Source: Flavobacteriaceae bacterium GF1
Lineage (GTDB): Bacteria; Bacteroidota; Bacteroidia; Flavobacteriales; Flavobacteriaceae
Length of the DNA: 64,000 nucleotides
Assembly: GCA_009797885.1 (NCBI GenBank)
Contig: WNKP01000006.1
Coordinates: forward strand, 1 to 64,000
Reading direction: 5' to 3'
The notes beneath the pieces are model-generated. The model worked only from the letters and a program-made list of their open reading frames with translations. It was not told the origin of the DNA and searched no databases. Positions within the stretch are counted from its first letter, which is position 1. Every line of letters starts with the position of its first letter. Shown in pieces: positions 1-64,000 of the stretch. A program made the translations under genes and the position numbers.

Positions 1-78
1 ACACCTAACACCTAACACCTAACACCTAACACCTAACACCTAACACCTAACACCTAACACCTAACACCTAACACCTAC
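1..78. repeat. Heptamer tandem repeat CACCTAA, about 11 copies
   Basis: Ten perfect copies of CACCTAA run from position 2 to 71, and an eleventh copy differing only in its last base (CACCTAC) ends one base before the ATG at 79. The array starts at the window edge, so it may be longer. Because 7 is not a multiple of 3, TAA on the plus strand and TAG on the minus strand close every frame every 21 bases, so the array cannot be coding. It takes the place where the promoter or leader of the crotonase gene would be expected. Confidence 0.97.
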
Positions 79-861
79 ATGGACTACGACAACATCTACA
101 TCGAAGAGGAGGGAACTATTGCTACCATTACCATCGATAGACCAAAAAAACTAAATGCACTGAACAAGGCCACCATAGAAGAACTCCACCAGGCTTTTAA
201 GGAATTGGATGAGGATGGGGAAATCAAGGTCATCATCATTACCGGAAGTGGGGAAAAGGCTTTTGTTGCGGGGGCCGATATTTCCGAGTTTGCGCATTTT
301 AATGTTGAGCAAGGGGGCAAGCTGGCCGCAAAAGGGCAAGAATTGTTGTTCGATTTTGTCCAGGACCTCTCTACCCCGGTAATCGCCGCCGTCAATGGTT
401 TTGCCTTGGGAGGTGGATTGGAACTGGCCATGGCCTGTCATTTTAGGGTGGCCAGTGCTAATGCCAAAATGGGGCTGCCCGAAGTTTCCCTTGGGGTTAT
501 CCCCGGTTATGGGGGAACACAACGACTTCCCCAATTGGTGGGAAAAGGGATTGCCATGGAAATGATAATGACAGCGGGAATGGTGGATGCCCAACGGGCC
601 TTACACCATGGATTGGTGAATTATGTGGTGCCGCAGGAAGAATTATTGGCACTTTGTCGAAAATTGGCCCAAAAAATCACAAACAACTCCACTGTGGCCA
701 TTGCACAGGCAATAAAAGCGGTCAATGCGGGTTATAAACCTAAAGAGGACGGCTACGCTGTTGAAATCAATGCGTTTGGCCATTGTTTTGGTACTGGGGA
801 TTTCAAGGAAGGTACCACGGCCTTTTTGGAAAAGCGCAAAGCAGATTTCCCCGGCAACTAG
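79..861 (+). CDS. Enoyl-CoA hydratase/isomerase (crotonase) family protein
   Basis: A 260-residue cytoplasmic crotonase of normal length, most likely hydrating 2-enoyl-CoA to 3-hydroxyacyl-CoA in fatty-acid or butyryl-CoA metabolism. The first oxyanion-hole segment AGADIS is at residues 64-69 and the second, GFALGGGLELA, at 107-117. Both glutamates that act in water addition are present: Glu115 in GGGLELA and Glu135 in LPEVSLG. The C-terminus carries the usual EKRKADF tail. The ATG at 79 directly abuts the heptamer array, and no Shine-Dalgarno sequence is seen. With both glutamates present hydratase activity is favoured over isomerase, but acyl-chain preference cannot be read from the sequence. 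The downstream gene is 24 bases away on the same strand and unrelated in function. Confidence 0.9.
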   Translation: MDYDNIYIEEEGTIATITIDRPKKLNALNKATIEELHQAFKELDEDGEIKVIIITGSGEKAFVAGADISEFAHFNVEQGGKLAAKGQELLFDFVQDLSTPVIAAVNGFALGGGLELAMACHFRVASANAKMGLPEVSLGVIPGYGGTQRLPQLVGKGIAMEMIMTAGMVDAQRALHHGLVNYVVPQEELLALCRKLAQKITNNSTVAIAQAIKAVNAGYKPKEDGYAVEINAFGHCFGTGDFKEGTTAFLEKRKADFPGN

Positions 862-885
862 CCAGCCCTAAACTAATGCCCCACA

Positions 886-2433
886 ATGAAAAACCTACTA
901 CTCTCCCTATTGGGATGCATCACCCTTTTTGGATATGCCCAAGACATGCCAATCGCGTATGATTTTGGTGAAAAATTTACCGATAGGCACCGCTATTCCA
1001 ATCTACTGACCATTTCCGAGGACGGTGATGGCGGGTATATTTTGGTCCGTTCCTATTTTCAGGGACTTATTCTAAGGCCCAAGGGATACTTGTTGGAACG
1101 CTACGATAAAGATCTTAACCTAATTGAGGAATACAACTACAAGTTCAGGGATATGCAATTTGTGGATGGCTTCATCAAGGATGGGGTGCTACGTCTCATT
1201 TTTTTCAATTATGACTATGAGCGCGAACAATATGAATACTGGGTACACCAAAGTGCCACTACCAGTTTCAATTTCACCAAGGAAAAAATATTGAGTATAA
1301 AATCCAAAGTGGTCGAAGGGGCCTACGGGAAGAACTATTACAACCGGAACTTCTCCAATGGTTTTACGACCACCTTACTCTTCGATTCCGATAAAAATGG
1401 ATTTGTGATCAGTACGCACCATACCAAGGGAAAGGAAAGTAAACATACGCTGCACCTTTTCGATACCCATTTAAACAAGCGTTGGGAGCATGATTTTTCG
1501 CAAGAGGCCGAGGAAAAAAACTATGCCTTTGAGCAATTGACGCTTTCCAATGATTTGAGCACGGCCTATTTAGTGGGCAAGGCCTATTTTAAGAAGCGAC
1601 GTTTTAAAGCGGAAGAACGAAAATTCCGGTACGAAGTGGTCAAGGTATCCAATACCTCCTCATCAACGCAACACTTCAATACTCCTGGAAAATATCCAGA
1701 GGCACTGTACCCCATTCTAAAGGGCAACGATTTAAAATATGTAGGGTTCTATGCCGACCGAAAGGACAATAGGTACAACGGATTGGCCTATTACGAACTC
1801 AACGCCAATACCCTGGCCATAGAAAAGGAGAAATACAATGCGTTCTCCCAGGAATTTATGTACGATAAGTTTGGTAGGGAGGAAGACAAGGAGATAAAAA
1901 ACCTCATTTTTAAAAGTGTGGATGTTACGCCCAACAACGAAATCCTGTTCAATGCCGAAGAGTACTTTGTGACCCATAGCATGCATAGGACCGGGGCAGG
2001 ACAGCGAATGCGGGTGGATCGCTACCATTACAATGACATTGTGAGTGCGAAGCTGGATGCCGATGGCAATATGCTCTGGGCACGAAATATTAATAAGTCC
2101 GAAGTTACCCAAGGCGATGAGTCCTATGCCTCTTACAGTGCCTACACCAAAAATGGAAAAACCTTCTTTTTTATCTGTACCGCGGCAGAAAACCCCCAAT
2201 TGATCAATGATGAGCGACTGGTATTCAGACAGGGGTTGAGCCGTAACCGAAACGTGTTTGCCATTTCTTTGGATGAAAATGGAAAGATGGCCTATAAAAA
2301 GATTATAGACAATCAAGAGGCAAGATTGCCCCTAATGGTTTCCAAGCCTTTGGTGGATAGAAATGAAGATCAAATGTTGTTCTATGCCAAACGCGGAAAC
2401 AAAAAACAATTGGTCGAAGTAGCGTTTAATTAA
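886..2433 (+). CDS. Secreted protein of unknown function, 515 aa
   Basis: I do not recognise a named family. The first 19 residues form a signal peptide (MKNLLLSLLGCITLFGYAQ) with a probable cleavage near the alanine, so the protein is exported to the periplasm or outer membrane. The rest is rich in aromatic residues and alternating beta-strand-like segments, with recurring short phrases such as LDEDG- or LDADG-like turns, which suggests a beta-propeller or beta-rich fold. No lipobox, transmembrane helix or C-terminal sorting domain is visible. It precedes a lipoprotein gene by 11 bases on the same strand, so the two are probably co-transcribed. Large secreted proteins of this type are common in Flavobacteriaceae and usually have no assigned role. 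Confidence 0.8.
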   Translation: MKNLLLSLLGCITLFGYAQDMPIAYDFGEKFTDRHRYSNLLTISEDGDGGYILVRSYFQGLILRPKGYLLERYDKDLNLIEEYNYKFRDMQFVDGFIKDGVLRLIFFNYDYEREQYEYWVHQSATTSFNFTKEKILSIKSKVVEGAYGKNYYNRNFSNGFTTTLLFDSDKNGFVISTHHTKGKESKHTLHLFDTHLNKRWEHDFSQEAEEKNYAFEQLTLSNDLSTAYLVGKAYFKKRRFKAEERKFRYEVVKVSNTSSSTQHFNTPGKYPEALYPILKGNDLKYVGFYADRKDNRYNGLAYYELNANTLAIEKEKYNAFSQEFMYDKFGREEDKEIKNLIFKSVDVTPNNEILFNAEEYFVTHSMHRTGAGQRMRVDRYHYNDIVSAKLDADGNMLWARNINKSEVTQGDESYASYSAYTKNGKTFFFICTAAENPQLINDERLVFRQGLSRNRNVFAISLDENGKMAYKKIIDNQEARLPLMVSKPLVDRNEDQMLFYAKRGNKKQLVEVAFN

Positions 2434-2444
2434 AAACACCCCAA

Positions 2445-2891
2445 ATGAAAAGAACACTATTCCTATGGCTATTGATGGGCCTCGTTTTAAGTATTGGAGC
2501 TTGTAGCGATTCCGATGACGGTTCGCAGGACAATCCCATTTCAGGAACCTGGAGGATTACTGAAATTCAGGTTTCGCAACAGCAACTCACCCAGTTTTCA
2601 CCAGCGGACGAAACCATTTCCATTTCTTTTGCTGCGGATGGCAACTTCTCTGGGGAAACCCCGGGAAACCAATTTCAAGGGCGGTATGAACTGGATGGAG
2701 GCACCTTGACCATGCTTGAGTTTTCTACCACCGAGGTCGCGGACACCCAATATGCTGCAGCTTTTTATAATGCCATTGAGGAAGCCCGGGTGCCCAATGA
2801 AACCTTTGCCCAGTTTGGATACAACTTTGACAGTTTGGACCTGGTATTGGTTTTTGGGAATTCCGGCCGAATGACCTTGGAAAAGCAATAG
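2445..2891 (+). CDS. Small lipoprotein, lipocalin-like/META-like fold
   Basis: A 148-residue exported lipoprotein. The N-terminal hydrophobic segment ends in a lipobox with the lipidated cysteine at Cys20 (IGAC), followed by SDSDDGSQDN, a flexible polar linker typical of surface lipoproteins in this phylum. The mature part begins with SGTWRITEI and continues with strands such as ISFAADGNFSG and YELDGGTLTM, a pattern seen in lipocalin-like and META/HslJ-type small beta-barrels. It lies 11 bases after the 515-residue secreted protein and probably shares its transcript. The function is unknown. The family label rests on pattern only. Confidence 0.75.
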   Translation: MKRTLFLWLLMGLVLSIGACSDSDDGSQDNPISGTWRITEIQVSQQQLTQFSPADETISISFAADGNFSGETPGNQFQGRYELDGGTLTMLEFSTTEVADTQYAAAFYNAIEEARVPNETFAQFGYNFDSLDLVLVFGNSGRMTLEKQ

Positions 2892-2937
2892 GTTTTTAGT
2901 TTAAATAACGGCAGTTCGATATCATTTTTCATCAACC

Positions 2938-3098
2938 AAAATCCGTCAAATGGAGTGGTTTTTCGTAATGAAATGAAGAAAAATTGTATCGAACAGGATT
3001 TTGCAAGAAAATTACTTGCCTGTCTTGCCGGCCAGGCAGGTTTTCCGATACATTTTTGCTATCGCAAAAACACTCAAAATGACGTAATTTTCTTATAT
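2938..3098 (+). repeat. Dispersed intergenic repeat, copy A
   Basis: This 161-bp stretch is nearly identical to the reverse complement of 6618-6756. Differences are one substitution (T/C at about 2987), a few bases near the junction, and an extra segment of about 22 bp at 3019-3040 present only here. Each copy holds nested inverted repeats: outer CGTCA/TGACG-type ends, AGTG/CACT, a GTATCGAA/TTCGATAC pair, and an inner TTTTTGC-GATA-GCAAAAA hairpin. It therefore folds as one long imperfect stem on either strand. It lies between a lipoprotein gene and the radical SAM gene. Confidence 0.93.
3019..3040. repeat. REP-like palindrome inserted in repeat copy A
   Basis: A 22-bp GC-rich imperfect palindrome centred on GCCGGCC, with CCTG at its left end and CAGG at its right end, interrupts repeat A. 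The matching place in copy B has only about two bases. The surrounding repeat is AT-rich, so this block stands out in composition. It looks like a small mobile REP-type hairpin that entered copy A after the two copies separated. Confidence 0.7.
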
Positions 3099-3117
3099 CC
3101 GACTCATGCCAAATAAA

Positions 3118-3150
3118 TTGTCTTGAATTAGGAATAATTCCATAAATTTG
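3118..3150 (+). promoter_or_regulatory. Putative Bacteroidota promoter of the radical SAM gene
   Basis: TAAATTTG at 3143-3150 matches the TAnnTTTG -7 box exactly, and TTG at 3118-3120 lies 22 bases upstream, close to the usual spacing of the -33 element. The predicted start of transcription falls about 8 bases before the TTG start codon at 3165, giving a very short leader. Confidence 0.5.
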
Positions 3151-3164
3151 GAATAAATCCTTAA

Positions 3165-4238
3165 TTGAAATCAAAACATTACATCAAAGGCCGTGGTGCG
3201 CAACTCAATGCCCATAACCGCTTCCTAAAGCATATCTACGAGCAACGAGAGGATTTCCTGGAGTTCTGTCGTGTGGAAGGAGAGGAAGCGGACAAGAACA
3301 AAACGGAGTATATCCCTGTTTTTCCCAAAACTGTGGTCAATAAGGTCACCAGCCCGGATGTAGGGATGGGATACTCCCTGAATCCCTATCAAGGCTGTGA
3401 ACATGGCTGTGTGTACTGCTATGCACGGAATGCCCATGAATTTTGGGGATATGATGCCGGTCTGGACTTTGAGCGAAAGATTTTGGTAAAAAAAGAGGCT
3501 GCACGACTATTGGAAGAAAAGCTCCAAAGCAAAACCTGGAAAGCGGCCACCATAGTTTTATCCGGAAATACCGATTGTTACCAACCCGCGGAACGTCAAT
3601 TTGAAATTACCCGGCGGTGCTTGGAAGTTTTTTATAAATACAGGCATCCCGTAGGAATCATTACCAAGAATGCATTGGTTCTTAGGGACTTGGATGTTTT
3701 AAAACAATTGAATGCACACCAACTTGTGGGCATCAACATTTCAATTACCTCCCTCTCCGAAAAAACGAGACGGCTTTTGGAGCCCAGGACGGCAACGATC
3801 AAAAGACGATTGCAAACGGTAAAGACCCTATCGGAGCATGGGATTCCCGTAAATGCCATGTTGGCCCCCATCATACCCGGAATCAACAGTCATGAACTGA
3901 TGAAACTGGCCAAAACGGCAGCGGATCATGGCGCTTTATCCTTTGGGTTCACCGTGGTTCGTTTAAATGGTGCCATAGGTCAGATTTTTACGGACTGGAT
4001 AAAAAAGGCCATGCCGGACCGTGCCGAAAAAGTACTGCACTTGATTCAGGATTGCCATGGCGGAAGTATCAATGATAGTCGGTTTGGCATTCGAAGCCGC
4101 GGGGAAGGTAAGATAGCGGAGCAGATTCATGATATGGCCCGATTGGCACGGCAGAAGTATTTTAAAAACAGGGCATTTCCCAAACTACGAACCGATTTGT
4201 ACGATCAATATAAGAATGGGCAGATGAAACTTTTTTAA
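3165..4238 (+). CDS. PA0069-family radical SAM protein
   Basis: A 357-residue cytoplasmic radical SAM enzyme. The 4Fe-4S binding motif CxxxCxxC is at Cys78, Cys82 and Cys85 inside NPYQGCEHGCVYCYAR, and the protein opens with the KGRGAQ segment typical of the PA0069 group related to spore photoproduct lyase-like proteins. The substrate of this group is not established. The start codon is TTG at 3165: it gives the conserved KGRGA N-terminus and sits just after a good -7 box. The gene is flanked by dispersed repeat A upstream and followed about 100 bases later by the YCII-family gene. Family assignment is firm; function is open. Confidence 0.9.
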   Translation: MKSKHYIKGRGAQLNAHNRFLKHIYEQREDFLEFCRVEGEEADKNKTEYIPVFPKTVVNKVTSPDVGMGYSLNPYQGCEHGCVYCYARNAHEFWGYDAGLDFERKILVKKEAARLLEEKLQSKTWKAATIVLSGNTDCYQPAERQFEITRRCLEVFYKYRHPVGIITKNALVLRDLDVLKQLNAHQLVGINISITSLSEKTRRLLEPRTATIKRRLQTVKTLSEHGIPVNAMLAPIIPGINSHELMKLAKTAADHGALSFGFTVVRLNGAIGQIFTDWIKKAMPDRAEKVLHLIQDCHGGSINDSRFGIRSRGEGKIAEQIHDMARLARQKYFKNRAFPKLRTDLYDQYKNGQMKLF

Positions 4239-4340
4239 ATATTTTTAGGGAAGTTGTCCAATAATGGTCCGTAGTTACGTCATTACACCAAAATCAATAG
4301 TATAAACAGTTCGTTTTTGGCGGACATAAAACGTAAAAAG

Positions 4341-4697
4341 ATGAGTAATTTTTTGTATTTGTTCAGAGGAGGCCACGAAGCCTACCAAGAATTGTCCCAA
4401 GAGGAAAAGCAGGCCCATATGGAAGTTTGGGGGCAATGGATGGGAAAGTTAAAAGAAAAAGGCCAGCTATTGGATGGGCTCCCCTTGGCCGAGGATGGTC
4501 GGGTGGTCCATAACAGAGGGGAGTTGGTCACCAACGGCCCTTTTGCCGAAGGGGCCGAATTGGTCGGGGGCTACCTGATCGTATCGACAAAAGACATTGA
4601 TGAAGCGGTGGAAATCTCCAAGGGATGCCCCATTTTTGATTATGAGGGCAGTAATGTGGAGGTACGGGAAATCCTTTCGATGGATGACAACCATTAA
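4341..4697 (+). CDS. YCII/DGPF-family protein paired with an ECF sigma factor
   Basis: A 118-residue protein of the YCII-related (DGPF) family, a ferredoxin-like small fold. The family signature reads TNGPFAEGAELVGGY here, with Asn replacing the Asp of DGPF, followed by GGYLIVSTKDIDEAVEI. The start at ATG 4341 gives the canonical opening MSNFLYLFRGG; an upstream in-frame TTG at 4317 would only add eight charged residues. DGPF genes occur next to ECF42 sigma factors in many bacteria and are thought to be their targets or partners; here the sigma gene follows. A terminator hairpin sits immediately after the stop codon, so the two genes are not simply one read-through unit. Confidence 0.88.
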   Translation: MSNFLYLFRGGHEAYQELSQEEKQAHMEVWGQWMGKLKEKGQLLDGLPLAEDGRVVHNRGELVTNGPFAEGAELVGGYLIVSTKDIDEAVEISKGCPIFDYEGSNVEVREILSMDDNH

Positions 4698-4704
4698 GAT
4701 ACAT

Positions 4705-4736
4705 GAAAAAGCCTGATGCATTTCAGGCTTTTTTCT
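4705..4736 (+). terminator. Rho-independent terminator after the YCII gene
   Basis: AAGCCTGA (4709-4716) and TCAGGCTT (4723-4730) pair around a six-base loop and are followed by a run of Ts broken by one C. Flanking A and T runs lengthen the stem. It begins eight bases after the YCII stop codon and lies before the sigma-factor start at 4742. Confidence 0.88.
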
Positions 4737-4741
4737 TTCAC

Positions 4742-5989
4742 ATGGGAAAAAAACAACTTAACGATACCGTAGACCATCTTTTCCGAAATGAGTATGGAAA
4801 GGTACTCTCCTTGTTGACCAGTAAATTTGGGACATCACATCTGGAGGCGATAGAGGATGCCGTACAGGATACTTTTTTAAAGGCCATGCGGGTTTGGGCC
4901 TATCAGGAAGTCCCGCAAAATCCAACTGCCTGGCTATACCGCGTGGCAAACAATGCCATGATTGATATGCTGCGAAAGCGCAAAAAAATCCAATACGGGG
5001 AAACGGCCCATGAAAAAAACAATGGGGAGGAAAGCAAGGAATATACTTCGGAAAATGAAATTACCGACAGTCAGTTACAGTTGGTTTTTGCCTGTTGCGA
5101 TCCCGTCCTTTCCCAGGAATATCAGGTGATATTGAGTTTAAAGTTAATGGGCGGTTTCAGTAATCATGAACTTGCCGAAGCCCTTTTGAAAAAGGAGGAA
5201 ACGGTGGCCAAATCGTATACCCGCGCAAAAAAGAAGTTTCGGGAACAGGTGCAACTGTTACGCTTTCCTGTGGAGATGGGCCTGCAATCGCGATTGTTTG
5301 TGGTATTGCGGGTCGTTTACCTCCTCTTTACGGAAGGGTATTCCCCAACCTCGGGTTCTAATGTGCTTAAAAAGGATATTTGCTATGAGGCCTTACGATT
5401 GGCACTCTTATTGAGAAAAAACAAGTATTGCCAACATCCCAATCTGGAAGCCCTGATTGCCTTGATGTGCTTTCATGCCTCTCGATTTGATGCCCGATTG
5501 GATGATGCCGGGGAATTGGTGACCCTGGAACATCAGGACCGTTCCCATTACAATCAAGAACTTATACGTATTGGATTGTGCCATTTGGAAAATGCAGGGA
5601 CCAAGGACCGACTGCCTTCGCAGTACCATTTGGAGGCTGCCGTTTCGTATTATCATTCCGTAGCAAAGGAGTTTGGTAAAACGGATTGGAAGAGCATCCT
5701 CTATTTGTATGACATCCACTTGCAACAGCAGTTTTCCCCCATGGTCGCCTTAAATAGGATAGTGGCCTTAGGCAAGGTCCATGGGGCCAAAAAGGCACTT
5801 GGAGCGTTGGATGCCGTTTCAAAAAGAAGCGATTACTCCAAAACGGGATTGTATTATGCAATTCGTGCGGAACTACTTCAAGAATTGGGCGACGAAAACT
5901 ATAAGCAGGAGTTGCAAAAGGCCATTGAACGTACCGAAAATGATTTGGTGAAACGACATTTGTTAAAAAAAGGGAAGTTTGACGGATAG
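4742..5989 (+). CDS. ECF42-like RNA polymerase sigma factor with C-terminal TPR-like extension
   Basis: A 415-residue sigma-70 family factor. Residues up to about 80 form region 2 (the DAVQDTFLKAMRVW and NPTAWLYRVANNAMIDMLR stretches) and about 110-180 region 4 with the NHELAEALLKKEETVAKSY helix-turn-helix. The remaining 230 residues are the alpha-helical, TPR-like extension diagnostic of the ECF42 group, which works without an anti-sigma factor and needs this extension for activity. The longer frame opening at ATG 4703 would place a terminator hairpin inside the coding region, so ATG 4742 (MGKKQLNDTV) is preferred. It follows its DGPF partner and converges on the DUF302 gene. Confidence 0.9.
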   Translation: MGKKQLNDTVDHLFRNEYGKVLSLLTSKFGTSHLEAIEDAVQDTFLKAMRVWAYQEVPQNPTAWLYRVANNAMIDMLRKRKKIQYGETAHEKNNGEESKEYTSENEITDSQLQLVFACCDPVLSQEYQVILSLKLMGGFSNHELAEALLKKEETVAKSYTRAKKKFREQVQLLRFPVEMGLQSRLFVVLRVVYLLFTEGYSPTSGSNVLKKDICYEALRLALLLRKNKYCQHPNLEALIALMCFHASRFDARLDDAGELVTLEHQDRSHYNQELIRIGLCHLENAGTKDRLPSQYHLEAAVSYYHSVAKEFGKTDWKSILYLYDIHLQQQFSPMVALNRIVALGKVHGAKKALGALDAVSKRSDYSKTGLYYAIRAELLQELGDENYKQELQKAIERTENDLVKRHLLKKGKFDG

Positions 5990-6010
5990 CTATCCCAGTA
6001 AACGCCATTC

Positions 6011-6412
6011 TTAAGTGTCGGCAGCAGCCGTCGTGATTTTATCTAATGCCGAAGCTACTTTGGAAAGGAGGTCATCAGCATCCGAAATGCCATGTCTATT
6101 TTTTAAATATTCGGGGTCGTTATAGGATAGGTGGACAACACCGGAACCATTTTCGTGGACCAATACTTTCTGGGGCAGATCCAAACCGAGTGTTTGGGCA
6201 CTTTGCATCAATGGGGTTCCTAGATTGGGATTGCCAAAAACAATCAGTTTGGAAGGATTTAATGCAAGTCCCTTTTTGTTGGCATTCGCCTGATGGTCAA
6301 GCTCCAACATCACATTTAAATTGGGATTGTTGTCAATGGTTTCCTTTAATTTTTGGTAGGTATTGGAAAAGTTTTGTCGGCTGATTTTGGTAATAATGCC
6401 TTTTGTATCCAT
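6011..6412 (-). CDS. DUF302 domain protein
   Basis: A 133-residue protein matching the DUF302 family over its whole length; residues 1-125 hold the domain with the KETIDNNPNLNVMLELDHQ helix-strand and the LIVFGNPNLGTPLMQ signature. No signal peptide is visible, so it should be cytoplasmic. DUF302 proteins have a structure known from an archaeal dimer but no assigned reaction. It converges on the ECF42 sigma gene with a 21-base gap. A short palindrome lies about 30 bases upstream of its ATG and may be an operator. Confidence 0.85.
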   Translation of the reverse strand: MDTKGIITKISRQNFSNTYQKLKETIDNNPNLNVMLELDHQANANKKGLALNPSKLIVFGNPNLGTPLMQSAQTLGLDLPQKVLVHENGSGVVHLSYNDPEYLKNRHGISDADDLLSKVASALDKITTAAADT

Positions 6413-6440
6413 AAGTGTGTTATTGTTGTACGATTACTTT

Positions 6441-6455
6441 TACTACTTGGTAGTA
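6441..6455. promoter_or_regulatory. Short palindrome, possible operator
   Basis: TACTAC (6441-6446) and GTAGTA (6450-6455) form a perfect 6-bp inverted repeat with a 3-base spacer. It lies about 30 bases upstream of the DUF302 start on the minus strand, where a repressor or activator could act. The length is short enough to occur by chance. Confidence 0.3.
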
Positions 6456-6617
6456 CACGCAAGGCAATGCTTACAACAAGGCCGGTTTTCCATGCAGGAA
6501 TCGGGATTACCGATTCATATGCCTTTTGGGCATTGATAACTAAAAAGGGATGACCTTTCCTCTTCCAAGAATTTGATTCCATTGTCCAATGAACGTTTAT
6601 AAAATAACAAGAGTTTT

Positions 6618-6756
6618 ATATAAGAAAATTACGTCATTTTGAGTGTTTTTGCGATAGCAAAAATGTATCGAAAAACGAGTAATTTTCTTGCAAAATCCTG
6701 TTCGATACGATTTTTCTTCATTTCATTACGAAAAACCACTCCATTTGACGGATTTT
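6618..6756 (-). repeat. Dispersed intergenic repeat, copy B
   Basis: A 139-bp stretch that is the near-exact reverse complement of copy A at 2938-3098 but lacks the 22-bp GC-rich palindrome. The complete element is intact here, so copy B shows the ancestral form: outer ends of CGTCA/TTGACG type, an inner GTATCGAA/TTCGATAC pair and the TTTTTGC-GATA-GCAAAAA hairpin. Copies A and B face each other and enclose four genes. Confidence 0.93.
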
Positions 6757-6780
6757 AGTAAAGCGGATCTAACGGAAATC

Positions 6781-7518
6781 CTAGAATAGAAAACGCCAGG
6801 TAAAATGCACGGGAAACACCTCCGTTGATCCATTTTTCAACATGGGTGTAAATTGATACATAAAACCAAGTGTGGAGGCATTGAGCAAATCAATTTTTTT
6901 GAAAAACTGGCCTTTAAATCCTATCATGAGTTCTGCCTGAAGTAGGGTGGGGTTGGTAAAATCGCTAATTGAAGTTCGGTTGTCTTCCCCCCTGCTTCGA
7001 TAAAAGTAGGTAGAGCCTAGATTTTCCGAACCAATGAAGTCCAATGTTTGGACCAAACGAAACCCGGTCTGTACGAACATATTCTTGGCGTCGGCATTGT
7101 TGTTTTCGTAGAAGTACGCCCTCATTTGCAAAGGGAATGCAATATTACGCTGTCTGATACTCGTGTATTTTTTGTCCTCCCCTGCCCGCACAAGGCTTAA
7201 AGTAGACGAAGAAGTCAGTTCAATATCGGCATCAAGGTTGTAGGATACCTGTTCGAACTCTACGCCGGCGACCCAGGAAAAACGCTTGTGGAAGGCCCTT
7301 TCGTACATCGCACCCAATTGTAAGTTGGTACTTCCCGAAAAATAAATATCGGCGGGGGATTGCCTGAGCATGGAGGACCCTGCTCCAACGCTAATGTATA
7401 TATTGCTATGCCTTTGGAAGTCACTGGAATTTTCCTGGGCAACCAAGTTGATTTTCACCAGTACAAGTGTCCAAATCGGTATCAAAAAGTGTCTAAAATG
7501 TAGTGCCATAACCCGCAT
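6781..7518 (-). CDS. Outer-membrane beta-barrel protein (PorT-like)
   Basis: A 245-residue exported protein with a hydrophobic signal segment (ALHFRHFLIPIWTLVLVKINLVAQ) and a body of alternating amphipathic beta strands ending in the aromatic terminal sequence FTWRFLF, typical of outer-membrane barrels of about eight strands. Phrases such as GAGSSMLRQ and GVEFEQVSYN are of the outer-membrane beta-barrel class common in Bacteroidota. The longer frame from TTG 7539 is rejected because that codon lies within the -7 promoter box; ATG 7518 is chosen, and ATG 7509 is equally possible. The function of the barrel is unknown. Confidence 0.75.
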   Translation of the reverse strand: MRVMALHFRHFLIPIWTLVLVKINLVAQENSSDFQRHSNIYISVGAGSSMLRQSPADIYFSGSTNLQLGAMYERAFHKRFSWVAGVEFEQVSYNLDADIELTSSSTLSLVRAGEDKKYTSIRQRNIAFPLQMRAYFYENNNADAKNMFVQTGFRLVQTLDFIGSENLGSTYFYRSRGEDNRTSISDFTNPTLLQAELMIGFKGQFFKKIDLLNASTLGFMYQFTPMLKNGSTEVFPVHFTWRFLF

Positions 7519-7536
7519 TGTTTTTATAGTACAATG

Positions 7537-7544
7537 CAAAGGTA
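7537..7544 (-). promoter_or_regulatory. -7 promoter box of the porin-like gene
   Basis: On the minus strand the sequence reads TACCTTTG, an exact TAnnTTTG match. Transcription would begin near 7530, about 12 bases before the chosen ATG at 7518 and after the upstream TTG codon, which is therefore not a usable start. No clear -33 TTTG was found. Confidence 0.55.
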
Positions 7545-7585
7545 TTGGGCGGAAAATCCAGAAAAATTAACCCTGGTTAAGTTCG

Positions 7586-8170
7586 TCACTTATTCCCATA
7601 AATCCTTCTTTTTATCCTGCTCAGGGATTCCGGTTTTACATGGAGGTAGGTGGCCAAATACTTTTGTGGAATACGGTTGACATAAATTGGATAATGCGAG
7701 ATCAAGTCAAGGTAGAGCTCTTCTGGGGTCATTGTTAGCAACATGAGCTCCCGTTCTTCCCTATAGATATAGTAGTTTTCCGTAGTCAGTCTTCCAATGC
7801 GCTCCCCGATGGCCGATTCTTCATAGAGTTCCTGTAAACTATCGTAATGAATGCTCACCAAACTCACATCTTCCATGGCTTCGATATATAGACGGGATGG
7901 GGCTCTGGACAGCAATGAGGCGTATGAACTGCTCAATTCATTTTCAAAGGCAAACTCATAACTGATTTCTTCCTCGCCTTTTACAATAAAATACCGAAGG
8001 CAACCGACTGCCACAGCAGAGAGATAGTTTTCCACCTCCCCTTCACGGATAATGTACTCCCCTTTCTTATAGTGTCGTAGCTTTAATAATGGCCTAATGG
8101 TAGACCAGTTTTCATCCGGTATGGGGGCACCTTCCTCAAGAGCGTTTCTAAATGCATTGTATAAGCTCAT
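7586..8170 (-). CDS. Crp/Fnr-family transcriptional regulator
   Basis: A 194-residue regulator with a cyclic-nucleotide-binding-like beta-roll over about residues 25-120 (KKGEYIIREGEVENYLSAV, then EFAFENELSSSYAS) and a C-terminal winged helix including PQKYLATYLHVKPESLSRI as recognition helix region. The phosphate-binding-cassette residues of true cAMP-responsive CRP are not evident, and no Cys cluster for an Fe-S centre is present, so the ligand is unknown. Proteins of this short type are widespread single regulators in Flavobacteriaceae. It is followed by the porin-like gene and preceded by DUF4442, all on the minus strand. Confidence 0.88.
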   Translation of the reverse strand: MSLYNAFRNALEEGAPIPDENWSTIRPLLKLRHYKKGEYIIREGEVENYLSAVAVGCLRYFIVKGEEEISYEFAFENELSSSYASLLSRAPSRLYIEAMEDVSLVSIHYDSLQELYEESAIGERIGRLTTENYYIYREERELMLLTMTPEELYLDLISHYPIYVNRIPQKYLATYLHVKPESLSRIKRRIYGNK

Positions 8171-8227
8171 CTTTGACTATAACATAAGTTTAAGAATAGC
8201 AATAAACCCTATGTTCCATCTTTTGGG

Positions 8228-8752
8228 TCACGTCTTGGCATTCCTCCTTTTTTCCTTGTAAAAGTCCTTATTGGCAATATAGATAACCTTTCTTACTTCG
8301 CAATACACGTGTGTATTGTTTTTGTCCTTTAATAGCGTGGTTTTTGTAATTTCCACTTCATTTTCCCGGTCCACCCTTTCCTTGATTTCTTTCAATTCTT
8401 CCTGGGTATAAATGAAATCTGCATAGAGATGGGTCTTTGCCGGTCTTTTAAAGAAAATTTCGGCGGATTTATCCCAAACCACATAGGAACTGTCCAATAG
8501 ATTAATAAGCTGAACCATGGGAATGGGGTCAACGGCTGAAAAAAGACTGCCACCAAAAATGGAGTTCACGTAATTTCTGTTCTTATAACTTAAGGGCAGT
8601 TTAATGCGCACATGTAACAGATCTTCAGAAACCTTAATGATCCTGCCCGTACTCCTCCGATACATGGGAGAAAGGTTGAACCCATATTTAAAAATGGTTT
8701 TCTTCTTAAATACCCTGGTTCCCAGCTCAGCTATTTTTTGATAAAAAGACAT
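8228..8752 (-). CDS. DUF4442 hotdog-fold protein
   Basis: A 174-residue cytoplasmic protein of the DUF4442 family, a relative of acyl-CoA thioesterases. The segments NYVNSIFGGSLFSAVDPIPM and AEIFFKRPAKTHLYADF carry the family pattern, the first containing the helix that in hotdog thioesterases lines the active site. No classical Asp or Glu catalytic pattern can be assigned with confidence, so thioesterase activity is an inference. It lies between the Crp-like regulator (58 bases downstream) and the MerB-like gene (24 bases upstream), both on the minus strand. Confidence 0.82.
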   Translation of the reverse strand: MSFYQKIAELGTRVFKKKTIFKYGFNLSPMYRRSTGRIIKVSEDLLHVRIKLPLSYKNRNYVNSIFGGSLFSAVDPIPMVQLINLLDSSYVVWDKSAEIFFKRPAKTHLYADFIYTQEELKEIKERVDRENEVEITKTTLLKDKNNTHVYCEVRKVIYIANKDFYKEKRRNAKT

Positions 8753-8776
8753 GGTATTATTTAGAATTGAATTGGT

Positions 8777-9457
8777 TTAAAATCGCTCCTTGGAATCGTC
8801 CAATTTCCAGATATTGTTTTTGAGTCCGAATTCTTTGAACAGTTGTTTTGCTTCGTCCATGGTCCACTTTGTCCATTCTGGGTTCAAATGGTTTCCATAC
8901 CACTTTTTTGAAAAGTTCCATATGTTTTCAAGCGGTTGGATGTCGCCCTTAGGGATATGGTGTCTTGTGGTCCATTCATCAATTTGCGCCTCGTTTTCAA
9001 AAACCAACATCGTGCTACAGGTATACATTACATTGTCCCAGGCATTTTTCATGGGTACGGGAAAATGAATGTAGTACTCCTTCTCCTGGATTTCCCCATT
9101 GCGGATATTGATTTCGATTTGTTTGGTTTTCGCTCCAATGGTGGTGGTTATTTTCACCTCTCCTTGGACCAAGGCCGCAATTCCAAGGGAACACCAGGCA
9201 CAGTTTCCCCACCATTCCCCTTTTTCGGATTCCACATAAAAATTGGTGGGGGCCAATGAAAATGGATGAATTACCCAAACACTCGGTTTGTTGGGATGAA
9301 GGATAACCCCATGATATTCCTGAAGGGCGTACAGTTCTTTGACGATTTCCGCTTTTTTGGCATTTAAGGTCTTTGAAAGGACCTCAACGCTTGGGGCAAA
9401 TCCGTTGTCAATGATTCCTTTGATTATGGTGTAGTGAAGATTTGAATGTGTTATCAT
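8777..9457 (-). CDS. Alkylmercury lyase (MerB)-like protein lacking the catalytic Asp
   Basis: A 226-residue protein with an N-terminal winged-helix part (about 1-65) and a C-terminal MerB-like domain. In MerB two cysteines and an aspartate (Cys96, Asp99, Cys159) cleave the carbon-mercury bond. Here the AWC motif gives Cys89 and a later VMYTCST motif gives Cys147, but the position of Asp99 is Gly92 (AWCSLG). An extra cysteine, Cys86, lies in WWGNCAWC. No merA, merT, merP or merR is nearby. It may therefore act on another thiol-bound or metal substrate. MerB homologues outside mer operons are known in many genomes. Domain assignment is good; organomercury activity is uncertain. Confidence 0.78.
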   Translation of the reverse strand: MITHSNLHYTIIKGIIDNGFAPSVEVLSKTLNAKKAEIVKELYALQEYHGVILHPNKPSVWVIHPFSLAPTNFYVESEKGEWWGNCAWCSLGIAALVQGEVKITTTIGAKTKQIEINIRNGEIQEKEYYIHFPVPMKNAWDNVMYTCSTMLVFENEAQIDEWTTRHHIPKGDIQPLENIWNFSKKWYGNHLNPEWTKWTMDEAKQLFKEFGLKNNIWKLDDSKERF

Positions 9458-9645
9458 TTATGCTCTGGAGGTACTGTTTTTCAACTCGGGTACAACGTTC
9501 TGGAATTTTTATGGAAATATACTCAAAACCAAGATAGAAGGGAGTAGATCGCCATTGATCTGTGGTTATGTTTTGAGGTGTCCCTTATAAAAAATCCCAG
9601 GATTCCATTTTGTTGCGATCTGGTCCTTTTTGCCTCAATCGGCGC

Positions 9646-10164
9646 TCAGCTTTTCTCTTTTTTGTACAGGAATATAAGATCGGTGTAGTTTGGGTTTTCC
9701 ATAGACCCACAGTTTAGAAACCCATTTTTTTCCGCCACTTTTATGGAAGCCATATTACGCTGCGTAATGGGTGCCACTACCGTTTTATAATCGGTTTTCG
9801 CAAACACGTATGCCGTCAAACCTTTTAAAACCTCCGTGGCAAATCCCTTTCCCCAATACTTTGGGAGCAATGCGTAAAAAACTTCAATTTCTTTATTTTC
9901 CAAGGGACTGAACCCAGCGACACCCACAAAACCATGGTTGCTTTCGGTAATGGCAAAGGATAATAATGGTTTTTCAGAATCGTAAGCGTCAATGGTCATG
10001 TCCAGTAGATTGGAAACCCCTTCTTTTGTAAGGATTTCCTGCGGGAAGGCCATATTTTGGGTTACCGAGGTATCACAAAGTAGTTCAACGAGGGATGACT
10101 TATCCCCGGGTTGAAATCTTCGGATGACCGTTCTGGATGTGGATAAGGATTCAAAGGATTTCAT
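9646..10164 (-). CDS. GNAT-family N-acetyltransferase (RimJ/RimL type)
   Basis: A 172-residue acetyltransferase. The N-terminal strand TVIRRFQPGD is typical of RimJ/RimL-type enzymes, and the acetyl-CoA pyrophosphate-binding region is seen in YWGKGFATEVLKGL, a good match to the R/Q-x-x-G-x-G/A motif (WGKGFA). The C-terminal NMASIKVAEKNGF segment is the conserved end of the domain. The acceptor, a protein N-terminus or a small amine, cannot be told from sequence. It stands alone on the minus strand with a 188-base spacer downstream, in which I see no gene. Confidence 0.88.
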   Translation of the reverse strand: MKSFESLSTSRTVIRRFQPGDKSSLVELLCDTSVTQNMAFPQEILTKEGVSNLLDMTIDAYDSEKPLLSFAITESNHGFVGVAGFSPLENKEIEVFYALLPKYWGKGFATEVLKGLTAYVFAKTDYKTVVAPITQRNMASIKVAEKNGFLNCGSMENPNYTDLIFLYKKEKS

Positions 10165-10230
10165 CTTATGAAATTAGGGACAAAGGGGAAACAAATCGTA
10201 GTGGCAATGTTATTTTTTTACGGGAGGGAT

Positions 10231-10251
10231 GGGGAACGATTATCGTTCCCC
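10231..10251. other. Perfect 10-bp inverted repeat across the HD-gene stop codon
   Basis: GGGGAACGAT (10231-10240) and ATCGTTCCCC (10242-10251) are exact inverted copies around a single base. The minus-strand stop codon of the HD gene (10240-10242) is at its centre. No T-run follows on either strand, so it is not a standard intrinsic terminator, but it can form a stable 3' hairpin protecting or ending the plsC-HD transcript. Confidence 0.7.
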
Positions 10252-10902
10252 ATTCCATTCGGCATAAAACTGTTGCAAATAATCCAGTAGGAATTGATGG
10301 CGTTGCTCGGCCAGCTTTTTCCCGGTGGAAGTGTTCATTTGGTCCTTGAGCAATAATAGTTTTTCATAAAAGTGGTTGATGGTGGGCGATTTGGATTTCT
10401 TGTACGCTTCTTTGTTGAGGTCGGGCCGTGGGGAGATATCGGGATTGTAGAGCTCCCGATTTTTATACCCTCCATAGTTAAAGGCACGGGCAATACCAAT
10501 GGCACCAATGGCATCCAACCTATCGGCATCCTGGACAACTTCCAATTCCCTGGAATGGAATTTTTCGTGTTTCGACTTATCCAGTGAATTCTTGAAGGAG
10601 ATGTTTTCGATGATTTTTAATACATGTTGCCTTACCTCTTTTTGTACACCTAAGGAGGACAGAAATTCCGATGCGATTTTAGGCCCAAGGGTTTCGTCCC
10701 CATCGTGAAATTTGGCATCCGCAATATCATGGAGCAGGGCGGCAAGGCTTACCACCAGAACATTGACTTCCTCGTCCTTGGCAATGTGCAGGCTATTTCT
10801 GAAAACACGTTGGATATGGAACCAATCATGCCCCCCTTCGGCACCCCGTAAGGTTTCCTTGACAAAGGCTATGGTTTCCTCAATGAGTTCAGTATCGGTC
10901 AT
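10240..10902 (-). CDS. HD-domain phosphohydrolase (YedJ-like)
   Basis: A 220-residue metal-dependent phosphohydrolase. The HD signature is visible as GGHDWFHIQRVFRNSLHIA (first His), AALLHDIADAKF (His-Asp pair) and VVQDADRLDAIGAIG (distal Asp), in the order expected for the YedJ/PA-type stand-alone HD family, with a C-terminal helical region. The substrate of this group is unclear, a nucleotide or other phosphoester being likely. Its ATG overlaps the TGA of plsC by four bases (ATGA), so the two are translationally coupled. Its stop codon lies inside a perfect palindrome. Confidence 0.87.
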   Translation of the reverse strand: MTDTELIEETIAFVKETLRGAEGGHDWFHIQRVFRNSLHIAKDEEVNVLVVSLAALLHDIADAKFHDGDETLGPKIASEFLSSLGVQKEVRQHVLKIIENISFKNSLDKSKHEKFHSRELEVVQDADRLDAIGAIGIARAFNYGGYKNRELYNPDISPRPDLNKEAYKKSKSPTINHFYEKLLLLKDQMNTSTGKKLAEQRHQFLLDYLQQFYAEWNGER

Positions 10903-11627
10903 GCTTGTATTCCTTTTTTGATGACGGCTTCGGTTTTTTCAATAAGGGCATCATGGCTCCCCTCATTGGGTATGGGTTCATGGACATCGAAGGTCAAATG
11001 ACAGTTCAATCCCATGGGAAACTTCCCGTATCGTAGCAATTTCCATGAATTATTGATGCTGATGGGTACCACCAAAGCAGAAGGTGCATTCTTCAAAAGG
11101 GTTTTCAATCCCGTGGGTTTAAAGGGTTTGGGATATCCATTCCTACTTCGTGTCCCTTCCGGAAAAATGACGGCGCTTCGTTGGTTGTTTTCTATATAGG
11201 CCCCAAGCTTTGCAATTTCCGATAAGGCCTGAACCCCATCTTTTCGATCGATGAGCGCCGATCCCCCATGCCTTAGGTTAAAGGAAACACTGGGAATACC
11301 TTTGCCCAACTCCTTTTTACTCACAAACTTGGGATGGTGTTTTCGCATATGCCATATAATTGGGGGAATATCGTACATGCTTTGGTGGTTGGTCACAATG
11401 ATCAAAGGTTTGTTGGTCGGAATGGTGTATGGATTTCGAAAGCTAAATCGAGTTCCCAGGAGATTCAGGCATCGCATCAAAAACCAGTTAAGGATGGATA
11501 CGCTTTTTTTATGGGCATTGTATCCAAATACATTTAGGCATAGCCATTGAATAGGGTGAAAAATGACCAAGGTCAACCCAAAGAATAAAAAATAGATTAC
11601 GGAAAGGGGATACGCAATCAGCTTCAT
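10899..11627 (-). CDS. plsC: 1-acyl-sn-glycerol-3-phosphate acyltransferase
   Basis: A 242-residue membrane acyltransferase that adds the second acyl chain to lysophosphatidic acid in phospholipid synthesis. The N-terminus holds one or two hydrophobic helices (MKLIAYPLSVIYFLFFGL onward). The catalytic HxxxxD motif reads NHQSMYD and the substrate-binding motif FPEGTRSR. An upstream in-frame TTG at 11654 is rejected because the codons between it and ATG 11627 encode the T-run of the terminator of the preceding gene. The gene overlaps the HD gene by four bases. Chain specificity cannot be judged. Confidence 0.88.
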   Translation of the reverse strand: MKLIAYPLSVIYFLFFGLTLVIFHPIQWLCLNVFGYNAHKKSVSILNWFLMRCLNLLGTRFSFRNPYTIPTNKPLIIVTNHQSMYDIPPIIWHMRKHHPKFVSKKELGKGIPSVSFNLRHGGSALIDRKDGVQALSEIAKLGAYIENNQRSAVIFPEGTRSRNGYPKPFKPTGLKTLLKNAPSALVVPISINNSWKLLRYGKFPMGLNCHLTFDVHEPIPNEGSHDALIEKTEAVIKKGIQA

Positions 11628-11632
11628 CAGGA

Positions 11633-11672
11633 CAAAAATAAAAAACCACCCCAATGGAGTGGCTTTTTGACA
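11633..11672 (-). terminator. Rho-independent terminator of the bacilliredoxin gene
   Basis: On the minus strand an A-rich run leads into GCCACTCC, a four-base loop (ATTG) and GGGTGGTT, then a long T-rich tract. It begins about 25 bases after the bacilliredoxin stop codon and ends just before the plsC start at 11627, so it separates the two transcripts. Confidence 0.8.
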
Positions 11673-11694
11673 TTCTTAATTTTTGACCAATGGG

Positions 11695-12105
11695 CTAACA
11701 GTGCTCGTTATAGGCCTCCATTAGGTTTTCCGCGATTACTTCCGCCGGACGACCTTCAATATGGTGGCGTTCGATCATGTGTACCAACTCCCCATCCTTA
11801 AATAGGGCCATACTTGGCGATGATGGGGGAAAGGGAACCATATGTGCCCTTGCGGTATTGACCGCCTCGGTGTCCACCCCTGCAAATACCGTTACCAAAT
11901 GGCTTGGGGTCTTGCCGTTTTGAAGGCTCAATTTAGCCGCCGGTCTGGCATTGGCCGCGGCACAGCCACACACGGAGTTGACCACCACCAAGGTGGTGCC
12001 ATCTTGTTTCAAAGCCTCTTCCACGGCTTCACTGCTATATAATTCTTGAAAACCGGCAACGGCCAAATCCTGTCGCATTGGTTTTACTAATTCTTCTGGA
12101 TACAT
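11695..12105 (-). CDS. BrxA/BrxB-family bacilliredoxin
   Basis: A 136-residue thioredoxin-fold protein of the YphP/YqiW family. The redox motif Cys-Gly-Cys is at residues 46-48 in VNSVCGCAAANARPA, and FAGVDTEAVNTAR and PSSPSMALFKDGE complete the family pattern. Such proteins remove bacillithiol from mixed disulfides on proteins; bacillithiol is made by several Bacteroidota, but no synthesis gene is in this window. ATG 12105 (MYPEELVKPM) is the conserved start; 30 residues further upstream in frame are basic, unconserved-looking and overlap the opposite gene's upstream region. Confidence 0.92.
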   Translation of the reverse strand: MYPEELVKPMRQDLAVAGFQELYSSEAVEEALKQDGTTLVVVNSVCGCAAANARPAAKLSLQNGKTPSHLVTVFAGVDTEAVNTARAHMVPFPPSSPSMALFKDGELVHMIERHHIEGRPAEVIAENLMEAYNEHC

Positions 12106-12200
12106 AGTCAAATTTTTAATGTTGTAAAGATAAGGTAATTGTCGGTATTCCTTCCAATGCCTTAACAGCGCTTTCACGCTTTTAATGTATGGCAATACTG

Positions 12201-12208
12201 TATCTTTA
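12201..12208 (+). promoter_or_regulatory. Possible -7 box before the DjlA-like gene
   Basis: TATCTTTA differs from TAnnTTTG only in the last base and lies 22 bases before ATG 12230. It favours that start over the in-frame ATG at 12185, which lies upstream of the box. No -33 element was recognised. Confidence 0.35.
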
Positions 12209-12229
12209 TGCCCTCAATGGAAATCAGCT

Positions 12230-12970
12230 ATGATAAAATGGGCAGCCGCCTTCATCGGATTTTTTATTAGGGGTGTCTTAGGCGCGGTTATCGGTTTCTT
12301 TGTGGGCAGTGTCCTGGACGGGCTGTATTCCGGAAAATCGGGTGGAGGGCGTTCCGTTTTTGAGGACCTTACCCGCTCCAATGTATCTCCTGCGGACTTT
12401 GAATTGCACCTGCTTTCCCTTTGCTCCATTGTGATCAAGGCCGATGGAAGCGTTAGCCAACGGGAATTGGATTATGTGCGGCAGTATTTTTTGAGCACCT
12501 ATGGAAAGGAAAAGGCGAACGCAATTTTTAGGACCTTTAATGAGGTCATCAAAAAAAGGGAGGTTTCCGCACAGCGCATTTGTAGCTATCTCAACCAACG
12601 GACCCGCTATGAAGTGCGCTTGCAACTGCTGCATTTTTTGTTTGGCATAGCACAGTCCGATGGTCGTGTAAGCCAGGCGGAGTTGGACAAGCTGACCCAA
12701 TTGGCGGGATTTCTCCGGATTGGAAGCTATGATTTCTCCAGCATAAAGGCCATGTTCTTTAAAGAGGCCGACCAAGCCTACAAAATTTTGGAAATTGAAA
12801 AGTCGGTCAGTGATGAGGAGGTAAAGAAAGCCTATCGGAAAATGGCAAAAAAATACCACCCCGATCGAGTAGTGACCCAGGACGAAGCGATAAAGAAGGG
12901 GGCCGAGGAGAAGTTCAAGCAGGTGCAAAAAGCATATGAAACCATTCAGAAAGAACGGGGAATGGGCTGA
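12230..12970 (+). CDS. TerB/DnaJ-domain co-chaperone, DjlA-like
   Basis: A 246-residue membrane-anchored J-domain protein. A hydrophobic glycine-rich segment near the N-terminus ([20 protein letters not shown]) anchors it in the inner membrane. A TerB-like helical domain follows at about 60-165 ([20 protein letters not shown] and [16 protein letters not shown] both carry the metal-type D-G pattern). The C-terminal J domain starts at about 180 ([20 protein letters not shown]) and contains the HPD tripeptide in KKYHPDR that stimulates DnaK ATPase. It is the order found in DjlA. No dnaK or partner is nearby. Confidence 0.88.
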
Positions 12971-13013
12971 TGGTTTCGAAAAAGTACGAATACGATAACT
13001 CTTTAAACTTGAA

Positions 13014-13601
13014 ATGATGAATGATTTCTGGTTTTATATCACATTGGGATTTGAACACGTGTTGGATTTGGGCGCTTATGACCATATCCTTTTTTTAACG
13101 GCACTGGCCGTCCCTTTTTCCTTTAAGAATTGGAAACAAGTGGTGATATTGGCAACGATTTTTACCGTGGCCCATTGCACTTCCCTGGCACTTTCTGCCT
13201 ACGATGTGCTCAAAGTGGATGTGGGGTTGATTGAGTTTTTGATCCCGGTCACCATTGCACTCACGGCCTTGTTCAATATGTACCGCATCCTTAAGAACGA
13301 AGGGAACACGGGAATCTACTTTATAGGCTTGGCCACTGCTTTTTTTGGTTTGATCCATGGTTTTGGCTTTTCAAACTACTTTAACATGCTCATGGCCGAA
13401 GAGGAACAAAAACTGACCCCTCTTTTGGGGTTTGCCACAGGGATAGAATTTTCCCAGGTGGCCATTATCATGGTAGTGTTGTTGTTGGCCTTTGTGGTAC
13501 AGGATATGTTGCGTCTAAAACGGAACTATTTTATCCTTGGCGCTTCCATTTTGATCGTGTTGGTTACAATACCAATGTTGATGGATACGTTTCCTTTTTA
13601 A
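13014..13601 (+). CDS. HupE/UreJ-family membrane protein
   Basis: A 195-residue integral membrane protein with about six transmembrane helices. The conserved histidine motifs of HupE/UreJ proteins are visible: GFEHVLDLGAYDHILF in the first helix region, FTVAHCTSLAL, and FFGLIHGFGFS. These histidines are thought to bind nickel or another metal in permeases of urease and hydrogenase clusters. No urease, hydrogenase or nickel enzyme gene is present in this window, so the transported ion is uncertain. It begins with two adjacent ATG codons, the first of which is used here, 44 bases after the DjlA-like gene. Confidence 0.85.
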   Translation: MMNDFWFYITLGFEHVLDLGAYDHILFLTALAVPFSFKNWKQVVILATIFTVAHCTSLALSAYDVLKVDVGLIEFLIPVTIALTALFNMYRILKNEGNTGIYFIGLATAFFGLIHGFGFSNYFNMLMAEEEQKLTPLLGFATGIEFSQVAIIMVVLLLAFVVQDMLRLKRNYFILGASILIVLVTIPMLMDTFPF

Positions 13602-13666
13602 CCAATCACGTTAATTTTATCGGAATGGTGTTGTGAGATGCCCATAAAGCAGGTATATTTAGTTTG

Positions 13667-14107
13667 ATGAAGGACAGTAAACAGGAAAAGTACGATCGTG
13701 CATACCTGCGTATGGCCCTGGAATGGGGGAAGCTATCCTATTGCAAGCGCAAACAGGTTGGGGCAATTATTGTTAAGGAACGAATGATCATTTCGGACGG
13801 GTACAATGGTACCCCCACGGGCTTTGAAAACTATTGTGAGGACGACGAAGGATATACCAAGTGGTATGTTTTGCATGCCGAAGCGAATGCAATTTTAAAG
13901 GTAGCCTCATCCACCCAGTCGTGTGAAGGGGCCACATTGTACATTACCTTGTCACCATGCAGGGAATGTAGTAAACTAATTCATCAAGCAGGGATAAAAC
14001 GAGTGGTATATAAAACGGCTTATAAAGATGATTCGGGGCTAACATTTTTGGAAAGGGCAGGCGTGGAGCTATTGCATTTGCCCATTATTGAAGAACTGGC
14101 CCAATAA
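13667..14107 (+). CDS. Deoxycytidylate (dCMP) deaminase
   Basis: A 146-residue zinc-dependent deaminase that turns dCMP into dUMP for thymidylate synthesis. Zinc-binding and catalytic residues are His70 and Glu72 in LHAEANA and Cys98/Cys101 in SPCRECSK. The substrate-binding segment SDGYNGTPTGFENYCED after the first strand identifies it as dCMP deaminase (ComEB-like) rather than cytidine or tRNA deaminase. The in-frame TTG directly before the ATG at 13667 is not needed. Six bases separate it from the S41 protease gene, so the two are likely to share a transcript. Confidence 0.92.
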   Translation: MKDSKQEKYDRAYLRMALEWGKLSYCKRKQVGAIIVKERMIISDGYNGTPTGFENYCEDDEGYTKWYVLHAEANAILKVASSTQSCEGATLYITLSPCRECSKLIHQAGIKRVVYKTAYKDDSGLTFLERAGVELLHLPIIEELAQ

Positions 14108-14113
14108 ATTGCT

Positions 14114-15733
14114 ATGAAAAAGAAATACGGATATATCTGGCCCACGGTTTTGGCGCTGGCATTGGCCATGGGCATTTTTATTGGAGGGAAATTGCACTTT
14201 AACGATACCCCGGAAAAGCTTTTTTCCACCAATTCCAAAAAAGATAAGCTCAACCGGCTTATTGATTACATAGATTATGAATATGTGGACGATATTGATA
14301 CGGATAGTATTGTGGATATTACCGTAAACAATATTCTGGATAAGTTGGATCCACATTCGGTTTACATTCCCAAAGATCAAATGGCGGCCATTGAGGAAAG
14401 TATGAAGGGTGATTTTGTGGGAATCGGCATACGCTTCAATAAATTTAGGGATACCGTTACCGTAGTCCGGACCATAAAGGATGGGCCCAGCTATGAAAAA
14501 GGACTTCAGGCCGGGGATAAGATCCTAATGGCCGATGGGGATACCCTTTTTGGAAAACGCATTCCCAATAACCGGCTTGTGGAAAAGCTAAAGGGACAAA
14601 GTGGGACCAAAGTCAAATTAAAAATCTATCGCAAGTCGGAAAATAAAACCTTTAACGTTACCCTTAAAAGGGACGTGGTGCCCATACGAAGCGTGGACGC
14701 CCAATTTATGCTTACCAATGATATGGGCTACCTTAGAATCAATCGATTTGCGGAATCTACTTTTAAGGAATTCAAAAATGCCCTTTTCGATTTGGAAAGA
14801 AGGGGGGCAAAAAAACTCGTACTGGATTTAAGGGACAATCCGGGGGGGTATTTGGGTATTGCCGAAAAAATGGCCGATGAATTCCTGGAAGAGGGAAAAC
14901 TCATTCTTTTTACCAAGAACAAAAAAGGGAAGGTGGATAGGGCCTATGCCAGCAATCGCGGGGCTTTTGAAAATAGACCTGTATACGTGTTGATCAATGA
15001 GCGTTCCGCCTCGGCAAGTGAAATTATAGCCGGGGCCCTTCAGGACAATGATGTGGGAACCATAGTGGGGCGTAGGTCATTTGGAAAAGGGCTTGTACAG
15101 CGCGAAATGGATTTGGGTGACGGGTCCGCCGTTCGTTTGACCGTATCACGGTATTATACGCCAACAGGACGTTCCATTCAACGGCCCTATACCAATGGTA
15201 GTGAGGATTATTATCAAAAGTTCCTAGATCGCTATAACAGTGGGGAGTTGGTTTCCGTAGACAGCATCAAAGTTGCCGATTCCCTTAAATTCATCACTCC
15301 AAAAGGGAAAGTGGTGTATGGTGGAGGAGGGATCATTCCGGATGTTTTTGTACCTATAGGTACTTTGGATGAAGAGAAAGTGGAAAGTTTGGATTCCTCT
15401 GGGTTTTTCTCCGATTTCGTGTTTCGTTTTTTGGAATTGGACCGCAGCAGGTTCTACAATTACCCGCAAAATGAATTTGTGGAGGAGTACCGCGTGGATG
15501 ACATTATCTTTGAGCGGTTCATAGACTATCTCCTCAATAGGAACATAAAGATGGATTTCTATGGCAATGAGCAAAAAATAAAAACCTATATCAAGGCCAA
15601 TATCGCAGAACAATTGTATTCCCCAAACCTGGCATCACAGATAAAATCGGCACATGACCACATGCTCAAAAGGATATTGGAATTGGACGACAGGGAATTG
15701 GAGGCCACCTTGGAGGAGCCACTTCGGAAATAG
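14114..15733 (+). CDS. Carboxyl-terminal processing protease, S41 family
   Basis: A 539-residue periplasmic protease. An N-terminal signal anchor (WPTVLALALAMGIFIGG) is followed by a PDZ domain at about 95-170 (GIGIRFNKF and DGPSYEKGLQAGDKIL) and the S41 catalytic domain at about 190-360. The catalytic serine is in the NERSASASEIIAGAL motif and the lysine in RSFGKGLVQ, as in CtpA/Prc proteases that trim protein C-termini. About 170 further residues form a C-terminal helical extension usual for Bacteroidota. It sits six bases after the dCMP deaminase gene and converges on a small membrane protein gene. Confidence 0.93.
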   Translation: MKKKYGYIWPTVLALALAMGIFIGGKLHFNDTPEKLFSTNSKKDKLNRLIDYIDYEYVDDIDTDSIVDITVNNILDKLDPHSVYIPKDQMAAIEESMKGDFVGIGIRFNKFRDTVTVVRTIKDGPSYEKGLQAGDKILMADGDTLFGKRIPNNRLVEKLKGQSGTKVKLKIYRKSENKTFNVTLKRDVVPIRSVDAQFMLTNDMGYLRINRFAESTFKEFKNALFDLERRGAKKLVLDLRDNPGGYLGIAEKMADEFLEEGKLILFTKNKKGKVDRAYASNRGAFENRPVYVLINERSASASEIIAGALQDNDVGTIVGRRSFGKGLVQREMDLGDGSAVRLTVSRYYTPTGRSIQRPYTNGSEDYYQKFLDRYNSGELVSVDSIKVADSLKFITPKGKVVYGGGGIIPDVFVPIGTLDEEKVESLDSSGFFSDFVFRFLELDRSRFYNYPQNEFVEEYRVDDIIFERFIDYLLNRNIKMDFYGNEQKIKTYIKANIAEQLYSPNLASQIKSAHDHMLKRILELDDRELEATLEEPLRK

Positions 15734-15734
15734 G

Positions 15735-15938
15735 CTATTTATCCTTGAGTTTCCGCTGGATTTTCTTTGAGGTCGAAAAAATGAGCAAGAGCAGTATTGC
15801 ACACGTAGAGGCCAGAATACCGATGCATGCCACAAGACTGTCACCTTCAAAAGGATCGTCAAAGTCCAGTAGGGTAATGTTATACACCATTAACCCCAAG
15901 GCTAAAAAAATCAAGATCGCAAGTACGGTTTTATTCAT
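15735..15938 (-). CDS. Small two-helix membrane protein, 67 aa
   Basis: A 67-residue inner-membrane protein with two hydrophobic segments (TVLAILIFLALGLMVYNI and SLVACIGILASTCAILLLLI) separated by an acidic loop DFDDPFEGD, and a basic C-terminal tail. ATG 15938 (MNKTVLA) is taken; the longer frame would begin inside the MarC gene. It follows marC by ten bases on the same strand, so it may be made with it. No named family is recognised; similar short proteins occur widely in Flavobacteriaceae. Confidence 0.68.
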   Translation of the reverse strand: MNKTVLAILIFLALGLMVYNITLLDFDDPFEGDSLVACIGILASTCAILLLLIFSTSKKIQRKLKDK

Positions 15939-15948
15939 TTTTTCATCA

Positions 15949-16521
15949 TTAGCATAGCTCACTTGCATTGGTGGCGAACAGCTTAACGGCTATGGCCAAC
16001 AAAATTACACCAAAAACCTTTCGGATTACGCTAAGGCCGTTTTTCCCCAGTACTTTTTCTATTTTTCGGGAAGATTTTAGGACAATGTAGACAAAGAGGA
16101 CGTTCACCAAGATGGCAACCACAATGTTTTGGACGGCATACTCGGCCCTTAGGGCCAAAATGGACGTCATGGTTCCCGCCCCGGCGATCAATGGAAAAGC
16201 AATGGGAACAATGGAGGCCGTTTCCGGCTCATCGTCCCGGAACAGGGTAATGCCCAAAATCATTTCAACCGCCAGAAAGAAAATGACAAAGGCACCGGCA
16301 ACCGCAAAGGAATTCACATCGATCCCAATTAAATGGAGGATACGCTCCCCTACAAACAGAAAGGCCACCATAATTCCGGCAGCGACCAGGGAAGCCTTTT
16401 CAGATTGAATGTGGCCTACCTTGTTCCGTAACGAAATGATGATGGGAACGCTTCCCAAAATATCGATTACGGCAAATAAAACCATGCTGGCCGTCGCGAT
16501 TTCCTTAAAGCTAAGATTCAT
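15949..16521 (-). CDS. MarC-family integral membrane protein
   Basis: A 190-residue inner-membrane protein with six predicted helices. It matches the MarC family: the opening helix FAVIDILGSVPIII, the loop REVFRDDEPE-like segment here GITLFRDDEPETASIVPIAFP, and the GAGTMTSIL signature. MarC proteins are of unknown function; the early link to multiple antibiotic resistance has not been upheld. ATG 16521 gives the normal N-terminus MNLSFKEIATAS, and a perfect -7 box lies 18 bases upstream; the 34 extra upstream residues run into the opposite promoter region. It is divergent from the DUF3109 gene. Confidence 0.9.
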   Translation of the reverse strand: MNLSFKEIATASMVLFAVIDILGSVPIIISLRNKVGHIQSEKASLVAAGIMVAFLFVGERILHLIGIDVNSFAVAGAFVIFFLAVEMILGITLFRDDEPETASIVPIAFPLIAGAGTMTSILALRAEYAVQNIVVAILVNVLFVYIVLKSSRKIEKVLGKNGLSVIRKVFGVILLAIAVKLFATNASELC

Positions 16522-16538
16522 TTCAAAAAATTTGGATG

Positions 16539-16546
16539 CAAATCTA
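16539..16546 (-). promoter_or_regulatory. -7 promoter box of the MarC gene
   Basis: The minus strand reads TAGATTTG, an exact TAnnTTTG match, giving a transcription start near 16532 and an 11-base leader before ATG 16521. It shows that upstream in-frame codons are not part of the protein. Confidence 0.55.
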
Positions 16547-16607
16547 CGAGCAAAATAGTAGGTTTGGATTATTGGGTTAACATTAAATTTGTTGTATAAC
16601 TTTAGCC

Positions 16608-17177
16608 ATGTTTCAGATTTCAAATACCATTGTTTCCGAAGAGATTTTGGATAAGGATTTTGTATGCAACCTCAATGCCTGTAAAGGGGCCTGCTGTGTG
16701 GATGGCCAGTCCGGAGCACCCTTGGAGGATGGGGAAACCAAAATTCTTGATGCCATTTTTGAGAAGGTAAGGCCTTACTTAAGTGATGAGGGCATTGCCG
16801 TCATTGAGGAACAGGGCACTTTTGTGAAGGGGGATGATGGGGAATGGGAGACTCCCTTGGTGAACAATAATGAATGTGCCTATGTTATTTTTGATGACAG
16901 GGGTATTGCCAAATGTGGTCTTGAAGAAGCGTACCATCAAGGGGCCACCGATTGGAAAAAACCGGTTTCCTGCCATTTATACCCCGTCCGAACACGAAAA
17001 TACTCTGAGTTTACCGCAGTAAACTACCATAAATGGGAAATATGTGACCCTGCCTGTGCGCTGGGGAACGAACTCAAGGTGCCCATTTATAAATTTGTGA
17101 AGGAGGCCCTGATCCGAAAGTTTGGGGAATCCTGGTATGCCGAATTGGAGGAAGTTGCGGAGGAGCATGCTAAATAG
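16608..17177 (+). CDS. DUF3109-family cysteine-rich protein
   Basis: A 189-residue cytoplasmic protein of the DUF3109 family. Conserved cysteines occur as CNLNACKGACC near residues 20-30, one in NNECAYVIF, one in IAKCGLEEAY, one in VSCHLYP and two in ICDPACALG. Their spacing resembles that of CxxxCxxCC-type zinc or Fe-S proteins (YkgJ-like), so metal binding is likely. The reaction is unknown. The gene is divergent from marC, and its last eight bases overlap the end of the opposing histidine kinase gene. Confidence 0.85.
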   Translation: MFQISNTIVSEEILDKDFVCNLNACKGACCVDGQSGAPLEDGETKILDAIFEKVRPYLSDEGIAVIEEQGTFVKGDDGEWETPLVNNNECAYVIFDDRGIAKCGLEEAYHQGATDWKKPVSCHLYPVRTRKYSEFTAVNYHKWEICDPACALGNELKVPIYKFVKEALIRKFGESWYAELEEVAEEHAK

Positions 17178-19140
17178 TCGGGATTTCCAAAACTACTTTG
17201 GTCCCCTTTGGGTTGCCCTCATCATCGTAAAGATCAATGATTTCCACATCAAAGCCGTACTGATAGTCCTTGGCAAAATTGGCCAATCGTTCCTTGGTGA
17301 TGTCAATACCGACCGATTTCCTTTTTAACACCCTGTTTTCCTTTATTTTTTCCGATGTGGCCCTGCCCACTCCATTATCTATAATGCTGATGAGCATATG
17401 GACATCGTCTTTTCTGGAAATGTTGAGCCAGAGGTTTTTTTCGCCCTCTTTGGCAGAAAGTCCATGCCAAATGGCATTTTCCAAAAATGGCTGGAGCACC
17501 AGCGATGGAATCTTGGTGGTTTCCGTATCAATGCCATCTTCAACGTTTATGGAATAGGTAATACCTTCGGAAAAACGGATGTTCTCAATGTTGAGATATA
17601 GTTCCACGGTTTCCAGTTCCTCTGCCAGTGTAGTCTCCTTAAGACTGGAACCATCCAAGATCCGCCGGACCAATTTGGAGAACTTGTTCAAGTAATGGAC
17701 AGCGTTCTTTTTATCATTGTTGATGATATAAAGCTTTATGGAATTCAAGGAATTAAATAAAAAATGGGGGTTCATTTGGCTCCTGAGCATATTCTGTTCC
17801 AACCCCATGACCCTTTTCTCGTAGTTGGATTGGTATTGGCGATACATGATAAACAGAATGGTCCCCACTAGGCCAACCACCAAGGTGCTTACCAAAATAG
17901 TGGTTTGATTTCTTCGTAAGCGAAGTTTCACCAATTCGTTCTCATTGGCCAAATTGGAAATCTGGTTATCCCGCTTTTCCGTTTCATACCTAAGGATAAG
18001 ATCGTTGATATAACGAAGGTTACGATCGTCCTTTAGTTCATTGTCAAATTTTTCAGCTTCCTTGTAATAGTCCAATGCCTTTTTATAATCCCCCCTTTTG
18101 GCCTCCAATTGGGACAACAATCTTTGGGCATAGATGACCTGGCTTGGCATGGTGTTCTCGGCCGCCATTTTAAGGGCATCCTTCATTTTCCGTTCGGCCG
18201 TTTCATAATTGCTTATTTCCATGTTTGCCCAACCCGTATTGCTAAGAATGGACGACCAAATGAACTTATCCTTGATCTTTGATATGGGTTCCGCAAGTTG
18301 TTCCAAAAGTTCCAGGGCTTTATGGGGCAATCCCTGTTTTAAATAAATTTGGGCAATCGCGTTTTTACAGATGACCTTCCCATAGGTATTTTTGATTTCT
18401 TCATTGAGTGCCAGGGATTTTTGGTAACGTTTTAGCGCCTCCCCCAGGTTTCCCTTGTGTTCCAGGCAATCCCCAATATTTTGGTTGTTAATGGCAAGTC
18501 CCAGTTTATTGCCCAGTTGTCCTTCCAGTTCCAGGGCCCGTTCAAATTGCGAAATGGCCAAATCGTATTGTCCCAAGGTTTGATACAGGTTTCCCAGACT
18601 GTTCAGGGACACATTTATGTTCCGCTTAATGTGGTAGGAAGGATCCGCAATGGATTCTGCCACCTCCAAGGCCCTTTGATTGTAATCCAAAGCGGTTTTT
18701 ATGGCGTCCGTCCTCCTATAGACCACTCCCAGCATGTTTAGGCTAAAGACTATGAATTCCTTGTTGTCCACTTCAGTTGCCACATCCAGGGCATTTTGGT
18801 GCAATGCCGCGGCTTTTTTGAATTGGGAAAGGTTTCGGTAAACCGTACCTTTTTGGTTTAGGGCATAGGACAGTGCTTCCGGATATTGGGATTTATTCAG
18901 GGAATTTAAAATGGCGTTCAGGGCAACGGTATCCCTTTTAAAGGGCCTTAGGGCGCCGTCTATTTTTTGATAGGATTTTGGATTGAGATCAATTAGTTCC
19001 CTGATGGTCTTATCCAACTCCGCATTTTGGGGAGTAAAGGACACGAAAACCAAACAGGCCATAATAAAAATAAGACCAAGAATTGTTCTTGGCCTTACCG
19101 TGTAGTTATGATTGTGTTTAGTTTTTAAATAAAAGGGCAT
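17170..19140 (-). CDS. LytS-type sensor histidine kinase with TPR repeats
   Basis: A 656-residue membrane sensor kinase. After a signal or anchor segment (TILGLIFIMACLVFVSF) comes a long periplasmic TPR array at about 60-390, with repeating units such as ALNQKGTVYRNLSQFKKAA and NNQNIGDCLEHKGNLGEA. A transmembrane helix follows at about 420-440. The His_kinase (PF06580) H-box NPHFLFN has the phosphorylated residue at about His459, and the ATPase part carries the N-box PFLENAIWHG. Nine bases upstream lies the gene of its LytTR regulator, so the two form a two-component system. The sensed signal is unknown. Confidence 0.9.
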   Translation of the reverse strand: MPFYLKTKHNHNYTVRPRTILGLIFIMACLVFVSFTPQNAELDKTIRELIDLNPKSYQKIDGALRPFKRDTVALNAILNSLNKSQYPEALSYALNQKGTVYRNLSQFKKAAALHQNALDVATEVDNKEFIVFSLNMLGVVYRRTDAIKTALDYNQRALEVAESIADPSYHIKRNINVSLNSLGNLYQTLGQYDLAISQFERALELEGQLGNKLGLAINNQNIGDCLEHKGNLGEALKRYQKSLALNEEIKNTYGKVICKNAIAQIYLKQGLPHKALELLEQLAEPISKIKDKFIWSSILSNTGWANMEISNYETAERKMKDALKMAAENTMPSQVIYAQRLLSQLEAKRGDYKKALDYYKEAEKFDNELKDDRNLRYINDLILRYETEKRDNQISNLANENELVKLRLRRNQTTILVSTLVVGLVGTILFIMYRQYQSNYEKRVMGLEQNMLRSQMNPHFLFNSLNSIKLYIINNDKKNAVHYLNKFSKLVRRILDGSSLKETTLAEELETVELYLNIENIRFSEGITYSINVEDGIDTETTKIPSLVLQPFLENAIWHGLSAKEGEKNLWLNISRKDDVHMLISIIDNGVGRATSEKIKENRVLKRKSVGIDITKERLANFAKDYQYGFDVEIIDLYDDEGNPKGTKVVLEIPTI

Positions 19141-19149
19141 TCACATAGG

Positions 19150-19884
19150 TTATAATAAATCCAGAAAATCCGATTTTTTCTGTCTGGAAACAGGAATTTT
19201 ATGGTTGGTCTTCAATACAACATAACCATCGGTTTTTAAAAACTCCTTTATTTTTCCAAGGTTGACGATAAACGAATTATGTATCCTAAAAAAAGAATCT
19301 GAGGGCAAGAGTTGATTAACTTCCTTTAGCTTTTTGGTCAATAATATTTTTTGTCCACCTTCCAGGTACAACGTACTGTAATTTCCATCCGATTCGGCAT
19401 ACAGAATTTCTTCACTTTCCAGAAAGAGGAGTTTGCCATCCGTATTTATGGTTATCTTCTTGTCCAGGGATTTTGAATTGAAATTGAGCAGGATTTGCTC
19501 CAGCTTTTCCGCAGTCTGGTTCTTACTGTTGAATTTTTTTATTTTGGAGATGGTATCATTTAGATCGTCACTATCAATGGGCTTTAATAAGTAGTCGATA
19601 GCTTCATTCTTTAAGGCCTTTAGGGCATATTGGTTATAGGCCGTAGTGATGATGACCGGAAAATTTTTGTTCTTAAGGTTCTTGATAAATTGAAAGCCGT
19701 CCATAATGGGCATTTCAATATCCAAAAAAAGGCAGTCCGGTGTATTTTTTTCAAGATATCCCAAGGCTTCATGTGCATTGGTAAAGGAAGCCACCACTTT
19801 TACTTCATCGCTCAAATTACTGAGTTCCCAACTCAGGCTTTCCAAAGCTTTCGCTTCATCGTCGACTAAAACCGCTTCCAACAT
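19150..19884 (-). CDS. LytTR-family response regulator
   Basis: A 244-residue regulator with a receiver domain (about 1-120) and a LytTR DNA-binding domain (about 140-240). Acidic residues Asp8 and Asp9 and the phospho-acceptor Asp55 (CLFLDIEMP) are present, with the conserved Lys in YLLKPID. The LytTR part has the segments ILYAESDGNYSTLYLEGG and FFRIHNSFIVNLGKI. It is the first gene of a regulator-kinase operon on the minus strand. Targets are not known; the long upstream spacer and the small ORF beyond it are candidates. Confidence 0.92.
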   Translation of the reverse strand: MLEAVLVDDEAKALESLSWELSNLSDEVKVVASFTNAHEALGYLEKNTPDCLFLDIEMPIMDGFQFIKNLKNKNFPVIITTAYNQYALKALKNEAIDYLLKPIDSDDLNDTISKIKKFNSKNQTAEKLEQILLNFNSKSLDKKITINTDGKLLFLESEEILYAESDGNYSTLYLEGGQKILLTKKLKEVNQLLPSDSFFRIHNSFIVNLGKIKEFLKTDGYVVLKTNHKIPVSRQKKSDFLDLL

Positions 19885-20149
19885 GAATAAGATAAATATG
19901 AGCCAATAAAAATAGGATTATTCCCCTTTATTTATACAGAATTATGTGCATCTGGGCATTATGCAGTTATAATTGGACATAAAATATACAAAAATGGATT
20001 GGGTCCCTATATATGTGAAATCCCAATTTCCGATGTTTTTAGGTATTCGTATTCCCATCCGTACAAATTTTTCTACCAATTATACATTGACCCACTTTTT
20101 GGGGAACCTGCTCATTAATTTTAGGAAACCAAACAAGCTCTAACCAAAA
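19885..20149. other. Spacer upstream of the LytTR regulator
   Basis: No gene is recognised. The stretch is AT-rich and contains an inverted repeat ATTGGG (19998-20003) / CCCAAT (20022-20027) that may be a regulator site. It is the shared upstream region of the LytTR operon and the small ORF at 20150. Confidence 0.45.
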
Positions 20150-20263
20150 ATGAGAAAGTGTCTACTATTGTTCATGCTGTTGTTGGCAACCTTGGTTTTT
20201 GCCGTAGTGTTGGAGAACACCGAAAAGCAAGGTGATATTCAAGAGGTGGCCATCAATGAATAG
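20150..20263 (+). CDS. Possible 37-aa secreted or membrane micropeptide
   Basis: A short open frame starting at ATG 20150 encodes MRKCLLLFMLLLATLVFA followed by 19 polar residues ending in VAINE. The N-terminus is a textbook signal or anchor sequence: two basic residues, a leucine-rich core and a small-residue end. The tail is acidic. Too short to test by codon bias, it could be a true small protein or a chance frame. It lies upstream of a structured RNA-like stretch and a strong plus-strand terminator, so a transcript across it is plausible. Confidence 0.35.
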   Translation: MRKCLLLFMLLLATLVFAVVLENTEKQGDIQEVAINE

Positions 20264-20281
20264 GAAATACGGATGAAACTT

Positions 20282-20430
20282 ACCAACCATCGTACGGCCG
20301 ACCAAAATATGCGCAAGCATGTGAATGTACAAAATAGTTAACGTCACTTTTGCGATGCCTTTTTAGGTTTCGGGGGAACTACCTAAGGGGTTAAGCGTTT
20401 AAAGTGATATTGGCCGTACGGTTTGGTGGT
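20282..20430 (+). ncRNA. Candidate structured RNA, unidentified class
   Basis: The two ends pair over about 150 bases. CGTACGGCC (20291-20299) pairs perfectly with GGCCGTACG (20412-20420), extended by two pairs inward (20300-20301 with 20410-20411), and outer pairs ACCA (20282-20285) with TGGT (20427-20430) and CCA with TGG. Within the enclosed part are a hairpin ATGC-GCAA-GCAT (20309-20320) with a GNRA-type loop, a CAAAA/TTTTG stem, and a TTAGGT/ACCTAA stem with an inner TTC/GAA pair (about 20364-20386). A strong terminator follows 12 bases later. It resembles a branched small RNA or an attenuator ahead of nrdB; known cobalamin and TPP riboswitch boxes are not seen. Confidence 0.4.
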
Positions 20431-20440
20431 AAATCTACAG

Positions 20441-20487
20441 ATAAGACCAAAAGGTATGTTTTTTATACGTTTTGGTCTTTTTTATTT
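20441..20487 (+). terminator. Strong rho-independent terminator
   Basis: AAGACCAAAA, one G, GTAT (20443-20457) pairs with ATAC, one G, TTTTGGTCTT (20465-20479), leaving a short T-rich loop and a single G-G mismatch; a T-rich tail follows. It is oriented for plus-strand transcription and ends the transcript that would carry the small ORF and the structured RNA, 220 bases before nrdB. Confidence 0.88.
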
Positions 20488-20639
20488 TATCGCTTTTTTG
20501 TTGAAAATCCGAAAGTTAGGTGGATTTAGGGCAATGCCGGATTGTGCCTGCTTAAAAACTACATTTCAACAACTGGTGTTAAAAACTTTACAAGCGTTTT
20601 GCTTAAACAAACTTTACTCGTAAGCGACATTTTCCAATC

Positions 20640-20669
20640 TTTGTTAGTCAGTGCCGCAAGGTAATTTTC
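20640..20669 (+). promoter_or_regulatory. Putative nrdBA promoter
   Basis: TTTG at 20640-20643 and TAATTTTC at 20662-20669 are 18 bases apart, near the -33/-7 spacing of Bacteroidota promoters, although the last base of the -7 box is C instead of G. The predicted start lies about 33 bases before nrdB. The stretch from the upstream terminator to here contains no other gene. Confidence 0.4.
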
Positions 20670-20707
20670 ATTCAAACATACTAAACACCTTAAAAAACAG
20701 CATACTT

Positions 20708-21694
20708 ATGTCCACTGCCATTGAGCCTATATTGGAAGAAAATGAAGATAGATTTGTAATTTTTCCCATTCAACACCACGATTTGTGGGAATGGTACAAA
20801 AAATGTGAGGCTTGTTTTTGGACAGCGGAAGAAATTGATCTGCACCAGGATTTGACGGATTGGAATACCAAATTGAGCGACGACGAGCGTTATTTTATAA
20901 AGCACATTTTGGCCTTCTTTGCCGCTTCGGATGGTATTGTAAATGAAAATTTAGCGGAAAACTTTGTAAACGAAGTCCAGTATTCAGAGGCTAAATTTTT
21001 CTATGGCTTCCAAATAATGATGGAAAACATTCACTCAGAAACGTATTCCCTTTTAATAGATACCTATGTGAAGGATGAAAAGGAAAAGAATGTCCTTTTC
21101 AAGGCCATTGAGAACTTTCCTGCCATTAAGAAAAAGGCGGATTGGGCTTTGCGCTGGATAGAATCCCCAAGCTTTGCGGAACGTTTAATTGCTTTCGCCG
21201 CTGTGGAAGGGATTTTCTTTTCGGGGGCGTTCTGTTCCATTTTCTGGCTCAAGAAAAGAGGGTTGATGCCTGGGCTGACATTTTCAAATGAGCTGATTTC
21301 CAGGGACGAGGGAATGCACTGTGACTATGCTGTTCATCTGCATAACAAGCATTTGGTCAACAAAGTTCCAAAAGAACGAATTACGGAAATCATTGTGGAC
21401 GCCCTGAACATAGAAAGGGAGTTCATTACCGAGTCCCTTCCTGTTAGCCTAATTGGTATGAATGCCAAATTGATGACGCAATATTTGGAGTTTGTCACCG
21501 ATAGGCTGTTGGTCGAATTGGAGTGCGAGAAGGTGTATAACGCCACCAATCCATTCGACTTCATGGATATGATTTCGTTGCAAGGAAAGACCAATTTCTT
21601 TGAAAAGCGGGTTTCGGAATACCAAAAGGCCGGTGTTTTGAATAAGGAGAAAGACACGGATTCCCAGAAAATCAGTTTTGACGCTGATTTCTAA
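20708..21694 (+). CDS. nrdB: Class Ia ribonucleotide reductase small subunit
   Basis: A 328-residue radical-generating subunit (R2) that pairs with NrdA to make deoxyribonucleotides. Iron ligands include Asp44 in FWTAEEIDL, Glu75-region [13 protein letters not shown], and Glu106/His109 in MENIHSETY; the radical tyrosine is Tyr113 in the same motif. The DEGMHCDYA segment supplies further ligands. The sequence is far closer to animal R2 proteins than to enterobacterial NrdB, down to the C-terminal DADF tail that docks on the large subunit. ATG 20708 (MSTAIEPIL) is preferred over the longer frame, which would start before the promoter. nrdA follows after 120 bases. Confidence 0.95.
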
Positions 21695-21814
21695 AGCGTA
21701 CTGTACCCAGTGCCCCTGACCCCAAAAGGGAGTGCTGTTTTTGGTTGCCAAATCAACAGGGAAACCGCCTACTGTTTGGGTATAAAAAATGTATCACTTG
21801 TTAAAGCATAAAAA

Positions 21815-24292
21815 ATGTATGTAGTTAAAAGGGACGGAAGAAAGGAACCAATAATGTTTGATAAGATCACGGCTCGGGTAAGAAAGCTGTGCTATGGTCT
21901 TAACAGTCTTGTGGACCCCGTAAAGGTAGCCATGCGCGTTATAGAAGGGTTGTATGATGGGGTGACCACCTCGGAGTTGGACAATCTAGCTGCAGAGATT
22001 GCCGCCACCATGACCACTACCCATCCGGACTACGCGAAATTGGCCGCTCGTATTTCCGTTTCCAACCTACATAAGAACACCAAGAAATCCTTCTCAGAAA
22101 CCATGAAGGATTTATACGAATATGTAAATCCACGTACGGGAAAAAAGGCACCACTGCTTTCGGATGAGGTGTATCAGGTAATCTCCGAAAATGTGGACAA
22201 GTTGGATTCCACCATTATTTACAACCGCGATTTTGGATATGATTATTTCGGTTTTAAGACCTTGGAGCGTTCCTACCTTCTAAAGCTCAATGGAAAAATA
22301 GCGGAAAGGCCCCAACATATGTTAATGCGCGTGGCAGTAGGTATTCATTTGAACGATTTGGACTCAGCATTGGAAACCTATGAGCTGATGTCCAAAAAGT
22401 ACTTCACGCACGCCACTCCAACACTATTCAATTCGGGTACGCCAAAACCCCAAATGTCCTCGTGTTTCCTACTGGCCATGAAGGAGGATAGCATTGATGG
22501 TATTTATGATACCTTGAAGCAGACCGCCAAAATTTCCCAATCCGCCGGGGGAATTGGACTTTCCATCCATAATATCAGGGCAACGGGATCCTATATTGCC
22601 GGTACCAATGGTACATCCAATGGCATTGTCCCCATGCTTAGGGTCTTTAATGATACTGCCCGTTATGTGGATCAGGGTGGGGGAAAACGCAAAGGAAGTT
22701 TTGCCATTTATGTCGAGCCTTGGCATGCGGATATTTTTGAATTTTTGGATTTGAAGAAAAACCACGGTAAGGAAGAGATGCGCGCCCGGGATTTGTTCTA
22801 TGCCATGTGGATTCCGGATTTGTTCATGAAAAGGGTAGAGGCTGACGGGGAATGGACCTTAATGTGCCCCAATGAGTGTCCTGGATTGTTCAGCAACCAC
22901 AGTGAGGAGTTCGAAGCATTGTACACTACCTACGAAGCCGAGGGAAAAGGAAGAAAAACGATCAAGGCAAGGGATCTATGGGAAAAAATCCTGGAATCCC
23001 AAATAGAGACGGGAACCCCTTATATGCTCTATAAAGATGCGGCCAATCGAAAGAGCAATCAAAAGAACCTGGGAACCATCCGTTCTTCAAATCTATGTAC
23101 GGAGATTCTGGAGTATACCTCTCCCGATGAGGTGGCCGTATGTAATTTGGCATCCATTGCTTTGCCCATGTTCGTTAAAAATGGACAATTTGACCATAAG
23201 GAACTGTTCAAGGTCACCAAAAGGGTCACCAAAAACCTAAATAGGGTGATCGATCGAAATTACTACCCGGTTGAGGAGGCCAAAAATTCCAATATGCGCC
23301 ACCGACCCATTGGACTGGGCGTTCAAGGCCTGGCAGATGCATTTATCATGCTGCGTTTGCCCTTTACAAGCGATGAGGCCAAAAAACTGAATCAAGAAAT
23401 TTTTGAAACACTGTATTATGCCGCGGTAACCGCCTCCATGGAGGAAGCGAAAACCGAAGGGGCCTATTCCTCTTATAAAGGCTCCCCTATGGCAGAAGGG
23501 GAATTCCAGCATAACCTATGGGGAATAAAGGATGAAGAACTTTCCGGAAGATGGGACTGGGCCAAGTTGCGAAAAGAGGTAAAAAAACATGGGGTGCGGA
23601 ACTCATTATTGGTCGCTCCAATGCCAACGGCCTCTACTTCCCAAATTTTGGGAAATAACGAATGTTTTGAACCCTACACTTCCAATATTTATACCAGAAG
23701 GGTACTTTCTGGAGAGTTCATTGTAGTAAACAAACATCTTTTGGAGGATTTGGTCAAACTTGGTCTATGGAACGATGGTTTGAAACAGGAACTCATGAGG
23801 GCCAACGGCTCCATTCAACATATTGATGGTATTCCAGAGGATATCAAGGAATTGTACAAGACGGTCTGGGAACTGAGTATGAAAGATATCATAGACATGA
23901 GCCGTCAAAGGGGATATTTCATAGACCAGAGCCAGTCATTGAACCTCTTCATGGAAAATGCCAACTATGCCAAGCTTACCTCCATGCATTTTTACGCCTG
24001 GAAGAGCGGATTAAAAACAGGAATGTATTATTTAAGGACCAAAGCGGCAGTGGATGCCATCAAATTTACCTTGGACAACACCAAAAAGAAGGAGGTTCCC
24101 ATAAGTGTGGCCGCAGAAGCCGAAGTTGAAGCGGCCAATCCCAAGGCAGCCACGAATTTAAAAGTACAGGCAACCCCTGTTGTGCAGCAAGAAGTTGATG
24201 TTCAGCCAATGACCGAAGCAGAGATGGCGGCATTGATAGCGAGGGCCAAAGAAGGACAGGCCGATGACGACTGTCTTATGTGTGGTTCTTAG
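21815..24292 (+). CDS. nrdA: Class Ia ribonucleotide reductase large subunit
   Basis: An 825-residue catalytic subunit reducing ribonucleoside diphosphates. Residues 1-90 form the ATP-cone activity site ([19 protein letters not shown]). Active-site residues are the Cys in QMSSCFLLA, the N-x-C-x-E motif in [10 protein letters not shown] and its partner Cys, and the phosphate loop MPTASTSQI. The C-terminal shuttle cysteines are in DDCLMCGS. The sequence closely follows eukaryotic R1, including the [10 protein letters not shown] and [16 protein letters not shown] segments. About 60 residues before the C-terminus are a low-complexity Ala/Val/Glu-rich linker. It follows nrdB and ends before a terminator. 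Confidence 0.96.
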
Positions 24293-24360
24293 CCATTTAA
24301 AGAAAATGGGTGGTCCAATGGCTATTGGAGATTCATTTAAGCGATAGTGTTTATTTAATC

Positions 24361-24400
24361 AAGGCACCCCGGAATGGTATCTCGTTTTGGGGTGTTTTTA
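24361..24400 (+). terminator. Terminator after nrdA
   Basis: CACCCC (24365-24370) pairs with GGGGTG (24389-24394) across an 18-base loop and is followed by five Ts. It lies about 70 bases after the nrdA stop codon. The loop is long, so the fold is moderately supported. Confidence 0.6.
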
Positions 24401-24438
24401 TGCCTGTCCTAAGAGGTTGTCCAAAAAGTCTGTATTCT

Positions 24439-24510
24439 TGTCTTTTCGAGCGCAGTCGATAAAATTAAACCTTTGAATATCAATATGTTTCGACTGTGCT
24501 TAATGTGACA
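24439..24510. repeat. Degenerate hairpin repeat
   Basis: The left arm 24439-24459 (starting TGTCTTTTCGAG) and the reverse complement of the right arm 24490-24510 (ending TGTGACA) match at 15 of 21 positions, giving a 72-bp imperfect stem-loop. The TGTC...GACA ends and the CGAGCGCAGTCGA core resemble the hairpin repeat at 49570-49650 and the type common in Flavobacteriaceae intergenic regions. It lies between nrdA and the convergent gluconate dehydrogenase-like gene and is probably a decayed copy. Confidence 0.65.
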
Positions 24511-24556
24511 TTTCAATATTGTTGCGACGTTTTAGACACCACCGTTCAATTACTTT

Positions 24557-25210
24557 TTAAAGGGACCAAGCCTTTCCTTGTGTAAGTTCATCCACATCGC
24601 CACAGGCAATATATTCCCCTGGAATTGGCAAATAAACCAAGACTTCCTCACCAATGTATTCCGAGTTTTTATAGGCCCAAATAGCCATTTCCCTTACATT
24701 TCCCGCAAAGGTGTAACAGGCAATGGCATCATCCAATTCCGCTTCCGAACCGGACATCTTGGCCTTCATATATTCGCCAATGGCCTTTTCATGGGCTTCC
24801 TCTTCAGCATCGGATCGCTTGGCGAGATATTTGTTCAGTAGGGGTTCAAAATCCGCTTCCTCAACATCCCTTAGGCTGTCCTGTCCAGATTCAGCCAACA
24901 ATTTGTCCATGAATTTGTCCATTAGGAGTTTAGTGAATTCCTGCTGTTCCATAGGGAGCACCTCGTTGGCAAACCTATCAATGAACAGGTGTACACCAAC
25001 TTCAGTTGCGGAAGGCGTATCTGTTTTTGGCAGGAGTACATCTACCATTTTGGCCAGGGCATAACCTTTGTCATTATCAAAGAACGAAGGGACCCACTCG
25101 GCATAGGATGGTTTTTCCTTGCAGGACTGTAATACGCTTAGTAAGGTTGGAGTGGCAGCGGCATAGCCGAATACCATTCCCATATTTTTAAGTGCCGATC
25201 TTCGTTTCAT
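24557..25210 (-). CDS. Gluconate 2-dehydrogenase subunit 3-like, Tat-exported small subunit
   Basis: A 217-residue small subunit of a periplasmic flavoprotein dehydrogenase. It opens with a twin-arginine signal (MKRRSALKNMGMVFGY) and a Cys at position 30 in LQSCKEK that could be lipidated. The mature protein matches the gluconate 2-dehydrogenase subunit 3 family, also found as the gamma subunit of FAD-dependent glucose, fructose and glucoside 3-dehydrogenases. In those enzymes it folds the flavoprotein and carries it through the Tat pathway. It begins one base after the GMC gene ends, so the two genes are one operon and their products one complex. Confidence 0.88.
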   Translation of the reverse strand: MKRRSALKNMGMVFGYAAATPTLLSVLQSCKEKPSYAEWVPSFFDNDKGYALAKMVDVLLPKTDTPSATEVGVHLFIDRFANEVLPMEQQEFTKLLMDKFMDKLLAESGQDSLRDVEEADFEPLLNKYLAKRSDAEEEAHEKAIGEYMKAKMSGSEAELDDAIACYTFAGNVREMAIWAYKNSEYIGEEVLVYLPIPGEYIACGDVDELTQGKAWSL

Positions 25211-25211
25211 A

Positions 25212-26930
25212 TCAAATAGTTCCTTTTTTTAGTTCCTGGGCAGCATGGTTGGCTGCTCTGGCCGAAAAAGCCATATAGGTCAAAGAGGGGTTCACACATG
25301 CGGCAGAGGTCATGAATGCCCCATCCGTTACATACACATTTTTACACGCATGTACTTGATTGTAGGCGTTTAGGACAGAAGTTTTTGGATCGCGCCCCAT
25401 CCGTGCAGTTCCCATTTCATGGATTCCAAGACCCAAGCCTCCGGGATCATCGAACGGTTCCACATCGCGTAACCCTGCCTTGGTAAGCATTTCAACCGCT
25501 TGCTCCTTCATATCCTCGCGCATTTTCCATTCATTTTCCTTGAAATCGGCATCAAAAGTCACTGTGGGCAAACCCCATTGATCCAGTTTGTCATAATCCA
25601 GGGTCATCCGGTTGTCCTCATAGGGCAATACTTCCCCAAATCCTCCCATTCCAAAAGTCCAACCCCCAGGTTTTAGGATGGCATCCTTCAATTCCTTGCC
25701 ATGGGACACTTCTGCGATAATGTCTTCCCAGTTCCCCCTACTGGCCCCGCCTTGGTATCCATAACCCCTAAGAAACTTATCCGTATTGGAAGCCCCCCCA
25801 ATGTTTCGGAACCTGGGAACGTAAATACCTGCCGGTTTTCTTCCTTTGTAATAGTTGTCTTCAAAACCGTCAAATTTACCTGCAGCACCTACACCCAAAT
25901 GGTGGTCCATAATGTTCCTTCCCAACTGATCGGAATCATTTCCCAAACCATCCGGAAACCTATCGGATTTGGACTGCATCAAAATAGCTGTGGATGCAAT
26001 GGCCGAGGCACACAGGAAAATGACCTTTGCCTTAAATTCAAATTCCTCTTTGGTAATCCTGTCAATAACCTTTACCCCCGTAGCTTTTTTGGTATCGGGG
26101 TCATAGACGACCTCATGCACAATGGAATCCGGCCTTAGCGTCATATTACCGGTTGCTTCGGCCGCCGGTAAGGTAGACGATAGGCTACTGAAATAAGCGC
26201 CAAAGGGACATCCCCTAATACAACGGTTTCTAAATTGGCAACGTATTCTTCCGTTTCCCTCAAAACGTTTGTCACTGTTAATATGTGCCACACGCCCAGC
26301 GGTCATCACCCTTCCATTAAAGTGCTCCGCAATCTTTTCGCGAACGTGTTGTTCCACGCAGTTCAGCTCCATCATGGGCTCAAAAACGCTGTCGGGAAGC
26401 TGGGGAAGGCCCAACGCTTCTCCCGAGATGCCTACGTAGCGTTCAACATGGGCATACCAGGGTGCAATGTCCTTATAACGCAATGGCCAATCAACAGCAA
26501 TTCCCTCCTTTTTATTTGCTTCAAAATCAATGTCGCTCCATCGATAGCTTTGACGCCCCCACATTAAGGAACGTCCACCAACATGATAACCGCGCATCCA
26601 ATCAAAGCGCCTGGTCTCATTGTAAGGATGATCAAGGTCATTTACAAACCAGTGTTTGGCATCTGCTCTGGTCGTATAACCGGTACGGTTTTGTTTTCCC
26701 TGTTTTTTCAGGTCTTCCTGTGTAGGTTGGCCGCCATTGGGAAAATCCCAAGGGTCCATTTTTGCCGTTTTATAATCATCACGGTGTTTTACCATCCTTC
26801 CACGTTCCAGCACCAAGGTCTTTAAGCCGTTTCCACACAATTCCTTTGCCGCCCATCCACCGCTTATGCCGGTTCCGACCACAATTGCATCATAAGATTC
26901 CTGTTCCTCGTTGTAATAGAATTTACTCAT
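25212..26930 (-). CDS. GMC-family FAD dehydrogenase (glucoside 3-dehydrogenase-like), copy 1
   Basis: A 572-residue flavoprotein. The FAD-binding GTGISG motif is at residues 19-24. Cys231, Cys237 and Cys241 form a C-x5-C-x3-C-P motif like that binding a 3Fe-4S cluster in FAD-dependent glucose and fructose dehydrogenases, which pass electrons to cytochrome c. The catalytic His and Asn of the GMC fold are at about 504 (HEMGTARMG) and 547 (NPSLT). It has no signal peptide and should be exported with the Tat-signal subunit encoded next to it. With the DUF1080 and Gfo/Idh genes nearby, oxidation at C3 of glucosides is the likely role, though other sugars are possible. Confidence 0.88.
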   Translation of the reverse strand: MSKFYYNEEQESYDAIVVGTGISGGWAAKELCGNGLKTLVLERGRMVKHRDDYKTAKMDPWDFPNGGQPTQEDLKKQGKQNRTGYTTRADAKHWFVNDLDHPYNETRRFDWMRGYHVGGRSLMWGRQSYRWSDIDFEANKKEGIAVDWPLRYKDIAPWYAHVERYVGISGEALGLPQLPDSVFEPMMELNCVEQHVREKIAEHFNGRVMTAGRVAHINSDKRFEGNGRIRCQFRNRCIRGCPFGAYFSSLSSTLPAAEATGNMTLRPDSIVHEVVYDPDTKKATGVKVIDRITKEEFEFKAKVIFLCASAIASTAILMQSKSDRFPDGLGNDSDQLGRNIMDHHLGVGAAGKFDGFEDNYYKGRKPAGIYVPRFRNIGGASNTDKFLRGYGYQGGASRGNWEDIIAEVSHGKELKDAILKPGGWTFGMGGFGEVLPYEDNRMTLDYDKLDQWGLPTVTFDADFKENEWKMREDMKEQAVEMLTKAGLRDVEPFDDPGGLGLGIHEMGTARMGRDPKTSVLNAYNQVHACKNVYVTDGAFMTSAACVNPSLTYMAFSARAANHAAQELKKGTI

Positions 26931-26953
26931 TTAAAATGCCATTGTTTAATTCC

Positions 26954-26990
26954 TAAATGTATCAAATATTAAATTAATTTTCTACATTTA
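26954..26990. promoter_or_regulatory. Palindrome in the divergent GMC1/TIM-barrel spacer
   Basis: TAAATGTA (26954-26961) and TACATTTA (26983-26990) are perfect inverted copies 21 bases apart, with an AT-rich core. They sit in the 143-base spacer between the divergent GMC copy 1 and TIM-barrel gene 1, 24 bases from the GMC start. A regulator site is possible; no exact -7 box was found in this spacer. Confidence 0.4.
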
Positions 26991-27073
26991 AACCTTAGGG
27001 TAATTAAGAAATCCGCACTATAACGTTGTAGTAAACGTCAATTCCATAACACTAAGAAATTCAAACCGAATCA

Positions 27074-28072
27074 ATGAAAAGAAGAAAATTTATCAATCAG
27101 TCCGCAACCATGGGAACAGGAGTGCTCCTATTCGGTTCCTTTGCCTGTAAGCAAGCAAAGAAAGAAACAGAAAACACTATGGGGGAAGAGGAAGCCACCA
27201 TGGAGTCCCCTGAGCTGTTTTTTAAACTTTCCCTGGCGCAATGGTCCATCAATAAAATGATTAGGGAAGACGGCGTAGATCCGTACACCTTTGCAGAAAA
27301 GGCAAAGGCATGGGGATTTACAGGGCTGGAATATGTTAGCGGATTGTACTATCCAGAACTGGAAAAAGAGGATTTTTCTGAAGCCGCCATGAACGCTTTT
27401 GTGGAAAAAAGCAATGCGGAAGCCGAAAAACACGGTTTGGAAAACCTGCTCATCATGATTGATGGTCAAGGGAACCTGGCTGCCTCCGATGAAGCCGAGC
27501 GAATTGCAGCAGTGGAGAACCATTATAAATGGGTGGATGCTGCCCTAGCCATGGGATGTCATTCCATTAGGGTCAACCTCAGTGGAAGTAAGGAACAAGA
27601 AGAATGGACGAACGCCTCAATTGATGGGCTGACCAAATTGGCGACCTATGCCCAACCCAAGAACATCAACATTATCGTTGAAAACCATGGTGGACTTTCC
27701 TCCAACGGAGCCCTTTTGGCCAAAGTAATGGAGCAAGTGAACATGGAGAATTGTGGGACCCTGCCCGATTTTGGCAATTTTTGCATTGAACGGGACAAGG
27801 ACGACTGGACCAATTGTTTGGAAGAATACGACAGGTACCAGGGAATGGCAGAGCTCATGCCCTTTGCCAAGGCGGTAAGTGCCAAATCCCATGAATTTGA
27901 TGAAAATGGCAATGAGAAGCATACGGATTATTCCAGAGTGCTCCAATTGGTCAAGGATGCTGGGTATAAGGGATACATAGGTGTGGAATATGAAGGGAGA
28001 GGGCTTAGTGAGGAAGAAGGGATCATTGCCACCCGTGATTTGCTGATCAAGGCAGGTAAAGCGATGTCATAA
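27074..28072 (+). CDS. TIM-barrel sugar isomerase/epimerase-like protein, exported
   Basis: A 332-residue xylose isomerase-like TIM-barrel protein (AP endonuclease 2 family). The N-terminus MKRRKFINQS is a twin-arginine type signal and LLFGSFAC gives a lipobox at about Cys25, so it is a Tat-exported lipoprotein. Likely metal ligands are the Glu in IIVENHGG, the Asp in LPDFGNFC and the Glu in YIGVEYEG. It diverges from the GMC dehydrogenase and leads a plus-strand run of DinB, MFS permease and Gfo/Idh genes. In 3-keto-sugar pathways such proteins isomerise or cleave keto-sugars, which is the inference here. Confidence 0.85.
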   Translation: MKRRKFINQSATMGTGVLLFGSFACKQAKKETENTMGEEEATMESPELFFKLSLAQWSINKMIREDGVDPYTFAEKAKAWGFTGLEYVSGLYYPELEKEDFSEAAMNAFVEKSNAEAEKHGLENLLIMIDGQGNLAASDEAERIAAVENHYKWVDAALAMGCHSIRVNLSGSKEQEEWTNASIDGLTKLATYAQPKNINIIVENHGGLSSNGALLAKVMEQVNMENCGTLPDFGNFCIERDKDDWTNCLEEYDRYQGMAELMPFAKAVSAKSHEFDENGNEKHTDYSRVLQLVKDAGYKGYIGVEYEGRGLSEEEGIIATRDLLIKAGKAMS

Positions 28073-28085
28073 ACCCTGTTTGCCA

Positions 28086-28529
28086 ATGCGTTCATTGTTC
28101 CATCAACTCTTTGATTACAACTTCTATTGCAACAGGAAGCTCATTGAACAGGCGGTTGCCCTAAAGAAGTTTCCTGAAAAAAGCCAGGGGCTGTTCAGTC
28201 ATATCTTGAACACCCATCATATTTGGAATAAAAGGGTACTGGATGAAGATTGGGAATATGGGGTTTGGCAAGTCCATGATATAAAGAATTGGGAAGATAT
28301 CCACTATGAAAACCAAAGGACGACCTTCGAAATTATTACGAATACGGATAATTTTGCCAAGCGGATAGATTATAAGACAACAGAGGGAAGGATATTTGCC
28401 AATGAACTAAAGGACGTTTTGTTTCATATCATCAATCATTCTACCCACCACAGGGGACAAATAGCTGCCGATTTTAGAAAAAACAAGATCGTACCGGAGC
28501 AATTGGATTATATCTTTTACAAAAGATGA
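28086..28529 (+). CDS. DinB-family protein
   Basis: A 147-residue four-helix-bundle protein of the DinB/YfiT-like superfamily, whose members bind a metal with three histidines. The expected ligands are seen as the His in LFSHILNTHHIW and the His residues in FHIINHSTHHRGQIAA near the C-terminus. Many members are thiol transferases (bacillithiol or mycothiol dependent), but the reaction here is unknown. ATG 28086 (MRSLFHQLFDYN) is used; the frame can extend two codons to a TTG. It lies 13 bases after the TIM-barrel gene and 15 bases before the permease gene. Confidence 0.85.
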   Translation: MRSLFHQLFDYNFYCNRKLIEQAVALKKFPEKSQGLFSHILNTHHIWNKRVLDEDWEYGVWQVHDIKNWEDIHYENQRTTFEIITNTDNFAKRIDYKTTEGRIFANELKDVLFHIINHSTHHRGQIAADFRKNKIVPEQLDYIFYKR

Positions 28530-28544
28530 TTGTAAGTATATTCC

Positions 28545-29774
28545 ATGAGGCCCATCGTTAAATTTCAGTTGTCCTTTATGATGTTCCTCGAGTTTTTTAT
28601 TTGGGGAGGGTGGTTTGTAACCTTGGGCACTTTTTTGGGCGATAACCTAAATGCTACCGGGGGTGAAATTGCCCAGGCATTTTCAACGCAGTCCTGGGGT
28701 GCCATTATTGCCCCTTTTATTATTGGCCTGATTGCCGATCGCTATTTTAATGCGGAAAGGATTTTGGGCGTTCTACATCTTCTAGGGGCATTTTTAATGT
28801 ACCAGATGTATGGGGCGCCGAACTTTTTGGTTTTCTATCCCTATGTACTGGGTTATATGATCCTCTATATGCCAACTTTGGCATTGGTAAATTCAATTTC
28901 ATTCAACCAAATGAAAGACCCTGCAAAGGAGTTTTCCCCGATCAGGGTGTTTGGGACCATGGGTTGGATCATTGCCGGATTGACCATCAGTTATGTGTTT
29001 GTCTGGGATTCTTCCGAAGCCAGGGCAGCCGGAATGTTGAAAAATACTTTTTTAATGGTGGGTGTTGCTTCGGCCATTTTGGGCCTGTTCAGTTTTACGC
29101 TGCCCAAGACCCCGCCCCGAATATCCAAAGAGGGAAAAGTCAACCTCTCCGGATTATTGGGATTGGACGCATTAAAGCTTTTAAAGGATAGGAACTTCCT
29201 GGTATTTTTTATCTCTTCGGTGTTGATTTGTATTCCACTGGCCTTTTATTATCAGAATGCAAATCCTTTTTTATCGGAAATTGGAATGAACAACCCAACA
29301 GGAAAAATGACCATTGGACAGATTTCCGAAGTGCTTTTTATGCTATTGCTCCCCTGGTTCTTTACGAAATATGGCTTTAAAAAAACCGTTTTGGCGGGAA
29401 TGCTGGCCTGGGTGGTGCGATACTTTCTTTTCGCCTACGGAAATGCAGGGGAGCTGGCCTTTATGTTGATCATTGGAATTGCCCTTCATGGTATTTGTTA
29501 TGATTTCTTTTTTGTGTCCGGTCAGATTTATACGGACACCAAGGCCGGGGAAAAGTATAAAAGTGCCGCTCAGGGATTGATTACTCTGGCGACCTATGGC
29601 GTAGGGATGCTCATTGGGTTTTGGATTGCCGGAAGGATTGCGGATGCCTATCTCCTGGAAGGGGGAACACACGCCTGGGAAACCATTTGGATATACCCCG
29701 GATTATTTGCCGCTGTTGTCTTTGTGTTGTTTGTTTTAGTGTTTAAGAACGAAAAAGTGGCGTATCGGGAATAG
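28545..29774 (+). CDS. NupG-like MFS permease
   Basis: A 409-residue, 12-helix transporter of the nucleoside:H+ symporter branch of the major facilitator superfamily. The first helix FFIWGGWFVTLGTFL and the loop GLIADRYFNAERIL are typical, as is the central cytoplasmic loop PKTPPRISKEGK between helices 6 and 7. In Bacteroidota such permeases are often found in sugar gene sets, and this one lies between a TIM-barrel isomerase and a Gfo/Idh oxidoreductase. It may import a monosaccharide or keto-sugar rather than nucleosides; the sequence does not decide. Confidence 0.85.
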   Translation: MRPIVKFQLSFMMFLEFFIWGGWFVTLGTFLGDNLNATGGEIAQAFSTQSWGAIIAPFIIGLIADRYFNAERILGVLHLLGAFLMYQMYGAPNFLVFYPYVLGYMILYMPTLALVNSISFNQMKDPAKEFSPIRVFGTMGWIIAGLTISYVFVWDSSEARAAGMLKNTFLMVGVASAILGLFSFTLPKTPPRISKEGKVNLSGLLGLDALKLLKDRNFLVFFISSVLICIPLAFYYQNANPFLSEIGMNNPTGKMTIGQISEVLFMLLLPWFFTKYGFKKTVLAGMLAWVVRYFLFAYGNAGELAFMLIIGIALHGICYDFFFVSGQIYTDTKAGEKYKSAAQGLITLATYGVGMLIGFWIAGRIADAYLLEGGTHAWETIWIYPGLFAAVVFVLFVLVFKNEKVAYRE

Positions 29775-29862
29775 GGAAAATGGACCGGAATTATTTTATT
29801 GGTCAGGTCAAATAGAATATCACAAAAAAATCAAAAGAAATAGAAGTATAAATTAAAGAAAC

Positions 29863-30999
29863 ATGCCAAAAAAAATTAGACTTGGAATTTTAGGAGGAGG
29901 GGGAGATTCCCTAATAGGAGTATTACATCGTGTTGCGGCCTATATCAATGACAACTATGAAATAGTTGGGGCCGTTTTCAACCCCGATCATGGCAAGAGC
30001 TTGGATTTTGCCAGGGAATTGGACATTCCCATCAATCGTATTTATAAGGATTTTGATACGTTGATCGAGGAGGAAGGTAAACTTCCCGAAGAAGAACGGA
30101 TTCAGGTGTGTTCTGTCCAGACCCCAAATTTCCTGCACTTCCCCATGGCAAAGAAACTATTGGACAATGGATTTCATGTCATCTGTGAAAAACCCATGAC
30201 CATGGATTATACGGAGGCCAAAGCACTTGAGGAAGCCCATCAAAAATCAGGAAAGGTATTTGCCCTCACCCATACGTATACCGGTTATCCCATGGTTCGT
30301 CAAATTCGGCAGATGATAAAGGATGGCGCATTGGGGAAAATCCATAAAGTAGATGCCAGATACTATCAAGGGTGGATCAATCCCATTATTCACAATGAGG
30401 AACAACGGTCGGCCGTATGGCGGTTGGATCCCAAAAAAGCGGGCATCAGTTCCTGTATGGGGGATATTGGGGTACATGCTTTTAACCTTTTGGAGTTTAC
30501 CACTGGCCTTAAGGTGAAGTCGCTCCTGTGTGATTTCAACTACATCTATGATGATAACCAAATGGATGTGGACGGTACCGTTTTGGTCCGATTGGACAAA
30601 CATGTCAAAGGGGTCATACGCGCCAGCCAGGTGGCCACGGGGGAAGAAAATGGACTGGCCATTCGTATTTACGGTGAAAAAGGAGGATTTGTTTGGGAAC
30701 AGGAGAATCCCAATTACCTGTATTATTTTGTTGAAGGGAAACCACTTCAAGTATATAAGCCCGGACATGCGTATAACTCAAAATTGTCATTGGATGGCAC
30801 CAAATTACCACCAGGACACCCAGAAGGGATATTTGACTCCATGGCCAATATTTATTTGGGTGCTGCTAAGGCGATACGTGGTGAAGCCTATGATGATGGG
30901 GAATTCCCAACCATGGAAGACGGTGTCCGAGGGATGAATTTTATAGAGAGCACGGTACATTCCCATAAACAGGGAAATGTCTGGATAGATTTGGATTAG
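29863..30999 (+). CDS. Gfo/Idh/MocA-family NAD(P)-dependent oxidoreductase
   Basis: A 378-residue cytoplasmic oxidoreductase. The Rossmann nucleotide-binding segment LGILGGGGDSLIG is near the N-terminus; the catalytic lysine is in the CEKPMTMDYTEA motif near residue 100; and the GDIGVHAFNLLEF segment carries the Asp and His of the substrate site. It belongs to the group that interconverts sugars and their keto forms. In 3-keto-glycoside pathways, enzymes of this family reduce the released 3-keto-sugar to the normal sugar with NAD(P)H, which fits this neighbourhood. An 88-base spacer separates it from the permease gene. Confidence 0.88.
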   Translation: MPKKIRLGILGGGGDSLIGVLHRVAAYINDNYEIVGAVFNPDHGKSLDFARELDIPINRIYKDFDTLIEEEGKLPEEERIQVCSVQTPNFLHFPMAKKLLDNGFHVICEKPMTMDYTEAKALEEAHQKSGKVFALTHTYTGYPMVRQIRQMIKDGALGKIHKVDARYYQGWINPIIHNEEQRSAVWRLDPKKAGISSCMGDIGVHAFNLLEFTTGLKVKSLLCDFNYIYDDNQMDVDGTVLVRLDKHVKGVIRASQVATGEENGLAIRIYGEKGGFVWEQENPNYLYYFVEGKPLQVYKPGHAYNSKLSLDGTKLPPGHPEGIFDSMANIYLGAAKAIRGEAYDDGEFPTMEDGVRGMNFIESTVHSHKQGNVWIDLD

Positions 31000-31020
31000 C
31001 ATATCCTTTGCCCCAAATAC

Positions 31021-31049
31021 AACAATGGCCGCTATTAGCGGCCATTGTT
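31021..31049. terminator. Hairpin between convergent Gfo/Idh and hydrolase genes
   Basis: AACAATGGCCGC (31021-31032) and GCGGCCATTGTT (31038-31049) are perfect 12-bp inverted copies around a five-base loop. It lies between two genes ending toward each other and can act on both strands. No T-run follows, so it is a non-canonical terminator. Confidence 0.65.
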
Positions 31050-31075
31050 GATTCGAGTGAAATTTTGTAATCCAT

Positions 31076-32080
31076 TCAATACCCTAGGTCGCTTATAAAA
31101 GCGAGGATCTCCCCGCAGATGTTCTGGGCACTTTCCTTAAGGGAGAAAATGGTAATATGGCCCCCCTTTAGAAAAAATACATTGCCGTTACTGGAACGAC
31201 TCGCCATCTCTTTCTGCATTTTTGCCCGTTCGGTTCGTAAGAAATCCGGATCAAAGCCCATTTTTCGAAGTAAGGGTTCATTCAGATTCGTGCCTGCAAA
31301 CACCCGAATGGGTAGGGTATCGAATTTGCTGATAGTTCTGGATAAGTCTACCAAATCCTTATGTTTTTTTTCTTCCTTAATATAGCCCCACAAATAGTTT
31401 CCATCCACCCAGTAGTCCCTGTACCCTTCAATGACCTCCTTAGGAAGGCCAGGTGCCCAAGCCAAGGGTCTTTTTGCGAAACGACCGTGTAAATTCAAAA
31501 TACCCAAATCGCCGGCAACGGCACCTAAATAGTACAAAGGTCTCAAGTAGCTCGGAGAGTGGGGAAGATTTAACCGTTCACTTTCGTCAGGATGGGGAGC
31601 GTCCAAAAAAACCATTCCAACAACCTCGTTTGGGTACATTTGTTTAAAGATGCGAATGTAATGGCCGCCATAGGAATGTCCAGCCAGAATATAGGGTGGT
31701 TTTTCACCTGAATTCTTCAACAACCGGTGCAATTCCTCGGCGATGGTTTCCGGATTTCTGGGTCGATCACTAAACTCGCTATAACCTATCCCAGCGCGAT
31801 CATAGCGTATTACCCGAATACTGTCTTTGAGCAATTCCCCCAACCAATAATAGTATTCACTGGGTGCTCCTGCCCCCGATTCAATGACCAAGGTCGGTTT
31901 GTGGTTTCTTTCACCCACAGCGTTGATATGAAGTTTAAAACCGCCAATATCCACAAGTTGACCCGGCGGTTTTGATTCGGGAGTGAGAAGTCTTGACGTC
32001 AATCCTGCGAGTATCAATAGCAACAAAAGGGACCCTAGGGAGATCCCGATCCATTTTAAAATTTTCTTGACTGTTTTCAT
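31076..32080 (-). CDS. Membrane-anchored alpha/beta hydrolase
   Basis: A 334-residue hydrolase with an N-terminal transmembrane anchor (WIGISLGSLLLLLILAGL). The nucleophile elbow is GHSYGG with the catalytic serine, an Asp lies in VRVFAGTNLNE-like C-terminal strands, and the catalytic His is in GGHITIF. The oxyanion region ESGAGAPSEYY and RYDRAGIGYSE fit esterases or peptidases of this fold. ATG 32080 is used; a longer frame adds 14 residues with no signal character. It converges on the Gfo/Idh gene and is divergent from the histidine kinase. Its substrate is unknown, and its link to sugar metabolism is by position only. Confidence 0.85.
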   Translation of the reverse strand: MKTVKKILKWIGISLGSLLLLLILAGLTSRLLTPESKPPGQLVDIGGFKLHINAVGERNHKPTLVIESGAGAPSEYYYWLGELLKDSIRVIRYDRAGIGYSEFSDRPRNPETIAEELHRLLKNSGEKPPYILAGHSYGGHYIRIFKQMYPNEVVGMVFLDAPHPDESERLNLPHSPSYLRPLYYLGAVAGDLGILNLHGRFAKRPLAWAPGLPKEVIEGYRDYWVDGNYLWGYIKEEKKHKDLVDLSRTISKFDTLPIRVFAGTNLNEPLLRKMGFDPDFLRTERAKMQKEMASRSSNGNVFFLKGGHITIFSLKESAQNICGEILAFISDLGY

Positions 32081-32275
32081 GGTCGTAGTTTTTGAAATAC
32101 ATTCCAAACATAATTTCCCCATGCTTTGGCAGCGATTAAATAGGATGAACCTAAGGAATGGTGTTTTACATGAGACCGAAATATGGATGAACCGAATTGG
32201 ACAGGAAAATGGAAGGGTTTGACAACAAAAGCCTTGTGTTGGTCAAAATAGATGGTTCCCGCTTATGGTGATTAC

Positions 32276-32283
32276 TATTTTTG
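32276..32283 (+). promoter_or_regulatory. Possible -7 box of the kinase gene
   Basis: TATTTTTG fits TAnnTTTG, and it ends only four bases before ATG 32288, implying a nearly leaderless transcript. No -33 element at the right distance was found, so support is weak. Confidence 0.3.
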
Positions 32284-32287
32284 TTTT

Positions 32288-33418
32288 ATGCAATGGTTTC
32301 TTCCAAAAGACTATAAGATTCTTCTCTTAAGCGGATTGATTACTGCCGGTTTGACTCTTTTACTGGTTCAACTGGGATATGTGATTTTGGATTCAGGCGG
32401 TATGGGGAAGCCCTTTTTTGTGCTGATCAACGTTCTGGGCCTATCGATAACCTTGTACATCTTTTATTTTTTATTGACGAGGTATCCTATGTATCAAGTA
32501 CTTGGAGTCATCGGTTTATTGGCTATAGCTGCACTGGCCGAACACTTTCTTCATATCAGTGAGAATCCTATTACCGTTCCATTTATCATCTTGTTTTGGC
32601 TGGGAGTGGCCTATCTGATTCTTCCACAGTTTTTTAGGAAGTATTGGATGGGCATTCTTTTGGTATATGGTATGATCATAGCCTATTATTTTTTCAGTTT
32701 CATTTCAGCTACCGATTATGGAGGGGATGATCGTGCAAGCTTTGTAAAATACATGCTGCTACCAATTCCGGTGTTTGTGGTGCTGTGGATATATGAACAA
32801 TGGCGTTGGGTACGAAATTTAAAGGCCGACAGGACAAAGGCCGAACTCACTTTACTGAAAAGCCAGGTAAACCCACACTTCTTCTTTAACACGCTCAACA
32901 ATTTATACGGATTGATCATGGAGAAGTCCCCCCAAGCCCCGGATGTGGTGCTGAAGCTATCGGATATGATGCGCTATACCATTGATATGGGAAAGGAAGA
33001 TAAAGTGAGCATTAGGGATGAGGTCAGTTTTTTGGAAAACTACATTGCGCTTCATAAAATCCGCTATCAGAAAAATGTGGATATCCAATTTGACCATGAT
33101 GTGGATACGGACATTCAGGTAGCTCCCTTACTTTTTATCAATTTACTGGAAAATGCATTCAAGCATGGGGTGGAACCCCTAACGGAGAATGCCTATGTCC
33201 ATCTAAGTTTGAGAACCATACAGAATCGAGTCGTGTTTAAGATTGCCAACAATTATGAAACCGATGCATCCAACACTAAGAATGGAACAGGTTTGGATAA
33301 TCTTAAAAAACGTTTGGAACATGCTTATCCCAATAGGTACGAATTATCGATGGACAAGACGGAAACCATGTACTCGGTACATCTAAGCTTATTGTTGAAT
33401 ATAACTGCTGCCGGATGA
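32288..33418 (+). CDS. LytS-type sensor histidine kinase
   Basis: A 376-residue membrane kinase. The first 180 residues form five or six transmembrane helices without a large periplasmic domain, followed by a short coiled linker and the His_kinase domain. The H-box is NPHFFFNTLNN with the phosphorylated His at about 207, the N-box is INLLENAFKHG and the G-box GTGLDNLKKRL. ATG 32288 (MQWFLPKDYK) starts the first helix properly. The gene overlaps its LytTR regulator by four bases (ATGA). It stands inside the sugar-oxidation region between the hydrolase and GMC copy 2. Confidence 0.9.
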   Translation: MQWFLPKDYKILLLSGLITAGLTLLLVQLGYVILDSGGMGKPFFVLINVLGLSITLYIFYFLLTRYPMYQVLGVIGLLAIAALAEHFLHISENPITVPFIILFWLGVAYLILPQFFRKYWMGILLVYGMIIAYYFFSFISATDYGGDDRASFVKYMLLPIPVFVVLWIYEQWRWVRNLKADRTKAELTLLKSQVNPHFFFNTLNNLYGLIMEKSPQAPDVVLKLSDMMRYTIDMGKEDKVSIRDEVSFLENYIALHKIRYQKNVDIQFDHDVDTDIQVAPLLFINLLENAFKHGVEPLTENAYVHLSLRTIQNRVVFKIANNYETDASNTKNGTGLDNLKKRLEHAYPNRYELSMDKTETMYSVHLSLLLNITAAG

Positions 33419-34113
33419 CAAGATATATGATCATAGATGACGAGCCCATTGCCCACCGAATAATCGAGGGCTATTGCGAGGAATTGCCATACCTGCAAAA
33501 AGCGGGCAATGCCTACAACGTATTTCAAGCCTCTGAAATACTGTCGCAGCAAAAAGTGGATTTGGTTTTTTTGGATATCAACATGCCCAAAATGACGGGT
33601 TTTGAATGGTTGAAGACGTTTTCCAATCCTCCAGGGATTATCGTGACCTCAGCGTATAAGGAATATGCTTTGGAAGGATACGAATTGAACATTTTGGACT
33701 ATCTGCTCAAACCATTTTCCTTTGTACGTTTTTTAAAGGCCATTAATAAGGTCAATGGGCCCAAAAAAGAAGAAGTTGAGCGCACCAATCCTGGTAGTGA
33801 AGGGCCCGGCAGTATTTTTCTAAAGGGAGATAAAGCGCACCATCAAATTCACTTGCCAGACATTTTATTCGTTGAGGCGTATGGAAATTATGTAAAGGTC
33901 TTTTTTAAAGGGGAAATGAAAGTAAGCCATCAAAAAATATCAACCTTGGAAGATTTACTTCCAAAAAGTAGGTTTATACGGGTCCATAAATCATTTATAG
34001 TGTCTTTGGATAAAATTGAACAAATTCAAGGGAACCAAGTTTTCATCGATAGGCACAAAATTCCTATAGGACAGACCTATCGAAATAAGATTAGAGATTT
34101 GTTGGGCGGGTGA
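33415..34113 (+). CDS. LytTR-family response regulator
   Basis: A 232-residue regulator with a receiver domain to about residue 115 and a LytTR domain at about 130-230. Phosphorylation-site residues are Asp8, Asp9 and Asp54 (VFLDINMP), with Lys in YLLKPFSF. The LytTR part shows DILFVEAYGNYVKVFF and RFIRVHKSFIVSLDKI. Its start overlaps the kinase stop codon, so both proteins are made together. Targets are unknown; the neighbouring sugar genes are reasonable candidates because they carry palindromes in their divergent promoters. Confidence 0.92.
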   Translation: MTRYMIIDDEPIAHRIIEGYCEELPYLQKAGNAYNVFQASEILSQQKVDLVFLDINMPKMTGFEWLKTFSNPPGIIVTSAYKEYALEGYELNILDYLLKPFSFVRFLKAINKVNGPKKEEVERTNPGSEGPGSIFLKGDKAHHQIHLPDILFVEAYGNYVKVFFKGEMKVSHQKISTLEDLLPKSRFIRVHKSFIVSLDKIEQIQGNQVFIDRHKIPIGQTYRNKIRDLLGG

Positions 34114-34135
34114 TTACGCTTTGGAAGCTTCCAAT

Positions 34136-34600
34136 CTATCGGTCAAACACCTTCTCAAAGCGTTCAAAAACGACAATCATACTTTCCAGGGGTTTTTTCC
34201 CAAAAGCGGCAAGTTCACGGGTATAGTATTCCCAATGGACCTTTTTCCAGTATTCCAAACTCTTATCGCCCTCTCCCTCCAAACGGGCATGCTCTGCATG
34301 TATGGCAAAGTAGGGAATCAACTTTACCGAGGTGGTTCGGATAATGCATTTTGCTTTTCCCTTCCAGTCGGTAACCACAAAAAAGTCGCCAATTTTGGGT
34401 AACGGTTCATTTCGTTGTTGTAGTCCCAATAAGGAGTGTGAAGTGGCCCTTTTGATGTCTTTTAGGACCAAACCTACCAGTGTATTGGCGTCTTTTTCAT
34501 TATCTCCAAAATAACCTACCTGTGGTGCGGGCTCATTGGCAAACTCTAAATGGGCATCCAAAAAATCACCCCAAAGACTGCGTGCAGAAGCATTTTCCAT
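34136..34600 (-). CDS. ASCH-domain protein
   Basis: A 154-residue cytoplasmic protein with the beta-barrel ASCH domain (related to PUA) over about residues 20-130. The family pattern is visible as FGDNEKDANTLVGLVL, LPKIGDFFVVTDWKGKAKCII and the C-terminal FAAFGKK-like region. ASCH proteins are thought to bind RNA or act on N4-acetylcytidine-type bases; YqfB is an amidohydrolase of N4-acetylcytidine. Whether this one shares that activity is unknown. It lies 12 bases upstream-side of GMC copy 2's end region on the same strand, being transcribed after it. Confidence 0.83.
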   Translation of the reverse strand: MENASARSLWGDFLDAHLEFANEPAPQVGYFGDNEKDANTLVGLVLKDIKRATSHSLLGLQQRNEPLPKIGDFFVVTDWKGKAKCIIRTTSVKLIPYFAIHAEHARLEGEGDKSLEYWKKVHWEYYTRELAAFGKKPLESMIVVFERFEKVFDR

Positions 34601-34612
34601 ACAAAGACAATA

Positions 34613-36319
34613 TTAAGAAAATTTACCAAGTTTGAGCTGTTCCGCAGCATGATTTGCTGCCCTGGCGGTAAAGGCCATATACGTTAATGAAGGGTTCACA
34701 CAACTTGCCGAAGTCATAAAGGCCCCATCCGTTACATAAACGTTGGGGACATCGTGCAATTGATTGTGTTTATTGGTGACGGAGGTTCTTGGGTTCCATC
34801 CCATACGGGCACCCCCCATCTCATGGATTCCCAATCCGGGGCCTGTGTCATTATCATACACATGGACGTCCCTAAAACCGGCCGATCGTAACATTTTGGC
34901 GGCTTCTTCCTTAATGGCTTCCCGCATACGGTATTCATTTTGTTTGAATTCCACATCAAAATCCAACTGTGGCAGTCCCCATTGGTCTTTTTGATCCCTG
35001 CTTAGGGAAACCCGGTTATCATGGTAGGGTAACATTTCCCCAAACCCAGTCATCCCAATTTGCCAACCTCCCGGTTTTAGAATGGCCTCTTTCAAGGCTT
35101 TTCCATAGCCCATTTCAGCAACCATCTCCGACCAATTTTGACGACTTGCACCCCCTTGATAACCAAAACCCCTTAAAAACGTTGTTCGTTTGGTCTTTTC
35201 GTCCAAATTCACAAAACGGGGAATATAAAATCCATTGGGCCTTCGCCCTTTATAGTATTTATCCAGGTGACCATCCACTTTGGCAGAAGCTCCCAGTTGA
35301 TAGTGGTGATCCATAACATTACGCCCCAATTGGTCATGGTTGTTCCCCATTCCATTGGGGAAGGTTTGGGACTTGGATTGCCATAAGATTCCCACGGAGG
35401 CCATTGCAGAAGCACATAGAAAGATAAGCTTTCCTTTAAACTCCATTTTTTCATGGGTTTCCGTATCGATTACCTTTACGCCAATGGCCTTTTTGGTGGT
35501 CTCATCATAAAGTACTTCATGGACAATGGAATTGGCCCGAAGCGTAAGGTTGCCTGTTCGTTCCGCGGCGGGCAAGGTAGATGAATTGCTACTGAAATAC
35601 CCACCAAAAGGGCACCCCCTCCAGCACCGATTGCGGTATTGGCATGGGCCCCTACCCTCAATTTGTGCATCTTTATCCGTAATGTTTGCCGTACGCCCAA
35701 TGGTCAATACCCGACCATCATCAAATCGTTCCGTCAAGGATTGTTGTAGTTCCTTTTCAACACAGTTCAATTCCATTGGTGGATGGAATTTGCCATCGGG
35801 CAATTGTTTCAGTCCAAGATGTTCACCACTGACCCCAATATATTGCTCAACGGTATCGTACCAGGGTGCAATATCCTTGTAACGCACTGGCCAATCCACG
35901 GCAATGCCTTCCTTGAGGTTCGCTTCAAAATCCATGTCGCTCCATCGATAGCTTTGGCGCCCCCATGTCAATGAACGCCCCCCAACATGGTAACCCCGTA
36001 TCCAATCAAAGCGTTTGGTCTCCTGGTAGGGATGCTCCAGGTCGTTGACAAAAAAATGTTTTACATCCTCCCTTGGTGCCCACCCCACCCGTAATTGTTT
36101 GTGGTATTCTTTTTTTTGTTCCCTATCCAGTTCCCCATGGTATTTATAATCCCAGGGGTCATCGTGCATGGTGGGATAATCCTGAACATGTTTTACCATT
36201 CGACCACGTTCCAAAACCAAGGTTTTTAGGCCATTTTCACAAAGTTCCTTAGCGGCCCAACCGCCTGTAATTCCAGTACCTACAACAATGGCGTCATAGA
36301 CAGTATTTGGATTTGCCAT
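34613..36319 (-). CDS. GMC-family FAD dehydrogenase, copy 2
   Basis: A 568-residue close paralogue of the dehydrogenase at 25212-26930, sharing long identical stretches such as LKTLVLERGRMVKH and GAFMTSA-CVNPSLTYMAF. It has the FAD motif GTGITG at about 14-19, the 3Fe-4S-type cysteines at 226, 232 and 236, and the catalytic His and Asn at about 499 and 542. It also lacks a signal peptide. Unlike copy 1, no subunit 3 gene lies beside it; the only one in the window is at 24557-25210, so the two may share it or copy 2 may use a distant partner. It diverges from TIM-barrel gene 2. Confidence 0.88.
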   Translation of the reverse strand: MANPNTVYDAIVVGTGITGGWAAKELCENGLKTLVLERGRMVKHVQDYPTMHDDPWDYKYHGELDREQKKEYHKQLRVGWAPREDVKHFFVNDLEHPYQETKRFDWIRGYHVGGRSLTWGRQSYRWSDMDFEANLKEGIAVDWPVRYKDIAPWYDTVEQYIGVSGEHLGLKQLPDGKFHPPMELNCVEKELQQSLTERFDDGRVLTIGRTANITDKDAQIEGRGPCQYRNRCWRGCPFGGYFSSNSSTLPAAERTGNLTLRANSIVHEVLYDETTKKAIGVKVIDTETHEKMEFKGKLIFLCASAMASVGILWQSKSQTFPNGMGNNHDQLGRNVMDHHYQLGASAKVDGHLDKYYKGRRPNGFYIPRFVNLDEKTKRTTFLRGFGYQGGASRQNWSEMVAEMGYGKALKEAILKPGGWQIGMTGFGEMLPYHDNRVSLSRDQKDQWGLPQLDFDVEFKQNEYRMREAIKEEAAKMLRSAGFRDVHVYDNDTGPGLGIHEMGGARMGWNPRTSVTNKHNQLHDVPNVYVTDGAFMTSASCVNPSLTYMAFTARAANHAAEQLKLGKFS

Positions 36320-36343
36320 GAAATGTATTTTTAGTGTCGGAAT

Positions 36344-36406
36344 CGCTATATTTATAGTGATTCGCAGACGGAAGGACGAAAAATGTCCATCCGATTAAAT
36401 ATAGCG
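36344..36406. promoter_or_regulatory. Symmetrical motif pair in the GMC2/TIM-barrel divergent promoter
   Basis: CGCTATATTTA (36344-36354) and TAAATATAGCG (36396-36406) are perfect 11-bp inverted copies with 41 bases between them. Each copy reads TAAATATAGCG toward its own gene, 25 bases before the GMC2 start and 34 bases before the TIM-barrel start. This is the layout expected of a divergent promoter read by one regulator. Neither copy is a standard -7 box. Confidence 0.6.
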
Positions 36407-36440
36407 GAATAATCTGATAGTTAACCAATAAATATATGAT

Positions 36441-37493
36441 ATGAAGACGATAAAAGGACCTGCCGTCTTTTTGGCTCAATTTGTGGACAGTAAACCCCCT
36501 TTCAATTCCTTGGAAGGGCTATGCGAGTGGGCATCCGGTTTGGGCTATAAGGGCATTCAAATCCCCACTTGGGAAAAATTCCTGATCGATTTGGATAAAG
36601 CGGCAGCGTCCCAGGATTATTGTGATGAACTTAAGGGTAAAATCAATTCCTACGGTCTGGAGATTACCGAATTATCCACCCACTTGCAGGGACAGCTTGT
36701 GGCCGTACATCCTGCCTATGACATTATGTTCGATAATTTTGCTCCCGACGCATTAAAGGGAAAACCAAAAGAGCGTACTGCCTGGGCCGTGGAGACCGTT
36801 AAAAAGGCGGCCACGGCGAGTAGGAGATTGGGCATAAAGGCACATGCCACCTTTTCAGGAGCCTTGTTATGGCATACTGCCCATCCCTGGCCCCAGCGAC
36901 CACCCGGATTGGTGGAAATGGGCTTTGAGGAACTCGCCAACCGTTGGATGCCGATCCTAAACCATTTTGATGAAGAAGGTGTTGATGTTTGCTATGAAAT
37001 ACATCCGGGAGAGGATTTGCACGATGGCGATACTTTTGAGCGTTTCTTGGCAGCAACGGGCAACCATAAGCGGGTGAACATTTTGTATGACCCCAGCCAT
37101 TTTGTACTGCAGCAACTGGATTACATTACCTACATAGACCATTATCATGAATTTATTAGATCCTTTCACGTAAAGGATTCCGAATTTAACCCAACAGGAA
37201 AAAAAGGGGCCTTTGGGGGCTATAACGATTGGGGGGACCGGGCTGGACGCTATCGTTCGCTCGGAGACGGACAAATTGATTTTAAGAGCATTTTTTCCAA
37301 ACTGACGCAGTACGGATGTGATGTCTGGGCCGTAATGGAATGGGAGTGTTGTATCAAGAGTCCAGAACAAGGGGCCAGGGAAGGGGCCAAGTTTATCGCC
37401 GATCATATTATTGAAGCTACCCAAAAAACCTTTGATGATTTTGCAGGTGCCGCGATCGATAAGGAACAACTAAGGAAAATTTTAGGGCTGTGA
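36441..37493 (+). CDS. Sugar isomerase/epimerase-like TIM-barrel protein, cytoplasmic
   Basis: A 350-residue xylose isomerase-like TIM barrel without a signal peptide, so unlike TIM-barrel protein 1 it stays in the cytoplasm. Probable metal ligands are the Glu in CYEIHPGEDL, the Asp and His in LYDPSHF, the His in SFHVKDSEF and the Glu in AVMEWEC, a full set. Tryptophan- and histidine-rich segment WHTAHPWPQRPPG may line the sugar site. Its stop codon overlaps a possible GTG start of the DUF1080 gene that follows, so the two are coupled. Isomerisation or cleavage of a 3-keto-sugar is inferred from context. Confidence 0.88.
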   Translation: MKTIKGPAVFLAQFVDSKPPFNSLEGLCEWASGLGYKGIQIPTWEKFLIDLDKAAASQDYCDELKGKINSYGLEITELSTHLQGQLVAVHPAYDIMFDNFAPDALKGKPKERTAWAVETVKKAATASRRLGIKAHATFSGALLWHTAHPWPQRPPGLVEMGFEELANRWMPILNHFDEEGVDVCYEIHPGEDLHDGDTFERFLAATGNHKRVNILYDPSHFVLQQLDYITYIDHYHEFIRSFHVKDSEFNPTGKKGAFGGYNDWGDRAGRYRSLGDGQIDFKSIFSKLTQYGCDVWAVMEWECCIKSPEQGAREGAKFIADHIIEATQKTFDDFAGAAIDKEQLRKILGL

Positions 37494-37495
37494 CC

Positions 37496-38134
37496 ATGGA
37501 ACACGATGAATGGGAGGTTCTATTTGATGGTACTTCCTTTGATGGTTGGCATTTTTACAATGGTGGGGCGGTTACCAAACCATGGGAATTGGAACAAGGC
37601 GCCATGGTGTTTTATCCCCCTGAGAACAGACCTGATGGACAGGGCTACAATATAGTCACGGACAAAGAATACACCAACTTTGTACTGTCTTTGGAATGGA
37701 AGGTTTCCGAAGGGGGCAATAGTGGTATTTTTTGGGGTGTTTTTGAGGACAAAAGATTTGTGCAACCCTACGAAACAGGACCGGAAATCCAAGTGTTGGA
37801 CGATGATCGCCATCCGGATGCCAAAAATGGTACCACGCACCAGGCAGGTGCCCTTTATGATTTGGTCGCCCCATCCCAAAAAGCTGTAAAACCAGCAGGC
37901 GAATGGAATACGGTAGAATTGACCGTAGACCATAAAAGTAATGGGGGAAGGGTACTTCTTAATACGATAAAGATTGTTGAATTTCCAGTTCATGGTGCTG
38001 CCTGGGACGCTATGGTCGCCAATTCCAAATTTGCCGATTGGGAAGGTTTTGGAACCTACAGAACGGGAAAGATAGGACTACAAGATCATGGGGATATCGT
38101 TGCTTACAGAAATATTAAAGTTAAAATGTTATAA
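37496..38134 (+). CDS. DUF1080 (3-keto-disaccharide hydrolase family) protein, no signal peptide
   Basis: A 212-residue DUF1080 protein with the concanavalin-like beta-sandwich fold. Family segments are EVLFDGTSFDGWHF, SLEWKVSEGGNSGIFWGV, GPEIQVLDDDRHPD and GKIGLQDHGD. The domain spans the whole protein, and no signal peptide is present, so it should act in the cytoplasm. Members of this family cleave glycosides whose sugar has been oxidised at C3. ATG 37496 is used, though a GTG two codons earlier overlaps the previous stop (GTGA) and could be the true start. The next DUF1080 gene follows after one base. Confidence 0.87.
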   Translation: MEHDEWEVLFDGTSFDGWHFYNGGAVTKPWELEQGAMVFYPPENRPDGQGYNIVTDKEYTNFVLSLEWKVSEGGNSGIFWGVFEDKRFVQPYETGPEIQVLDDDRHPDAKNGTTHQAGALYDLVAPSQKAVKPAGEWNTVELTVDHKSNGGRVLLNTIKIVEFPVHGAAWDAMVANSKFADWEGFGTYRTGKIGLQDHGDIVAYRNIKVKML

Positions 38135-38135
38135 T

Positions 38136-38921
38136 ATGAAGTTTTTTGTGCCCATTGCATTGTTGTCCGTATTGGTTTCGTGCCAACAAAAAGTTACTGT
38201 CGAAAATTCGGAGATCAAGGAGGGGAAAACTGTTCAGGAAGAACCCACAAAACCGGAAGCTACGGAGTTCTATGAGCCGGTACCCCCAAAAATTACCGTG
38301 GGGGAAAATGGGATGCCCAGTGATGCCATTATACTGTTCAATGGAAGTGATTTTGACGAATGGGTCAGTGCACGGGACAGTACGGCAGTACAATGGCATT
38401 TGAACGAAGACGGTAGCATGACGGTGAAGGACAAAGCCGGTGACATCCAAACCAAACGAAACTTTGGGAGTGTGCAGTTGCACATCGAGTGGAAATCCCC
38501 AGCGGAGATTCAAGGCGAAGGCCAGAGTAGGGGCAACAGCGGAGTATTTTTACAAAGTAGGTATGAAGTGCAGGTGCTGGACAATAATGACAACAAAACC
38601 TATGTCAATGGTCAGGTAGGCTCCATTTACAAGCAATCCGTTCCTTTGGCCATGGCTTCCAGGCCCTCTGGCGAATGGAATACCTATGATATCCTTTTTC
38701 ATGCCCCCGAGTTTGACGAATCCGGCACCAAAACCCGGTCCGGCACCATAACCGTACTGCACAATGGGGTTTTGATACAGGATCATGTGGAGATTGAAGG
38801 TACCACGGAATATATTGGTTGGCCCAAGAACAAGGCCCATGGACCGGCACCAATTAAATTACAGGACCACCAAGACAATAGTAGGGTCAGTTATCGAAAT
38901 ATTTGGGTGAGGGAGTTATAG
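38136..38921 (+). CDS. DUF1080 (3-keto-disaccharide hydrolase family) lipoprotein
   Basis: A 261-residue exported paralogue of the preceding protein. The signal MKFFVPIALLSVLVSC gives a lipobox with Cys16, followed by a Lys/Glu-rich linker of about 45 residues. The DUF1080 domain runs from about 65 to the end, with AIILFNGSDFDEWVS, GNSGVFLQSRYEVQVLD and PIKLQDHQDNSRVSYRN. It belongs in the outer or inner membrane facing the periplasm, where the GMC dehydrogenase works. ATG 38136 is preferred because it gives the signal peptide; a longer frame would overlap the previous gene. It ends the plus-strand sugar operon. Confidence 0.88.
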   Translation: MKFFVPIALLSVLVSCQQKVTVENSEIKEGKTVQEEPTKPEATEFYEPVPPKITVGENGMPSDAIILFNGSDFDEWVSARDSTAVQWHLNEDGSMTVKDKAGDIQTKRNFGSVQLHIEWKSPAEIQGEGQSRGNSGVFLQSRYEVQVLDNNDNKTYVNGQVGSIYKQSVPLAMASRPSGEWNTYDILFHAPEFDESGTKTRSGTITVLHNGVLIQDHVEIEGTTEYIGWPKNKAHGPAPIKLQDHQDNSRVSYRNIWVREL

Positions 38922-38996
38922 GCGTCAAAGGAGGGCACTAATGGTACCTCTTTGGAGGGTTGAACGGTCAAACGGAAAAACCATAAACACTTTTCC

Positions 38997-39004
38997 TACC
39001 TTTG
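38997..39004 (+). promoter_or_regulatory. -7 promoter box of the yicC-gmk-nadD operon
   Basis: TACCTTTG is an exact TAnnTTTG match, 19 bases before ATG 39024. It separates the housekeeping operon from the sugar genes upstream. A -33 box at the proper distance is not evident. Confidence 0.55.
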
Positions 39005-39023
39005 CCAAAACCCAATTAGTTGT

Positions 39024-39881
39024 ATGATTCAATCCATGACGGGCTATGGGAAGCAGGTCGTTCAGCTTCCAACCAAAAAAATTACCGTAGAACTCAAATC
39101 CCTCAACAGTAAAAATCTGGACATCAATTCACGCATTCCGCAAGGCTACCGGGATAAGGAACTGGTGCTTCGCAAGCTCATTGCGGATAGTTTGGTCCGG
39201 GGCAAGGTAGATTTTGGCCTGTATGTTGAAATCACTGGGGAGGACACTTCAGCGGAAATCAACCAAGGGGTGGTGAAAAAGTATATGGAGCAGTTATCCA
39301 CAATTGCAAATGGGGATGACTTTAAGCTGTTGGAACTGGCCTTACGAATGCCGGATACCCTAAAAACGGATAGGGACGATATTGATGAGGGAGAGATAGC
39401 TGCCATAAAGGAGGCCCTTAAAAAGGCCCTTGCCGCTTTACAAAGTTTTCGGACAACCGAAGGACAAGTGTTGGAAAAAGACTTTGAAACCCGTTTGAAA
39501 ATGCTTCGGGAGTTACTGCAAGAGGTTATTTCCATTGACCCGAACAGATTGAAATCCATACGGGAGCGATTGGAGAAGGCGGTGGCCGATTTAAAAACCG
39601 ATGTGGATGAAAATCGATTTGAGCAAGAGTTGATCTATTATTTGGAAAAGTATGATATCACCGAGGAAAAGGTCCGTCTCGGAAATCATCTGGATTATTT
39701 TGAGACCACTTTGCATTCTTCGAATTCCAACGGCAAGAAACTTGGCTTTATCTGTCAGGAGATTGGGAGGGAAATCAATACCATTGGTTCCAAGGCAAAT
39801 TATGCACCCATGCAGCAGATTGTGGTCCAAATGAAGGATGAGTTGGAAAAGATCAAAGAACAATTGTTGAACGTGCTATGA
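39024..39881 (+). CDS. yicC: YicC-family endoribonuclease
   Basis: A 285-residue cytoplasmic protein of the YicC/YloC family, RNA endonucleases that in Escherichia coli act with sRNA turnover. The N-terminal signature MIQSMTGYGKQ is exact, and the C-terminal DUF1732 part KKLGFICQEIGREINTIGSKANYAPMQ is diagnostic. A long coiled-coil helix lies between. It is the first gene of an operon in which its TGA overlaps the ATG of gmk by four bases, an arrangement conserved widely in Flavobacteriaceae. Confidence 0.93.
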   Translation: MIQSMTGYGKQVVQLPTKKITVELKSLNSKNLDINSRIPQGYRDKELVLRKLIADSLVRGKVDFGLYVEITGEDTSAEINQGVVKKYMEQLSTIANGDDFKLLELALRMPDTLKTDRDDIDEGEIAAIKEALKKALAALQSFRTTEGQVLEKDFETRLKMLRELLQEVISIDPNRLKSIRERLEKAVADLKTDVDENRFEQELIYYLEKYDITEEKVRLGNHLDYFETTLHSSNSNGKKLGFICQEIGREINTIGSKANYAPMQQIVVQMKDELEKIKEQLLNVL

Positions 39882-40480
39882 CAAAAGGGGGCAAGCTTAT
39901 CATATTTTCGGCACCTTCGGGAAGTGGTAAGACCACCATAGTACGCCATTTATTGAAACAACCCGAACTGAATTTGGCATTTTCCGTTTCGGCTACCTCA
40001 AGACCTAAAAGGGGACGGGAAAAACAAGGGCAGCACTATTATTTCATGTCCATTTCGGAATTTAAGAAACATATCAAGGACGGTGATTTTTTGGAATGGG
40101 AAGAGGTATATCGGGACAGTTTTTACGGCACCTTGAAAAGTGAGGTGGAACGTCTTTGGGCAGAAGGGAAAAACGTAATTTTCGATATTGATGTCGCAGG
40201 CGGTTTACGGATAAAAAGAAAGTATCCCAAGGAAACCTTGGCCGTTTTTGTAAAACCGCCGAGTGTGGACGAATTAAAGATCCGACTTAAAAAGCGAAGT
40301 ACGGAGAGTGAGGACAAAATCAATATGCGGATAGCGAAGGCATCGGTGGAACTGGCCACGGCGCCACAATTTGATACCGTGATCAAGAACTACGATTTGG
40401 ACATTGCCCTGGGCGAGGCCCATAAATTGGTAGCCGATTTTGTAGGGGCCACGATACCCAATCCATCTGAAAAGGAATGA
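39878..40480 (+). CDS. gmk: Guanylate kinase
   Basis: A 200-residue enzyme that phosphorylates GMP to GDP. The P-loop is FSAPSGSGKTTI near residue 10; the GMP-binding segment is FSVSATSRPKRGREKQGQHYYF; and the lid and base-recognition residues lie in GDFLEWEEVYRDSFYGT. Length is typical. Its start overlaps yicC and its end overlaps nadD, each by four bases, so the three proteins are made from one coupled message. Confidence 0.96.
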   Translation: MTKGGKLIIFSAPSGSGKTTIVRHLLKQPELNLAFSVSATSRPKRGREKQGQHYYFMSISEFKKHIKDGDFLEWEEVYRDSFYGTLKSEVERLWAEGKNVIFDIDVAGGLRIKRKYPKETLAVFVKPPSVDELKIRLKKRSTESEDKINMRIAKASVELATAPQFDTVIKNYDLDIALGEAHKLVADFVGATIPNPSEKE

Positions 40481-41058
40481 AAAAAGTAGGGCTCTATTTT
40501 GGGACCTTTAATCCCATTCATATCGGTCATTTGATCATTGCGAACCACATGGCGGAGTTTTCCGATCTGGATGAGGTTTGGTTTGTAGTTACCCCTAAAA
40601 GCCCTTTTAAACAAAAACAGTCCCTTTTGGATAACCACCATCGGTACCAAATGGTTTTTGAGGCCATTCAAGACTACCCAAAACTAAAGGCCAGCAAAAT
40701 TGAATTTGACCTTCCCCAACCCAATTACACGATCAATACCCTGGCACACATTGGGGAACGTTATCCAGACCATCGCTTTTGTCTTATTATGGGCGAGGAC
40801 AATTTAAAAGGATTTCACAAATGGAAGAATTATGAGGCCATTTTGGATGGATATGATATTTATATGTATCCCAGAATCTCCAGTGGTATTACGGAGAATA
40901 CGTTTAAGGACCATCCAAAAATCCATAGGGTAGATGCTCCCATAATGGAGATTTCCTCCACCTTTATTCGAAAGGAACATAAAAACGGAAGGAATATTAG
41001 GGCACTTTTGCCAGATACCGTTTGGAAATACCTGGACGAGATGAATTTTTACAGGTAA
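40477..41058 (+). CDS. nadD: Nicotinate-nucleotide adenylyltransferase
   Basis: A 193-residue enzyme that joins nicotinate mononucleotide and ATP to deamido-NAD. The nucleotidyltransferase motif is GLYFGTFNPIHIGHL near residue 5, and the second motif ISSTFIRKEHKNGRN near 165, corresponding to the ISxTxIR signature. Its start overlaps the gmk stop codon (ATGA). It ends 25 bases before the convergent DUF6503-like gene. Confidence 0.95.
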   Translation: MKKVGLYFGTFNPIHIGHLIIANHMAEFSDLDEVWFVVTPKSPFKQKQSLLDNHHRYQMVFEAIQDYPKLKASKIEFDLPQPNYTINTLAHIGERYPDHRFCLIMGEDNLKGFHKWKNYEAILDGYDIYMYPRISSGITENTFKDHPKIHRVDAPIMEISSTFIRKEHKNGRNIRALLPDTVWKYLDEMNFYR

Positions 41059-41083
41059 TATTTCCAATCATTTGTGGCCACGA

Positions 41084-41791
41084 TCAGTTCAATAGATCCA
41101 CCCCAAGGAATTTGTCGTCCTTATTGTAGTACCACTTCCTGGTTTTTGGCATTTTTATTCCATTGATCTCCTCCAGTCCGCTGAGCAAAATATATTCGCC
41201 ATCATTCTTGGATTCCTCATGATAAAACTGGTAGACCTCCATGGCATAGGTTTGTGGGTCAAAGTAAAAATACCAGGTATCCTTTCCCACACCTTCGTCA
41301 TAGTTTACCCTAAGTACCAAGTATTCCTTCCCTTTAAATGGTCTGCGTTGCACGGTTTCATGCACCAGGGTACCAGGATCCTTGAGTTTCATGGGCAGCC
41401 CATAAAGGTAAGTGTAGTAATCCCTCATGGTTTGTCCCCGTTCGCAGGTCAATCGAAATTTTTTGATGTCCGCTTCCGAAATCTTGGAAGTTCCATTAAG
41501 TGAAGTTTCACAGGTATCCCCATTGAATTGGTAACCGTAGGAATCACCATCCTTGGTAATTTGCAATTCAAATACGGATTTTGGAAGGTCCATCCCAATT
41601 TTGCTGATTCTTTTTGAGGAATTGGGCGTCTCCATGGTGACTTGAAACGTTCCCTTAAAGGTTTTCCAGTTGTTGTCGGGATCGTGATAGGCAATGGTCT
41701 TTTCGAGCAGTTCCGGACCGGTCAGTTCCTGGGCTAAAGTGGGCATGGTGAACAATGGGATAATACCAAGTAAGGGGAACAAACTTCTCAC
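41084..41791 (-). CDS. DUF6503-like secreted protein
   Basis: A 235-residue exported protein; the signal peptide is MRSLFPLLGIIPLFTMPTLA with cleavage before QELTG. The rest resembles the DUF6503 family of Bacteroidota, with the motif ELLEKTIAYHDPDNNWKTF and a C-terminal beta-rich part (WYFYFDPQTYAMEVYQFYH). Possible fold is a lipoprotein carrier-like half-barrel; the role is unknown. The start codon is GTG at 41791 and overlaps the TGA of the phosphate transporter gene (GTGA), so its translation is coupled to it. Confidence 0.8.
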   Translation of the reverse strand: MRSLFPLLGIIPLFTMPTLAQELTGPELLEKTIAYHDPDNNWKTFKGTFQVTMETPNSSKRISKIGMDLPKSVFELQITKDGDSYGYQFNGDTCETSLNGTSKISEADIKKFRLTCERGQTMRDYYTYLYGLPMKLKDPGTLVHETVQRRPFKGKEYLVLRVNYDEGVGKDTWYFYFDPQTYAMEVYQFYHEESKNDGEYILLSGLEEINGIKMPKTRKWYYNKDDKFLGVDLLN

Positions 41792-44073
41792 GACACGGTC
41801 TTAATATCGATTTTTGCCGGTTCCACGGAACTGTCGTGCTCTAAATAATAGAGTTCCAAAAGCTTCATGGTGGCTTTGATCAAATCCTTGCTTTCCGTCA
41901 ATAAGGAAAAATAAAGTCGTGTGTTCTTTGGGCTGGATTCCTCCGTACGTGTTCTTGCGACCTGTTTTTCGATTTTTTCATCTACCAAGGTGATATACGA
42001 ATCCTTGGTGGACAGCATTTTCCCAATACGTTCAAAAGAACGGTCGTTGAAGGTTTCCGAAGTATCATTAAAAAGCTTTTCCAGATTGAAGTCCAAATCC
42101 TTTAACTCCTTGATTTGATTGTACTTGAGCTTTTTATGGTTGTTGTTGACATGGGTGTAGCCTATTTTGGAAATCAATTCCAGGGATTGGGCCAAATCCT
42201 GTAAGTGGTCCAACAAATTGATATAAAAATTACTCGCCCCTCCAACGCTGGAATCGTCCAGGTTTTTGATGAAATAGAAGATATTGTTCTGTAGATCCTC
42301 TATCTCTTTGGACATTTTGGAGACCCCCTTGTTGTTCTTTCGTAACGCTTCCAGATCATGTCTGGCCAAACCGTTAATGGCCCCTGTGTAGATTTTATTG
42401 GTGCGTTTTATCATTTTGCCAATGTTGTCCGCACTTTCCTCAATTACCCCTTGTATGGAACTGCTATGGGCCCTGCGCAAACTGTCCTCTGCCTTAATGA
42501 CCTTGGTTTTTTTGTTGTGCGCCATATAGTTTCGCAATATCAGGGCCGCTGCAACCACTAAAAGGATAATGAGGGAAACCAGACCTCCAAGATGCAGGAT
42601 ATAGGCGATGACGGCCGCTGCCGTAAACGCACTGAATGCCGTAAAAAACCAGCCACCAATAACATTTAACACCCCGGCAACCCGGTACACCGCACTTTCC
42701 GCACCCCATGCACGGTCGGCCAGGGAGGTGCCCATGGTCACCATAAAAGTGACATATGTGGTGGATAGCGGTAATTTCATTGAGGTGGCAATGGAAATAA
42801 GTACACTGGCCACCATGAGGTTAACGGCCGCCCTAACCATATCAAAAGCGGGCATGTCCTGGACCTTACTTTTGGGGATATAGGTATTTGGGGTCTCAAA
42901 TTGTTTATCGATGCGTTTGCTCAACGATGGTGGAATAATCGCCGATAGGCTTTCAAAGGCGGTTACACTGAATTTAACGATTTGCCGGGACAGATAATTG
43001 GGTTGAAAACGTTCTTCGCCCTCATCTTGTCTCGCCAAATCCACACTGGTCTTTACCACGCTTTTTGCCTTGGAGGAAAACCATAGGGTCAGTACCATTA
43101 TCCCTCCTGATAACAAAAGTAATAGGGTAGGTGTCTGTACCGCAGCGGTAAGCCCCTGCATATTGAATTCGGTGGATGCAATACCGGAACCCTGCCAGTT
43201 TTGGAACGACTGCAATGCGGCAATGGGAACACCAATGAAATTGACCAAGTCGTTTCCGGCAAAGGCCATGGCCAAGGCAAAAGTACCGAGCACAATGACC
43301 ACCCTGTAAATGTTCCATTTTAACCATGCGGAAAATGCCCAGGAAAGCAAGGTCCAAAAAATGATATTTTCAAGAATGAAAATTTCTGTATACTCGTAAA
43401 TAAAACTGATAACCGATTCATCAAAGAGGTCCGCACTTTTTAACCCTTTGACCAAAATGAAATAAATAATTGCGGTTATGGCCAGTCCCCCAAAAAGGGC
43501 TTCTACCCATTTGGGCTTTTCTTCAAATTTGAATGAAATCAATACCCTGGAAAGGAACTGTACTATGGCACCTATGGTAAAGGCTATAAATACCGATAAG
43601 AGGATACCAAATATAATCTCTGTTGCCTTTTCCGTATTGATGTAGGATCCAAGGTCCGAGAAGCTGCCATCAACGGCAATTATCTTAACCAATGAAATGG
43701 CCACTGCAGCACCTAAAAGCTCAAAAACGATGGAAACGGTCGTTGAGGTCGGCATACCCAGTGTATTGAAAAAATCCAGCAACAGGATATCGGTAATCAT
43801 GACGGCCATAAAAATTATCATGATTTCGGCAAAGACAAATTCGGTAGGGTTGAATATTCCCTTACGGGCGACTTCCATCATCCCACTGGAGGAGACTGCG
43901 CCAAAAGCAATGCCCAGACTGGCCACGATCATGATGGTCCTGAATGAAATTGCTTTTGAACCTATGGCCGAGTTCAAAAAGTTAACGGCATCATTACTTA
44001 CACCAACCACAAGATCCGTTATTGCCAAAATAGCCAAAGCAATAACCATAAAAATGTAGATGTTCTCGCCCAT
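41788..44073 (-). CDS. PiT-family inorganic phosphate transporter with PhoU-like C-terminal domain
   Basis: A 761-residue transporter, about twice the length of simple PiT proteins. Ten or more transmembrane helices fill the first 520 residues. The two inverted PiT signature repeats are DLVVGVSNDAVNFLNSAIGS near the start and AFAGNDLVNFIGVPIAALQS in the middle; the GMPTSTTVSIVFELLG and LPLSTTYVTFMV segments are the paired substrate motifs. The last 220 residues are a soluble helical domain like DUF47/PhoU, as in regulators of phosphate import. Cation coupling (Na+ or H+) is not decided. It is translationally coupled to the DUF6503-like gene. Confidence 0.9.
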   Translation of the reverse strand: MGENIYIFMVIALAILAITDLVVGVSNDAVNFLNSAIGSKAISFRTIMIVASLGIAFGAVSSSGMMEVARKGIFNPTEFVFAEIMIIFMAVMITDILLLDFFNTLGMPTSTTVSIVFELLGAAVAISLVKIIAVDGSFSDLGSYINTEKATEIIFGILLSVFIAFTIGAIVQFLSRVLISFKFEEKPKWVEALFGGLAITAIIYFILVKGLKSADLFDESVISFIYEYTEIFILENIIFWTLLSWAFSAWLKWNIYRVVIVLGTFALAMAFAGNDLVNFIGVPIAALQSFQNWQGSGIASTEFNMQGLTAAVQTPTLLLLLSGGIMVLTLWFSSKAKSVVKTSVDLARQDEGEERFQPNYLSRQIVKFSVTAFESLSAIIPPSLSKRIDKQFETPNTYIPKSKVQDMPAFDMVRAAVNLMVASVLISIATSMKLPLSTTYVTFMVTMGTSLADRAWGAESAVYRVAGVLNVIGGWFFTAFSAFTAAAVIAYILHLGGLVSLIILLVVAAALILRNYMAHNKKTKVIKAEDSLRRAHSSSIQGVIEESADNIGKMIKRTNKIYTGAINGLARHDLEALRKNNKGVSKMSKEIEDLQNNIFYFIKNLDDSSVGGASNFYINLLDHLQDLAQSLELISKIGYTHVNNNHKKLKYNQIKELKDLDFNLEKLFNDTSETFNDRSFERIGKMLSTKDSYITLVDEKIEKQVARTRTEESSPKNTRLYFSLLTESKDLIKATMKLLELYYLEHDSSVEPAKIDIKTVS

Positions 44074-44227
44074 ATAGAATTCTGAAAGTAAGCAAAAATG
44101 CTACTATAATTTCTTTAGTAAGTTAAAATAAGGTTATGAAACCAGTAGTGTTTTTTGTTCTCCAGCGAAAATAAAGGCCAAGTTTTTTCGAAACTTAGGT
44201 CCCCACGTCCCAAAAAGGGGTACTTCT

Positions 44228-44635
44228 TTATCGCTTTGCTTTGCTTGCCTTTCCCACGGAACCCTGTTCCGCCAAAACGGTAGTATGGGCATCGGATAGT
44301 TGTAACCGGGAGGAGTCTTCGGAGAGAGCCGCCAAGCTTTGGTTCACGGAAGTGGTGTTTCCCGCTTTAACGACCAAAGGAAATTCCATGGTTTCGTAAC
44401 CCAAAAAACTGACTACCATGATATAGGTGCCTGGAGCAACGTCCGTAAATTCAAAGTTTCCGTGAAAATTGGTCTGATCTGAGAACAAAGTGTTCTTTAA
44501 ATTGACATTGGCGAACAGCAAGGGTTCCCCGTCCATTTCCATGTCCGTAATCTTCCCTGAAATCCTTCCTGTTTGTTGGGCCGAAACAAAATAGGCGCCA
44601 ATCAACGCAATGCATAAAAAAAGTGTTCTTCTCAA
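44228..44635 (-). CDS. Secreted carboxypeptidase-regulatory-like domain protein
   Basis: A 135-residue exported protein: signal MRRTLFLCIALIGAYFVSA, then a CarboxypepD_reg-like beta-sandwich at about 22-105 (GRISGKITDMEMDGEPLLFANVNL, GNFEFTDVAPGTYIMVVSFLGYE). This domain is the N-terminal plug extension of SusC-type TonB receptors, but here it stands alone, with a basic Ser/Lys-rich C-terminal tail. The start codon is TTG at 44635; no ATG is in frame. It lies 154 bases before the start region of the PiT gene, on the same strand. Its partner is unknown. Confidence 0.72.
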   Translation of the reverse strand: MRRTLFLCIALIGAYFVSAQQTGRISGKITDMEMDGEPLLFANVNLKNTLFSDQTNFHGNFEFTDVAPGTYIMVVSFLGYETMEFPLVVKAGNTTSVNQSLAALSEDSSRLQLSDAHTTVLAEQGSVGKASKAKR

Positions 44636-44802
44636 AATCCTTGAAATTGGAAAGCAAATAAAAGAAGTTTAGGTTAACCTATGGTTATGCCAAAGTTAAC
44701 TTAGTAGTTGGAGGGTGATATTTATTGCGGAGGAACGAATCTTGTCCATCCCTTTGGATACGGTGCTAAAAATGTATCTTGCAGCAAAAAATTTAGGTAT
44801 TG

Positions 44803-46158
44803 ATGTATTGGGAGCAGTTGCTTTCCTTAAAACGGTTTGGTGACACCACAAAAAGAGTAAGGGCAGCACAGGACGAAACCCGTTTGGGGTTTGAGGTGGA
44901 CTATGACCGGATCATTTTTTCGGCCGCTTTCCGCAGTTTGCAGGACAAGACCCAAGTAGTGCCATTGCCCATACATATGGGGGCCAATAAGGATTTTGTG
45001 CATACCCGTTTAACACACAGTTTGGAGGTTTCGGTCGTGGGTCGCAGTTTAGGGCGCATTGCGGGTAAGGCACTGTTGGAAAAGTATCCGTACTTGCGGG
45101 ACTCCCTGGGATATCAATTCAATGATTTTGGTGCTATTGTGGCGGCGTCCTCATTGGCCCATGATATTGGCAACCCCCCTTTTGGACATAGCGGGGAAAA
45201 GGCAATCGGCGTTTTTTTTGAAGCAGGGGAAGGAAAAAAATACCAATCGGTCTTAAGTGAAAAGGAATATCAGGACCTTGTGGATTTTGAAGGAAATGCC
45301 AATGGGTTCAAGTTACTCACCCAATCCCGCGAAGGAGTCCCGGGGGGATTGCGTTTAAGTTATGCCACTTTGGGCGCTTTTATGAAGTATCCCAAAGAGT
45401 CCTTGCCCAAAAGACCTACAAGACATATCTCCGATAAAAAATTTGGTTTCTTTCAAGAAGGGAAGGAACTGTTTTATGAGGTGGCCCAAGAATTGGGGCT
45501 TCAAGAAAAGAAGGGGAAAGGAGGGCGGAGTTTTCATCGCCATCCCTTAACCTATCTAGTCGAAGCGGCAGACGATATTTGTTATACCATAATCGATTTT
45601 GAAGACGGTATTAACCGTGGGTTCATTCCCGAGGATTACGCGCTGGAATATCTGATCAAACTGGTTAAGGACACCATAAGCACTGCTAAGTACAACCAAA
45701 TGGCGCATACCAGTGACCGATTGAGCTATTTAAGGGCGCTTGCCATCAATACACTTATCCAGGAAGCCGTGAGCATCTTTGTGGAGCACGAAGAGGAGAT
45801 ACTTCATGGGAAATTCCCAACCGCCCTGTTGGACAAGAGCCAATTCACCGCCCAGATCAATGACATCATTGCATTGAGTGTGGAAAGGATTTACCAATCC
45901 CCGGAAGTGGTCGAAAAAGAGCTTTCGGGCTATACGGTCATTGGGGATATTCTTAAGGTATATACCGAAGCCCTCGTTGCCAAAAAGGAGAACAATGAAA
46001 GTGCGTACCACAAACTGGTGTTGCGAACCTTGCCCATGCCCTATCGAGCAACAGTGGGCTCCCACTACGAAATCTTATTGAATACGTGCTGTTTTGTGGC
46101 AAGTCTTTCGGACAGTGCAGCGGTGCAGTTGCACCAAAAGATAGGCGGGCAGTTTTAA
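44803..46158 (+). CDS. dgt: dGTP triphosphohydrolase-family enzyme
   Basis: A 451-residue HD-domain enzyme that splits dNTPs into nucleosides and triphosphate. The HD motif is seen as VHTRLTHSLEVSVVG (first His), LAHDIGNPPFGHSGE (His-Asp and conserved tail) and the later Asp in EAADDICYTIIDFEDG. The N-terminal RRAAQDETR-like segment VRAAQDETRLGFEVDYDRIIF is typical. ATG 44803 follows a TTG by one codon. The TAA stop overlaps the TAA of the opposite DUF3078 gene through a shared TTAA. Confidence 0.92.
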   Translation: MYWEQLLSLKRFGDTTKRVRAAQDETRLGFEVDYDRIIFSAAFRSLQDKTQVVPLPIHMGANKDFVHTRLTHSLEVSVVGRSLGRIAGKALLEKYPYLRDSLGYQFNDFGAIVAASSLAHDIGNPPFGHSGEKAIGVFFEAGEGKKYQSVLSEKEYQDLVDFEGNANGFKLLTQSREGVPGGLRLSYATLGAFMKYPKESLPKRPTRHISDKKFGFFQEGKELFYEVAQELGLQEKKGKGGRSFHRHPLTYLVEAADDICYTIIDFEDGINRGFIPEDYALEYLIKLVKDTISTAKYNQMAHTSDRLSYLRALAINTLIQEAVSIFVEHEEEILHGKFPTALLDKSQFTAQINDIIALSVERIYQSPEVVEKELSGYTVIGDILKVYTEALVAKKENNESAYHKLVLRTLPMPYRATVGSHYEILLNTCCFVASLSDSAAVQLHQKIGGQF

Positions 46159-47234
46159 AAACTATACCCCAGGCCAAGTCCCAGTGCCTGTTTGAATTGT
46201 ATTCTTGGTATGCCGGGATCGATGACATCCCCTGCATCATTTACCACCTGGTCAAACTTAATGTCGTCGTCGTAAATGACATGCGTCCCTATATTCGCAC
46301 TGATATATTCATTGACCTTAAACTGAAAATTGAGTTCCCAGTCCATGTCCACATTTCCAAAGCTTCTTAAATAGTCCGTATACAGATTGATGCGATGGTT
46401 CATCTGTACATTTTTAAAGACTTCGGTTTGCCAGGTCTGTGTCAATAAAAAACCAAATTCGATAAAGGAATTGTTCCCGGGGGTGACCCCAAAAGCTCCA
46501 TTGTCCGCCAGTGCCTGGTCCAATACAAAGGTGGCCTTTAGCGTGGTCGGCGATATATAGATGTTAAGGGAATTGTCCGGTTTTATATAAGAGGTTCCTG
46601 CTCCAAAGAAAAGATAACCGGGGGCCATAAACCGGGAAATGGGGGTTTCCCTGTCCGGGTAATTGAAACCATTGGAAAATTGTGTATTGAACTTGGCCTT
46701 GGCAGAGTAGAACCAGTTGCTCAAGGTGTCTTTTCGAAAACCAAAAGTGGATGTGAAACGGATCAGGTCCTCTGTTTTTCGCAATGATCTTCCTTCCTGG
46801 GCATTGATACCATACCTAAAACGAAGTTCATTCTCCCAAGTGAGGTATCGAAATTTATAATTTCGAACAAAAGCCAGATTGGCCAAAGCGGAAATGGAGT
46901 TGTCCCCACCGGCATTCCAATTCACAAAAGCTACTTCATTGATATTGAGGCCAAGATTGTTTTGCTTTAACCAAAAGGTGGGGGGGACAAACTTTTTTGG
47001 CTTTTCGGTGAATGCCTTGGTTTTGTTCAATCCTGTTTTTGGTGCGATACGACGAACCCCAAGAGCATTGATTTTCAACTTGGTTTTTTTCCATCGGATT
47101 ACAATGGTATCTATTTTTGTGGTGTCCGACTTTTGGCTGAGGGAATCTTTTACGGTATCCTGGGTACGCTGTCCAAAGACCACATGGGAACAGCAGATAG
47201 CGACAAAGAGGAAAAACTTATACGATTTGTTCAA
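46155..47234 (-). CDS. DUF3078 outer-membrane protein
   Basis: A 359-residue exported protein. A signal peptide (MNKSYKFFLFVAICCSHVVFG) is followed by a charged linker and a DUF3078 region at about 85-359 rich in amphipathic beta strands and ending in the aromatic LGLGYSF, the pattern of an outer-membrane barrel. Segments WLKQNNLGLNINEVAFVNWNAGGDN and FRFGINAQEG-like YGINAQEG are the family hallmarks. The only start is TTG at 47234, which lies 17 bases inside the end of dxs, so translation is coupled to it. Function unknown, though this dxs-linked position recurs in Flavobacteriaceae. Confidence 0.85.
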   Translation of the reverse strand: MNKSYKFFLFVAICCSHVVFGQRTQDTVKDSLSQKSDTTKIDTIVIRWKKTKLKINALGVRRIAPKTGLNKTKAFTEKPKKFVPPTFWLKQNNLGLNINEVAFVNWNAGGDNSISALANLAFVRNYKFRYLTWENELRFRYGINAQEGRSLRKTEDLIRFTSTFGFRKDTLSNWFYSAKAKFNTQFSNGFNYPDRETPISRFMAPGYLFFGAGTSYIKPDNSLNIYISPTTLKATFVLDQALADNGAFGVTPGNNSFIEFGFLLTQTWQTEVFKNVQMNHRINLYTDYLRSFGNVDMDWELNFQFKVNEYISANIGTHVIYDDDIKFDQVVNDAGDVIDPGIPRIQFKQALGLGLGYSF

Positions 47235-48984
47235 GGTATGTGGTAATATGTTTCTCGTTCAAAGCACAAATATCATGCAATTCTGGTATCGTGCCATGCT
47301 CAATAAACGTATCTGGGACGGCAAATACCTTTATTGTTCTTTGATAGTTGTTTTCATTGGCAAATTCTATTATCGCCGACCCAAAACCTCCTATCTGGCA
47401 ACCATCTTCCAAAGTTATGATATGCTGGTATTCTTCAAAAATGGTATGGAGCAGTTTAACATCCAAAGGTTTTACAAATCGCATATCATAATGGCCAAAT
47501 AGTTCCGGTGAATGATGTTCTGCGATCAGTTTCTTTATTTGGTGACCTATGGGCCCCAGGGTCAAAAAAGCCACCTTATTCCCTTTTTTTAGTGTTTTCC
47601 CGGTGCCAATTTCAATCTCCTCAAAGGGTTGCTCCCAGTTTAGGGTGTTCCCGCGTCCCCTTGGATAGCGAATGGCAATGGGCTGTTGTAAACCCTTTTG
47701 GGCCGTGAACATCATATTTCGCAATTCCATTTCGTTCATTGGCGAAAAAACCAGCATATTTGGAATGCAACGCAAATAGGCCAGATCAAAGACCCCATGA
47801 TGGGTAGGCCCATCCTGTCCCACCAAACCTGCGCGGTCCAAACAGAAAATGACGGGAATATTCTGTAGGGCCACATCATGGATTACCTGGTCATAGGCCC
47901 GTTGCAAAAAGGTGGAATAGATATTGCAAAAAGGGATGGATCCCCCAATGACCATTCCCGCAGCCAAGGTTACGGCATGCTGTTCGGCAATGCCAACGTC
48001 AAATGCCCTTTCCGGGATTTCCTCCATCATAAATTTAAGGGAACTTCCGGTGGGCATAGCCGGGGTTATGCCCACTATCTTTTTGTTCTCCCTGGCCAGT
48101 TCAACCAAGGTACGCCCAAAAACATCCTGGAACTTTGGAGGTTGCGCTTCCCTTTTTTTGATGATCTGCTTTCCGGTTTTTGCATCAAACCTACCCGGGG
48201 CATGGTACACGACCTGATTTTCCTCCGCCTGTTTCAACCCTTTTCCCTTAAGGGTACTAATATGCAATAGGCGCGGGCCTTTTATGGTTTTAAGTCGTTC
48301 CAGTTCCTGGATTAGTGCTTCCAGGTCATGCCCATCAATGGGTCCCGAGTAATTCAGGTTCAAACATTCAAAAATATTTTCGTCTTTGGCGGTTCCCTTT
48401 TTAACGTTGGTCAGGTACTTTTTTAACGCCCCCACACTTGGGTCAATACCAATGGCATTATCATTGAGTACGATCAAGACATTGGCATCGGTAACGCCCA
48501 AATGGTTCAATCCTTCAAAGGCCATACCACTGGCTATGGAGGCATCCCCAATGACTGCAATGTGCTGTCTATCCTTTTCCCCGTTGATTTTTGAGGCCAA
48601 GGCCATTCCCAAGATGGCGGAAATTGATGTTGAACTGTGCCCCGTACCAAAATCATCATAGGGACTTTCACTTCTTTTGGGGAACCCACTGATCCCTCCC
48701 AATTGCCGATTGGTGTCAAAAAGGTTTTTTCGCCCGGTCAATATCTTATGTCCGTAAGCCTGGTGCCCCACGTCCCAAATTAACTTGTCATTTGGAGTGT
48801 CAAAAACATAATGAAGGGCAATGGTCAGTTCCACTACGCCCAAACTGGCGCCCAGATGACCTTCCTTGGTGGCCACAATATTGATGATGAACTCCCGGAG
48901 CTCTTTCGCAGTTGTGGTTAAATCGGCTAAAGATAACTTCCTTAAATCGCCCAGTGAGTTGATATCTGATAATATGGATTCCAT
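47218..48984 (-). CDS. dxs: 1-deoxy-D-xylulose-5-phosphate synthase
   Basis: A 588-residue thiamine-diphosphate enzyme, first in the MEP route to isoprenoids, joining pyruvate and glyceraldehyde 3-phosphate. The N-terminal substrate loop WDVGHQAYGHKILTGR, the cofactor motif GDASIASGMAFEGLN (GDxx start) and the central DRAGLVGQDGPTHHG segment are all present. Length is slightly below the 610-640 of many bacteria. The end overlaps the DUF3078 gene by 17 bases. No other isoprenoid gene is close. The divergent neighbour is tadA. Confidence 0.95.
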   Translation of the reverse strand: MESILSDINSLGDLRKLSLADLTTTAKELREFIINIVATKEGHLGASLGVVELTIALHYVFDTPNDKLIWDVGHQAYGHKILTGRKNLFDTNRQLGGISGFPKRSESPYDDFGTGHSSTSISAILGMALASKINGEKDRQHIAVIGDASIASGMAFEGLNHLGVTDANVLIVLNDNAIGIDPSVGALKKYLTNVKKGTAKDENIFECLNLNYSGPIDGHDLEALIQELERLKTIKGPRLLHISTLKGKGLKQAEENQVVYHAPGRFDAKTGKQIIKKREAQPPKFQDVFGRTLVELARENKKIVGITPAMPTGSSLKFMMEEIPERAFDVGIAEQHAVTLAAGMVIGGSIPFCNIYSTFLQRAYDQVIHDVALQNIPVIFCLDRAGLVGQDGPTHHGVFDLAYLRCIPNMLVFSPMNEMELRNMMFTAQKGLQQPIAIRYPRGRGNTLNWEQPFEEIEIGTGKTLKKGNKVAFLTLGPIGHQIKKLIAEHHSPELFGHYDMRFVKPLDVKLLHTIFEEYQHIITLEDGCQIGGFGSAIIEFANENNYQRTIKVFAVPDTFIEHGTIPELHDICALNEKHITTYLEQIV

Positions 48985-49032
48985 GAAGCTGTAAAAATAC
49001 CTAATATGAAGTCTTTATTACCTATTCATTTG

Positions 49033-49040
49033 TAGATTTG
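49033..49040 (+). promoter_or_regulatory. -7 promoter box of tadA
   Basis: TAGATTTG is an exact TAnnTTTG match, ending 19 bases before ATG 49060, in the spacer between divergent dxs and tadA. No matching -33 was seen. Confidence 0.5.
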
Positions 49041-49059
49041 GATGTAGGTAATAGCTACT

Positions 49060-49509
49060 ATGAAAAACCCATTTGACGACAATTATTTTATGAAAAAGGC
49101 GCTGCAAGAGGCCGAAACCGCTTTTGAAAATGGTGAGGTGCCCGTGGGTGCCGTGGTTGTGATCAACAATCGAATTATAGGCCGGGCGCATAATTTAACG
49201 GAGAAATTGCATGATGTAACCGCACATGCCGAAATGCAGGCCATAACGGCGGCTTCCAATTTTTTAGGGGGTAAGTACCTCACTGGATGTACAATGTACG
49301 TAACCTTGGAGCCCTGCCAGATGTGTGCCGGGGCCTTGTATTGGAGCCAGATTTCCAAATTGGTGTACGGGGCAAGGGATTTGGAAAGGGGTTTTGGTGT
49401 CATGGGAACAACACTTCATCCCAAAACCGAAGTGGTCAGTGGAATTATGGAGTTGGAATCAGCGGAATTGCTAAAACGCTTTTTTATCCAAAAAAGAAAT
49501 CTGAATTAA
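49060..49509 (+). CDS. tadA: tRNA-specific adenosine deaminase
   Basis: A 149-residue zinc enzyme converting adenosine 34 of tRNA-Arg to inosine. The zinc ligands and catalytic base are His56 and Glu58 in AHAEMQA and Cys86/Cys89 in EPCQMCAGA. The GEVPVGAVVV segment at the front and the ARDLERGFGVMG loop that contacts the anticodon stem identify TadA among the deaminases. Length is typical. It stands alone, divergent from dxs, and is followed by a hairpin repeat. Confidence 0.94.
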   Translation: MKNPFDDNYFMKKALQEAETAFENGEVPVGAVVVINNRIIGRAHNLTEKLHDVTAHAEMQAITAASNFLGGKYLTGCTMYVTLEPCQMCAGALYWSQISKLVYGARDLERGFGVMGTTLHPKTEVVSGIMELESAELLKRFFIQKRNLN

Positions 49510-49569
49510 CGTCCGTTCGATTTATTGGAAATCGATCATCCGTATTAAAGTGTTTTAATGAAGAAACCC

Positions 49570-49650
49570 TGTCATTCCGAACGAGGAACGAGGAGGAATC
49601 TCATTACGCGAGATGTCTCGTCGCTCATACTTCGCTCTGTCGACATGACA
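49570..49650. repeat. Hairpin intergenic repeat with TGTCAT/ATGACA ends
   Basis: The 81-bp element begins TGTCATTCCGAACGAGG and ends CTGTCGACATGACA; the ends are perfect inverted copies, and a nested ATCTC/GAGAT hairpin lies near the middle. This matches a class of dispersed repeats seen in many Flavobacteriaceae (TGTCATTCCGAGC...ATGACA). It is found after tadA and before the cold-shock gene, where it could mark transcript ends. Confidence 0.85.
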
Positions 49651-49743
49651 CAGATATAATCCAAATGATTAATTAATTCAACTCTTTTGAATGCTGTTTA
49701 CTTCGAACAGATGTTAAATTAAGTGGATCCATCGGATATTAGT

Positions 49744-49775
49744 TACAAAAAAACCCGAGCAAACAGCTCGGGCGA
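49744..49775 (-). terminator. Rho-independent terminator of the cold-shock gene
   Basis: On the minus strand CCCGAGC, a five-base loop (TGTTT) and GCTCGGG are followed by seven Ts. It lies about 30 bases after the cspA-like stop codon. Confidence 0.9.
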
Positions 49776-49802
49776 ATGCGTACTCAAAATAAAATATTAC
49801 GA

Positions 49803-49994
49803 TCAAATAATTTGGACCTGTCCGGCTACCAAACCTTTTCTTCCTTCTTCTTCTACATATTCTACCTTGTCACCATCATTCAACTGTAAACCGTTGAGTG
49901 CTGTTACATGAACAAAAATGTCCTTGCCTGTTTCATCGTTGGTAATAAATCCATAACCCTTGGACTCATTGAAAAATTTTACTGTACCAGTCAT
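49803..49994 (-). CDS. Cold-shock protein (CspA family)
   Basis: A 63-residue single-stranded nucleic acid-binding protein with the five-strand OB fold. RNP1 reads KGYGFI and RNP2 DIFVHVT, flanked by VKFFNESKGYGFITNDE and LVAGQV. It is normal size, acts as an RNA chaperone and has its own terminator. Upstream on the minus strand the sequence is AT-rich, with a TACTTTCG element resembling the -7 box. Confidence 0.95.
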   Translation of the reverse strand: MTGTVKFFNESKGYGFITNDETGKDIFVHVTALNGLQLNDGDKVEYVEEEGRKGLVAGQVQII

Positions 49995-50074
49995 TAGAAA
50001 TAGTAATGTGTTAAAGTGCGAAAGTAATCCTTTTGTAATAGAATGGTTTAAATTGAATTTAAATAATCTAAAAA

Positions 50075-50332
50075 TTATTGATTTTTATCTTTTTTCTGCT
50101 CTTTCTTTCGCATTTTTCTAATGTTTTCTTCGGTTAACATATAATCCTTCATTTTTTTACCCTTGCTTTCCTTGTAGAGAAATAGGGGCATGGCAACCAA
50201 AAATAGCCCAAGGGTGCCAAAACCAATGAATTTGTTTCCCAAGGCGTTCGCATCGGGTTTTATATGAAAGCCATAAATAATGGAGCCAAAAGAAGCCAAA
50301 ACGATGGCCACTATCAGATATTTCAATTTCAT
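50075..50332 (-). CDS. Small two-helix membrane protein
   Basis: An 85-residue protein with two transmembrane helices (KYLIVAIVLASFGSIIYGF and FIGFGTLGLFLVAMPLFLY) and a strongly basic C-terminal tail with KKMKDYML and RKMRKKEQKK. Its ATG at 50332 lies one base after the ClC gene ends, so the two are co-transcribed. The same small gene is widespread in Flavobacteriaceae; no function is known. The cytoplasmic basic tail could contact membrane lipids or RNA. Confidence 0.78.
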   Translation of the reverse strand: MKLKYLIVAIVLASFGSIIYGFHIKPDANALGNKFIGFGTLGLFLVAMPLFLYKESKGKKMKDYMLTEENIRKMRKKEQKKDKNQ

Positions 50333-50333
50333 T

Positions 50334-52112
50334 TTAACGCGTATAAGTGATCAATTTTCTTCTGTAGGCCGTCAATAGCTTTGATTTGGAAACAAATCCC
50401 AGGTATTCGTCCTCTTTGATAACAGGAAGGTTCCAGGCACCACTATCCTGAAATTTTTGCATTACCTGTTTCATACTGTCCGTTTTGTAAAAGATAAATT
50501 CTGGGGCCCGGTGCATATAATCCTTTACAAAGGTGCTATCATGTTTTTTGGTATCAAACATAAACTCCCTAATATCATCCAGCAGCACAACACCCACCAT
50601 TCGCTTTTCAACAAGTACCGGAAAAATATTTCGATTGGATTTGGAAACCGATTCGTGCAACATTTCCCCCAAGGTCATTTCGGGATGTACGGATTTGAAG
50701 TTGGTTTCAATCACGTCATCCAGTTGCATCAATGTGAGTACGGCCTCATCCTTATTGTGGGTCAACAGTTCCCCTTTTGCCGCCAGTTCCTTGGTGTAAA
50801 TGGTATAGTCCAAGGTGTTTTTGGTAATGAGGTATGATATGGAGGCCGTAATCATTAGGGGAACAAAGAGTTGATATCCACCGGTTATTTCCGCAATTAA
50901 AAAGATTGCGGTCAACGGGGCGTGGATGACCCCGGCAATTAGGCCAGCCATACCAATTAGGGTAAAATTGCTCTCATTGACCTGAAAACCAAAACCGATG
51001 TTATTGATGATTTTGGCTACCACATTGCCCAGGGCACTGCCCATGACCATGGTAGGGATAAACACCCCTCCCGCACCGCCGGCCGCAAAAGTGGTGGTCA
51101 TGGCTATGGCCTTAAAAATGGTAATACCGAAAAGCAGGGCAATTACGACCCAAATGTTGTCCAAATAATCATTGAAGGGGGTGTTCCCCAAGGCTATCAA
51201 TGCCCTTCCGTCCAACAGATCATTGATAAACCCAAAGCCCTCCCCATAAAGCGGTGGAATAACGTACAGCATGGCACCAATGGCAATCCCCCCGATCAAA
51301 AGCTTGTATTTTGGACTTTTAAAAGGTTTGAACAATGAAAGGATCCAGAAGTACATTTTTGTAAAATACACGGAGGCAATTCCCGTGCCCAATCCCAAAA
51401 CAATGTAGAAAAGCGTGTCCTCGAGACGGAACCCTTCTGAAAGTGAAAAATTGAACAGGGTTTCGTTCCCCAGAAAAAAATAGGAGGTAAGCACTCCGGA
51501 TATGGATGCCAATAACAGGGGCAACACGGATAACATGGTCAGGTCCAAACTAAAGACCTCAACGGCAAAAATAATGGCTGCTATGGGGGACTGGAAAATG
51601 GAGGCTATGGCCCCTGCAGATGCACAGGCAATCAAGAGGGAGCGGGTCTTTGCCTCAATATGGAAAAATCGGCTCAGGTTTGAGCTTACGGCGGCTCCGG
51701 ATTCAATTGCAGGGCCCAACAACCCAACAGAACCTCCAAACCCAACGGTCAAGGGAGCGGCAATTAAAGGGGAGTATATTTTTTTGATGTCCAACAGGCC
51801 CTTGTTTTTGGACAGGGAGAACAAAATGGAGGAAATGGCATGTCCCAAGGGGTGTTTATGGATAAACTTCACATATAGATACACCAAAGCAAGCCCTATA
51901 ACGGGCAGGATAAAATACAATTGGTTTTGGGAGATACTGATCCCTTTTTCAAGAAGGGCCTCAATAAAATAGGTGAGGTTTTTTAAGGTGACGGCAACCA
52001 ATCCTGCCAAAAAGCCTACCAAAACGCTCATAATCTGTATAAAGGTCTTGTTGGAGATATTTCTGTATCGCCATTTGAGGAATTTTCGGAGGAGTATTTT
52101 CAGGTTTGGCAC
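50334..52112 (-). CDS. ClC-family chloride channel/transporter with CBS domains, gating Glu replaced by Leu
   Basis: A 592-residue ClC protein: about 430 residues of membrane core and two CBS domains after residue 460. The first anion-pore motif is FGGSVGLLGPAIESGA at about 125-140; the position of the gating glutamate in the usual GREGP or GLEGP motif is Leu132 here (GLLGP). The GGAGGVFIPTMVMG motif near 350 and the MAGLIAGVIHAPLTAIFLI helix are present. Loss of that glutamate fits a permanently open pore or uncoupled transport rather than Cl-/H+ exchange. The start codon is GTG 52112. It is followed by a small membrane protein. Confidence 0.88.
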   Translation of the reverse strand: MPNLKILLRKFLKWRYRNISNKTFIQIMSVLVGFLAGLVAVTLKNLTYFIEALLEKGISISQNQLYFILPVIGLALVYLYVKFIHKHPLGHAISSILFSLSKNKGLLDIKKIYSPLIAAPLTVGFGGSVGLLGPAIESGAAVSSNLSRFFHIEAKTRSLLIACASAGAIASIFQSPIAAIIFAVEVFSLDLTMLSVLPLLLASISGVLTSYFFLGNETLFNFSLSEGFRLEDTLFYIVLGLGTGIASVYFTKMYFWILSLFKPFKSPKYKLLIGGIAIGAMLYVIPPLYGEGFGFINDLLDGRALIALGNTPFNDYLDNIWVVIALLFGITIFKAIAMTTTFAAGGAGGVFIPTMVMGSALGNVVAKIINNIGFGFQVNESNFTLIGMAGLIAGVIHAPLTAIFLIAEITGGYQLFVPLMITASISYLITKNTLDYTIYTKELAAKGELLTHNKDEAVLTLMQLDDVIETNFKSVHPEMTLGEMLHESVSKSNRNIFPVLVEKRMVGVVLLDDIREFMFDTKKHDSTFVKDYMHRAPEFIFYKTDSMKQVMQKFQDSGAWNLPVIKEDEYLGFVSKSKLLTAYRRKLITYTR

Positions 52113-52138
52113 GTTTACCCGGTTATAAATTGGTAAAA

Positions 52139-52963
52139 TTAAGGCAATAAGGAGGATTTTAATTCCTCAATATCCGATAAGTAAATTTGATAGGGCATTT
52201 CCACATAGTTATGGGAAAGCCGTAATTTGTTTTTATAATCTGCCAGGGCCTCGTTCAACAACGGTATTGCTTCTTCTTTTTTGCCCAAGGCCAGCAAACA
52301 CTTGGCCCAATAGTATTTTGACTCGGCAGAGTGTTTAAAATAGTCCTTTATCTTTTGAAAATTGGCGATTGCTTTTTGGAATTCGCCCATTTCATAAAAA
52401 ACAATGCCACGGTACAAAAATGCTTCCAGTTCAACCCAATCCTCACCAGATGCTTCGGATTCTTTTTTGATATGCTTGTTCCAGTAGTGTATAGCGGCCT
52501 CGTAATCTTTAAGCCCCAGATAGGCAATGCCCCGCCAGTAGTCCACACTATGCCCCTGGGGGTAATCCAAATGGGGGGTCAGGGTATCCGAAGCGTTGAA
52601 GTCCGCGATGGCTTTTTTGTAATCGCGATAAAAGAGAAGATAAAGATATCCGCGCATGGGAACCCATGTCTGAGGGTCTTGTTTTACGGCCTTTTCATAA
52701 AGCGGTTTCCATTCGTAAGGCATGCCCCTTTTTAGAAAGGGGACGGAAATTTCCCTTAGGGCGTCGTCATGGGTTGAATCGACCTGAATTACTTTCTGAA
52801 GTATTTGCTGACTTTCCTTTGACCCTTGAAAAAGTTTTTTGTCCAGATTGAAGATGGAATCGGCCTCTTTTGTGTGATTTAGTTTTTCAGTGCTTTTCTG
52901 TCCATGGCATGAGACCATCAATACAACTGAAAGACTATGGAAGAATTTCGACCACTTTCCCAT
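52139..52963 (-). CDS. TPR-repeat lipoprotein
   Basis: A 274-residue exported lipoprotein. The signal MGKWSKFFHSLSVVLMVSC gives a lipobox ending in VSC at about Cys19. The mature part is a series of TPR-like helical pairs (YRDYKKAIADFNASDTL, GLKDYEAAIHYWNKHIK, EMGEFQKAIANFQKIKD, ALGKKEEAIPLLNEAL). ATG 52963 gives the signal; a longer frame is in the neighbouring gene. It overlaps the end of the upstream secreted-protein gene by 29 bases, so the two are one operon. Partner proteins are unknown. Confidence 0.78.
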   Translation of the reverse strand: MGKWSKFFHSLSVVLMVSCHGQKSTEKLNHTKEADSIFNLDKKLFQGSKESQQILQKVIQVDSTHDDALREISVPFLKRGMPYEWKPLYEKAVKQDPQTWVPMRGYLYLLFYRDYKKAIADFNASDTLTPHLDYPQGHSVDYWRGIAYLGLKDYEAAIHYWNKHIKKESEASGEDWVELEAFLYRGIVFYEMGEFQKAIANFQKIKDYFKHSAESKYYWAKCLLALGKKEEAIPLLNEALADYKNKLRLSHNYVEMPYQIYLSDIEELKSSLLP

Positions 52964-53450
52964 TTTCAATTCTAAATAGTAAATACATATAGTAGTCCAT
53001 TGGCTTTTCCACCAAATTGAAATTCCAATTCTCCTTTTTAAAGGCAAGCTCCTTTAATTTATCCACCAAGGCTTTGGACATCGTTATTTTTTCAAAACCA
53101 TAATCCAATTCATTCACCTCAATATCCCCGACTTCTCCATGACAATTAATCATAAAGCGGAGATTTAAAATACCGTTGTCATCAAAATCATTGTTATTGA
53201 AACGTTCAAGAATGAATTTTCTGAACTTGCTTTTGTTCCCTTTGTAGATGTAAGGTCCTGAACTACTATAAAAACCTAGGGGAAGGTTTGGATTGCACCG
53301 TATAAAATCCTGGGAATGGTCTTTATTGGACGGGGGCAAATACCCCACTTGATCTTTGTAAAGAAGTTCGCTGGGTTTTTGTTGGGCCCCACTATTTGGA
53401 GCGGTTGCCAGTACCGTCAAAAACACCCATAGTTTAACCCATTCTTTCAT
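52935..53450 (-). CDS. Secreted protein with TonB-C-terminal-like region
   Basis: A 171-residue exported protein with the signal peptide MKEWVKLWVFLTVLATAPNSGA. The second half (GILNLRFMINCHGEVGDIEVNELDYGFEK, KALVDKLKELAFKKENWNF, YMYLLFRIENGKVVEI) resembles the C-terminal domain of energy-transducer TonB-type proteins, with its strand-helix-strand order, but without the N-terminal anchor. This resemblance is by pattern only. ATG 53450 is used; the longer frame adds a non-signal extension. It is followed by the TPR lipoprotein with a 29-base overlap. Confidence 0.7.
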   Translation of the reverse strand: MKEWVKLWVFLTVLATAPNSGAQQKPSELLYKDQVGYLPPSNKDHSQDFIRCNPNLPLGFYSSSGPYIYKGNKSKFRKFILERFNNNDFDDNGILNLRFMINCHGEVGDIEVNELDYGFEKITMSKALVDKLKELAFKKENWNFNLVEKPMDYYMYLLFRIENGKVVEILP

Positions 53451-53529
53451 TTCCACTAAAGGTAGTAAGGATTGGACGTCTTCATGAGGTCTTCGGAACA
53501 ATACGATTGTATAAATGCCATCACGGAGG

Positions 53530-53550
53530 TGGTCTTATGTCCAAAGACCA
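53530..53550 (-). terminator. Hairpin after aspS
   Basis: TGGTCTT (53530-53536) and AAGACCA (53544-53550) are perfect inverted copies around a seven-base loop. The hairpin begins directly after the aspS stop codon on the minus strand. No T-run follows, so it may work as a rho-assisted or stabilising 3' end. Confidence 0.45.
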
Positions 53551-55299
53551 TTATAAATCCAATTTCAAATGTAACTCCTTCAATTGCGCTCCATCAATTG
53601 TTGCCGGGGCATCGATCATCACATCCCGACCACTATTGTTTTTGGGGAAGGCGATAAAGTCACGAATGGTTTCCTGGCCACCTAAAATGGCGACCAATCG
53701 ATCTAAACCAAAGGCAATACCGCCATGTGGTGGCGCACCATATTGAAAGGCGTCCATTAAAAAGCCGAATTGGGCCCTGGCCTCTTCGGGCGTAAAACCT
53801 AAATGCTTAAACATAATGGCCTGTGTTTCCTTGTCGTGGATTCGAATGGAACCACCCCCAATTTCATTACCGTTCAGCACCAAATCATAGGCATTGGCCC
53901 GCACCGCCCCGGGATCGGAATCCAGGAGTTCCAATTGACCAGGTTTTGGGGAGGTGAAAGGATGGTGCATGGCGTGGTAGTGTCCTGTTTCTTCATCCAA
54001 CTCCAATAAAGGGAAGTCAATGACCCAAAGCGGGGCAAATTCATCTGGTTTTCGTAAACCCAATCGTTCCGCCATTTCCATACGCAAGGCACTAAGTTGG
54101 CTTCTTGTGGAATTTCTTTCCCCGGAAAGGACACAGATTAAATCCCCTTTCTGGGCTCCAGTGGCCAGTGCCCATTTGGCCAAATCGTCCTGATCATAGA
54201 ATTTGTCGACGGAGGATTTATAGGAACCGTCTTCATTGCACTTTACATAGACCATTCCCTTGGCACCCACTTGTGGCCGTTTTACCCAATCAATGAGCTT
54301 GTCAATTTCCTTTCTGGTGTAGGAAGCAGCACCTGGAACGGCGATGCCCACTACCAATTCGGCGGCATTGAAAACGTTGAAATCCCTGTGCTGTGAAATT
54401 TCATTGAGTTCGCCAAACTCCATGCCAAAACGGATATCGGGTTTGTCATTTCCATATCGTTTCATGGCTTCGTCATAGGTCATTCTGGGGAAATCCCCTA
54501 CCACTACACCCTTGGTTTCCTTAAGCAGGTATTTGGTCAATCCTTCAAAGGTGTTCAGAATATCTTCTTGTTCCACAAAGGCCATTTCACAGTCTATCTG
54601 GGTGAACTCCGGCTGACGGTCCGCTCGGAGATCTTCATCCCTAAAACACTTTACTATCTGGAAGTACTTGTCCATTCCTCCCACCATAAGCAACTGTTTA
54701 AAGGTCTGGGGGGATTGGGGCAGGGCATAGAATTGGCCTTCGTTCATTCGGCTTGGCACCAAAAAATCACGTGCCCCTTCGGGGGTGGATTTGATCAAAT
54801 ACGGGGTTTCCACCTCAATGAATCCGTGGTCGGACAGATATTTACGAACCTCCATGGTAACCTTGTGCCTAAAGATGAGGTTGTTTTTTACCGGATTCCT
54901 ACGAATGTCCAAATAGCGATATTTCATCCGAAGGTCTTCCCCACCGTCGGACTCATCCTCAATGGTAAAGGGGGGGAGCAGTGCTTCATTGAGAATGGTG
55001 AGCTCATTGACCAATACTTCTATGGCACCGGTTGGAATATTGGGGTTTTTGGAGGCACGTTCAATGACCTTGCCTTTTACCTGTAGTACAGTTTCCCTTC
55101 CCAGGTTTCGGGCCTGTTCCAAAAGGTCTTTTGGAGTTCGTTCTTCATCAAAGACGAGCTGCGTTATCCCGTAACGGTCGCGTAAATCTATCCAGACCAC
55201 AAAGCCTTTATCACGTAATTTGGCAATCCAACCACTTAAAACGATCTGTTGGTCAATATGCGAGGCTCCTAATTCGCCACAGGTATGGGTTCTGTACAT
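53551..55299 (-). CDS. aspS: Aspartyl-tRNA synthetase
   Basis: A 582-residue class II synthetase charging tRNA-Asp. The N-terminal OB-fold anticodon domain shows [22 protein letters not shown] near residues 25-45. Motif 2 is [18 protein letters not shown], and motif 3 with the catalytic arginine is GIAFGLDRL near the end, preceded by YGAPPHGG. The GAD insertion domain is present between motif 2 and motif 3, as in bacterial enzymes. A perfect -7 box lies 20 bases upstream of ATG 55299. The protein should be discriminating for tRNA-Asp or not depending on residues I cannot judge. Confidence 0.96.
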
Positions 55300-55318
55300 G
55301 GATATGCATTTTGAACGG

Positions 55319-55326
55319 CAAATTTA
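55319..55326 (-). promoter_or_regulatory. -7 promoter box of aspS
   Basis: The minus strand reads TAAATTTG, an exact TAnnTTTG match, giving a start near 55312 and a 13-base leader. No good -33 is seen at the usual spacing. Confidence 0.55.
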
Positions 55327-55532
55327 GTGAGTTCCATTTTTGCTGGGACATTTTTTGCCCAGCTTTTAAAGTACCGTTTATACGGTTTTTTTGACCGTTT
55401 GTACAGAATATAAATTTTTACAGTTTTTCTTGAAAAAACTCAACTAACTATAAAACAGATATTTATCTGTTTAATGTAAATTTAATGTAAACAAATAGTT
55501 ACTTTAAAATGAATTAAAAGTAAAATAATTTG

Positions 55533-55540
55533 TATCTTTG
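55533..55540 (+). promoter_or_regulatory. -7 promoter box of the MORN-like gene
   Basis: TATCTTTG is an exact TAnnTTTG match in a very AT-rich upstream region, 42 bases before ATG 55582. It shows that the in-frame codon at 55540 belongs to the promoter rather than the protein. Confidence 0.6.
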
Positions 55541-55581
55541 TGTCGTTAATGTTAAAGACAGAAATAACAAACCCATATATT

Positions 55582-55932
55582 ATGAAGAAAGTATTATTGA
55601 TTCTTGCGGTTATGTTTTCGGTTGGTATGTACGCGCAAAATACCAAACCGACTTTGGAAAAAGTGGGGAAAATGGTAAAAGCTACATATTTTCATGAAAA
55701 TGGTGAAATAGCACAAACAGGATATCTGTTAAAAGGTAAATTACACGGACAATGGTTCATGTACGATGTAAAAGGTAAAAAAATTGCCTCTGGGAAATAT
55801 GTGGATGGCAAAAGGGAAGGAAAATGGTTTTTCTGGGAAGGCGAAATTCTAAGGGAGGTGGATTTTGAGAACAATCGGATTGCCTCTGTAAAGAATTGGA
55901 ACCAGTCAGAAGTGGTTTCGGTACAATTATAG
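55582..55932 (+). CDS. Secreted MORN-repeat-like (YwqK-type) protein
   Basis: A 116-residue exported protein with the signal MKKVLLILAVMFSVGMYAQ. The mature part has three repeats of the type YFHENGEIAQTGYLLKGKLHGQW, YDVKGKKIASGKYVDGKREGKWFF and FWEGEILREVDFEN, each a strand pair around a G-x-x-x-G-x-W pattern, as in MORN and YwqK-like repeats. Such proteins are abundant in Flavobacteriaceae, and their role is not known. A strong promoter box precedes it and a strong two-way terminator follows, so the gene is its own unit. Confidence 0.8.
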   Translation: MKKVLLILAVMFSVGMYAQNTKPTLEKVGKMVKATYFHENGEIAQTGYLLKGKLHGQWFMYDVKGKKIASGKYVDGKREGKWFFWEGEILREVDFENNRIASVKNWNQSEVVSVQL

Positions 55933-55945
55933 TTAACGTAATGAA

Positions 55946-55984
55946 TTAAAAAAGCCCCGGACAAAATGCCGGGGCTTTTTTTAT
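55946..55984. terminator. Bidirectional rho-independent terminator
   Basis: An A-run, GCCCCGG (55954-55960), an eight-base loop and CCGGGGC (55969-55975), followed by seven Ts. The stem including A/T flanks is about 12 bp. It serves the MORN-like gene and, on the minus strand, the end of the efflux operon. Confidence 0.92.
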
Positions 55985-55999
55985 ACCTGCTTTGAAGGG

Positions 56000-58900
56000 T
56001 TATGCCGCCATGCCCAACTCTTCTTTTTTCTTCTCTACTTTTTGTATCCTGTTCCTTTTGATGCGGATCTTTACTTTGTAGACGATACTGAATAAAATTG
56101 GGACCACGACCAAGGTTAGGAATGTGGCCACAATAAGACCATAGATTACCGTCCAGGCCAAGGGACCCCAAAAGATAACATTGTCACCGCCAAAATAGAT
56201 TTGTGGATTGAACTCACTGAGCAAGGTAAAAAAGTTGATGTTAAAACCGGTTGCCAGCGGAATTAATCCAAGAATGGTGGTAATGGCAGTAAGCAATACA
56301 GGACGTAATCTTGCTTTTCCTCCTTTTACTACGGCCTCATAAAAGTCATGGGGCTCCAACATATCCTCTTCATTGAGGCCAAGGGCCACTTTTTTACGAT
56401 CTATCAGCAACTGTGTATAATCCAACAGCACCACTCCATTATTCACAACGATTCCGGCCAAGGATATGATTCCCATCATGGTCATCATAATCACAAAAGC
56501 ACTACCGGTCAATACAATTCCACCAAATACCCCTATTAAGCTTAAGAAGATGGCCAACATAATGATTGCCGGTTTTGTGACCGAATTAAATTGGAATATC
56601 AAGATGAAGAAGATCAATCCCAATCCAGTGAAAAAGGCACCCATCAAAAAGGCCATTTGTTTTGCCTCCTCTTCCAATTGCCCAGTGTAGTCTATTTTAA
56701 TGGTATCGGGCAATTCCGTGAAAGAGGTCATCTCATCTTGAATTTTGCTCACCACCGCACCAGCATCCGTAAATCCGGGCGCCAAAGCGGAGTAAACGGT
56801 CACCACCCTTCGGGTATCCCTATGTTTTATAGCACTGAACCCAGAGGTATTTACCTGTTTTGCAACTGCAGAAACCGGTACTTCCTTGATTTGACCTGAA
56901 GACTGGTCCCTAAAGGTGATGCGTTGGTTAAAAATGGAACTGGTATTGTATCGGTTTTCCTCATTAAAACGCACATAGATATCATAATCCTCCCCATCTT
57001 CTTTATAGATTCCCGCTTTTGCACCAAAAATGGAATTTCTAAGTTGCTGTCCTACCATGCCAGTAGGCACGCCCAACTCCCCTGCTTTTTTGCGATCTAC
57101 CTGGACCGCCATGGAGGGTTTGGATTTGTTCACATCAATTTTGAGCTCATCCACCCCTGGGATATTTTTGGAGTTAATGTAGTTTCGCATTCGCTCTGCC
57201 ACATTGATCAACTCGTTATAATCATCGCCTTCCAATTCAATGTTGATGGAGTATCCGGATGGCGGTCCAACCGCATCTTTTTCCACTGAAATCGCAACTC
57301 CTGGATATACGTCCTTAAGTGCTTCCTGTATCTTTTTTAGGAGTTCATTACTATCCGCACCCTCTCGGAATTTGTATTCCCGCATGGTAGCGGTAATCTT
57401 TCCACGGTGTGGCATTTCGGCAGACGAACCGCCATCCGTCATCGGGTTTCCAGCACCTTCCCCTACTTGTGATACAGCACTTTCCGTTAAGAAATTGTAC
57501 CCCCCTTCCTGATAAGCGTCCTCGTTTATGATAGTGTACACACGCTTCTCAATATCTGCAGTAATGGCATTGGTCTTTTCTATATCGGTACCCTCTGGAT
57601 ATTCAATATAAACCGTAATCTGGTTGGGCGTATTGTCCGGGAAGAATTCCACCTTGGTACGTTGGTTTGCAACGGAAATACCAAATCCCACAAATGCTAT
57701 GATCAACAGCACAAAGGTGCCCGCGGCTATCAGGATGGGTTTTCTTCCAGAAAGGGCGTAACGCAAGGTTTTTTCATACCAACGTTCCCATTTTGGCAAA
57801 ACTTTGTTTTGGAATCCATGGGTCCATTTCCTTAAGAAAAGGCGATAGCCCCAAAGTAAAATGGCCGTAACGATCATCAATGATCCCAAAGCACGGTATC
57901 CGCCTCCAAAAATCAATATAATGAGACCAAAGGCGGAAAGGATTCCGGTTATCCTGACAATTTGTTTTAAAGGCATTTCATCGTCTTCGGTTTTCATATA
58001 CTGTGATACCAAAACAGAATTGAAAAATATGGCCACAAAGAGTGATGATCCCAAGACTACGGATAAAGTTACGGGGAAGTAAATCATAAACTGTCCCATG
58101 ACTCCGGGCCATAAACCCAATGGAATAAAGGCCGCAACGGTAGTTGCGGTGGAAATGATAATGGGAAAGGCAATCTCCCCAATACCTTTTTTTGCCGCCT
58201 GGATTCTTGACATTCCCTCTTTATCCATTAGGCGATAGACATTTTCCACTACCACAATCCCGTTATCCACCAACATCCCAAGTCCCATAATTAAACCGAA
58301 CAAGATCATGGTGTTCATGGTATACCCAAGGGCATTTAAAATCATAAGGGACATGAACATGGACATCGGGATGGCAAAGCCAACGAAGAGTGCATTTTTA
58401 AAGCCGAGAAAGAACATTAAAACGGTAACCACCAGGATGATTCCAAAGATGATGTTGTTCACCAGGTCATCAACTTGTCCAATGGTCTTTGAAGACTGAT
58501 CGTTGGTAATCGTTACTTTAAGATCCTGAGGAAAGAAATTATCCTGGGCATTTTTAACAATTTCCTGTATTTCCTCCGCCGCTGCCACCATGTTTTTTCC
58601 TGCGCGCTTTTTGACATCCAGCATTACTACGGGGGCGCCAAAGTCTCGGGCATAGGTGGTCCTGTCTTCCTCCTTAAAGGAGATTTTGGCAATATCCTTA
58701 AGATAGATGGGATTGTTGTCCTCTGATTTGACCACAAAATCTTCCAGTTCATTTGGATTTTGAATCTCACCAAGGACCCTAATGGTACGTCGTTGACCAC
58801 TTGTGATCAAATTTCCCGCGGAAATGGTCGTGTTTTCTTGGCTGATTTTATTGATGATATCATCAAAACTCACCTGGGCGGCCATCATTTTATAGATGTC

Positions 58901-59509
58901 CACCGCTACCTCAACCTCTTTTTCCTGGGCGCCTCTTATATCTACTTCTTTTATTTCCGGTAAACCTTCAATTCTGTCTTCCAGGAATTCACCGTATTCC
59001 TTTAGTTTTTCTATGGGATAATCCCCGGAGATATTGATGTTAAGGATGGGAATTTCCTCGGAAAGACTGAGGTCAAATACATTGGGTTCTACCTTAGCGT
59101 CGTTGAAGGTGGGCCAATCCTCACCGGATGTTTTGGTATCCACTTCGTCCTTTACCTTTTGTCGGGCAGCTTCCACTGAAATGTTCTCATCAAACTCAAC
59201 AACGATTATGGAATAGTCCTCCTGTGAGGTGGAAGTAATCTCTATTACATTGCTTACTGTTTTTAACTCGTCCTCCAAAGGGTCGGTGATGAGCTTTTCA
59301 ATGTCCTCCGCGGTGTTTCCTGGATAAAGGGAACTGATATAAATCTTGGTTTCCTTGATTTCGGGAAAGTTCTCCCTTGGCATCCCAAAATAGGCCGAGG
59401 CCCCAAGAAATAGAATCAAGACAATCAAAACATACATCGTAGTCTTGTTGTCAATGGCCCAGGAGGACAGTTTAAATTCTTTATCTACACTTTTTTGCTG
59501 TTTTCCCAT
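56000..59509 (-). CDS. RND efflux permease (HAE1/AcrB-like)
   Basis: An 1169-residue inner-membrane pump with 12 helices and two large periplasmic porter domains, exporting lipophilic compounds by proton antiport. The N-terminus WAIDNKTTMYVLIVLIL starts the first helix. The proton-relay aspartate is in LGMLVDNGIVVVENVYR (helix 4 region), a single Asp in the usual DD position. The second half repeats the pattern (NNGVVLLDYTQLLIDR). About 130 residues longer than AcrB, from loops typical of Bacteroidota. It is last in the tetR-tolC-adaptor-permease operon. Confidence 0.93.
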   Translation of the reverse strand: MGKQQKSVDKEFKLSSWAIDNKTTMYVLIVLILFLGASAYFGMPRENFPEIKETKIYISSLYPGNTAEDIEKLITDPLEDELKTVSNVIEITSTSQEDYSIIVVEFDENISVEAARQKVKDEVDTKTSGEDWPTFNDAKVEPNVFDLSLSEEIPILNINISGDYPIEKLKEYGEFLEDRIEGLPEIKEVDIRGAQEKEVEVAVDIYKMMAAQVSFDDIINKISQENTTISAGNLITSGQRRTIRVLGEIQNPNELEDFVVKSEDNNPIYLKDIAKISFKEEDRTTYARDFGAPVVMLDVKKRAGKNMVAAAEEIQEIVKNAQDNFFPQDLKVTITNDQSSKTIGQVDDLVNNIIFGIILVVTVLMFFLGFKNALFVGFAIPMSMFMSLMILNALGYTMNTMILFGLIMGLGMLVDNGIVVVENVYRLMDKEGMSRIQAAKKGIGEIAFPIIISTATTVAAFIPLGLWPGVMGQFMIYFPVTLSVVLGSSLFVAIFFNSVLVSQYMKTEDDEMPLKQIVRITGILSAFGLIILIFGGGYRALGSLMIVTAILLWGYRLFLRKWTHGFQNKVLPKWERWYEKTLRYALSGRKPILIAAGTFVLLIIAFVGFGISVANQRTKVEFFPDNTPNQITVYIEYPEGTDIEKTNAITADIEKRVYTIINEDAYQEGGYNFLTESAVSQVGEGAGNPMTDGGSSAEMPHRGKITATMREYKFREGADSNELLKKIQEALKDVYPGVAISVEKDAVGPPSGYSINIELEGDDYNELINVAERMRNYINSKNIPGVDELKIDVNKSKPSMAVQVDRKKAGELGVPTGMVGQQLRNSIFGAKAGIYKEDGEDYDIYVRFNEENRYNTSSIFNQRITFRDQSSGQIKEVPVSAVAKQVNTSGFSAIKHRDTRRVVTVYSALAPGFTDAGAVVSKIQDEMTSFTELPDTIKIDYTGQLEEEAKQMAFLMGAFFTGLGLIFFILIFQFNSVTKPAIIMLAIFLSLIGVFGGIVLTGSAFVIMMTMMGIISLAGIVVNNGVVLLDYTQLLIDRKKVALGLNEEDMLEPHDFYEAVVKGGKARLRPVLLTAITTILGLIPLATGFNINFFTLLSEFNPQIYFGGDNVIFWGPLAWTVIYGLIVATFLTLVVVPILFSIVYKVKIRIKRNRIQKVEKKKEELGMAA

Positions 59510-59515
59510 GATGTT

Positions 59516-60706
59516 TTAATTGGTTGTTAATCCTAAACCGTTGGAGTGTATTTTCACTTTTTGGCCATCCCTAATACTTCGTGCCCCTTCATCAATAATA
59601 CCATCTCCATTATTAATCCCGGATAGGACTTCCACATAATCCCCTTGGGTCTTCCCTGTGGTTATAATGGTCTTTTTGGCCACGGACTCCGAACTTGAGG
59701 AATCTGCAGCAATTAGGTATACATATTGTTCACCCTCGGCATTTTCCGATACTATACTTTGCGGAATAAGAATCGCCTTTTCATTGGTGTAATCATTGAT
59801 CATAACCTTGGCGGTTAGATTGGGTTTTACCTTGCCATCCTTACCGGGAACAGGGATTTCCACCGTAAAGGCCCTATTAGCGGGATTAATGAAATTTCCC
59901 GTTTGGCGAATTTTGGTGATGACACTATCTCCCAAAACGGGGAAGTATACTTTGGCCTCTTTGCCCGGGGTAACATTAGGGAGGTGACTTTCCGGCACCT
60001 CAACTTTGATGTACATATTGGAAAGGTTTACGATACGGAACACCTCCGAACCTGGTCCAGGAGCGACCACGGTACCTTGGTCTTTGATCACATCATCAAT
60101 AATGCCGGAGAAGGGCGCCCGTATACTGGATTTGTCCACCTGACTTTGCATTTGTGCGACGGCACTTTCTTGGGCCTCATACAGGGTTTTTGCTTCCAGA
60201 TATTGAATTTCGGAACCAATATTTTGATCCCATAACCTTTTTTGACGGTCAAAAGTGGTCTTGGCCAAATCCAATTGGGTTTTCATTTGTGCCAATTGGC
60301 TGAATAGTCCTCCATCATCAATAGTGGCCAACAACTGTCCCTTGCCTACTTTTTGTCCCTCCTTTACGTAAACACGTTGTAAGGTCCCGGACATTTCCGG
60401 ATAAATAAGTACATTTTGCTTGGTAGTTACATCGCCCTGCAGTTCCAGAAAATGATTAAACCGCTGTTCTTTGGCTTCAAAAGTGGTTACCAAAGGCAGT
60501 TTGGCGTTGTCATCTTTGGCGGCTATGGCAGAATCCAACAGGGCAATTTGGTTTTCCAACGCCTTGAGTTGGGTCTCTACCTCGGTTCTCTTTGCCCGAA
60601 TCGTCTTGACATCCTTACCTAGCACGTCTTCAACCGAGCTGGAGCTTCCACCACCACAAGAGATGATGACCAATGCCGTAAGTATAAGTAAAACAATTTT
60701 TCTCAT
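59516..60706 (-). CDS. RND efflux periplasmic adaptor lipoprotein
   Basis: A 396-residue membrane-fusion protein joining the RND pump to TolC. The signal MRKIVLLILTALVIISC carries the lipobox with Cys17, so it is anchored in the inner membrane. A coiled-coil hairpin follows at about 130-190 (MKTQLDLAKTTFDRQKRLW and SEIQYLEAKTLYEAQESAVA), flanked by the lipoyl half-motifs GQKVGKGQLLATIDD and SIRAPFSGIIDDV. Beta-barrel and membrane-proximal domains complete it. It lies between tolC and the permease with short gaps on the same strand. Confidence 0.93.
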   Translation of the reverse strand: MRKIVLLILTALVIISCGGGSSSSVEDVLGKDVKTIRAKRTEVETQLKALENQIALLDSAIAAKDDNAKLPLVTTFEAKEQRFNHFLELQGDVTTKQNVLIYPEMSGTLQRVYVKEGQKVGKGQLLATIDDGGLFSQLAQMKTQLDLAKTTFDRQKRLWDQNIGSEIQYLEAKTLYEAQESAVAQMQSQVDKSSIRAPFSGIIDDVIKDQGTVVAPGPGSEVFRIVNLSNMYIKVEVPESHLPNVTPGKEAKVYFPVLGDSVITKIRQTGNFINPANRAFTVEIPVPGKDGKVKPNLTAKVMINDYTNEKAILIPQSIVSENAEGEQYVYLIAADSSSSESVAKKTIITTGKTQGDYVEVLSGINNGDGIIDEGARSIRDGQKVKIHSNGLGLTTN

Positions 60707-60717
60707 TTTGATTGATT

Positions 60718-62058
60718 TTATTTGTTTAAAATAATTTCCAAATCAGTCTTGCGGTTGATCACATCTACCATGGACTGCAGGTATTCTTGTTGGGTATCGT
60801 ATAATTGGGTCTGTGCTTGGCGCAGTTCAAAACTGGTGGCCAGACCTTCGGAATATTTTATCTGGTTTTTGTTTTCAATCCGTTCCGCCAGCTCCAAATT
60901 ATCCTTGGAGGTCTGGTATTCCTCTATGGCCAGAATGTAATCGCTTTTGGCATTTTCCAATTGCAACCTTACTTGTTCCTGGGTTTCCGTAAGCTGGGTC
61001 TTTGCTTTTTCATAGGCAATTTTGGCCCGCTGGGTACTGGCACTTCTTCCCAAAGAACTAAAAATGGGAATGTTCAAATCTACCCCAAAGGTGGAGAAGC
61101 CGAACCATTGTTGGCCCTGACTTAGAAAGTTGAATTGGTCGCTAAAGGAGTTCCCTCCATAGTTTATAAAAGCGTTTAAGGTGGGCAGCGCCCTACTTTT
61201 CGCCAATTTTAACTCAAAGAATCGTTGCTCATTAAGGTTAAAGACCGTCTTGTAGTCTATGTTTTCTTCCATTACAAGCTGGGTATCCAAAAGGCCGTAA
61301 TCTATTTTCCTTTGCGTAAGGGCATCCAGATTTTCGGTCAGTTGGGTAGGATTGTCCAAAGGTATGCCCATCATAAGGTTGAGCATCTGTAAGGTAATCT
61401 TTTCCAATCGCCTTGCATTCTTTAATTGGTTGTCCACGGAGGAAAGGGTAATCTGCAACTGGTCCACGCTCTCTTCATCCCCCAAGCCGTTTTCAAAAAT
61501 CTTTTTGGTCTCATAAAGGTTTTTCTCCAAGGTGGCCGTGTTCTTTTCAAAGATGGCCACGCTCTCTTGGGCCAGCAATACGTTACCATAGGCTTCTACC
61601 ACGGATTGTGTGACGTCCAAATCGGTTTTTTCCTTGTTGTTCTTGCTAAATTGGATGAAGGCCTTGGTGGCCTGTACACCTACAATATAGGAGCCATCAA
61701 AGATTTGCTGGGTCAAGGTGGCAGATGCAATGGCTGTCTGCGGCTGACCGAAGGCGACCTCTATAAAGGTTCCTGGCTCTGCACCCGGGACAAGATCCCC
61801 TGGAATCTGTGCCAACTGCTGTTTTATTTGGTTTTGGTAGGACACGCTTCCATCAATTTGTGGCAATCCGGAGGCGATGGTCTCCCATTTTTGTTTTTGG
61901 GCGTCCACCAAATCCCTACTGGCATTAATGGATTGGTAGTTGTGTTCCAGCGCATAGGCTATGGCCTCATCCAAAGAGAATGAGGTTTTGGTTTCCTGTG
62001 CACTTAGTGGTACGGACCAAAACAATAGTACTATACTTAGTTTGATGATCGTTCGCAT
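60718..62058 (-). CDS. TolC-family outer-membrane efflux protein
   Basis: A 446-residue outer-membrane channel protein. The signal peptide MRTIIKLSIVLLFWSVPLSA is followed by long coiled-coil helices in two repeats (SLDEAIAYALEHNYQSINASRDL and SARLEKITLQMLNLMMGIPL) typical of TolC. The second repeat includes AYEKAKTQLTETQEQVRLQLENA. It starts directly after the TetR stop codon with no gap and continues into the adaptor gene, so the four genes form one operon. Confidence 0.92.
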   Translation of the reverse strand: MRTIIKLSIVLLFWSVPLSAQETKTSFSLDEAIAYALEHNYQSINASRDLVDAQKQKWETIASGLPQIDGSVSYQNQIKQQLAQIPGDLVPGAEPGTFIEVAFGQPQTAIASATLTQQIFDGSYIVGVQATKAFIQFSKNNKEKTDLDVTQSVVEAYGNVLLAQESVAIFEKNTATLEKNLYETKKIFENGLGDEESVDQLQITLSSVDNQLKNARRLEKITLQMLNLMMGIPLDNPTQLTENLDALTQRKIDYGLLDTQLVMEENIDYKTVFNLNEQRFFELKLAKSRALPTLNAFINYGGNSFSDQFNFLSQGQQWFGFSTFGVDLNIPIFSSLGRSASTQRAKIAYEKAKTQLTETQEQVRLQLENAKSDYILAIEEYQTSKDNLELAERIENKNQIKYSEGLATSFELRQAQTQLYDTQQEYLQSMVDVINRKTDLEIILNK

Positions 62059-62664
62059 TTATTCTTGATTTGAATTGATGATTTCGTTCAATATTTTTCG
62101 TCCTTTTGGGGTGACGATCCCCCTTAGATGATATTCCAGAAAGTAGTCTTCCAGTTCAACTTTATTGAATAGGGAAATCGGAAAAAGATCGTGGTCACTT
62201 AGACTTATGGCACCGGAAAAATAAATACGGGCAACAAACTGCACATTTAAGTTCTCCCGGTAAATACCAATCTCCATTCCCCTTCTAATGTTATCGACCA
62301 AACAGTCCTGCATTACGTCAATCTCCTTTTTCTTTAAGGTCTCAAAGAGTCTGGGATAGTATTTCTGTAACTGGTAAAGTGTGGAGGCCTTCTCATCCTT
62401 TAAACGGACCATTACGAATTTTTTGATTTCATATAACTCTTCGATGGGGTTTTTCTTTAGCGCAATGATATGGTCTATTCCATTTGATATTTCCCAAAAA
62501 AGGTTCATTGTGGCCTCTTCAACCAACTTGGTCTTATTTTCAAAATGACTGTAAATGGTCTTTTTGGATATCCCCATTTCCTGGGCCAAATCATCCATGG
62601 TCACACTTTTAAACCCGTAGTTTAAAAAAAGATCGGTCGCCTTATTTAAAATGTCGTTTCTCAT
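62059..62664 (-). CDS. TetR-family repressor of the efflux operon
   Basis: A 201-residue repressor. The N-terminal helix-turn-helix is MRNDILNKATDLFLNYGFKSVTMDDLAQEMGISKKTIYSHF, and the rest is the ligand-binding helical domain. ATG 62664 (MRNDILNKA) gives the normal N-terminus; the longer frame would begin upstream of the promoter box. It is the first gene of its operon and lies just downstream of a palindrome overlapping its promoter, so autoregulation is likely. The inducer is unknown. Confidence 0.9.
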   Translation of the reverse strand: MRNDILNKATDLFLNYGFKSVTMDDLAQEMGISKKTIYSHFENKTKLVEEATMNLFWEISNGIDHIIALKKNPIEELYEIKKFVMVRLKDEKASTLYQLQKYYPRLFETLKKKEIDVMQDCLVDNIRRGMEIGIYRENLNVQFVARIYFSGAISLSDHDLFPISLFNKVELEDYFLEYHLRGIVTPKGRKILNEIINSNQE

Positions 62665-62673
62665 TTGAGGGAC

Positions 62674-62703
62674 CAAAACTAAACTGGAAACTGTAAAAAC
62701 AAA
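62674..62703 (-). promoter_or_regulatory. Promoter of the tetR-efflux operon
   Basis: On the minus strand TTTG (62700-62703) and TAGTTTTG (62674-62681) are separated by 18 bases, an excellent -33/-7 pair. Transcription would start near 62667, right at the ATG at 62664, giving an almost leaderless message. Confidence 0.7.
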
Positions 62704-62714
62704 AAAAGTTTCCA
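62685..62714. promoter_or_regulatory. Probable TetR operator over the efflux promoter
   Basis: TGGAAAC (62685-62691) and GTTTCCA (62708-62714) are perfect 7-bp inverted copies with 16 bases between, flanking the -33 element. A second nested pair TGTAAAAAC (62692-62700) and GTTTTACA (62717-62724) lies next to it. A TetR dimer pair bound here would block the promoter. Confidence 0.6.
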
Positions 62715-62869
62715 AAGTTTTACATTTATTTAACGAGTTCCTGATTTTCTACAAACCTTGTTTATAATGACGTAGGAATAGGATGAAATTGGACCGAGTT
62801 GCTGTTTTTTTACCTGAAATGGTAAAAAAACCGCTGAATCTGGGTGACCTACGCCTAACATGGATACGG

Positions 62870-63292
62870 TTATTCTTTTTCTCCATGGTTTCTCTGTTTT
62901 TCTACGTAGGCCTTAAAGGCGGACTCCCCTTCTTCTTTCCAAAACCTATCGTAGTATTTCCATTCTGAAAAGTCCTTTCGGAGCGGACCACAGGACTTTG
63001 GGGTTCGCTGGGATTTCCATTTTCTTTTGTATTTCTTTCCCGGGCCATTTCCCCCGCCAAAACCAAAAATGATTTTGGCCAGTATTAGGACGCCCATGGC
63101 CTGCCAGTAAGTAATGGTCGCTAATCCAAATAGTTCTGGCATCAACCAGTTCCATAATAGCATTACGACATAACCGATAAGGAAAAGCAATCCTACCATA
63201 AACAGGGCAAAAAAGAAGATTTTAAAACCCTTGGCCACATAATCGGTTACCTTATGTTCTATCTTTTGTTCCAATTCATTTTTGTAATCCAT
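62870..63292 (-). CDS. Small membrane protein paired with a sigma factor
   Basis: A 140-residue protein with an N-terminal amphipathic helix, two transmembrane helices (GFKIFFFALFMVGLLFLIGYVVMLLW and ITYWQAMGVLILAKIIFGFGG), a glycine-rich and basic linker (GGNGPGKKYKRKWKSQR) and an acidic C-terminal helix. Its ATG is 12 bases after the sigma gene stop, so it is expressed with it. It does not look like the known ZAS or RskA anti-sigma factors, but position suggests it may bind or regulate the sigma factor. No family is recognised. Confidence 0.7.
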   Translation of the reverse strand: MDYKNELEQKIEHKVTDYVAKGFKIFFFALFMVGLLFLIGYVVMLLWNWLMPELFGLATITYWQAMGVLILAKIIFGFGGGNGPGKKYKRKWKSQRTPKSCGPLRKDFSEWKYYDRFWKEEGESAFKAYVEKQRNHGEKE

Positions 63293-63304
63293 GATCTTTA
63301 TTTT

Positions 63305-63841
63305 TTATGAAGTTATGTTGTGTTCCAGTTTCTTTAAGAGGAGGGACATGGCCCTATGCCTTCTGGACATTAAAGTACCTTCGGGAATCCCCGTTTCCGC
63401 TGAAATCTCCTTATAGGAATAGCCCTCAAAGTCAACAGCAAGAATAATGTCCCGATATGGGGGTTTTAATTCCATGATGGCCGTCTTTAATTTATTGATG
63501 ACATGTGTTGGATAAGGAAAATCTTCCGTTCCGTAAAACAAGTCCGCAAATTCCGTCCAAAGGTGGTCCAAATCACTTTCCTCGTAGCGTTTCTCCTTTT
63601 TTGTCCGCATAGTGTCTATTATTCTGTTCTTAATTGCGCTGTACACAAAACCGGGAATGTTGTTTATGGGCAGCGCACTTTCCGGTCTGGAGAATATCCT
63701 AAGGGCCACATCTTGGAGTATATCCTCGGCATCCCTATCGGCAGTATCATCAATTTTAGAGGTAACATACCCTTTTAGTGCATGGTACTCTTCTGCGAAA
63801 AATGCCGATATTTTTAGTTGGCTATTGTTTTTCGGACTCAT
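63305..63841 (-). CDS. ECF RNA polymerase sigma factor
   Basis: A 178-residue sigma factor. Region 2 spans about residues 10-80 (EYHALKGYVTSKIDDTADRDAEDILQDVALRIF and PGFVYSAIKNRIIDTMR, the -10 box reader), and region 4 about 115-170 (YRDIILAVDFEGYSYKEISAETGIPEGTLMSRRHRAMSLL, the -35 reader). It lacks regions 1 and 3, as ECF factors do. A palindrome lies 40 bases upstream. The downstream membrane protein gene is probably its regulator. Stimulus and target promoters are unknown. Confidence 0.92.
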   Translation of the reverse strand: MSPKNNSQLKISAFFAEEYHALKGYVTSKIDDTADRDAEDILQDVALRIFSRPESALPINNIPGFVYSAIKNRIIDTMRTKKEKRYEESDLDHLWTEFADLFYGTEDFPYPTHVINKLKTAIMELKPPYRDIILAVDFEGYSYKEISAETGIPEGTLMSRRHRAMSLLLKKLEHNITS

Positions 63842-63880
63842 CCGTTAGCATTTTTATGCCCTTATTCAACTATAAAGACG

Positions 63881-63897
63881 ATGGATTTAAAATCCAT
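63881..63897. promoter_or_regulatory. Palindrome upstream of the ECF sigma gene
   Basis: ATGGATTT (63881-63888) and AAATCCAT (63890-63897) are perfect 8-bp inverted copies around one base, 40 bases upstream of the sigma start codon on the minus strand. It may be an operator or a hairpin in the leader. Confidence 0.4.
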
Positions 63898-64000
63898 TGC
63901 ATTTTTTTTGAAATTTTCTACTTCTGTTGGACGTGCATACAACTTAATTGTAACAGGCAATGTATTTTTAAGCAAAATTATTCGCATGCAGCCCCTTACT

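Follow-up and report, generated by a model that had tools for sequence, protein, structure and literature searches.

In the sections of PMC10628242 that describe it, the operon of Agrobacterium tumefaciens comprises the GMC-type dehydrogenase GlycDH, a Gfo protein, an eliminase, and a hydratase. The passages of PMC9007349 that deal with LacABC tie this system, in company with DUF1080 proteins, genetically to lactose use, place the LacABC and DUF1080 lactose route in Caulobacter and also in Pedobacter and Indibacter, note it in Bacteroidetes, and name BT2157.

The locus analyzed here occupies positions 24557-38921 of a window of 64,000 nucleotides, the whole stretch of DNA under analysis, from Flavobacteriaceae bacterium GF1 (contig WNKP01000006.1, positions 1 to 64,000). 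To judge from homology, a single conserved block here unites the hydratase-type pathway of Agrobacterium with the LacABC/DUF1080 scheme. The gene inventory given in an earlier note on this DNA, namely, a GMC dehydrogenase with subunit 3, a second GMC, two TIM barrels, a Gfo/Idh oxidoreductase, a NupG-like permease, and two DUF1080 proteins, is borne out: every gene named there is an open reading frame at its reported place and matches the named family in Pfam. The locus is made up as follows:

24557..25210, minus strand: sub3, gluconate 2-dehydrogenase subunit 3 family (PF13618, 74.6 bits)
25212..26930, minus strand: GMC1, GMC flavoprotein with a 3Fe-4S-type cysteine motif, paired with sub3
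27074..28072, plus strand: TIM1, AP_endonuc_2, xylose-isomerase-like TIM barrel with a Tat-like export signal and a lipobox
28080..28529, plus strand: DinB-like protein, a block member in 61 of 64 relatives with full flanks
28545..29774, plus strand: NupG-like H+ symporter (Nuc_H_symport; PF03825, 374 bits; TIGR00889, 360 bits, short of the 446 required)
29863..30999, plus strand: Gfo/Idh oxidoreductase (GFO_IDH_MocA)
31076..34113: insertion carrying an alpha/beta hydrolase together with a histidine kinase and a LytTR regulator, common to the window and two congeners
34136..34600, minus strand: ASCH-domain protein, a block member in 64 of 64 relatives with full flanks
34613..36319, minus strand: GMC2, second GMC, clade-specific, without a subunit 3 of its own
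36441..37493, plus strand: HYD, AP_endonuc_2 TIM barrel, cytoplasmic, 2-hydroxy-3-keto-glucal hydratase homologue
37490..38134, plus strand: DUFc, 3keto-disac_hyd (PF06439, DUF1080), without a lipoprotein signal
38088..38921 (open reading frame; likely start ATG 38136), plus strand: DUFl, PF06439 (DUF1080) lipoprotein (MKFFVPIALLSVLVSC...), 4qhz 263 bits

The kind of pathway to which these genes point is already known; the variant features are the signal-less DUFc, a GMC2 without subunit 3, and the lack of cytochrome c in the locus. As the earlier note had it, the Pfam matches of the interval's 14 genes include neither a glycoside hydrolase nor SusC/SusD nor a sugar kinase. The DinB-like gene, the ASCH-domain gene, and the alpha/beta hydrolase with the histidine kinase/LytTR pair had not figured in that note; the last three, inserted genes are probably outside the pathway. 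Over the host genome, PF06439 has 15 matches (14 above the cut-off), PF13618 two, and GMC_oxred_C three.

Central to the functional reading is the full-length match of HYD to PDB entry 8ro4, "2-hydroxy-3-keto-glucal hydratase" (545 bits, residues 1-350). By homology, then, the cytoplasmic member of what had been taken for two TIM-barrel isomerases is a putative hydratase. The figure for HYD is 89-95% in the 80 loci kept, and 145 of its columns, among them E186, D217, H243, E300, and E302, are conserved across 97% or more of 141 orthologues, the window departing at none. The match points to the oxidation-elimination-hydration-reduction route outlined in PMC10628242, together with the LacABC/DUF1080 scheme outlined in PMC9007349, and makes firmer the case for a keto route of sugar breakdown, which the gene set had suggested from the outset. 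With the A. tumefaciens operon, as set out in the pertinent sections of PMC10628242, the locus has in common a GMC dehydrogenase, a Gfo/Idh protein, a hydratase-type TIM barrel, which is an end-to-end homologue of hydratase entry 8ro4, and a second TIM barrel; it additionally contains subunit 3, two DUF1080 genes, the NupG-like symporter, GMC2, and the DinB and ASCH genes, and its second TIM barrel, TIM1, is an exported protein that cannot be recognised as the eliminase described there.

We consider it probable that the locus breaks down glycosides non-hydrolytically, through a predicted sequence of oxidation, elimination, rehydration, and reduction. GMC1, exported with the Tat-type subunit 3, would oxidize C3 of the glycosidic sugar in the periplasm, as its family suggests; the resulting 3-keto-glycoside would be cleaved, by elimination or hydrolysis, by the DUF1080 lipoproteins, perhaps with the participation of TIM1, and the keto product would be imported by the NupG-like symporter. 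In the cytoplasm, HYD would add water to 2-hydroxy-3-keto-glucal, in line with its homology to the named enzyme, and Gfo/Idh, a candidate 3-keto-glucose reductase by analogy with the published operon, would convert 3-keto-glucose to glucose. In 49 of the 60 loci fetched, a relative of this Gfo is the gene immediately 5' of HYD; in the window, the two are 5.4 kb apart on the same strand. Judging by the export signals, the general design may be a two-compartment one, with oxidation and cleavage outside and hydration and reduction inside.

The periplasmic oxidation step depends on the GMC proteins and their partner. The N-terminus of sub3 combines an RR motif with a lipobox-like LQSC, the best solved match of GMC1 is the fructose dehydrogenase large subunit, and GMC1 is likely a glycoside 3-dehydrogenase, with attack at C3 predicted from the family. 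Both GMCs pass a regular expression for the cysteine motif, and three cysteines of GMC2 align with those of the fructose dehydrogenase large subunit, in keeping with the 3Fe-4S type named for the two. GMC2 forms its own clade (100/100) and is without a paired subunit 3 in 60 of 60 copies from the named loci. Set against LacABC and DUF1080 as presented in the passages of PMC9007349 on that system, the locus shares a GMC with subunit 3, a DUF1080 gene nearby, and the proposed periplasmic oxidation, but it has no cytochrome c of its own, adds the hydratase and Gfo, and includes one signal-less DUF1080. In terms of LacABC-type features, the GMC and subunit 3 pair and an exported DUF1080 (DUFl) are thus present and cytochrome c is absent. 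One Lac component is a cytochrome; among the non-overlapping open reading frames of at least 70 aa in the window, none encodes a CXXCH protein of the c-type cytochrome kind, and such a protein is found in 0 of 80 named relatives. A cytochrome c gene near the hydratase was detected by regular expression in 21 of 60 other fetched loci, and further inspection shows a 22nd (L152). The seven PF00034 matches of the host genome all lie outside the locus; three of these resemble HYD-linked cytochromes, and because the resemblance is at best 24-25%, we assign no electron acceptor to the locus.

With the 3-keto-disaccharide system BT2157-BT2160 of Bacteroides, of which BT2160 is presumably a member, the locus has in common DUF1080 with Gfo/Idh chemistry. 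The NCBIfam families consulted for this system were BT_2158_fam and BT_2159_fam; the window Gfo reaches 33.3 bits where the BT_2158 cut-off is 750, and a protein above that cut-off (L097, 830 bits) is encoded elsewhere in the genome (C59, about 300 kb). Gfo, hydratase, GMC, and subunit 3 occur together in three of the five Pseudomonadota plasmids inspected. On plasmid NZ_CP032091.1 of Pseudoalteromonas donghaensis, these genes form one compact run, Gfo-HYD-MFS-DUF1080-GMC-sub3-TIM, in which BLAST matches to the window counterparts are at 68% for HYD, 43% for Gfo, 39% for DUF1080, and 31% for GMC, with no BLAST match to the window's for MFS, sub3, and TIM. The DUF1080 protein of this run is nearer another DUF1080 of the window's genome (42%) than DUFc (39%), and the run has one GMC, which fails the Fe-S motif regular expression, and one exported DUF1080, whereas the locus analyzed here has two GMCs and two DUF1080 genes.

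The description of the composition as unusual is not supported: part of the set recurs in these plasmids, and in marine Flavobacteriaceae the gene set is a conserved block (80 named loci). Gene recurrence, counted over the 64 named relatives with full flanks, is 64 for Gfo and ASCH, 61 for DinB, 59 for TIM1, 58 for NupG and DUFc, 57 for GMC1, 54 for sub3, 52 for DUFl, and 47 for GMC2; because the same genes recur in this manner, their grouping is not chance. HYD is present in 101 of 199 family genomes and in 100 of the 198 genera sampled, that is, about half, TIM1 in 100 of 198 of the family sample, and the two together in 95 family genomes. Given this spread of the hydratase, breaking glycosides without hydrolysis may be common among the marine Flavobacteriaceae. 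Four HYD loci (L112, L119, L128, and L129) have no match nearby to any other window gene, which counts against the proposed pathway.

The DUF1080 genes present a further facet of this locus. DUFl carries a lipoprotein signal and DUFc has none, and the two-compartment pair that had been pointed out is indeed present in the window sequence; the cytoplasmic copy, however, comes from signal loss in three species, given that DUF1080 genes beside the hydratase have an export segment in 102 of 105 cases and lack it only in the window and two congeners. The signal-less state is, on this pattern, derived, with the lipoprotein signal lost in three closely related species, and not a general design. An assembly error is ruled out by the two further genomes, in which DUFc is 97-98% identical and likewise signal-less, and a missed upstream start by the reading frame, which opens 9 codons before the likely GTG start, with no hydrophobic stretch there. 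That DUFc is a neutral leftover, of no use inside the cell while DUFl does the periplasmic step, appears rather doubtful to us, even though DUFl adjoins it, the genome has 15 PF06439 matches, and some carriers of the block are without it (present in 58 of 64 full-flank relatives). Pairwise omega of DUFc within the trio (our own Nei-Gojobori script, without significance tests) is 0.046-0.083 (dS 0.16-0.18), and the block's other genes span a range that includes these values; among the 34 columns conserved across 97% or more of 100 orthologues, the window differs at a single one (I211V); and the overlap of the GTG with the HYD stop (GTGA) is retained in all three species. Such omega values point to purifying selection and, with it, to a cytoplasmic form that truly exists and is being maintained. 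Because its signal peptide has been lost, a DUF1080 cleavage enzyme coupled to HYD would now sit beside the hydratase in the cytoplasm of the window's species and its two sister species.

Whether aryl or C-glycosides could instead be the main substrates of the locus, TIM1 then acting in the periplasm as an eliminase of C- or O-glycosides, hinges on the affinities of that protein. By Foldseek, the nearest fold is 4ovx, followed directly by the C-glycoside deglycosidase chains 7drd, 7xrf, 8un2, and 8qrz, and DgpC-type chains match TIM1 by profile, in keeping with this possibility; yet the TM-scores to the deglycosidase chains are 0.61-0.66 by query length, with sugar epimerases and Art22 scoring alike, and TIM1 has Ser269 at the column where C-glycoside eliminases, the DgpC-type chains included, carry His. 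E203, D232, and E305 are retained at the aligned columns, which, together with that of Ser269, we read as the putative metal site. In the A. tumefaciens eliminase, of which no orthologue was recognised, the metal-site mutation H189A leaves less than 0.1% activity according to the mutant data in PMC10628242. Because of Ser269, TIM1 is kept as no more than a candidate plain metal-dependent eliminase. We hold the aryl or C-glycoside interpretation to be unlikely. It is highly improbable that this is a polyol (inositol-like) catabolic locus, with the TIM barrels as inosose dehydratase relatives and Gfo as an inositol dehydrogenase: HYD does score 59.7 bits against TIGR04379 iolE and Gfo 43.8 bits against iolG, but the curated cut-offs of 290 and 355, respectively, are far above both, an inositol pathway being rejected on these scores, and HYD has its 545-bit match to 8ro4. 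To our knowledge, DUF1080 and the GMC/sub3 pair are foreign to inositol pathways.

The trio of species with a signal-less DUF1080 offers a natural experiment for asking which compartment cleavage requires. A speculative extension, to which we give little credence at present, is that this small clade is moving glycoside cleavage from the periplasm to the cytoplasm via signal loss in DUFc, the DUF1080 enzyme translationally coupled to the hydratase, such that 3-keto-glycosides would enter the cell uncleaved and the same compartment would see the reactive enone both formed and hydrated. GMC2, which has no subunit 3 of its own, and the DinB-like protein, in a bacillithiol-type detoxification, might also belong to this cytoplasmic set. 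The putative involvement of DinB and bacillithiol draws its support from the recurrence of the DinB gene among the full-flank relatives (61 of 64) and from the presence of bshC in the genome.

The locus at 24557-38921 is a conserved pathway of a largely known kind in which one enzyme has undergone a clade-specific relocation, and this relocation is real. ORF calls and profile matches place the genes reported in the earlier note where it had put them and in the families it had assigned; the set that it took to be unusual is not so, since the block is conserved in 80 close relatives from the family (the named loci) and its core is present in other loci of the cytoplasmic hydratase homologue (HYD, 36441-37493, plus strand) and on plasmids. 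HYD matches over its full length PDB 8ro4 ('2-hydroxy-3-keto-glucal hydratase', 545 bits), which is probably AtHYD of PMC10628242, and differs in kind from the second TIM barrel of the window, the exported TIM1 (27074-28072, plus strand). A scan of the named genomes with HYD confirmed at least 583 loci; across the best 80, a cut that favours close relatives, HYD is very conserved (89-95% identical), and 145 of its columns are shared by 97% or more of 141 sequences. The usual order in the named loci, some of which have gaps, is gluconate 2-dehydrogenase subunit 3 (sub3, -), its paired flavoprotein dehydrogenase GMC1 (-), TIM1 (+), DinB (+), the NupG-like symporter (+), the Gfo/Idh oxidoreductase (Gfo, +), ASCH (-), a second GMC dehydrogenase (GMC2, -; 34613-36319 in the window), HYD (+), a DUF1080 gene (DUFc, +), a DUF1080 lipoprotein gene (DUFl, +) and YicC (+). 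Gfo and ASCH recur in all 64 of the 80 loci with full flanks, followed by YicC (63), DinB (61), TIM1 (59), NupG and DUFc (58 each), GMC1 (57), sub3 (54), DUFl (52) and GMC2 (47).

At E<=1e-80, HYD is found in 57 of 296 phylum genomes and 101 of 199 family genomes; TIM1, at E<=1e-60, is found in 100 of 198 family genomes, and the two occur together in 95, a co-occurrence for which Fisher p ignores kinship. The 60 loci fetched from phylum and family genomes with HYD (44 outside the family, 16 inside) contain Gfo in 51 cases, in 49 of them directly 5' of HYD, along with GMC1-like proteins (33), NupG (33), DUFc-like proteins (27) and TIM1 (12). HYD also matches 353 plasmid records, of which five were inspected: Croceicoccus and Novosphingobium carry Gfo-HYD-sub3-GMC, Rhizobium and Azospirillum carry HYD-Gfo accompanied by ABC transporters but by no GMC within the stretch inspected, and Pseudoalteromonas carries the run Gfo-HYD-MFS-DUF1080-GMC-sub3-TIM. 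In this last run, however, neither the transporter nor subunit 3 nor the TIM barrel is closely related to its counterpart in the window, the GMC is only 31% identical to the window's, and the DUF1080 protein is nearer to another DUF1080 of the window's genome, so that it is the same operon by family and not by orthology. Given the counts in named, fetched and plasmid loci, the core is widespread, and the gene set of the window is its family-wide version.

The operon described in PMC10628242 encodes four enzymes, GMC GlycDH, Gfo, an eliminase and a hydratase, that work by oxidation, elimination, hydration and reduction. PMC9007349 gives genetic evidence for a LacABC-type dehydrogenase and DUF1080 proteins in Caulobacter lactose use, proposes that DUF1080 is a periplasmic hydrolase, notes such clusters also in Bacteroidetes, and reports that in its Pedobacter 0 of 10 DUF1080 genes had a phenotype on lactose. 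The window holds components of both systems. Judging from the N-termini, sub3, TIM1 and DUFl look exported and HYD and Gfo do not, a distribution suggesting that oxidation and cleavage of the glycoside would occur outside the cell and hydration and reduction within it; the putative importer linking the two compartments is the NupG-like symporter. We infer the direction and substrate of the pathway, and the enzyme activities of this keto route are predicted; four loci in which HYD occurs without any other matched window gene (L112, L119, L128 and L129) count against such a reading. A BT2158-type glycoside 3-dehydrogenase with a DUF1080 neighbour (L097:9226-11528, 830 bits) lies elsewhere on the same contig, and the locus is therefore not the only keto route of the genome. 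A second GMC/subunit 3 pair in this genome (L094:5581-8830) is accompanied by another TIM-barrel-like gene with an exported-looking start.

The relocated enzyme is DUFc, which in relatives is a lipoprotein whose start codon overlaps the HYD stop or lies close after it. We surveyed 105 DUFc genes at most 2.5 kb 3' of HYD, 77 from named family loci and genus members including the window, and 28 from fetched loci and Pseudoalteromonas, after removal of L179 (same contig as L020) and L182 (same genome as L134). Of the 105, 102 encode a hydrophobic export segment; the three without one are those of the window and of two congeners, L175 and L176. By regex, the segment is combined with a lipobox in 71/77 and 19/28 genes of the two sets. 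In the window's genus, DUFc is found in 9 of 11 genomes, as a short open frame of 223 codons in three and with 250-267 codons in six, and the trio lacks about 30 codons compared with relatives. The GTGA overlap with HYD is kept in all three short-DUFc genomes, and because the ATG found downstream in the window's DUFc is absent from L176, the overlapping GTG is most likely the start. The protein has been kept, given the low pairwise omega within the trio (0.046, 0.067 and 0.083 at dS 0.16-0.18) and the retention in the window of 33 of the 34 columns that 97% or more of 100 orthologues share. The usual ATG has been replaced in the sister pair L177 and L020/L179, which has no lipobox cysteine left but keeps a hydrophobic stretch. 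The relocation of DUFc in the trio is worth testing.

TIM1, whose N-terminus is twin-arginine-like with a lipobox, scores 277 bits against 4ovx ('Xylose isomerase domain protein TIM barrel'). Foldseek with its structure model (mean pLDDT 88.3, built from 43 sequences) ranks 4ovx at the top (TM by target 0.95) and C-glycoside deglycosidase chains next, with sugar isomerases and epimerases close behind. TIM1 keeps E203, D232 and E305 of the deglycosidase alignment, which, with the His column, would by our own reading be metal ligands; the profile alignment puts the deglycosidases' His at Ser269, invariant in the 43 sequences. With such mixed structural neighbours and Ser in place of His, TIM1 may act as an eliminase or an epimerase, or have some other function.

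In the 80 named loci, none of the 60 GMC2 copies has a subunit 3 beside it; GMC1 adjoins one in 48 of 59 cases by the ORF test, and the remaining 11 comprise ten with a sub3 match and one, L086, at the end of its locus. Among the fetched loci, 7 of the 10 proteins whose best match is GMC2 are paired with subunit 3, but in a tree of 73 sequences none of them falls within the window's GMC2 clade (15 rows, support 100/100). Unpaired in the named loci and set apart in the tree, GMC2 is a copy specific to this clade and would either borrow sub3 or remain inside the cell.

A small cytochrome c, in most cases bearing an export signal, occurs near HYD in 21 of the 60 fetched loci, a regex count that misses a 22nd (L152); 20 of the 21 lie at most 124 bases away and the other 1.4 kb away, and three of these loci belong to the window's family. 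A search of the window and the 80 named relatives found no CXXCH protein, and the cytochromes encoded elsewhere in the genome are only weakly similar to the HYD-linked ones.

Between Gfo and ASCH, the window contains an insertion (31076-34113) encoding an alpha/beta hydrolase and a histidine kinase/LytTR pair, which is common to the same three species that lack the DUFc signal and was not observed at that place in the 80 named loci; in the congener G490, another DUF1080 gene (L177:8226) occupies this site. The ASCH-domain protein (34136-34600) stands beside GMC2/HYD in 64/64 full-flank relatives; the ASCH domain points to RNA, not to sugar. A DinB-like protein (28080-28529) lies between TIM1 and NupG in 61/64 of these relatives and, as bshC is present in the window's genome, bacillithiol-linked detoxification of a reactive enone by this protein is thinkable.
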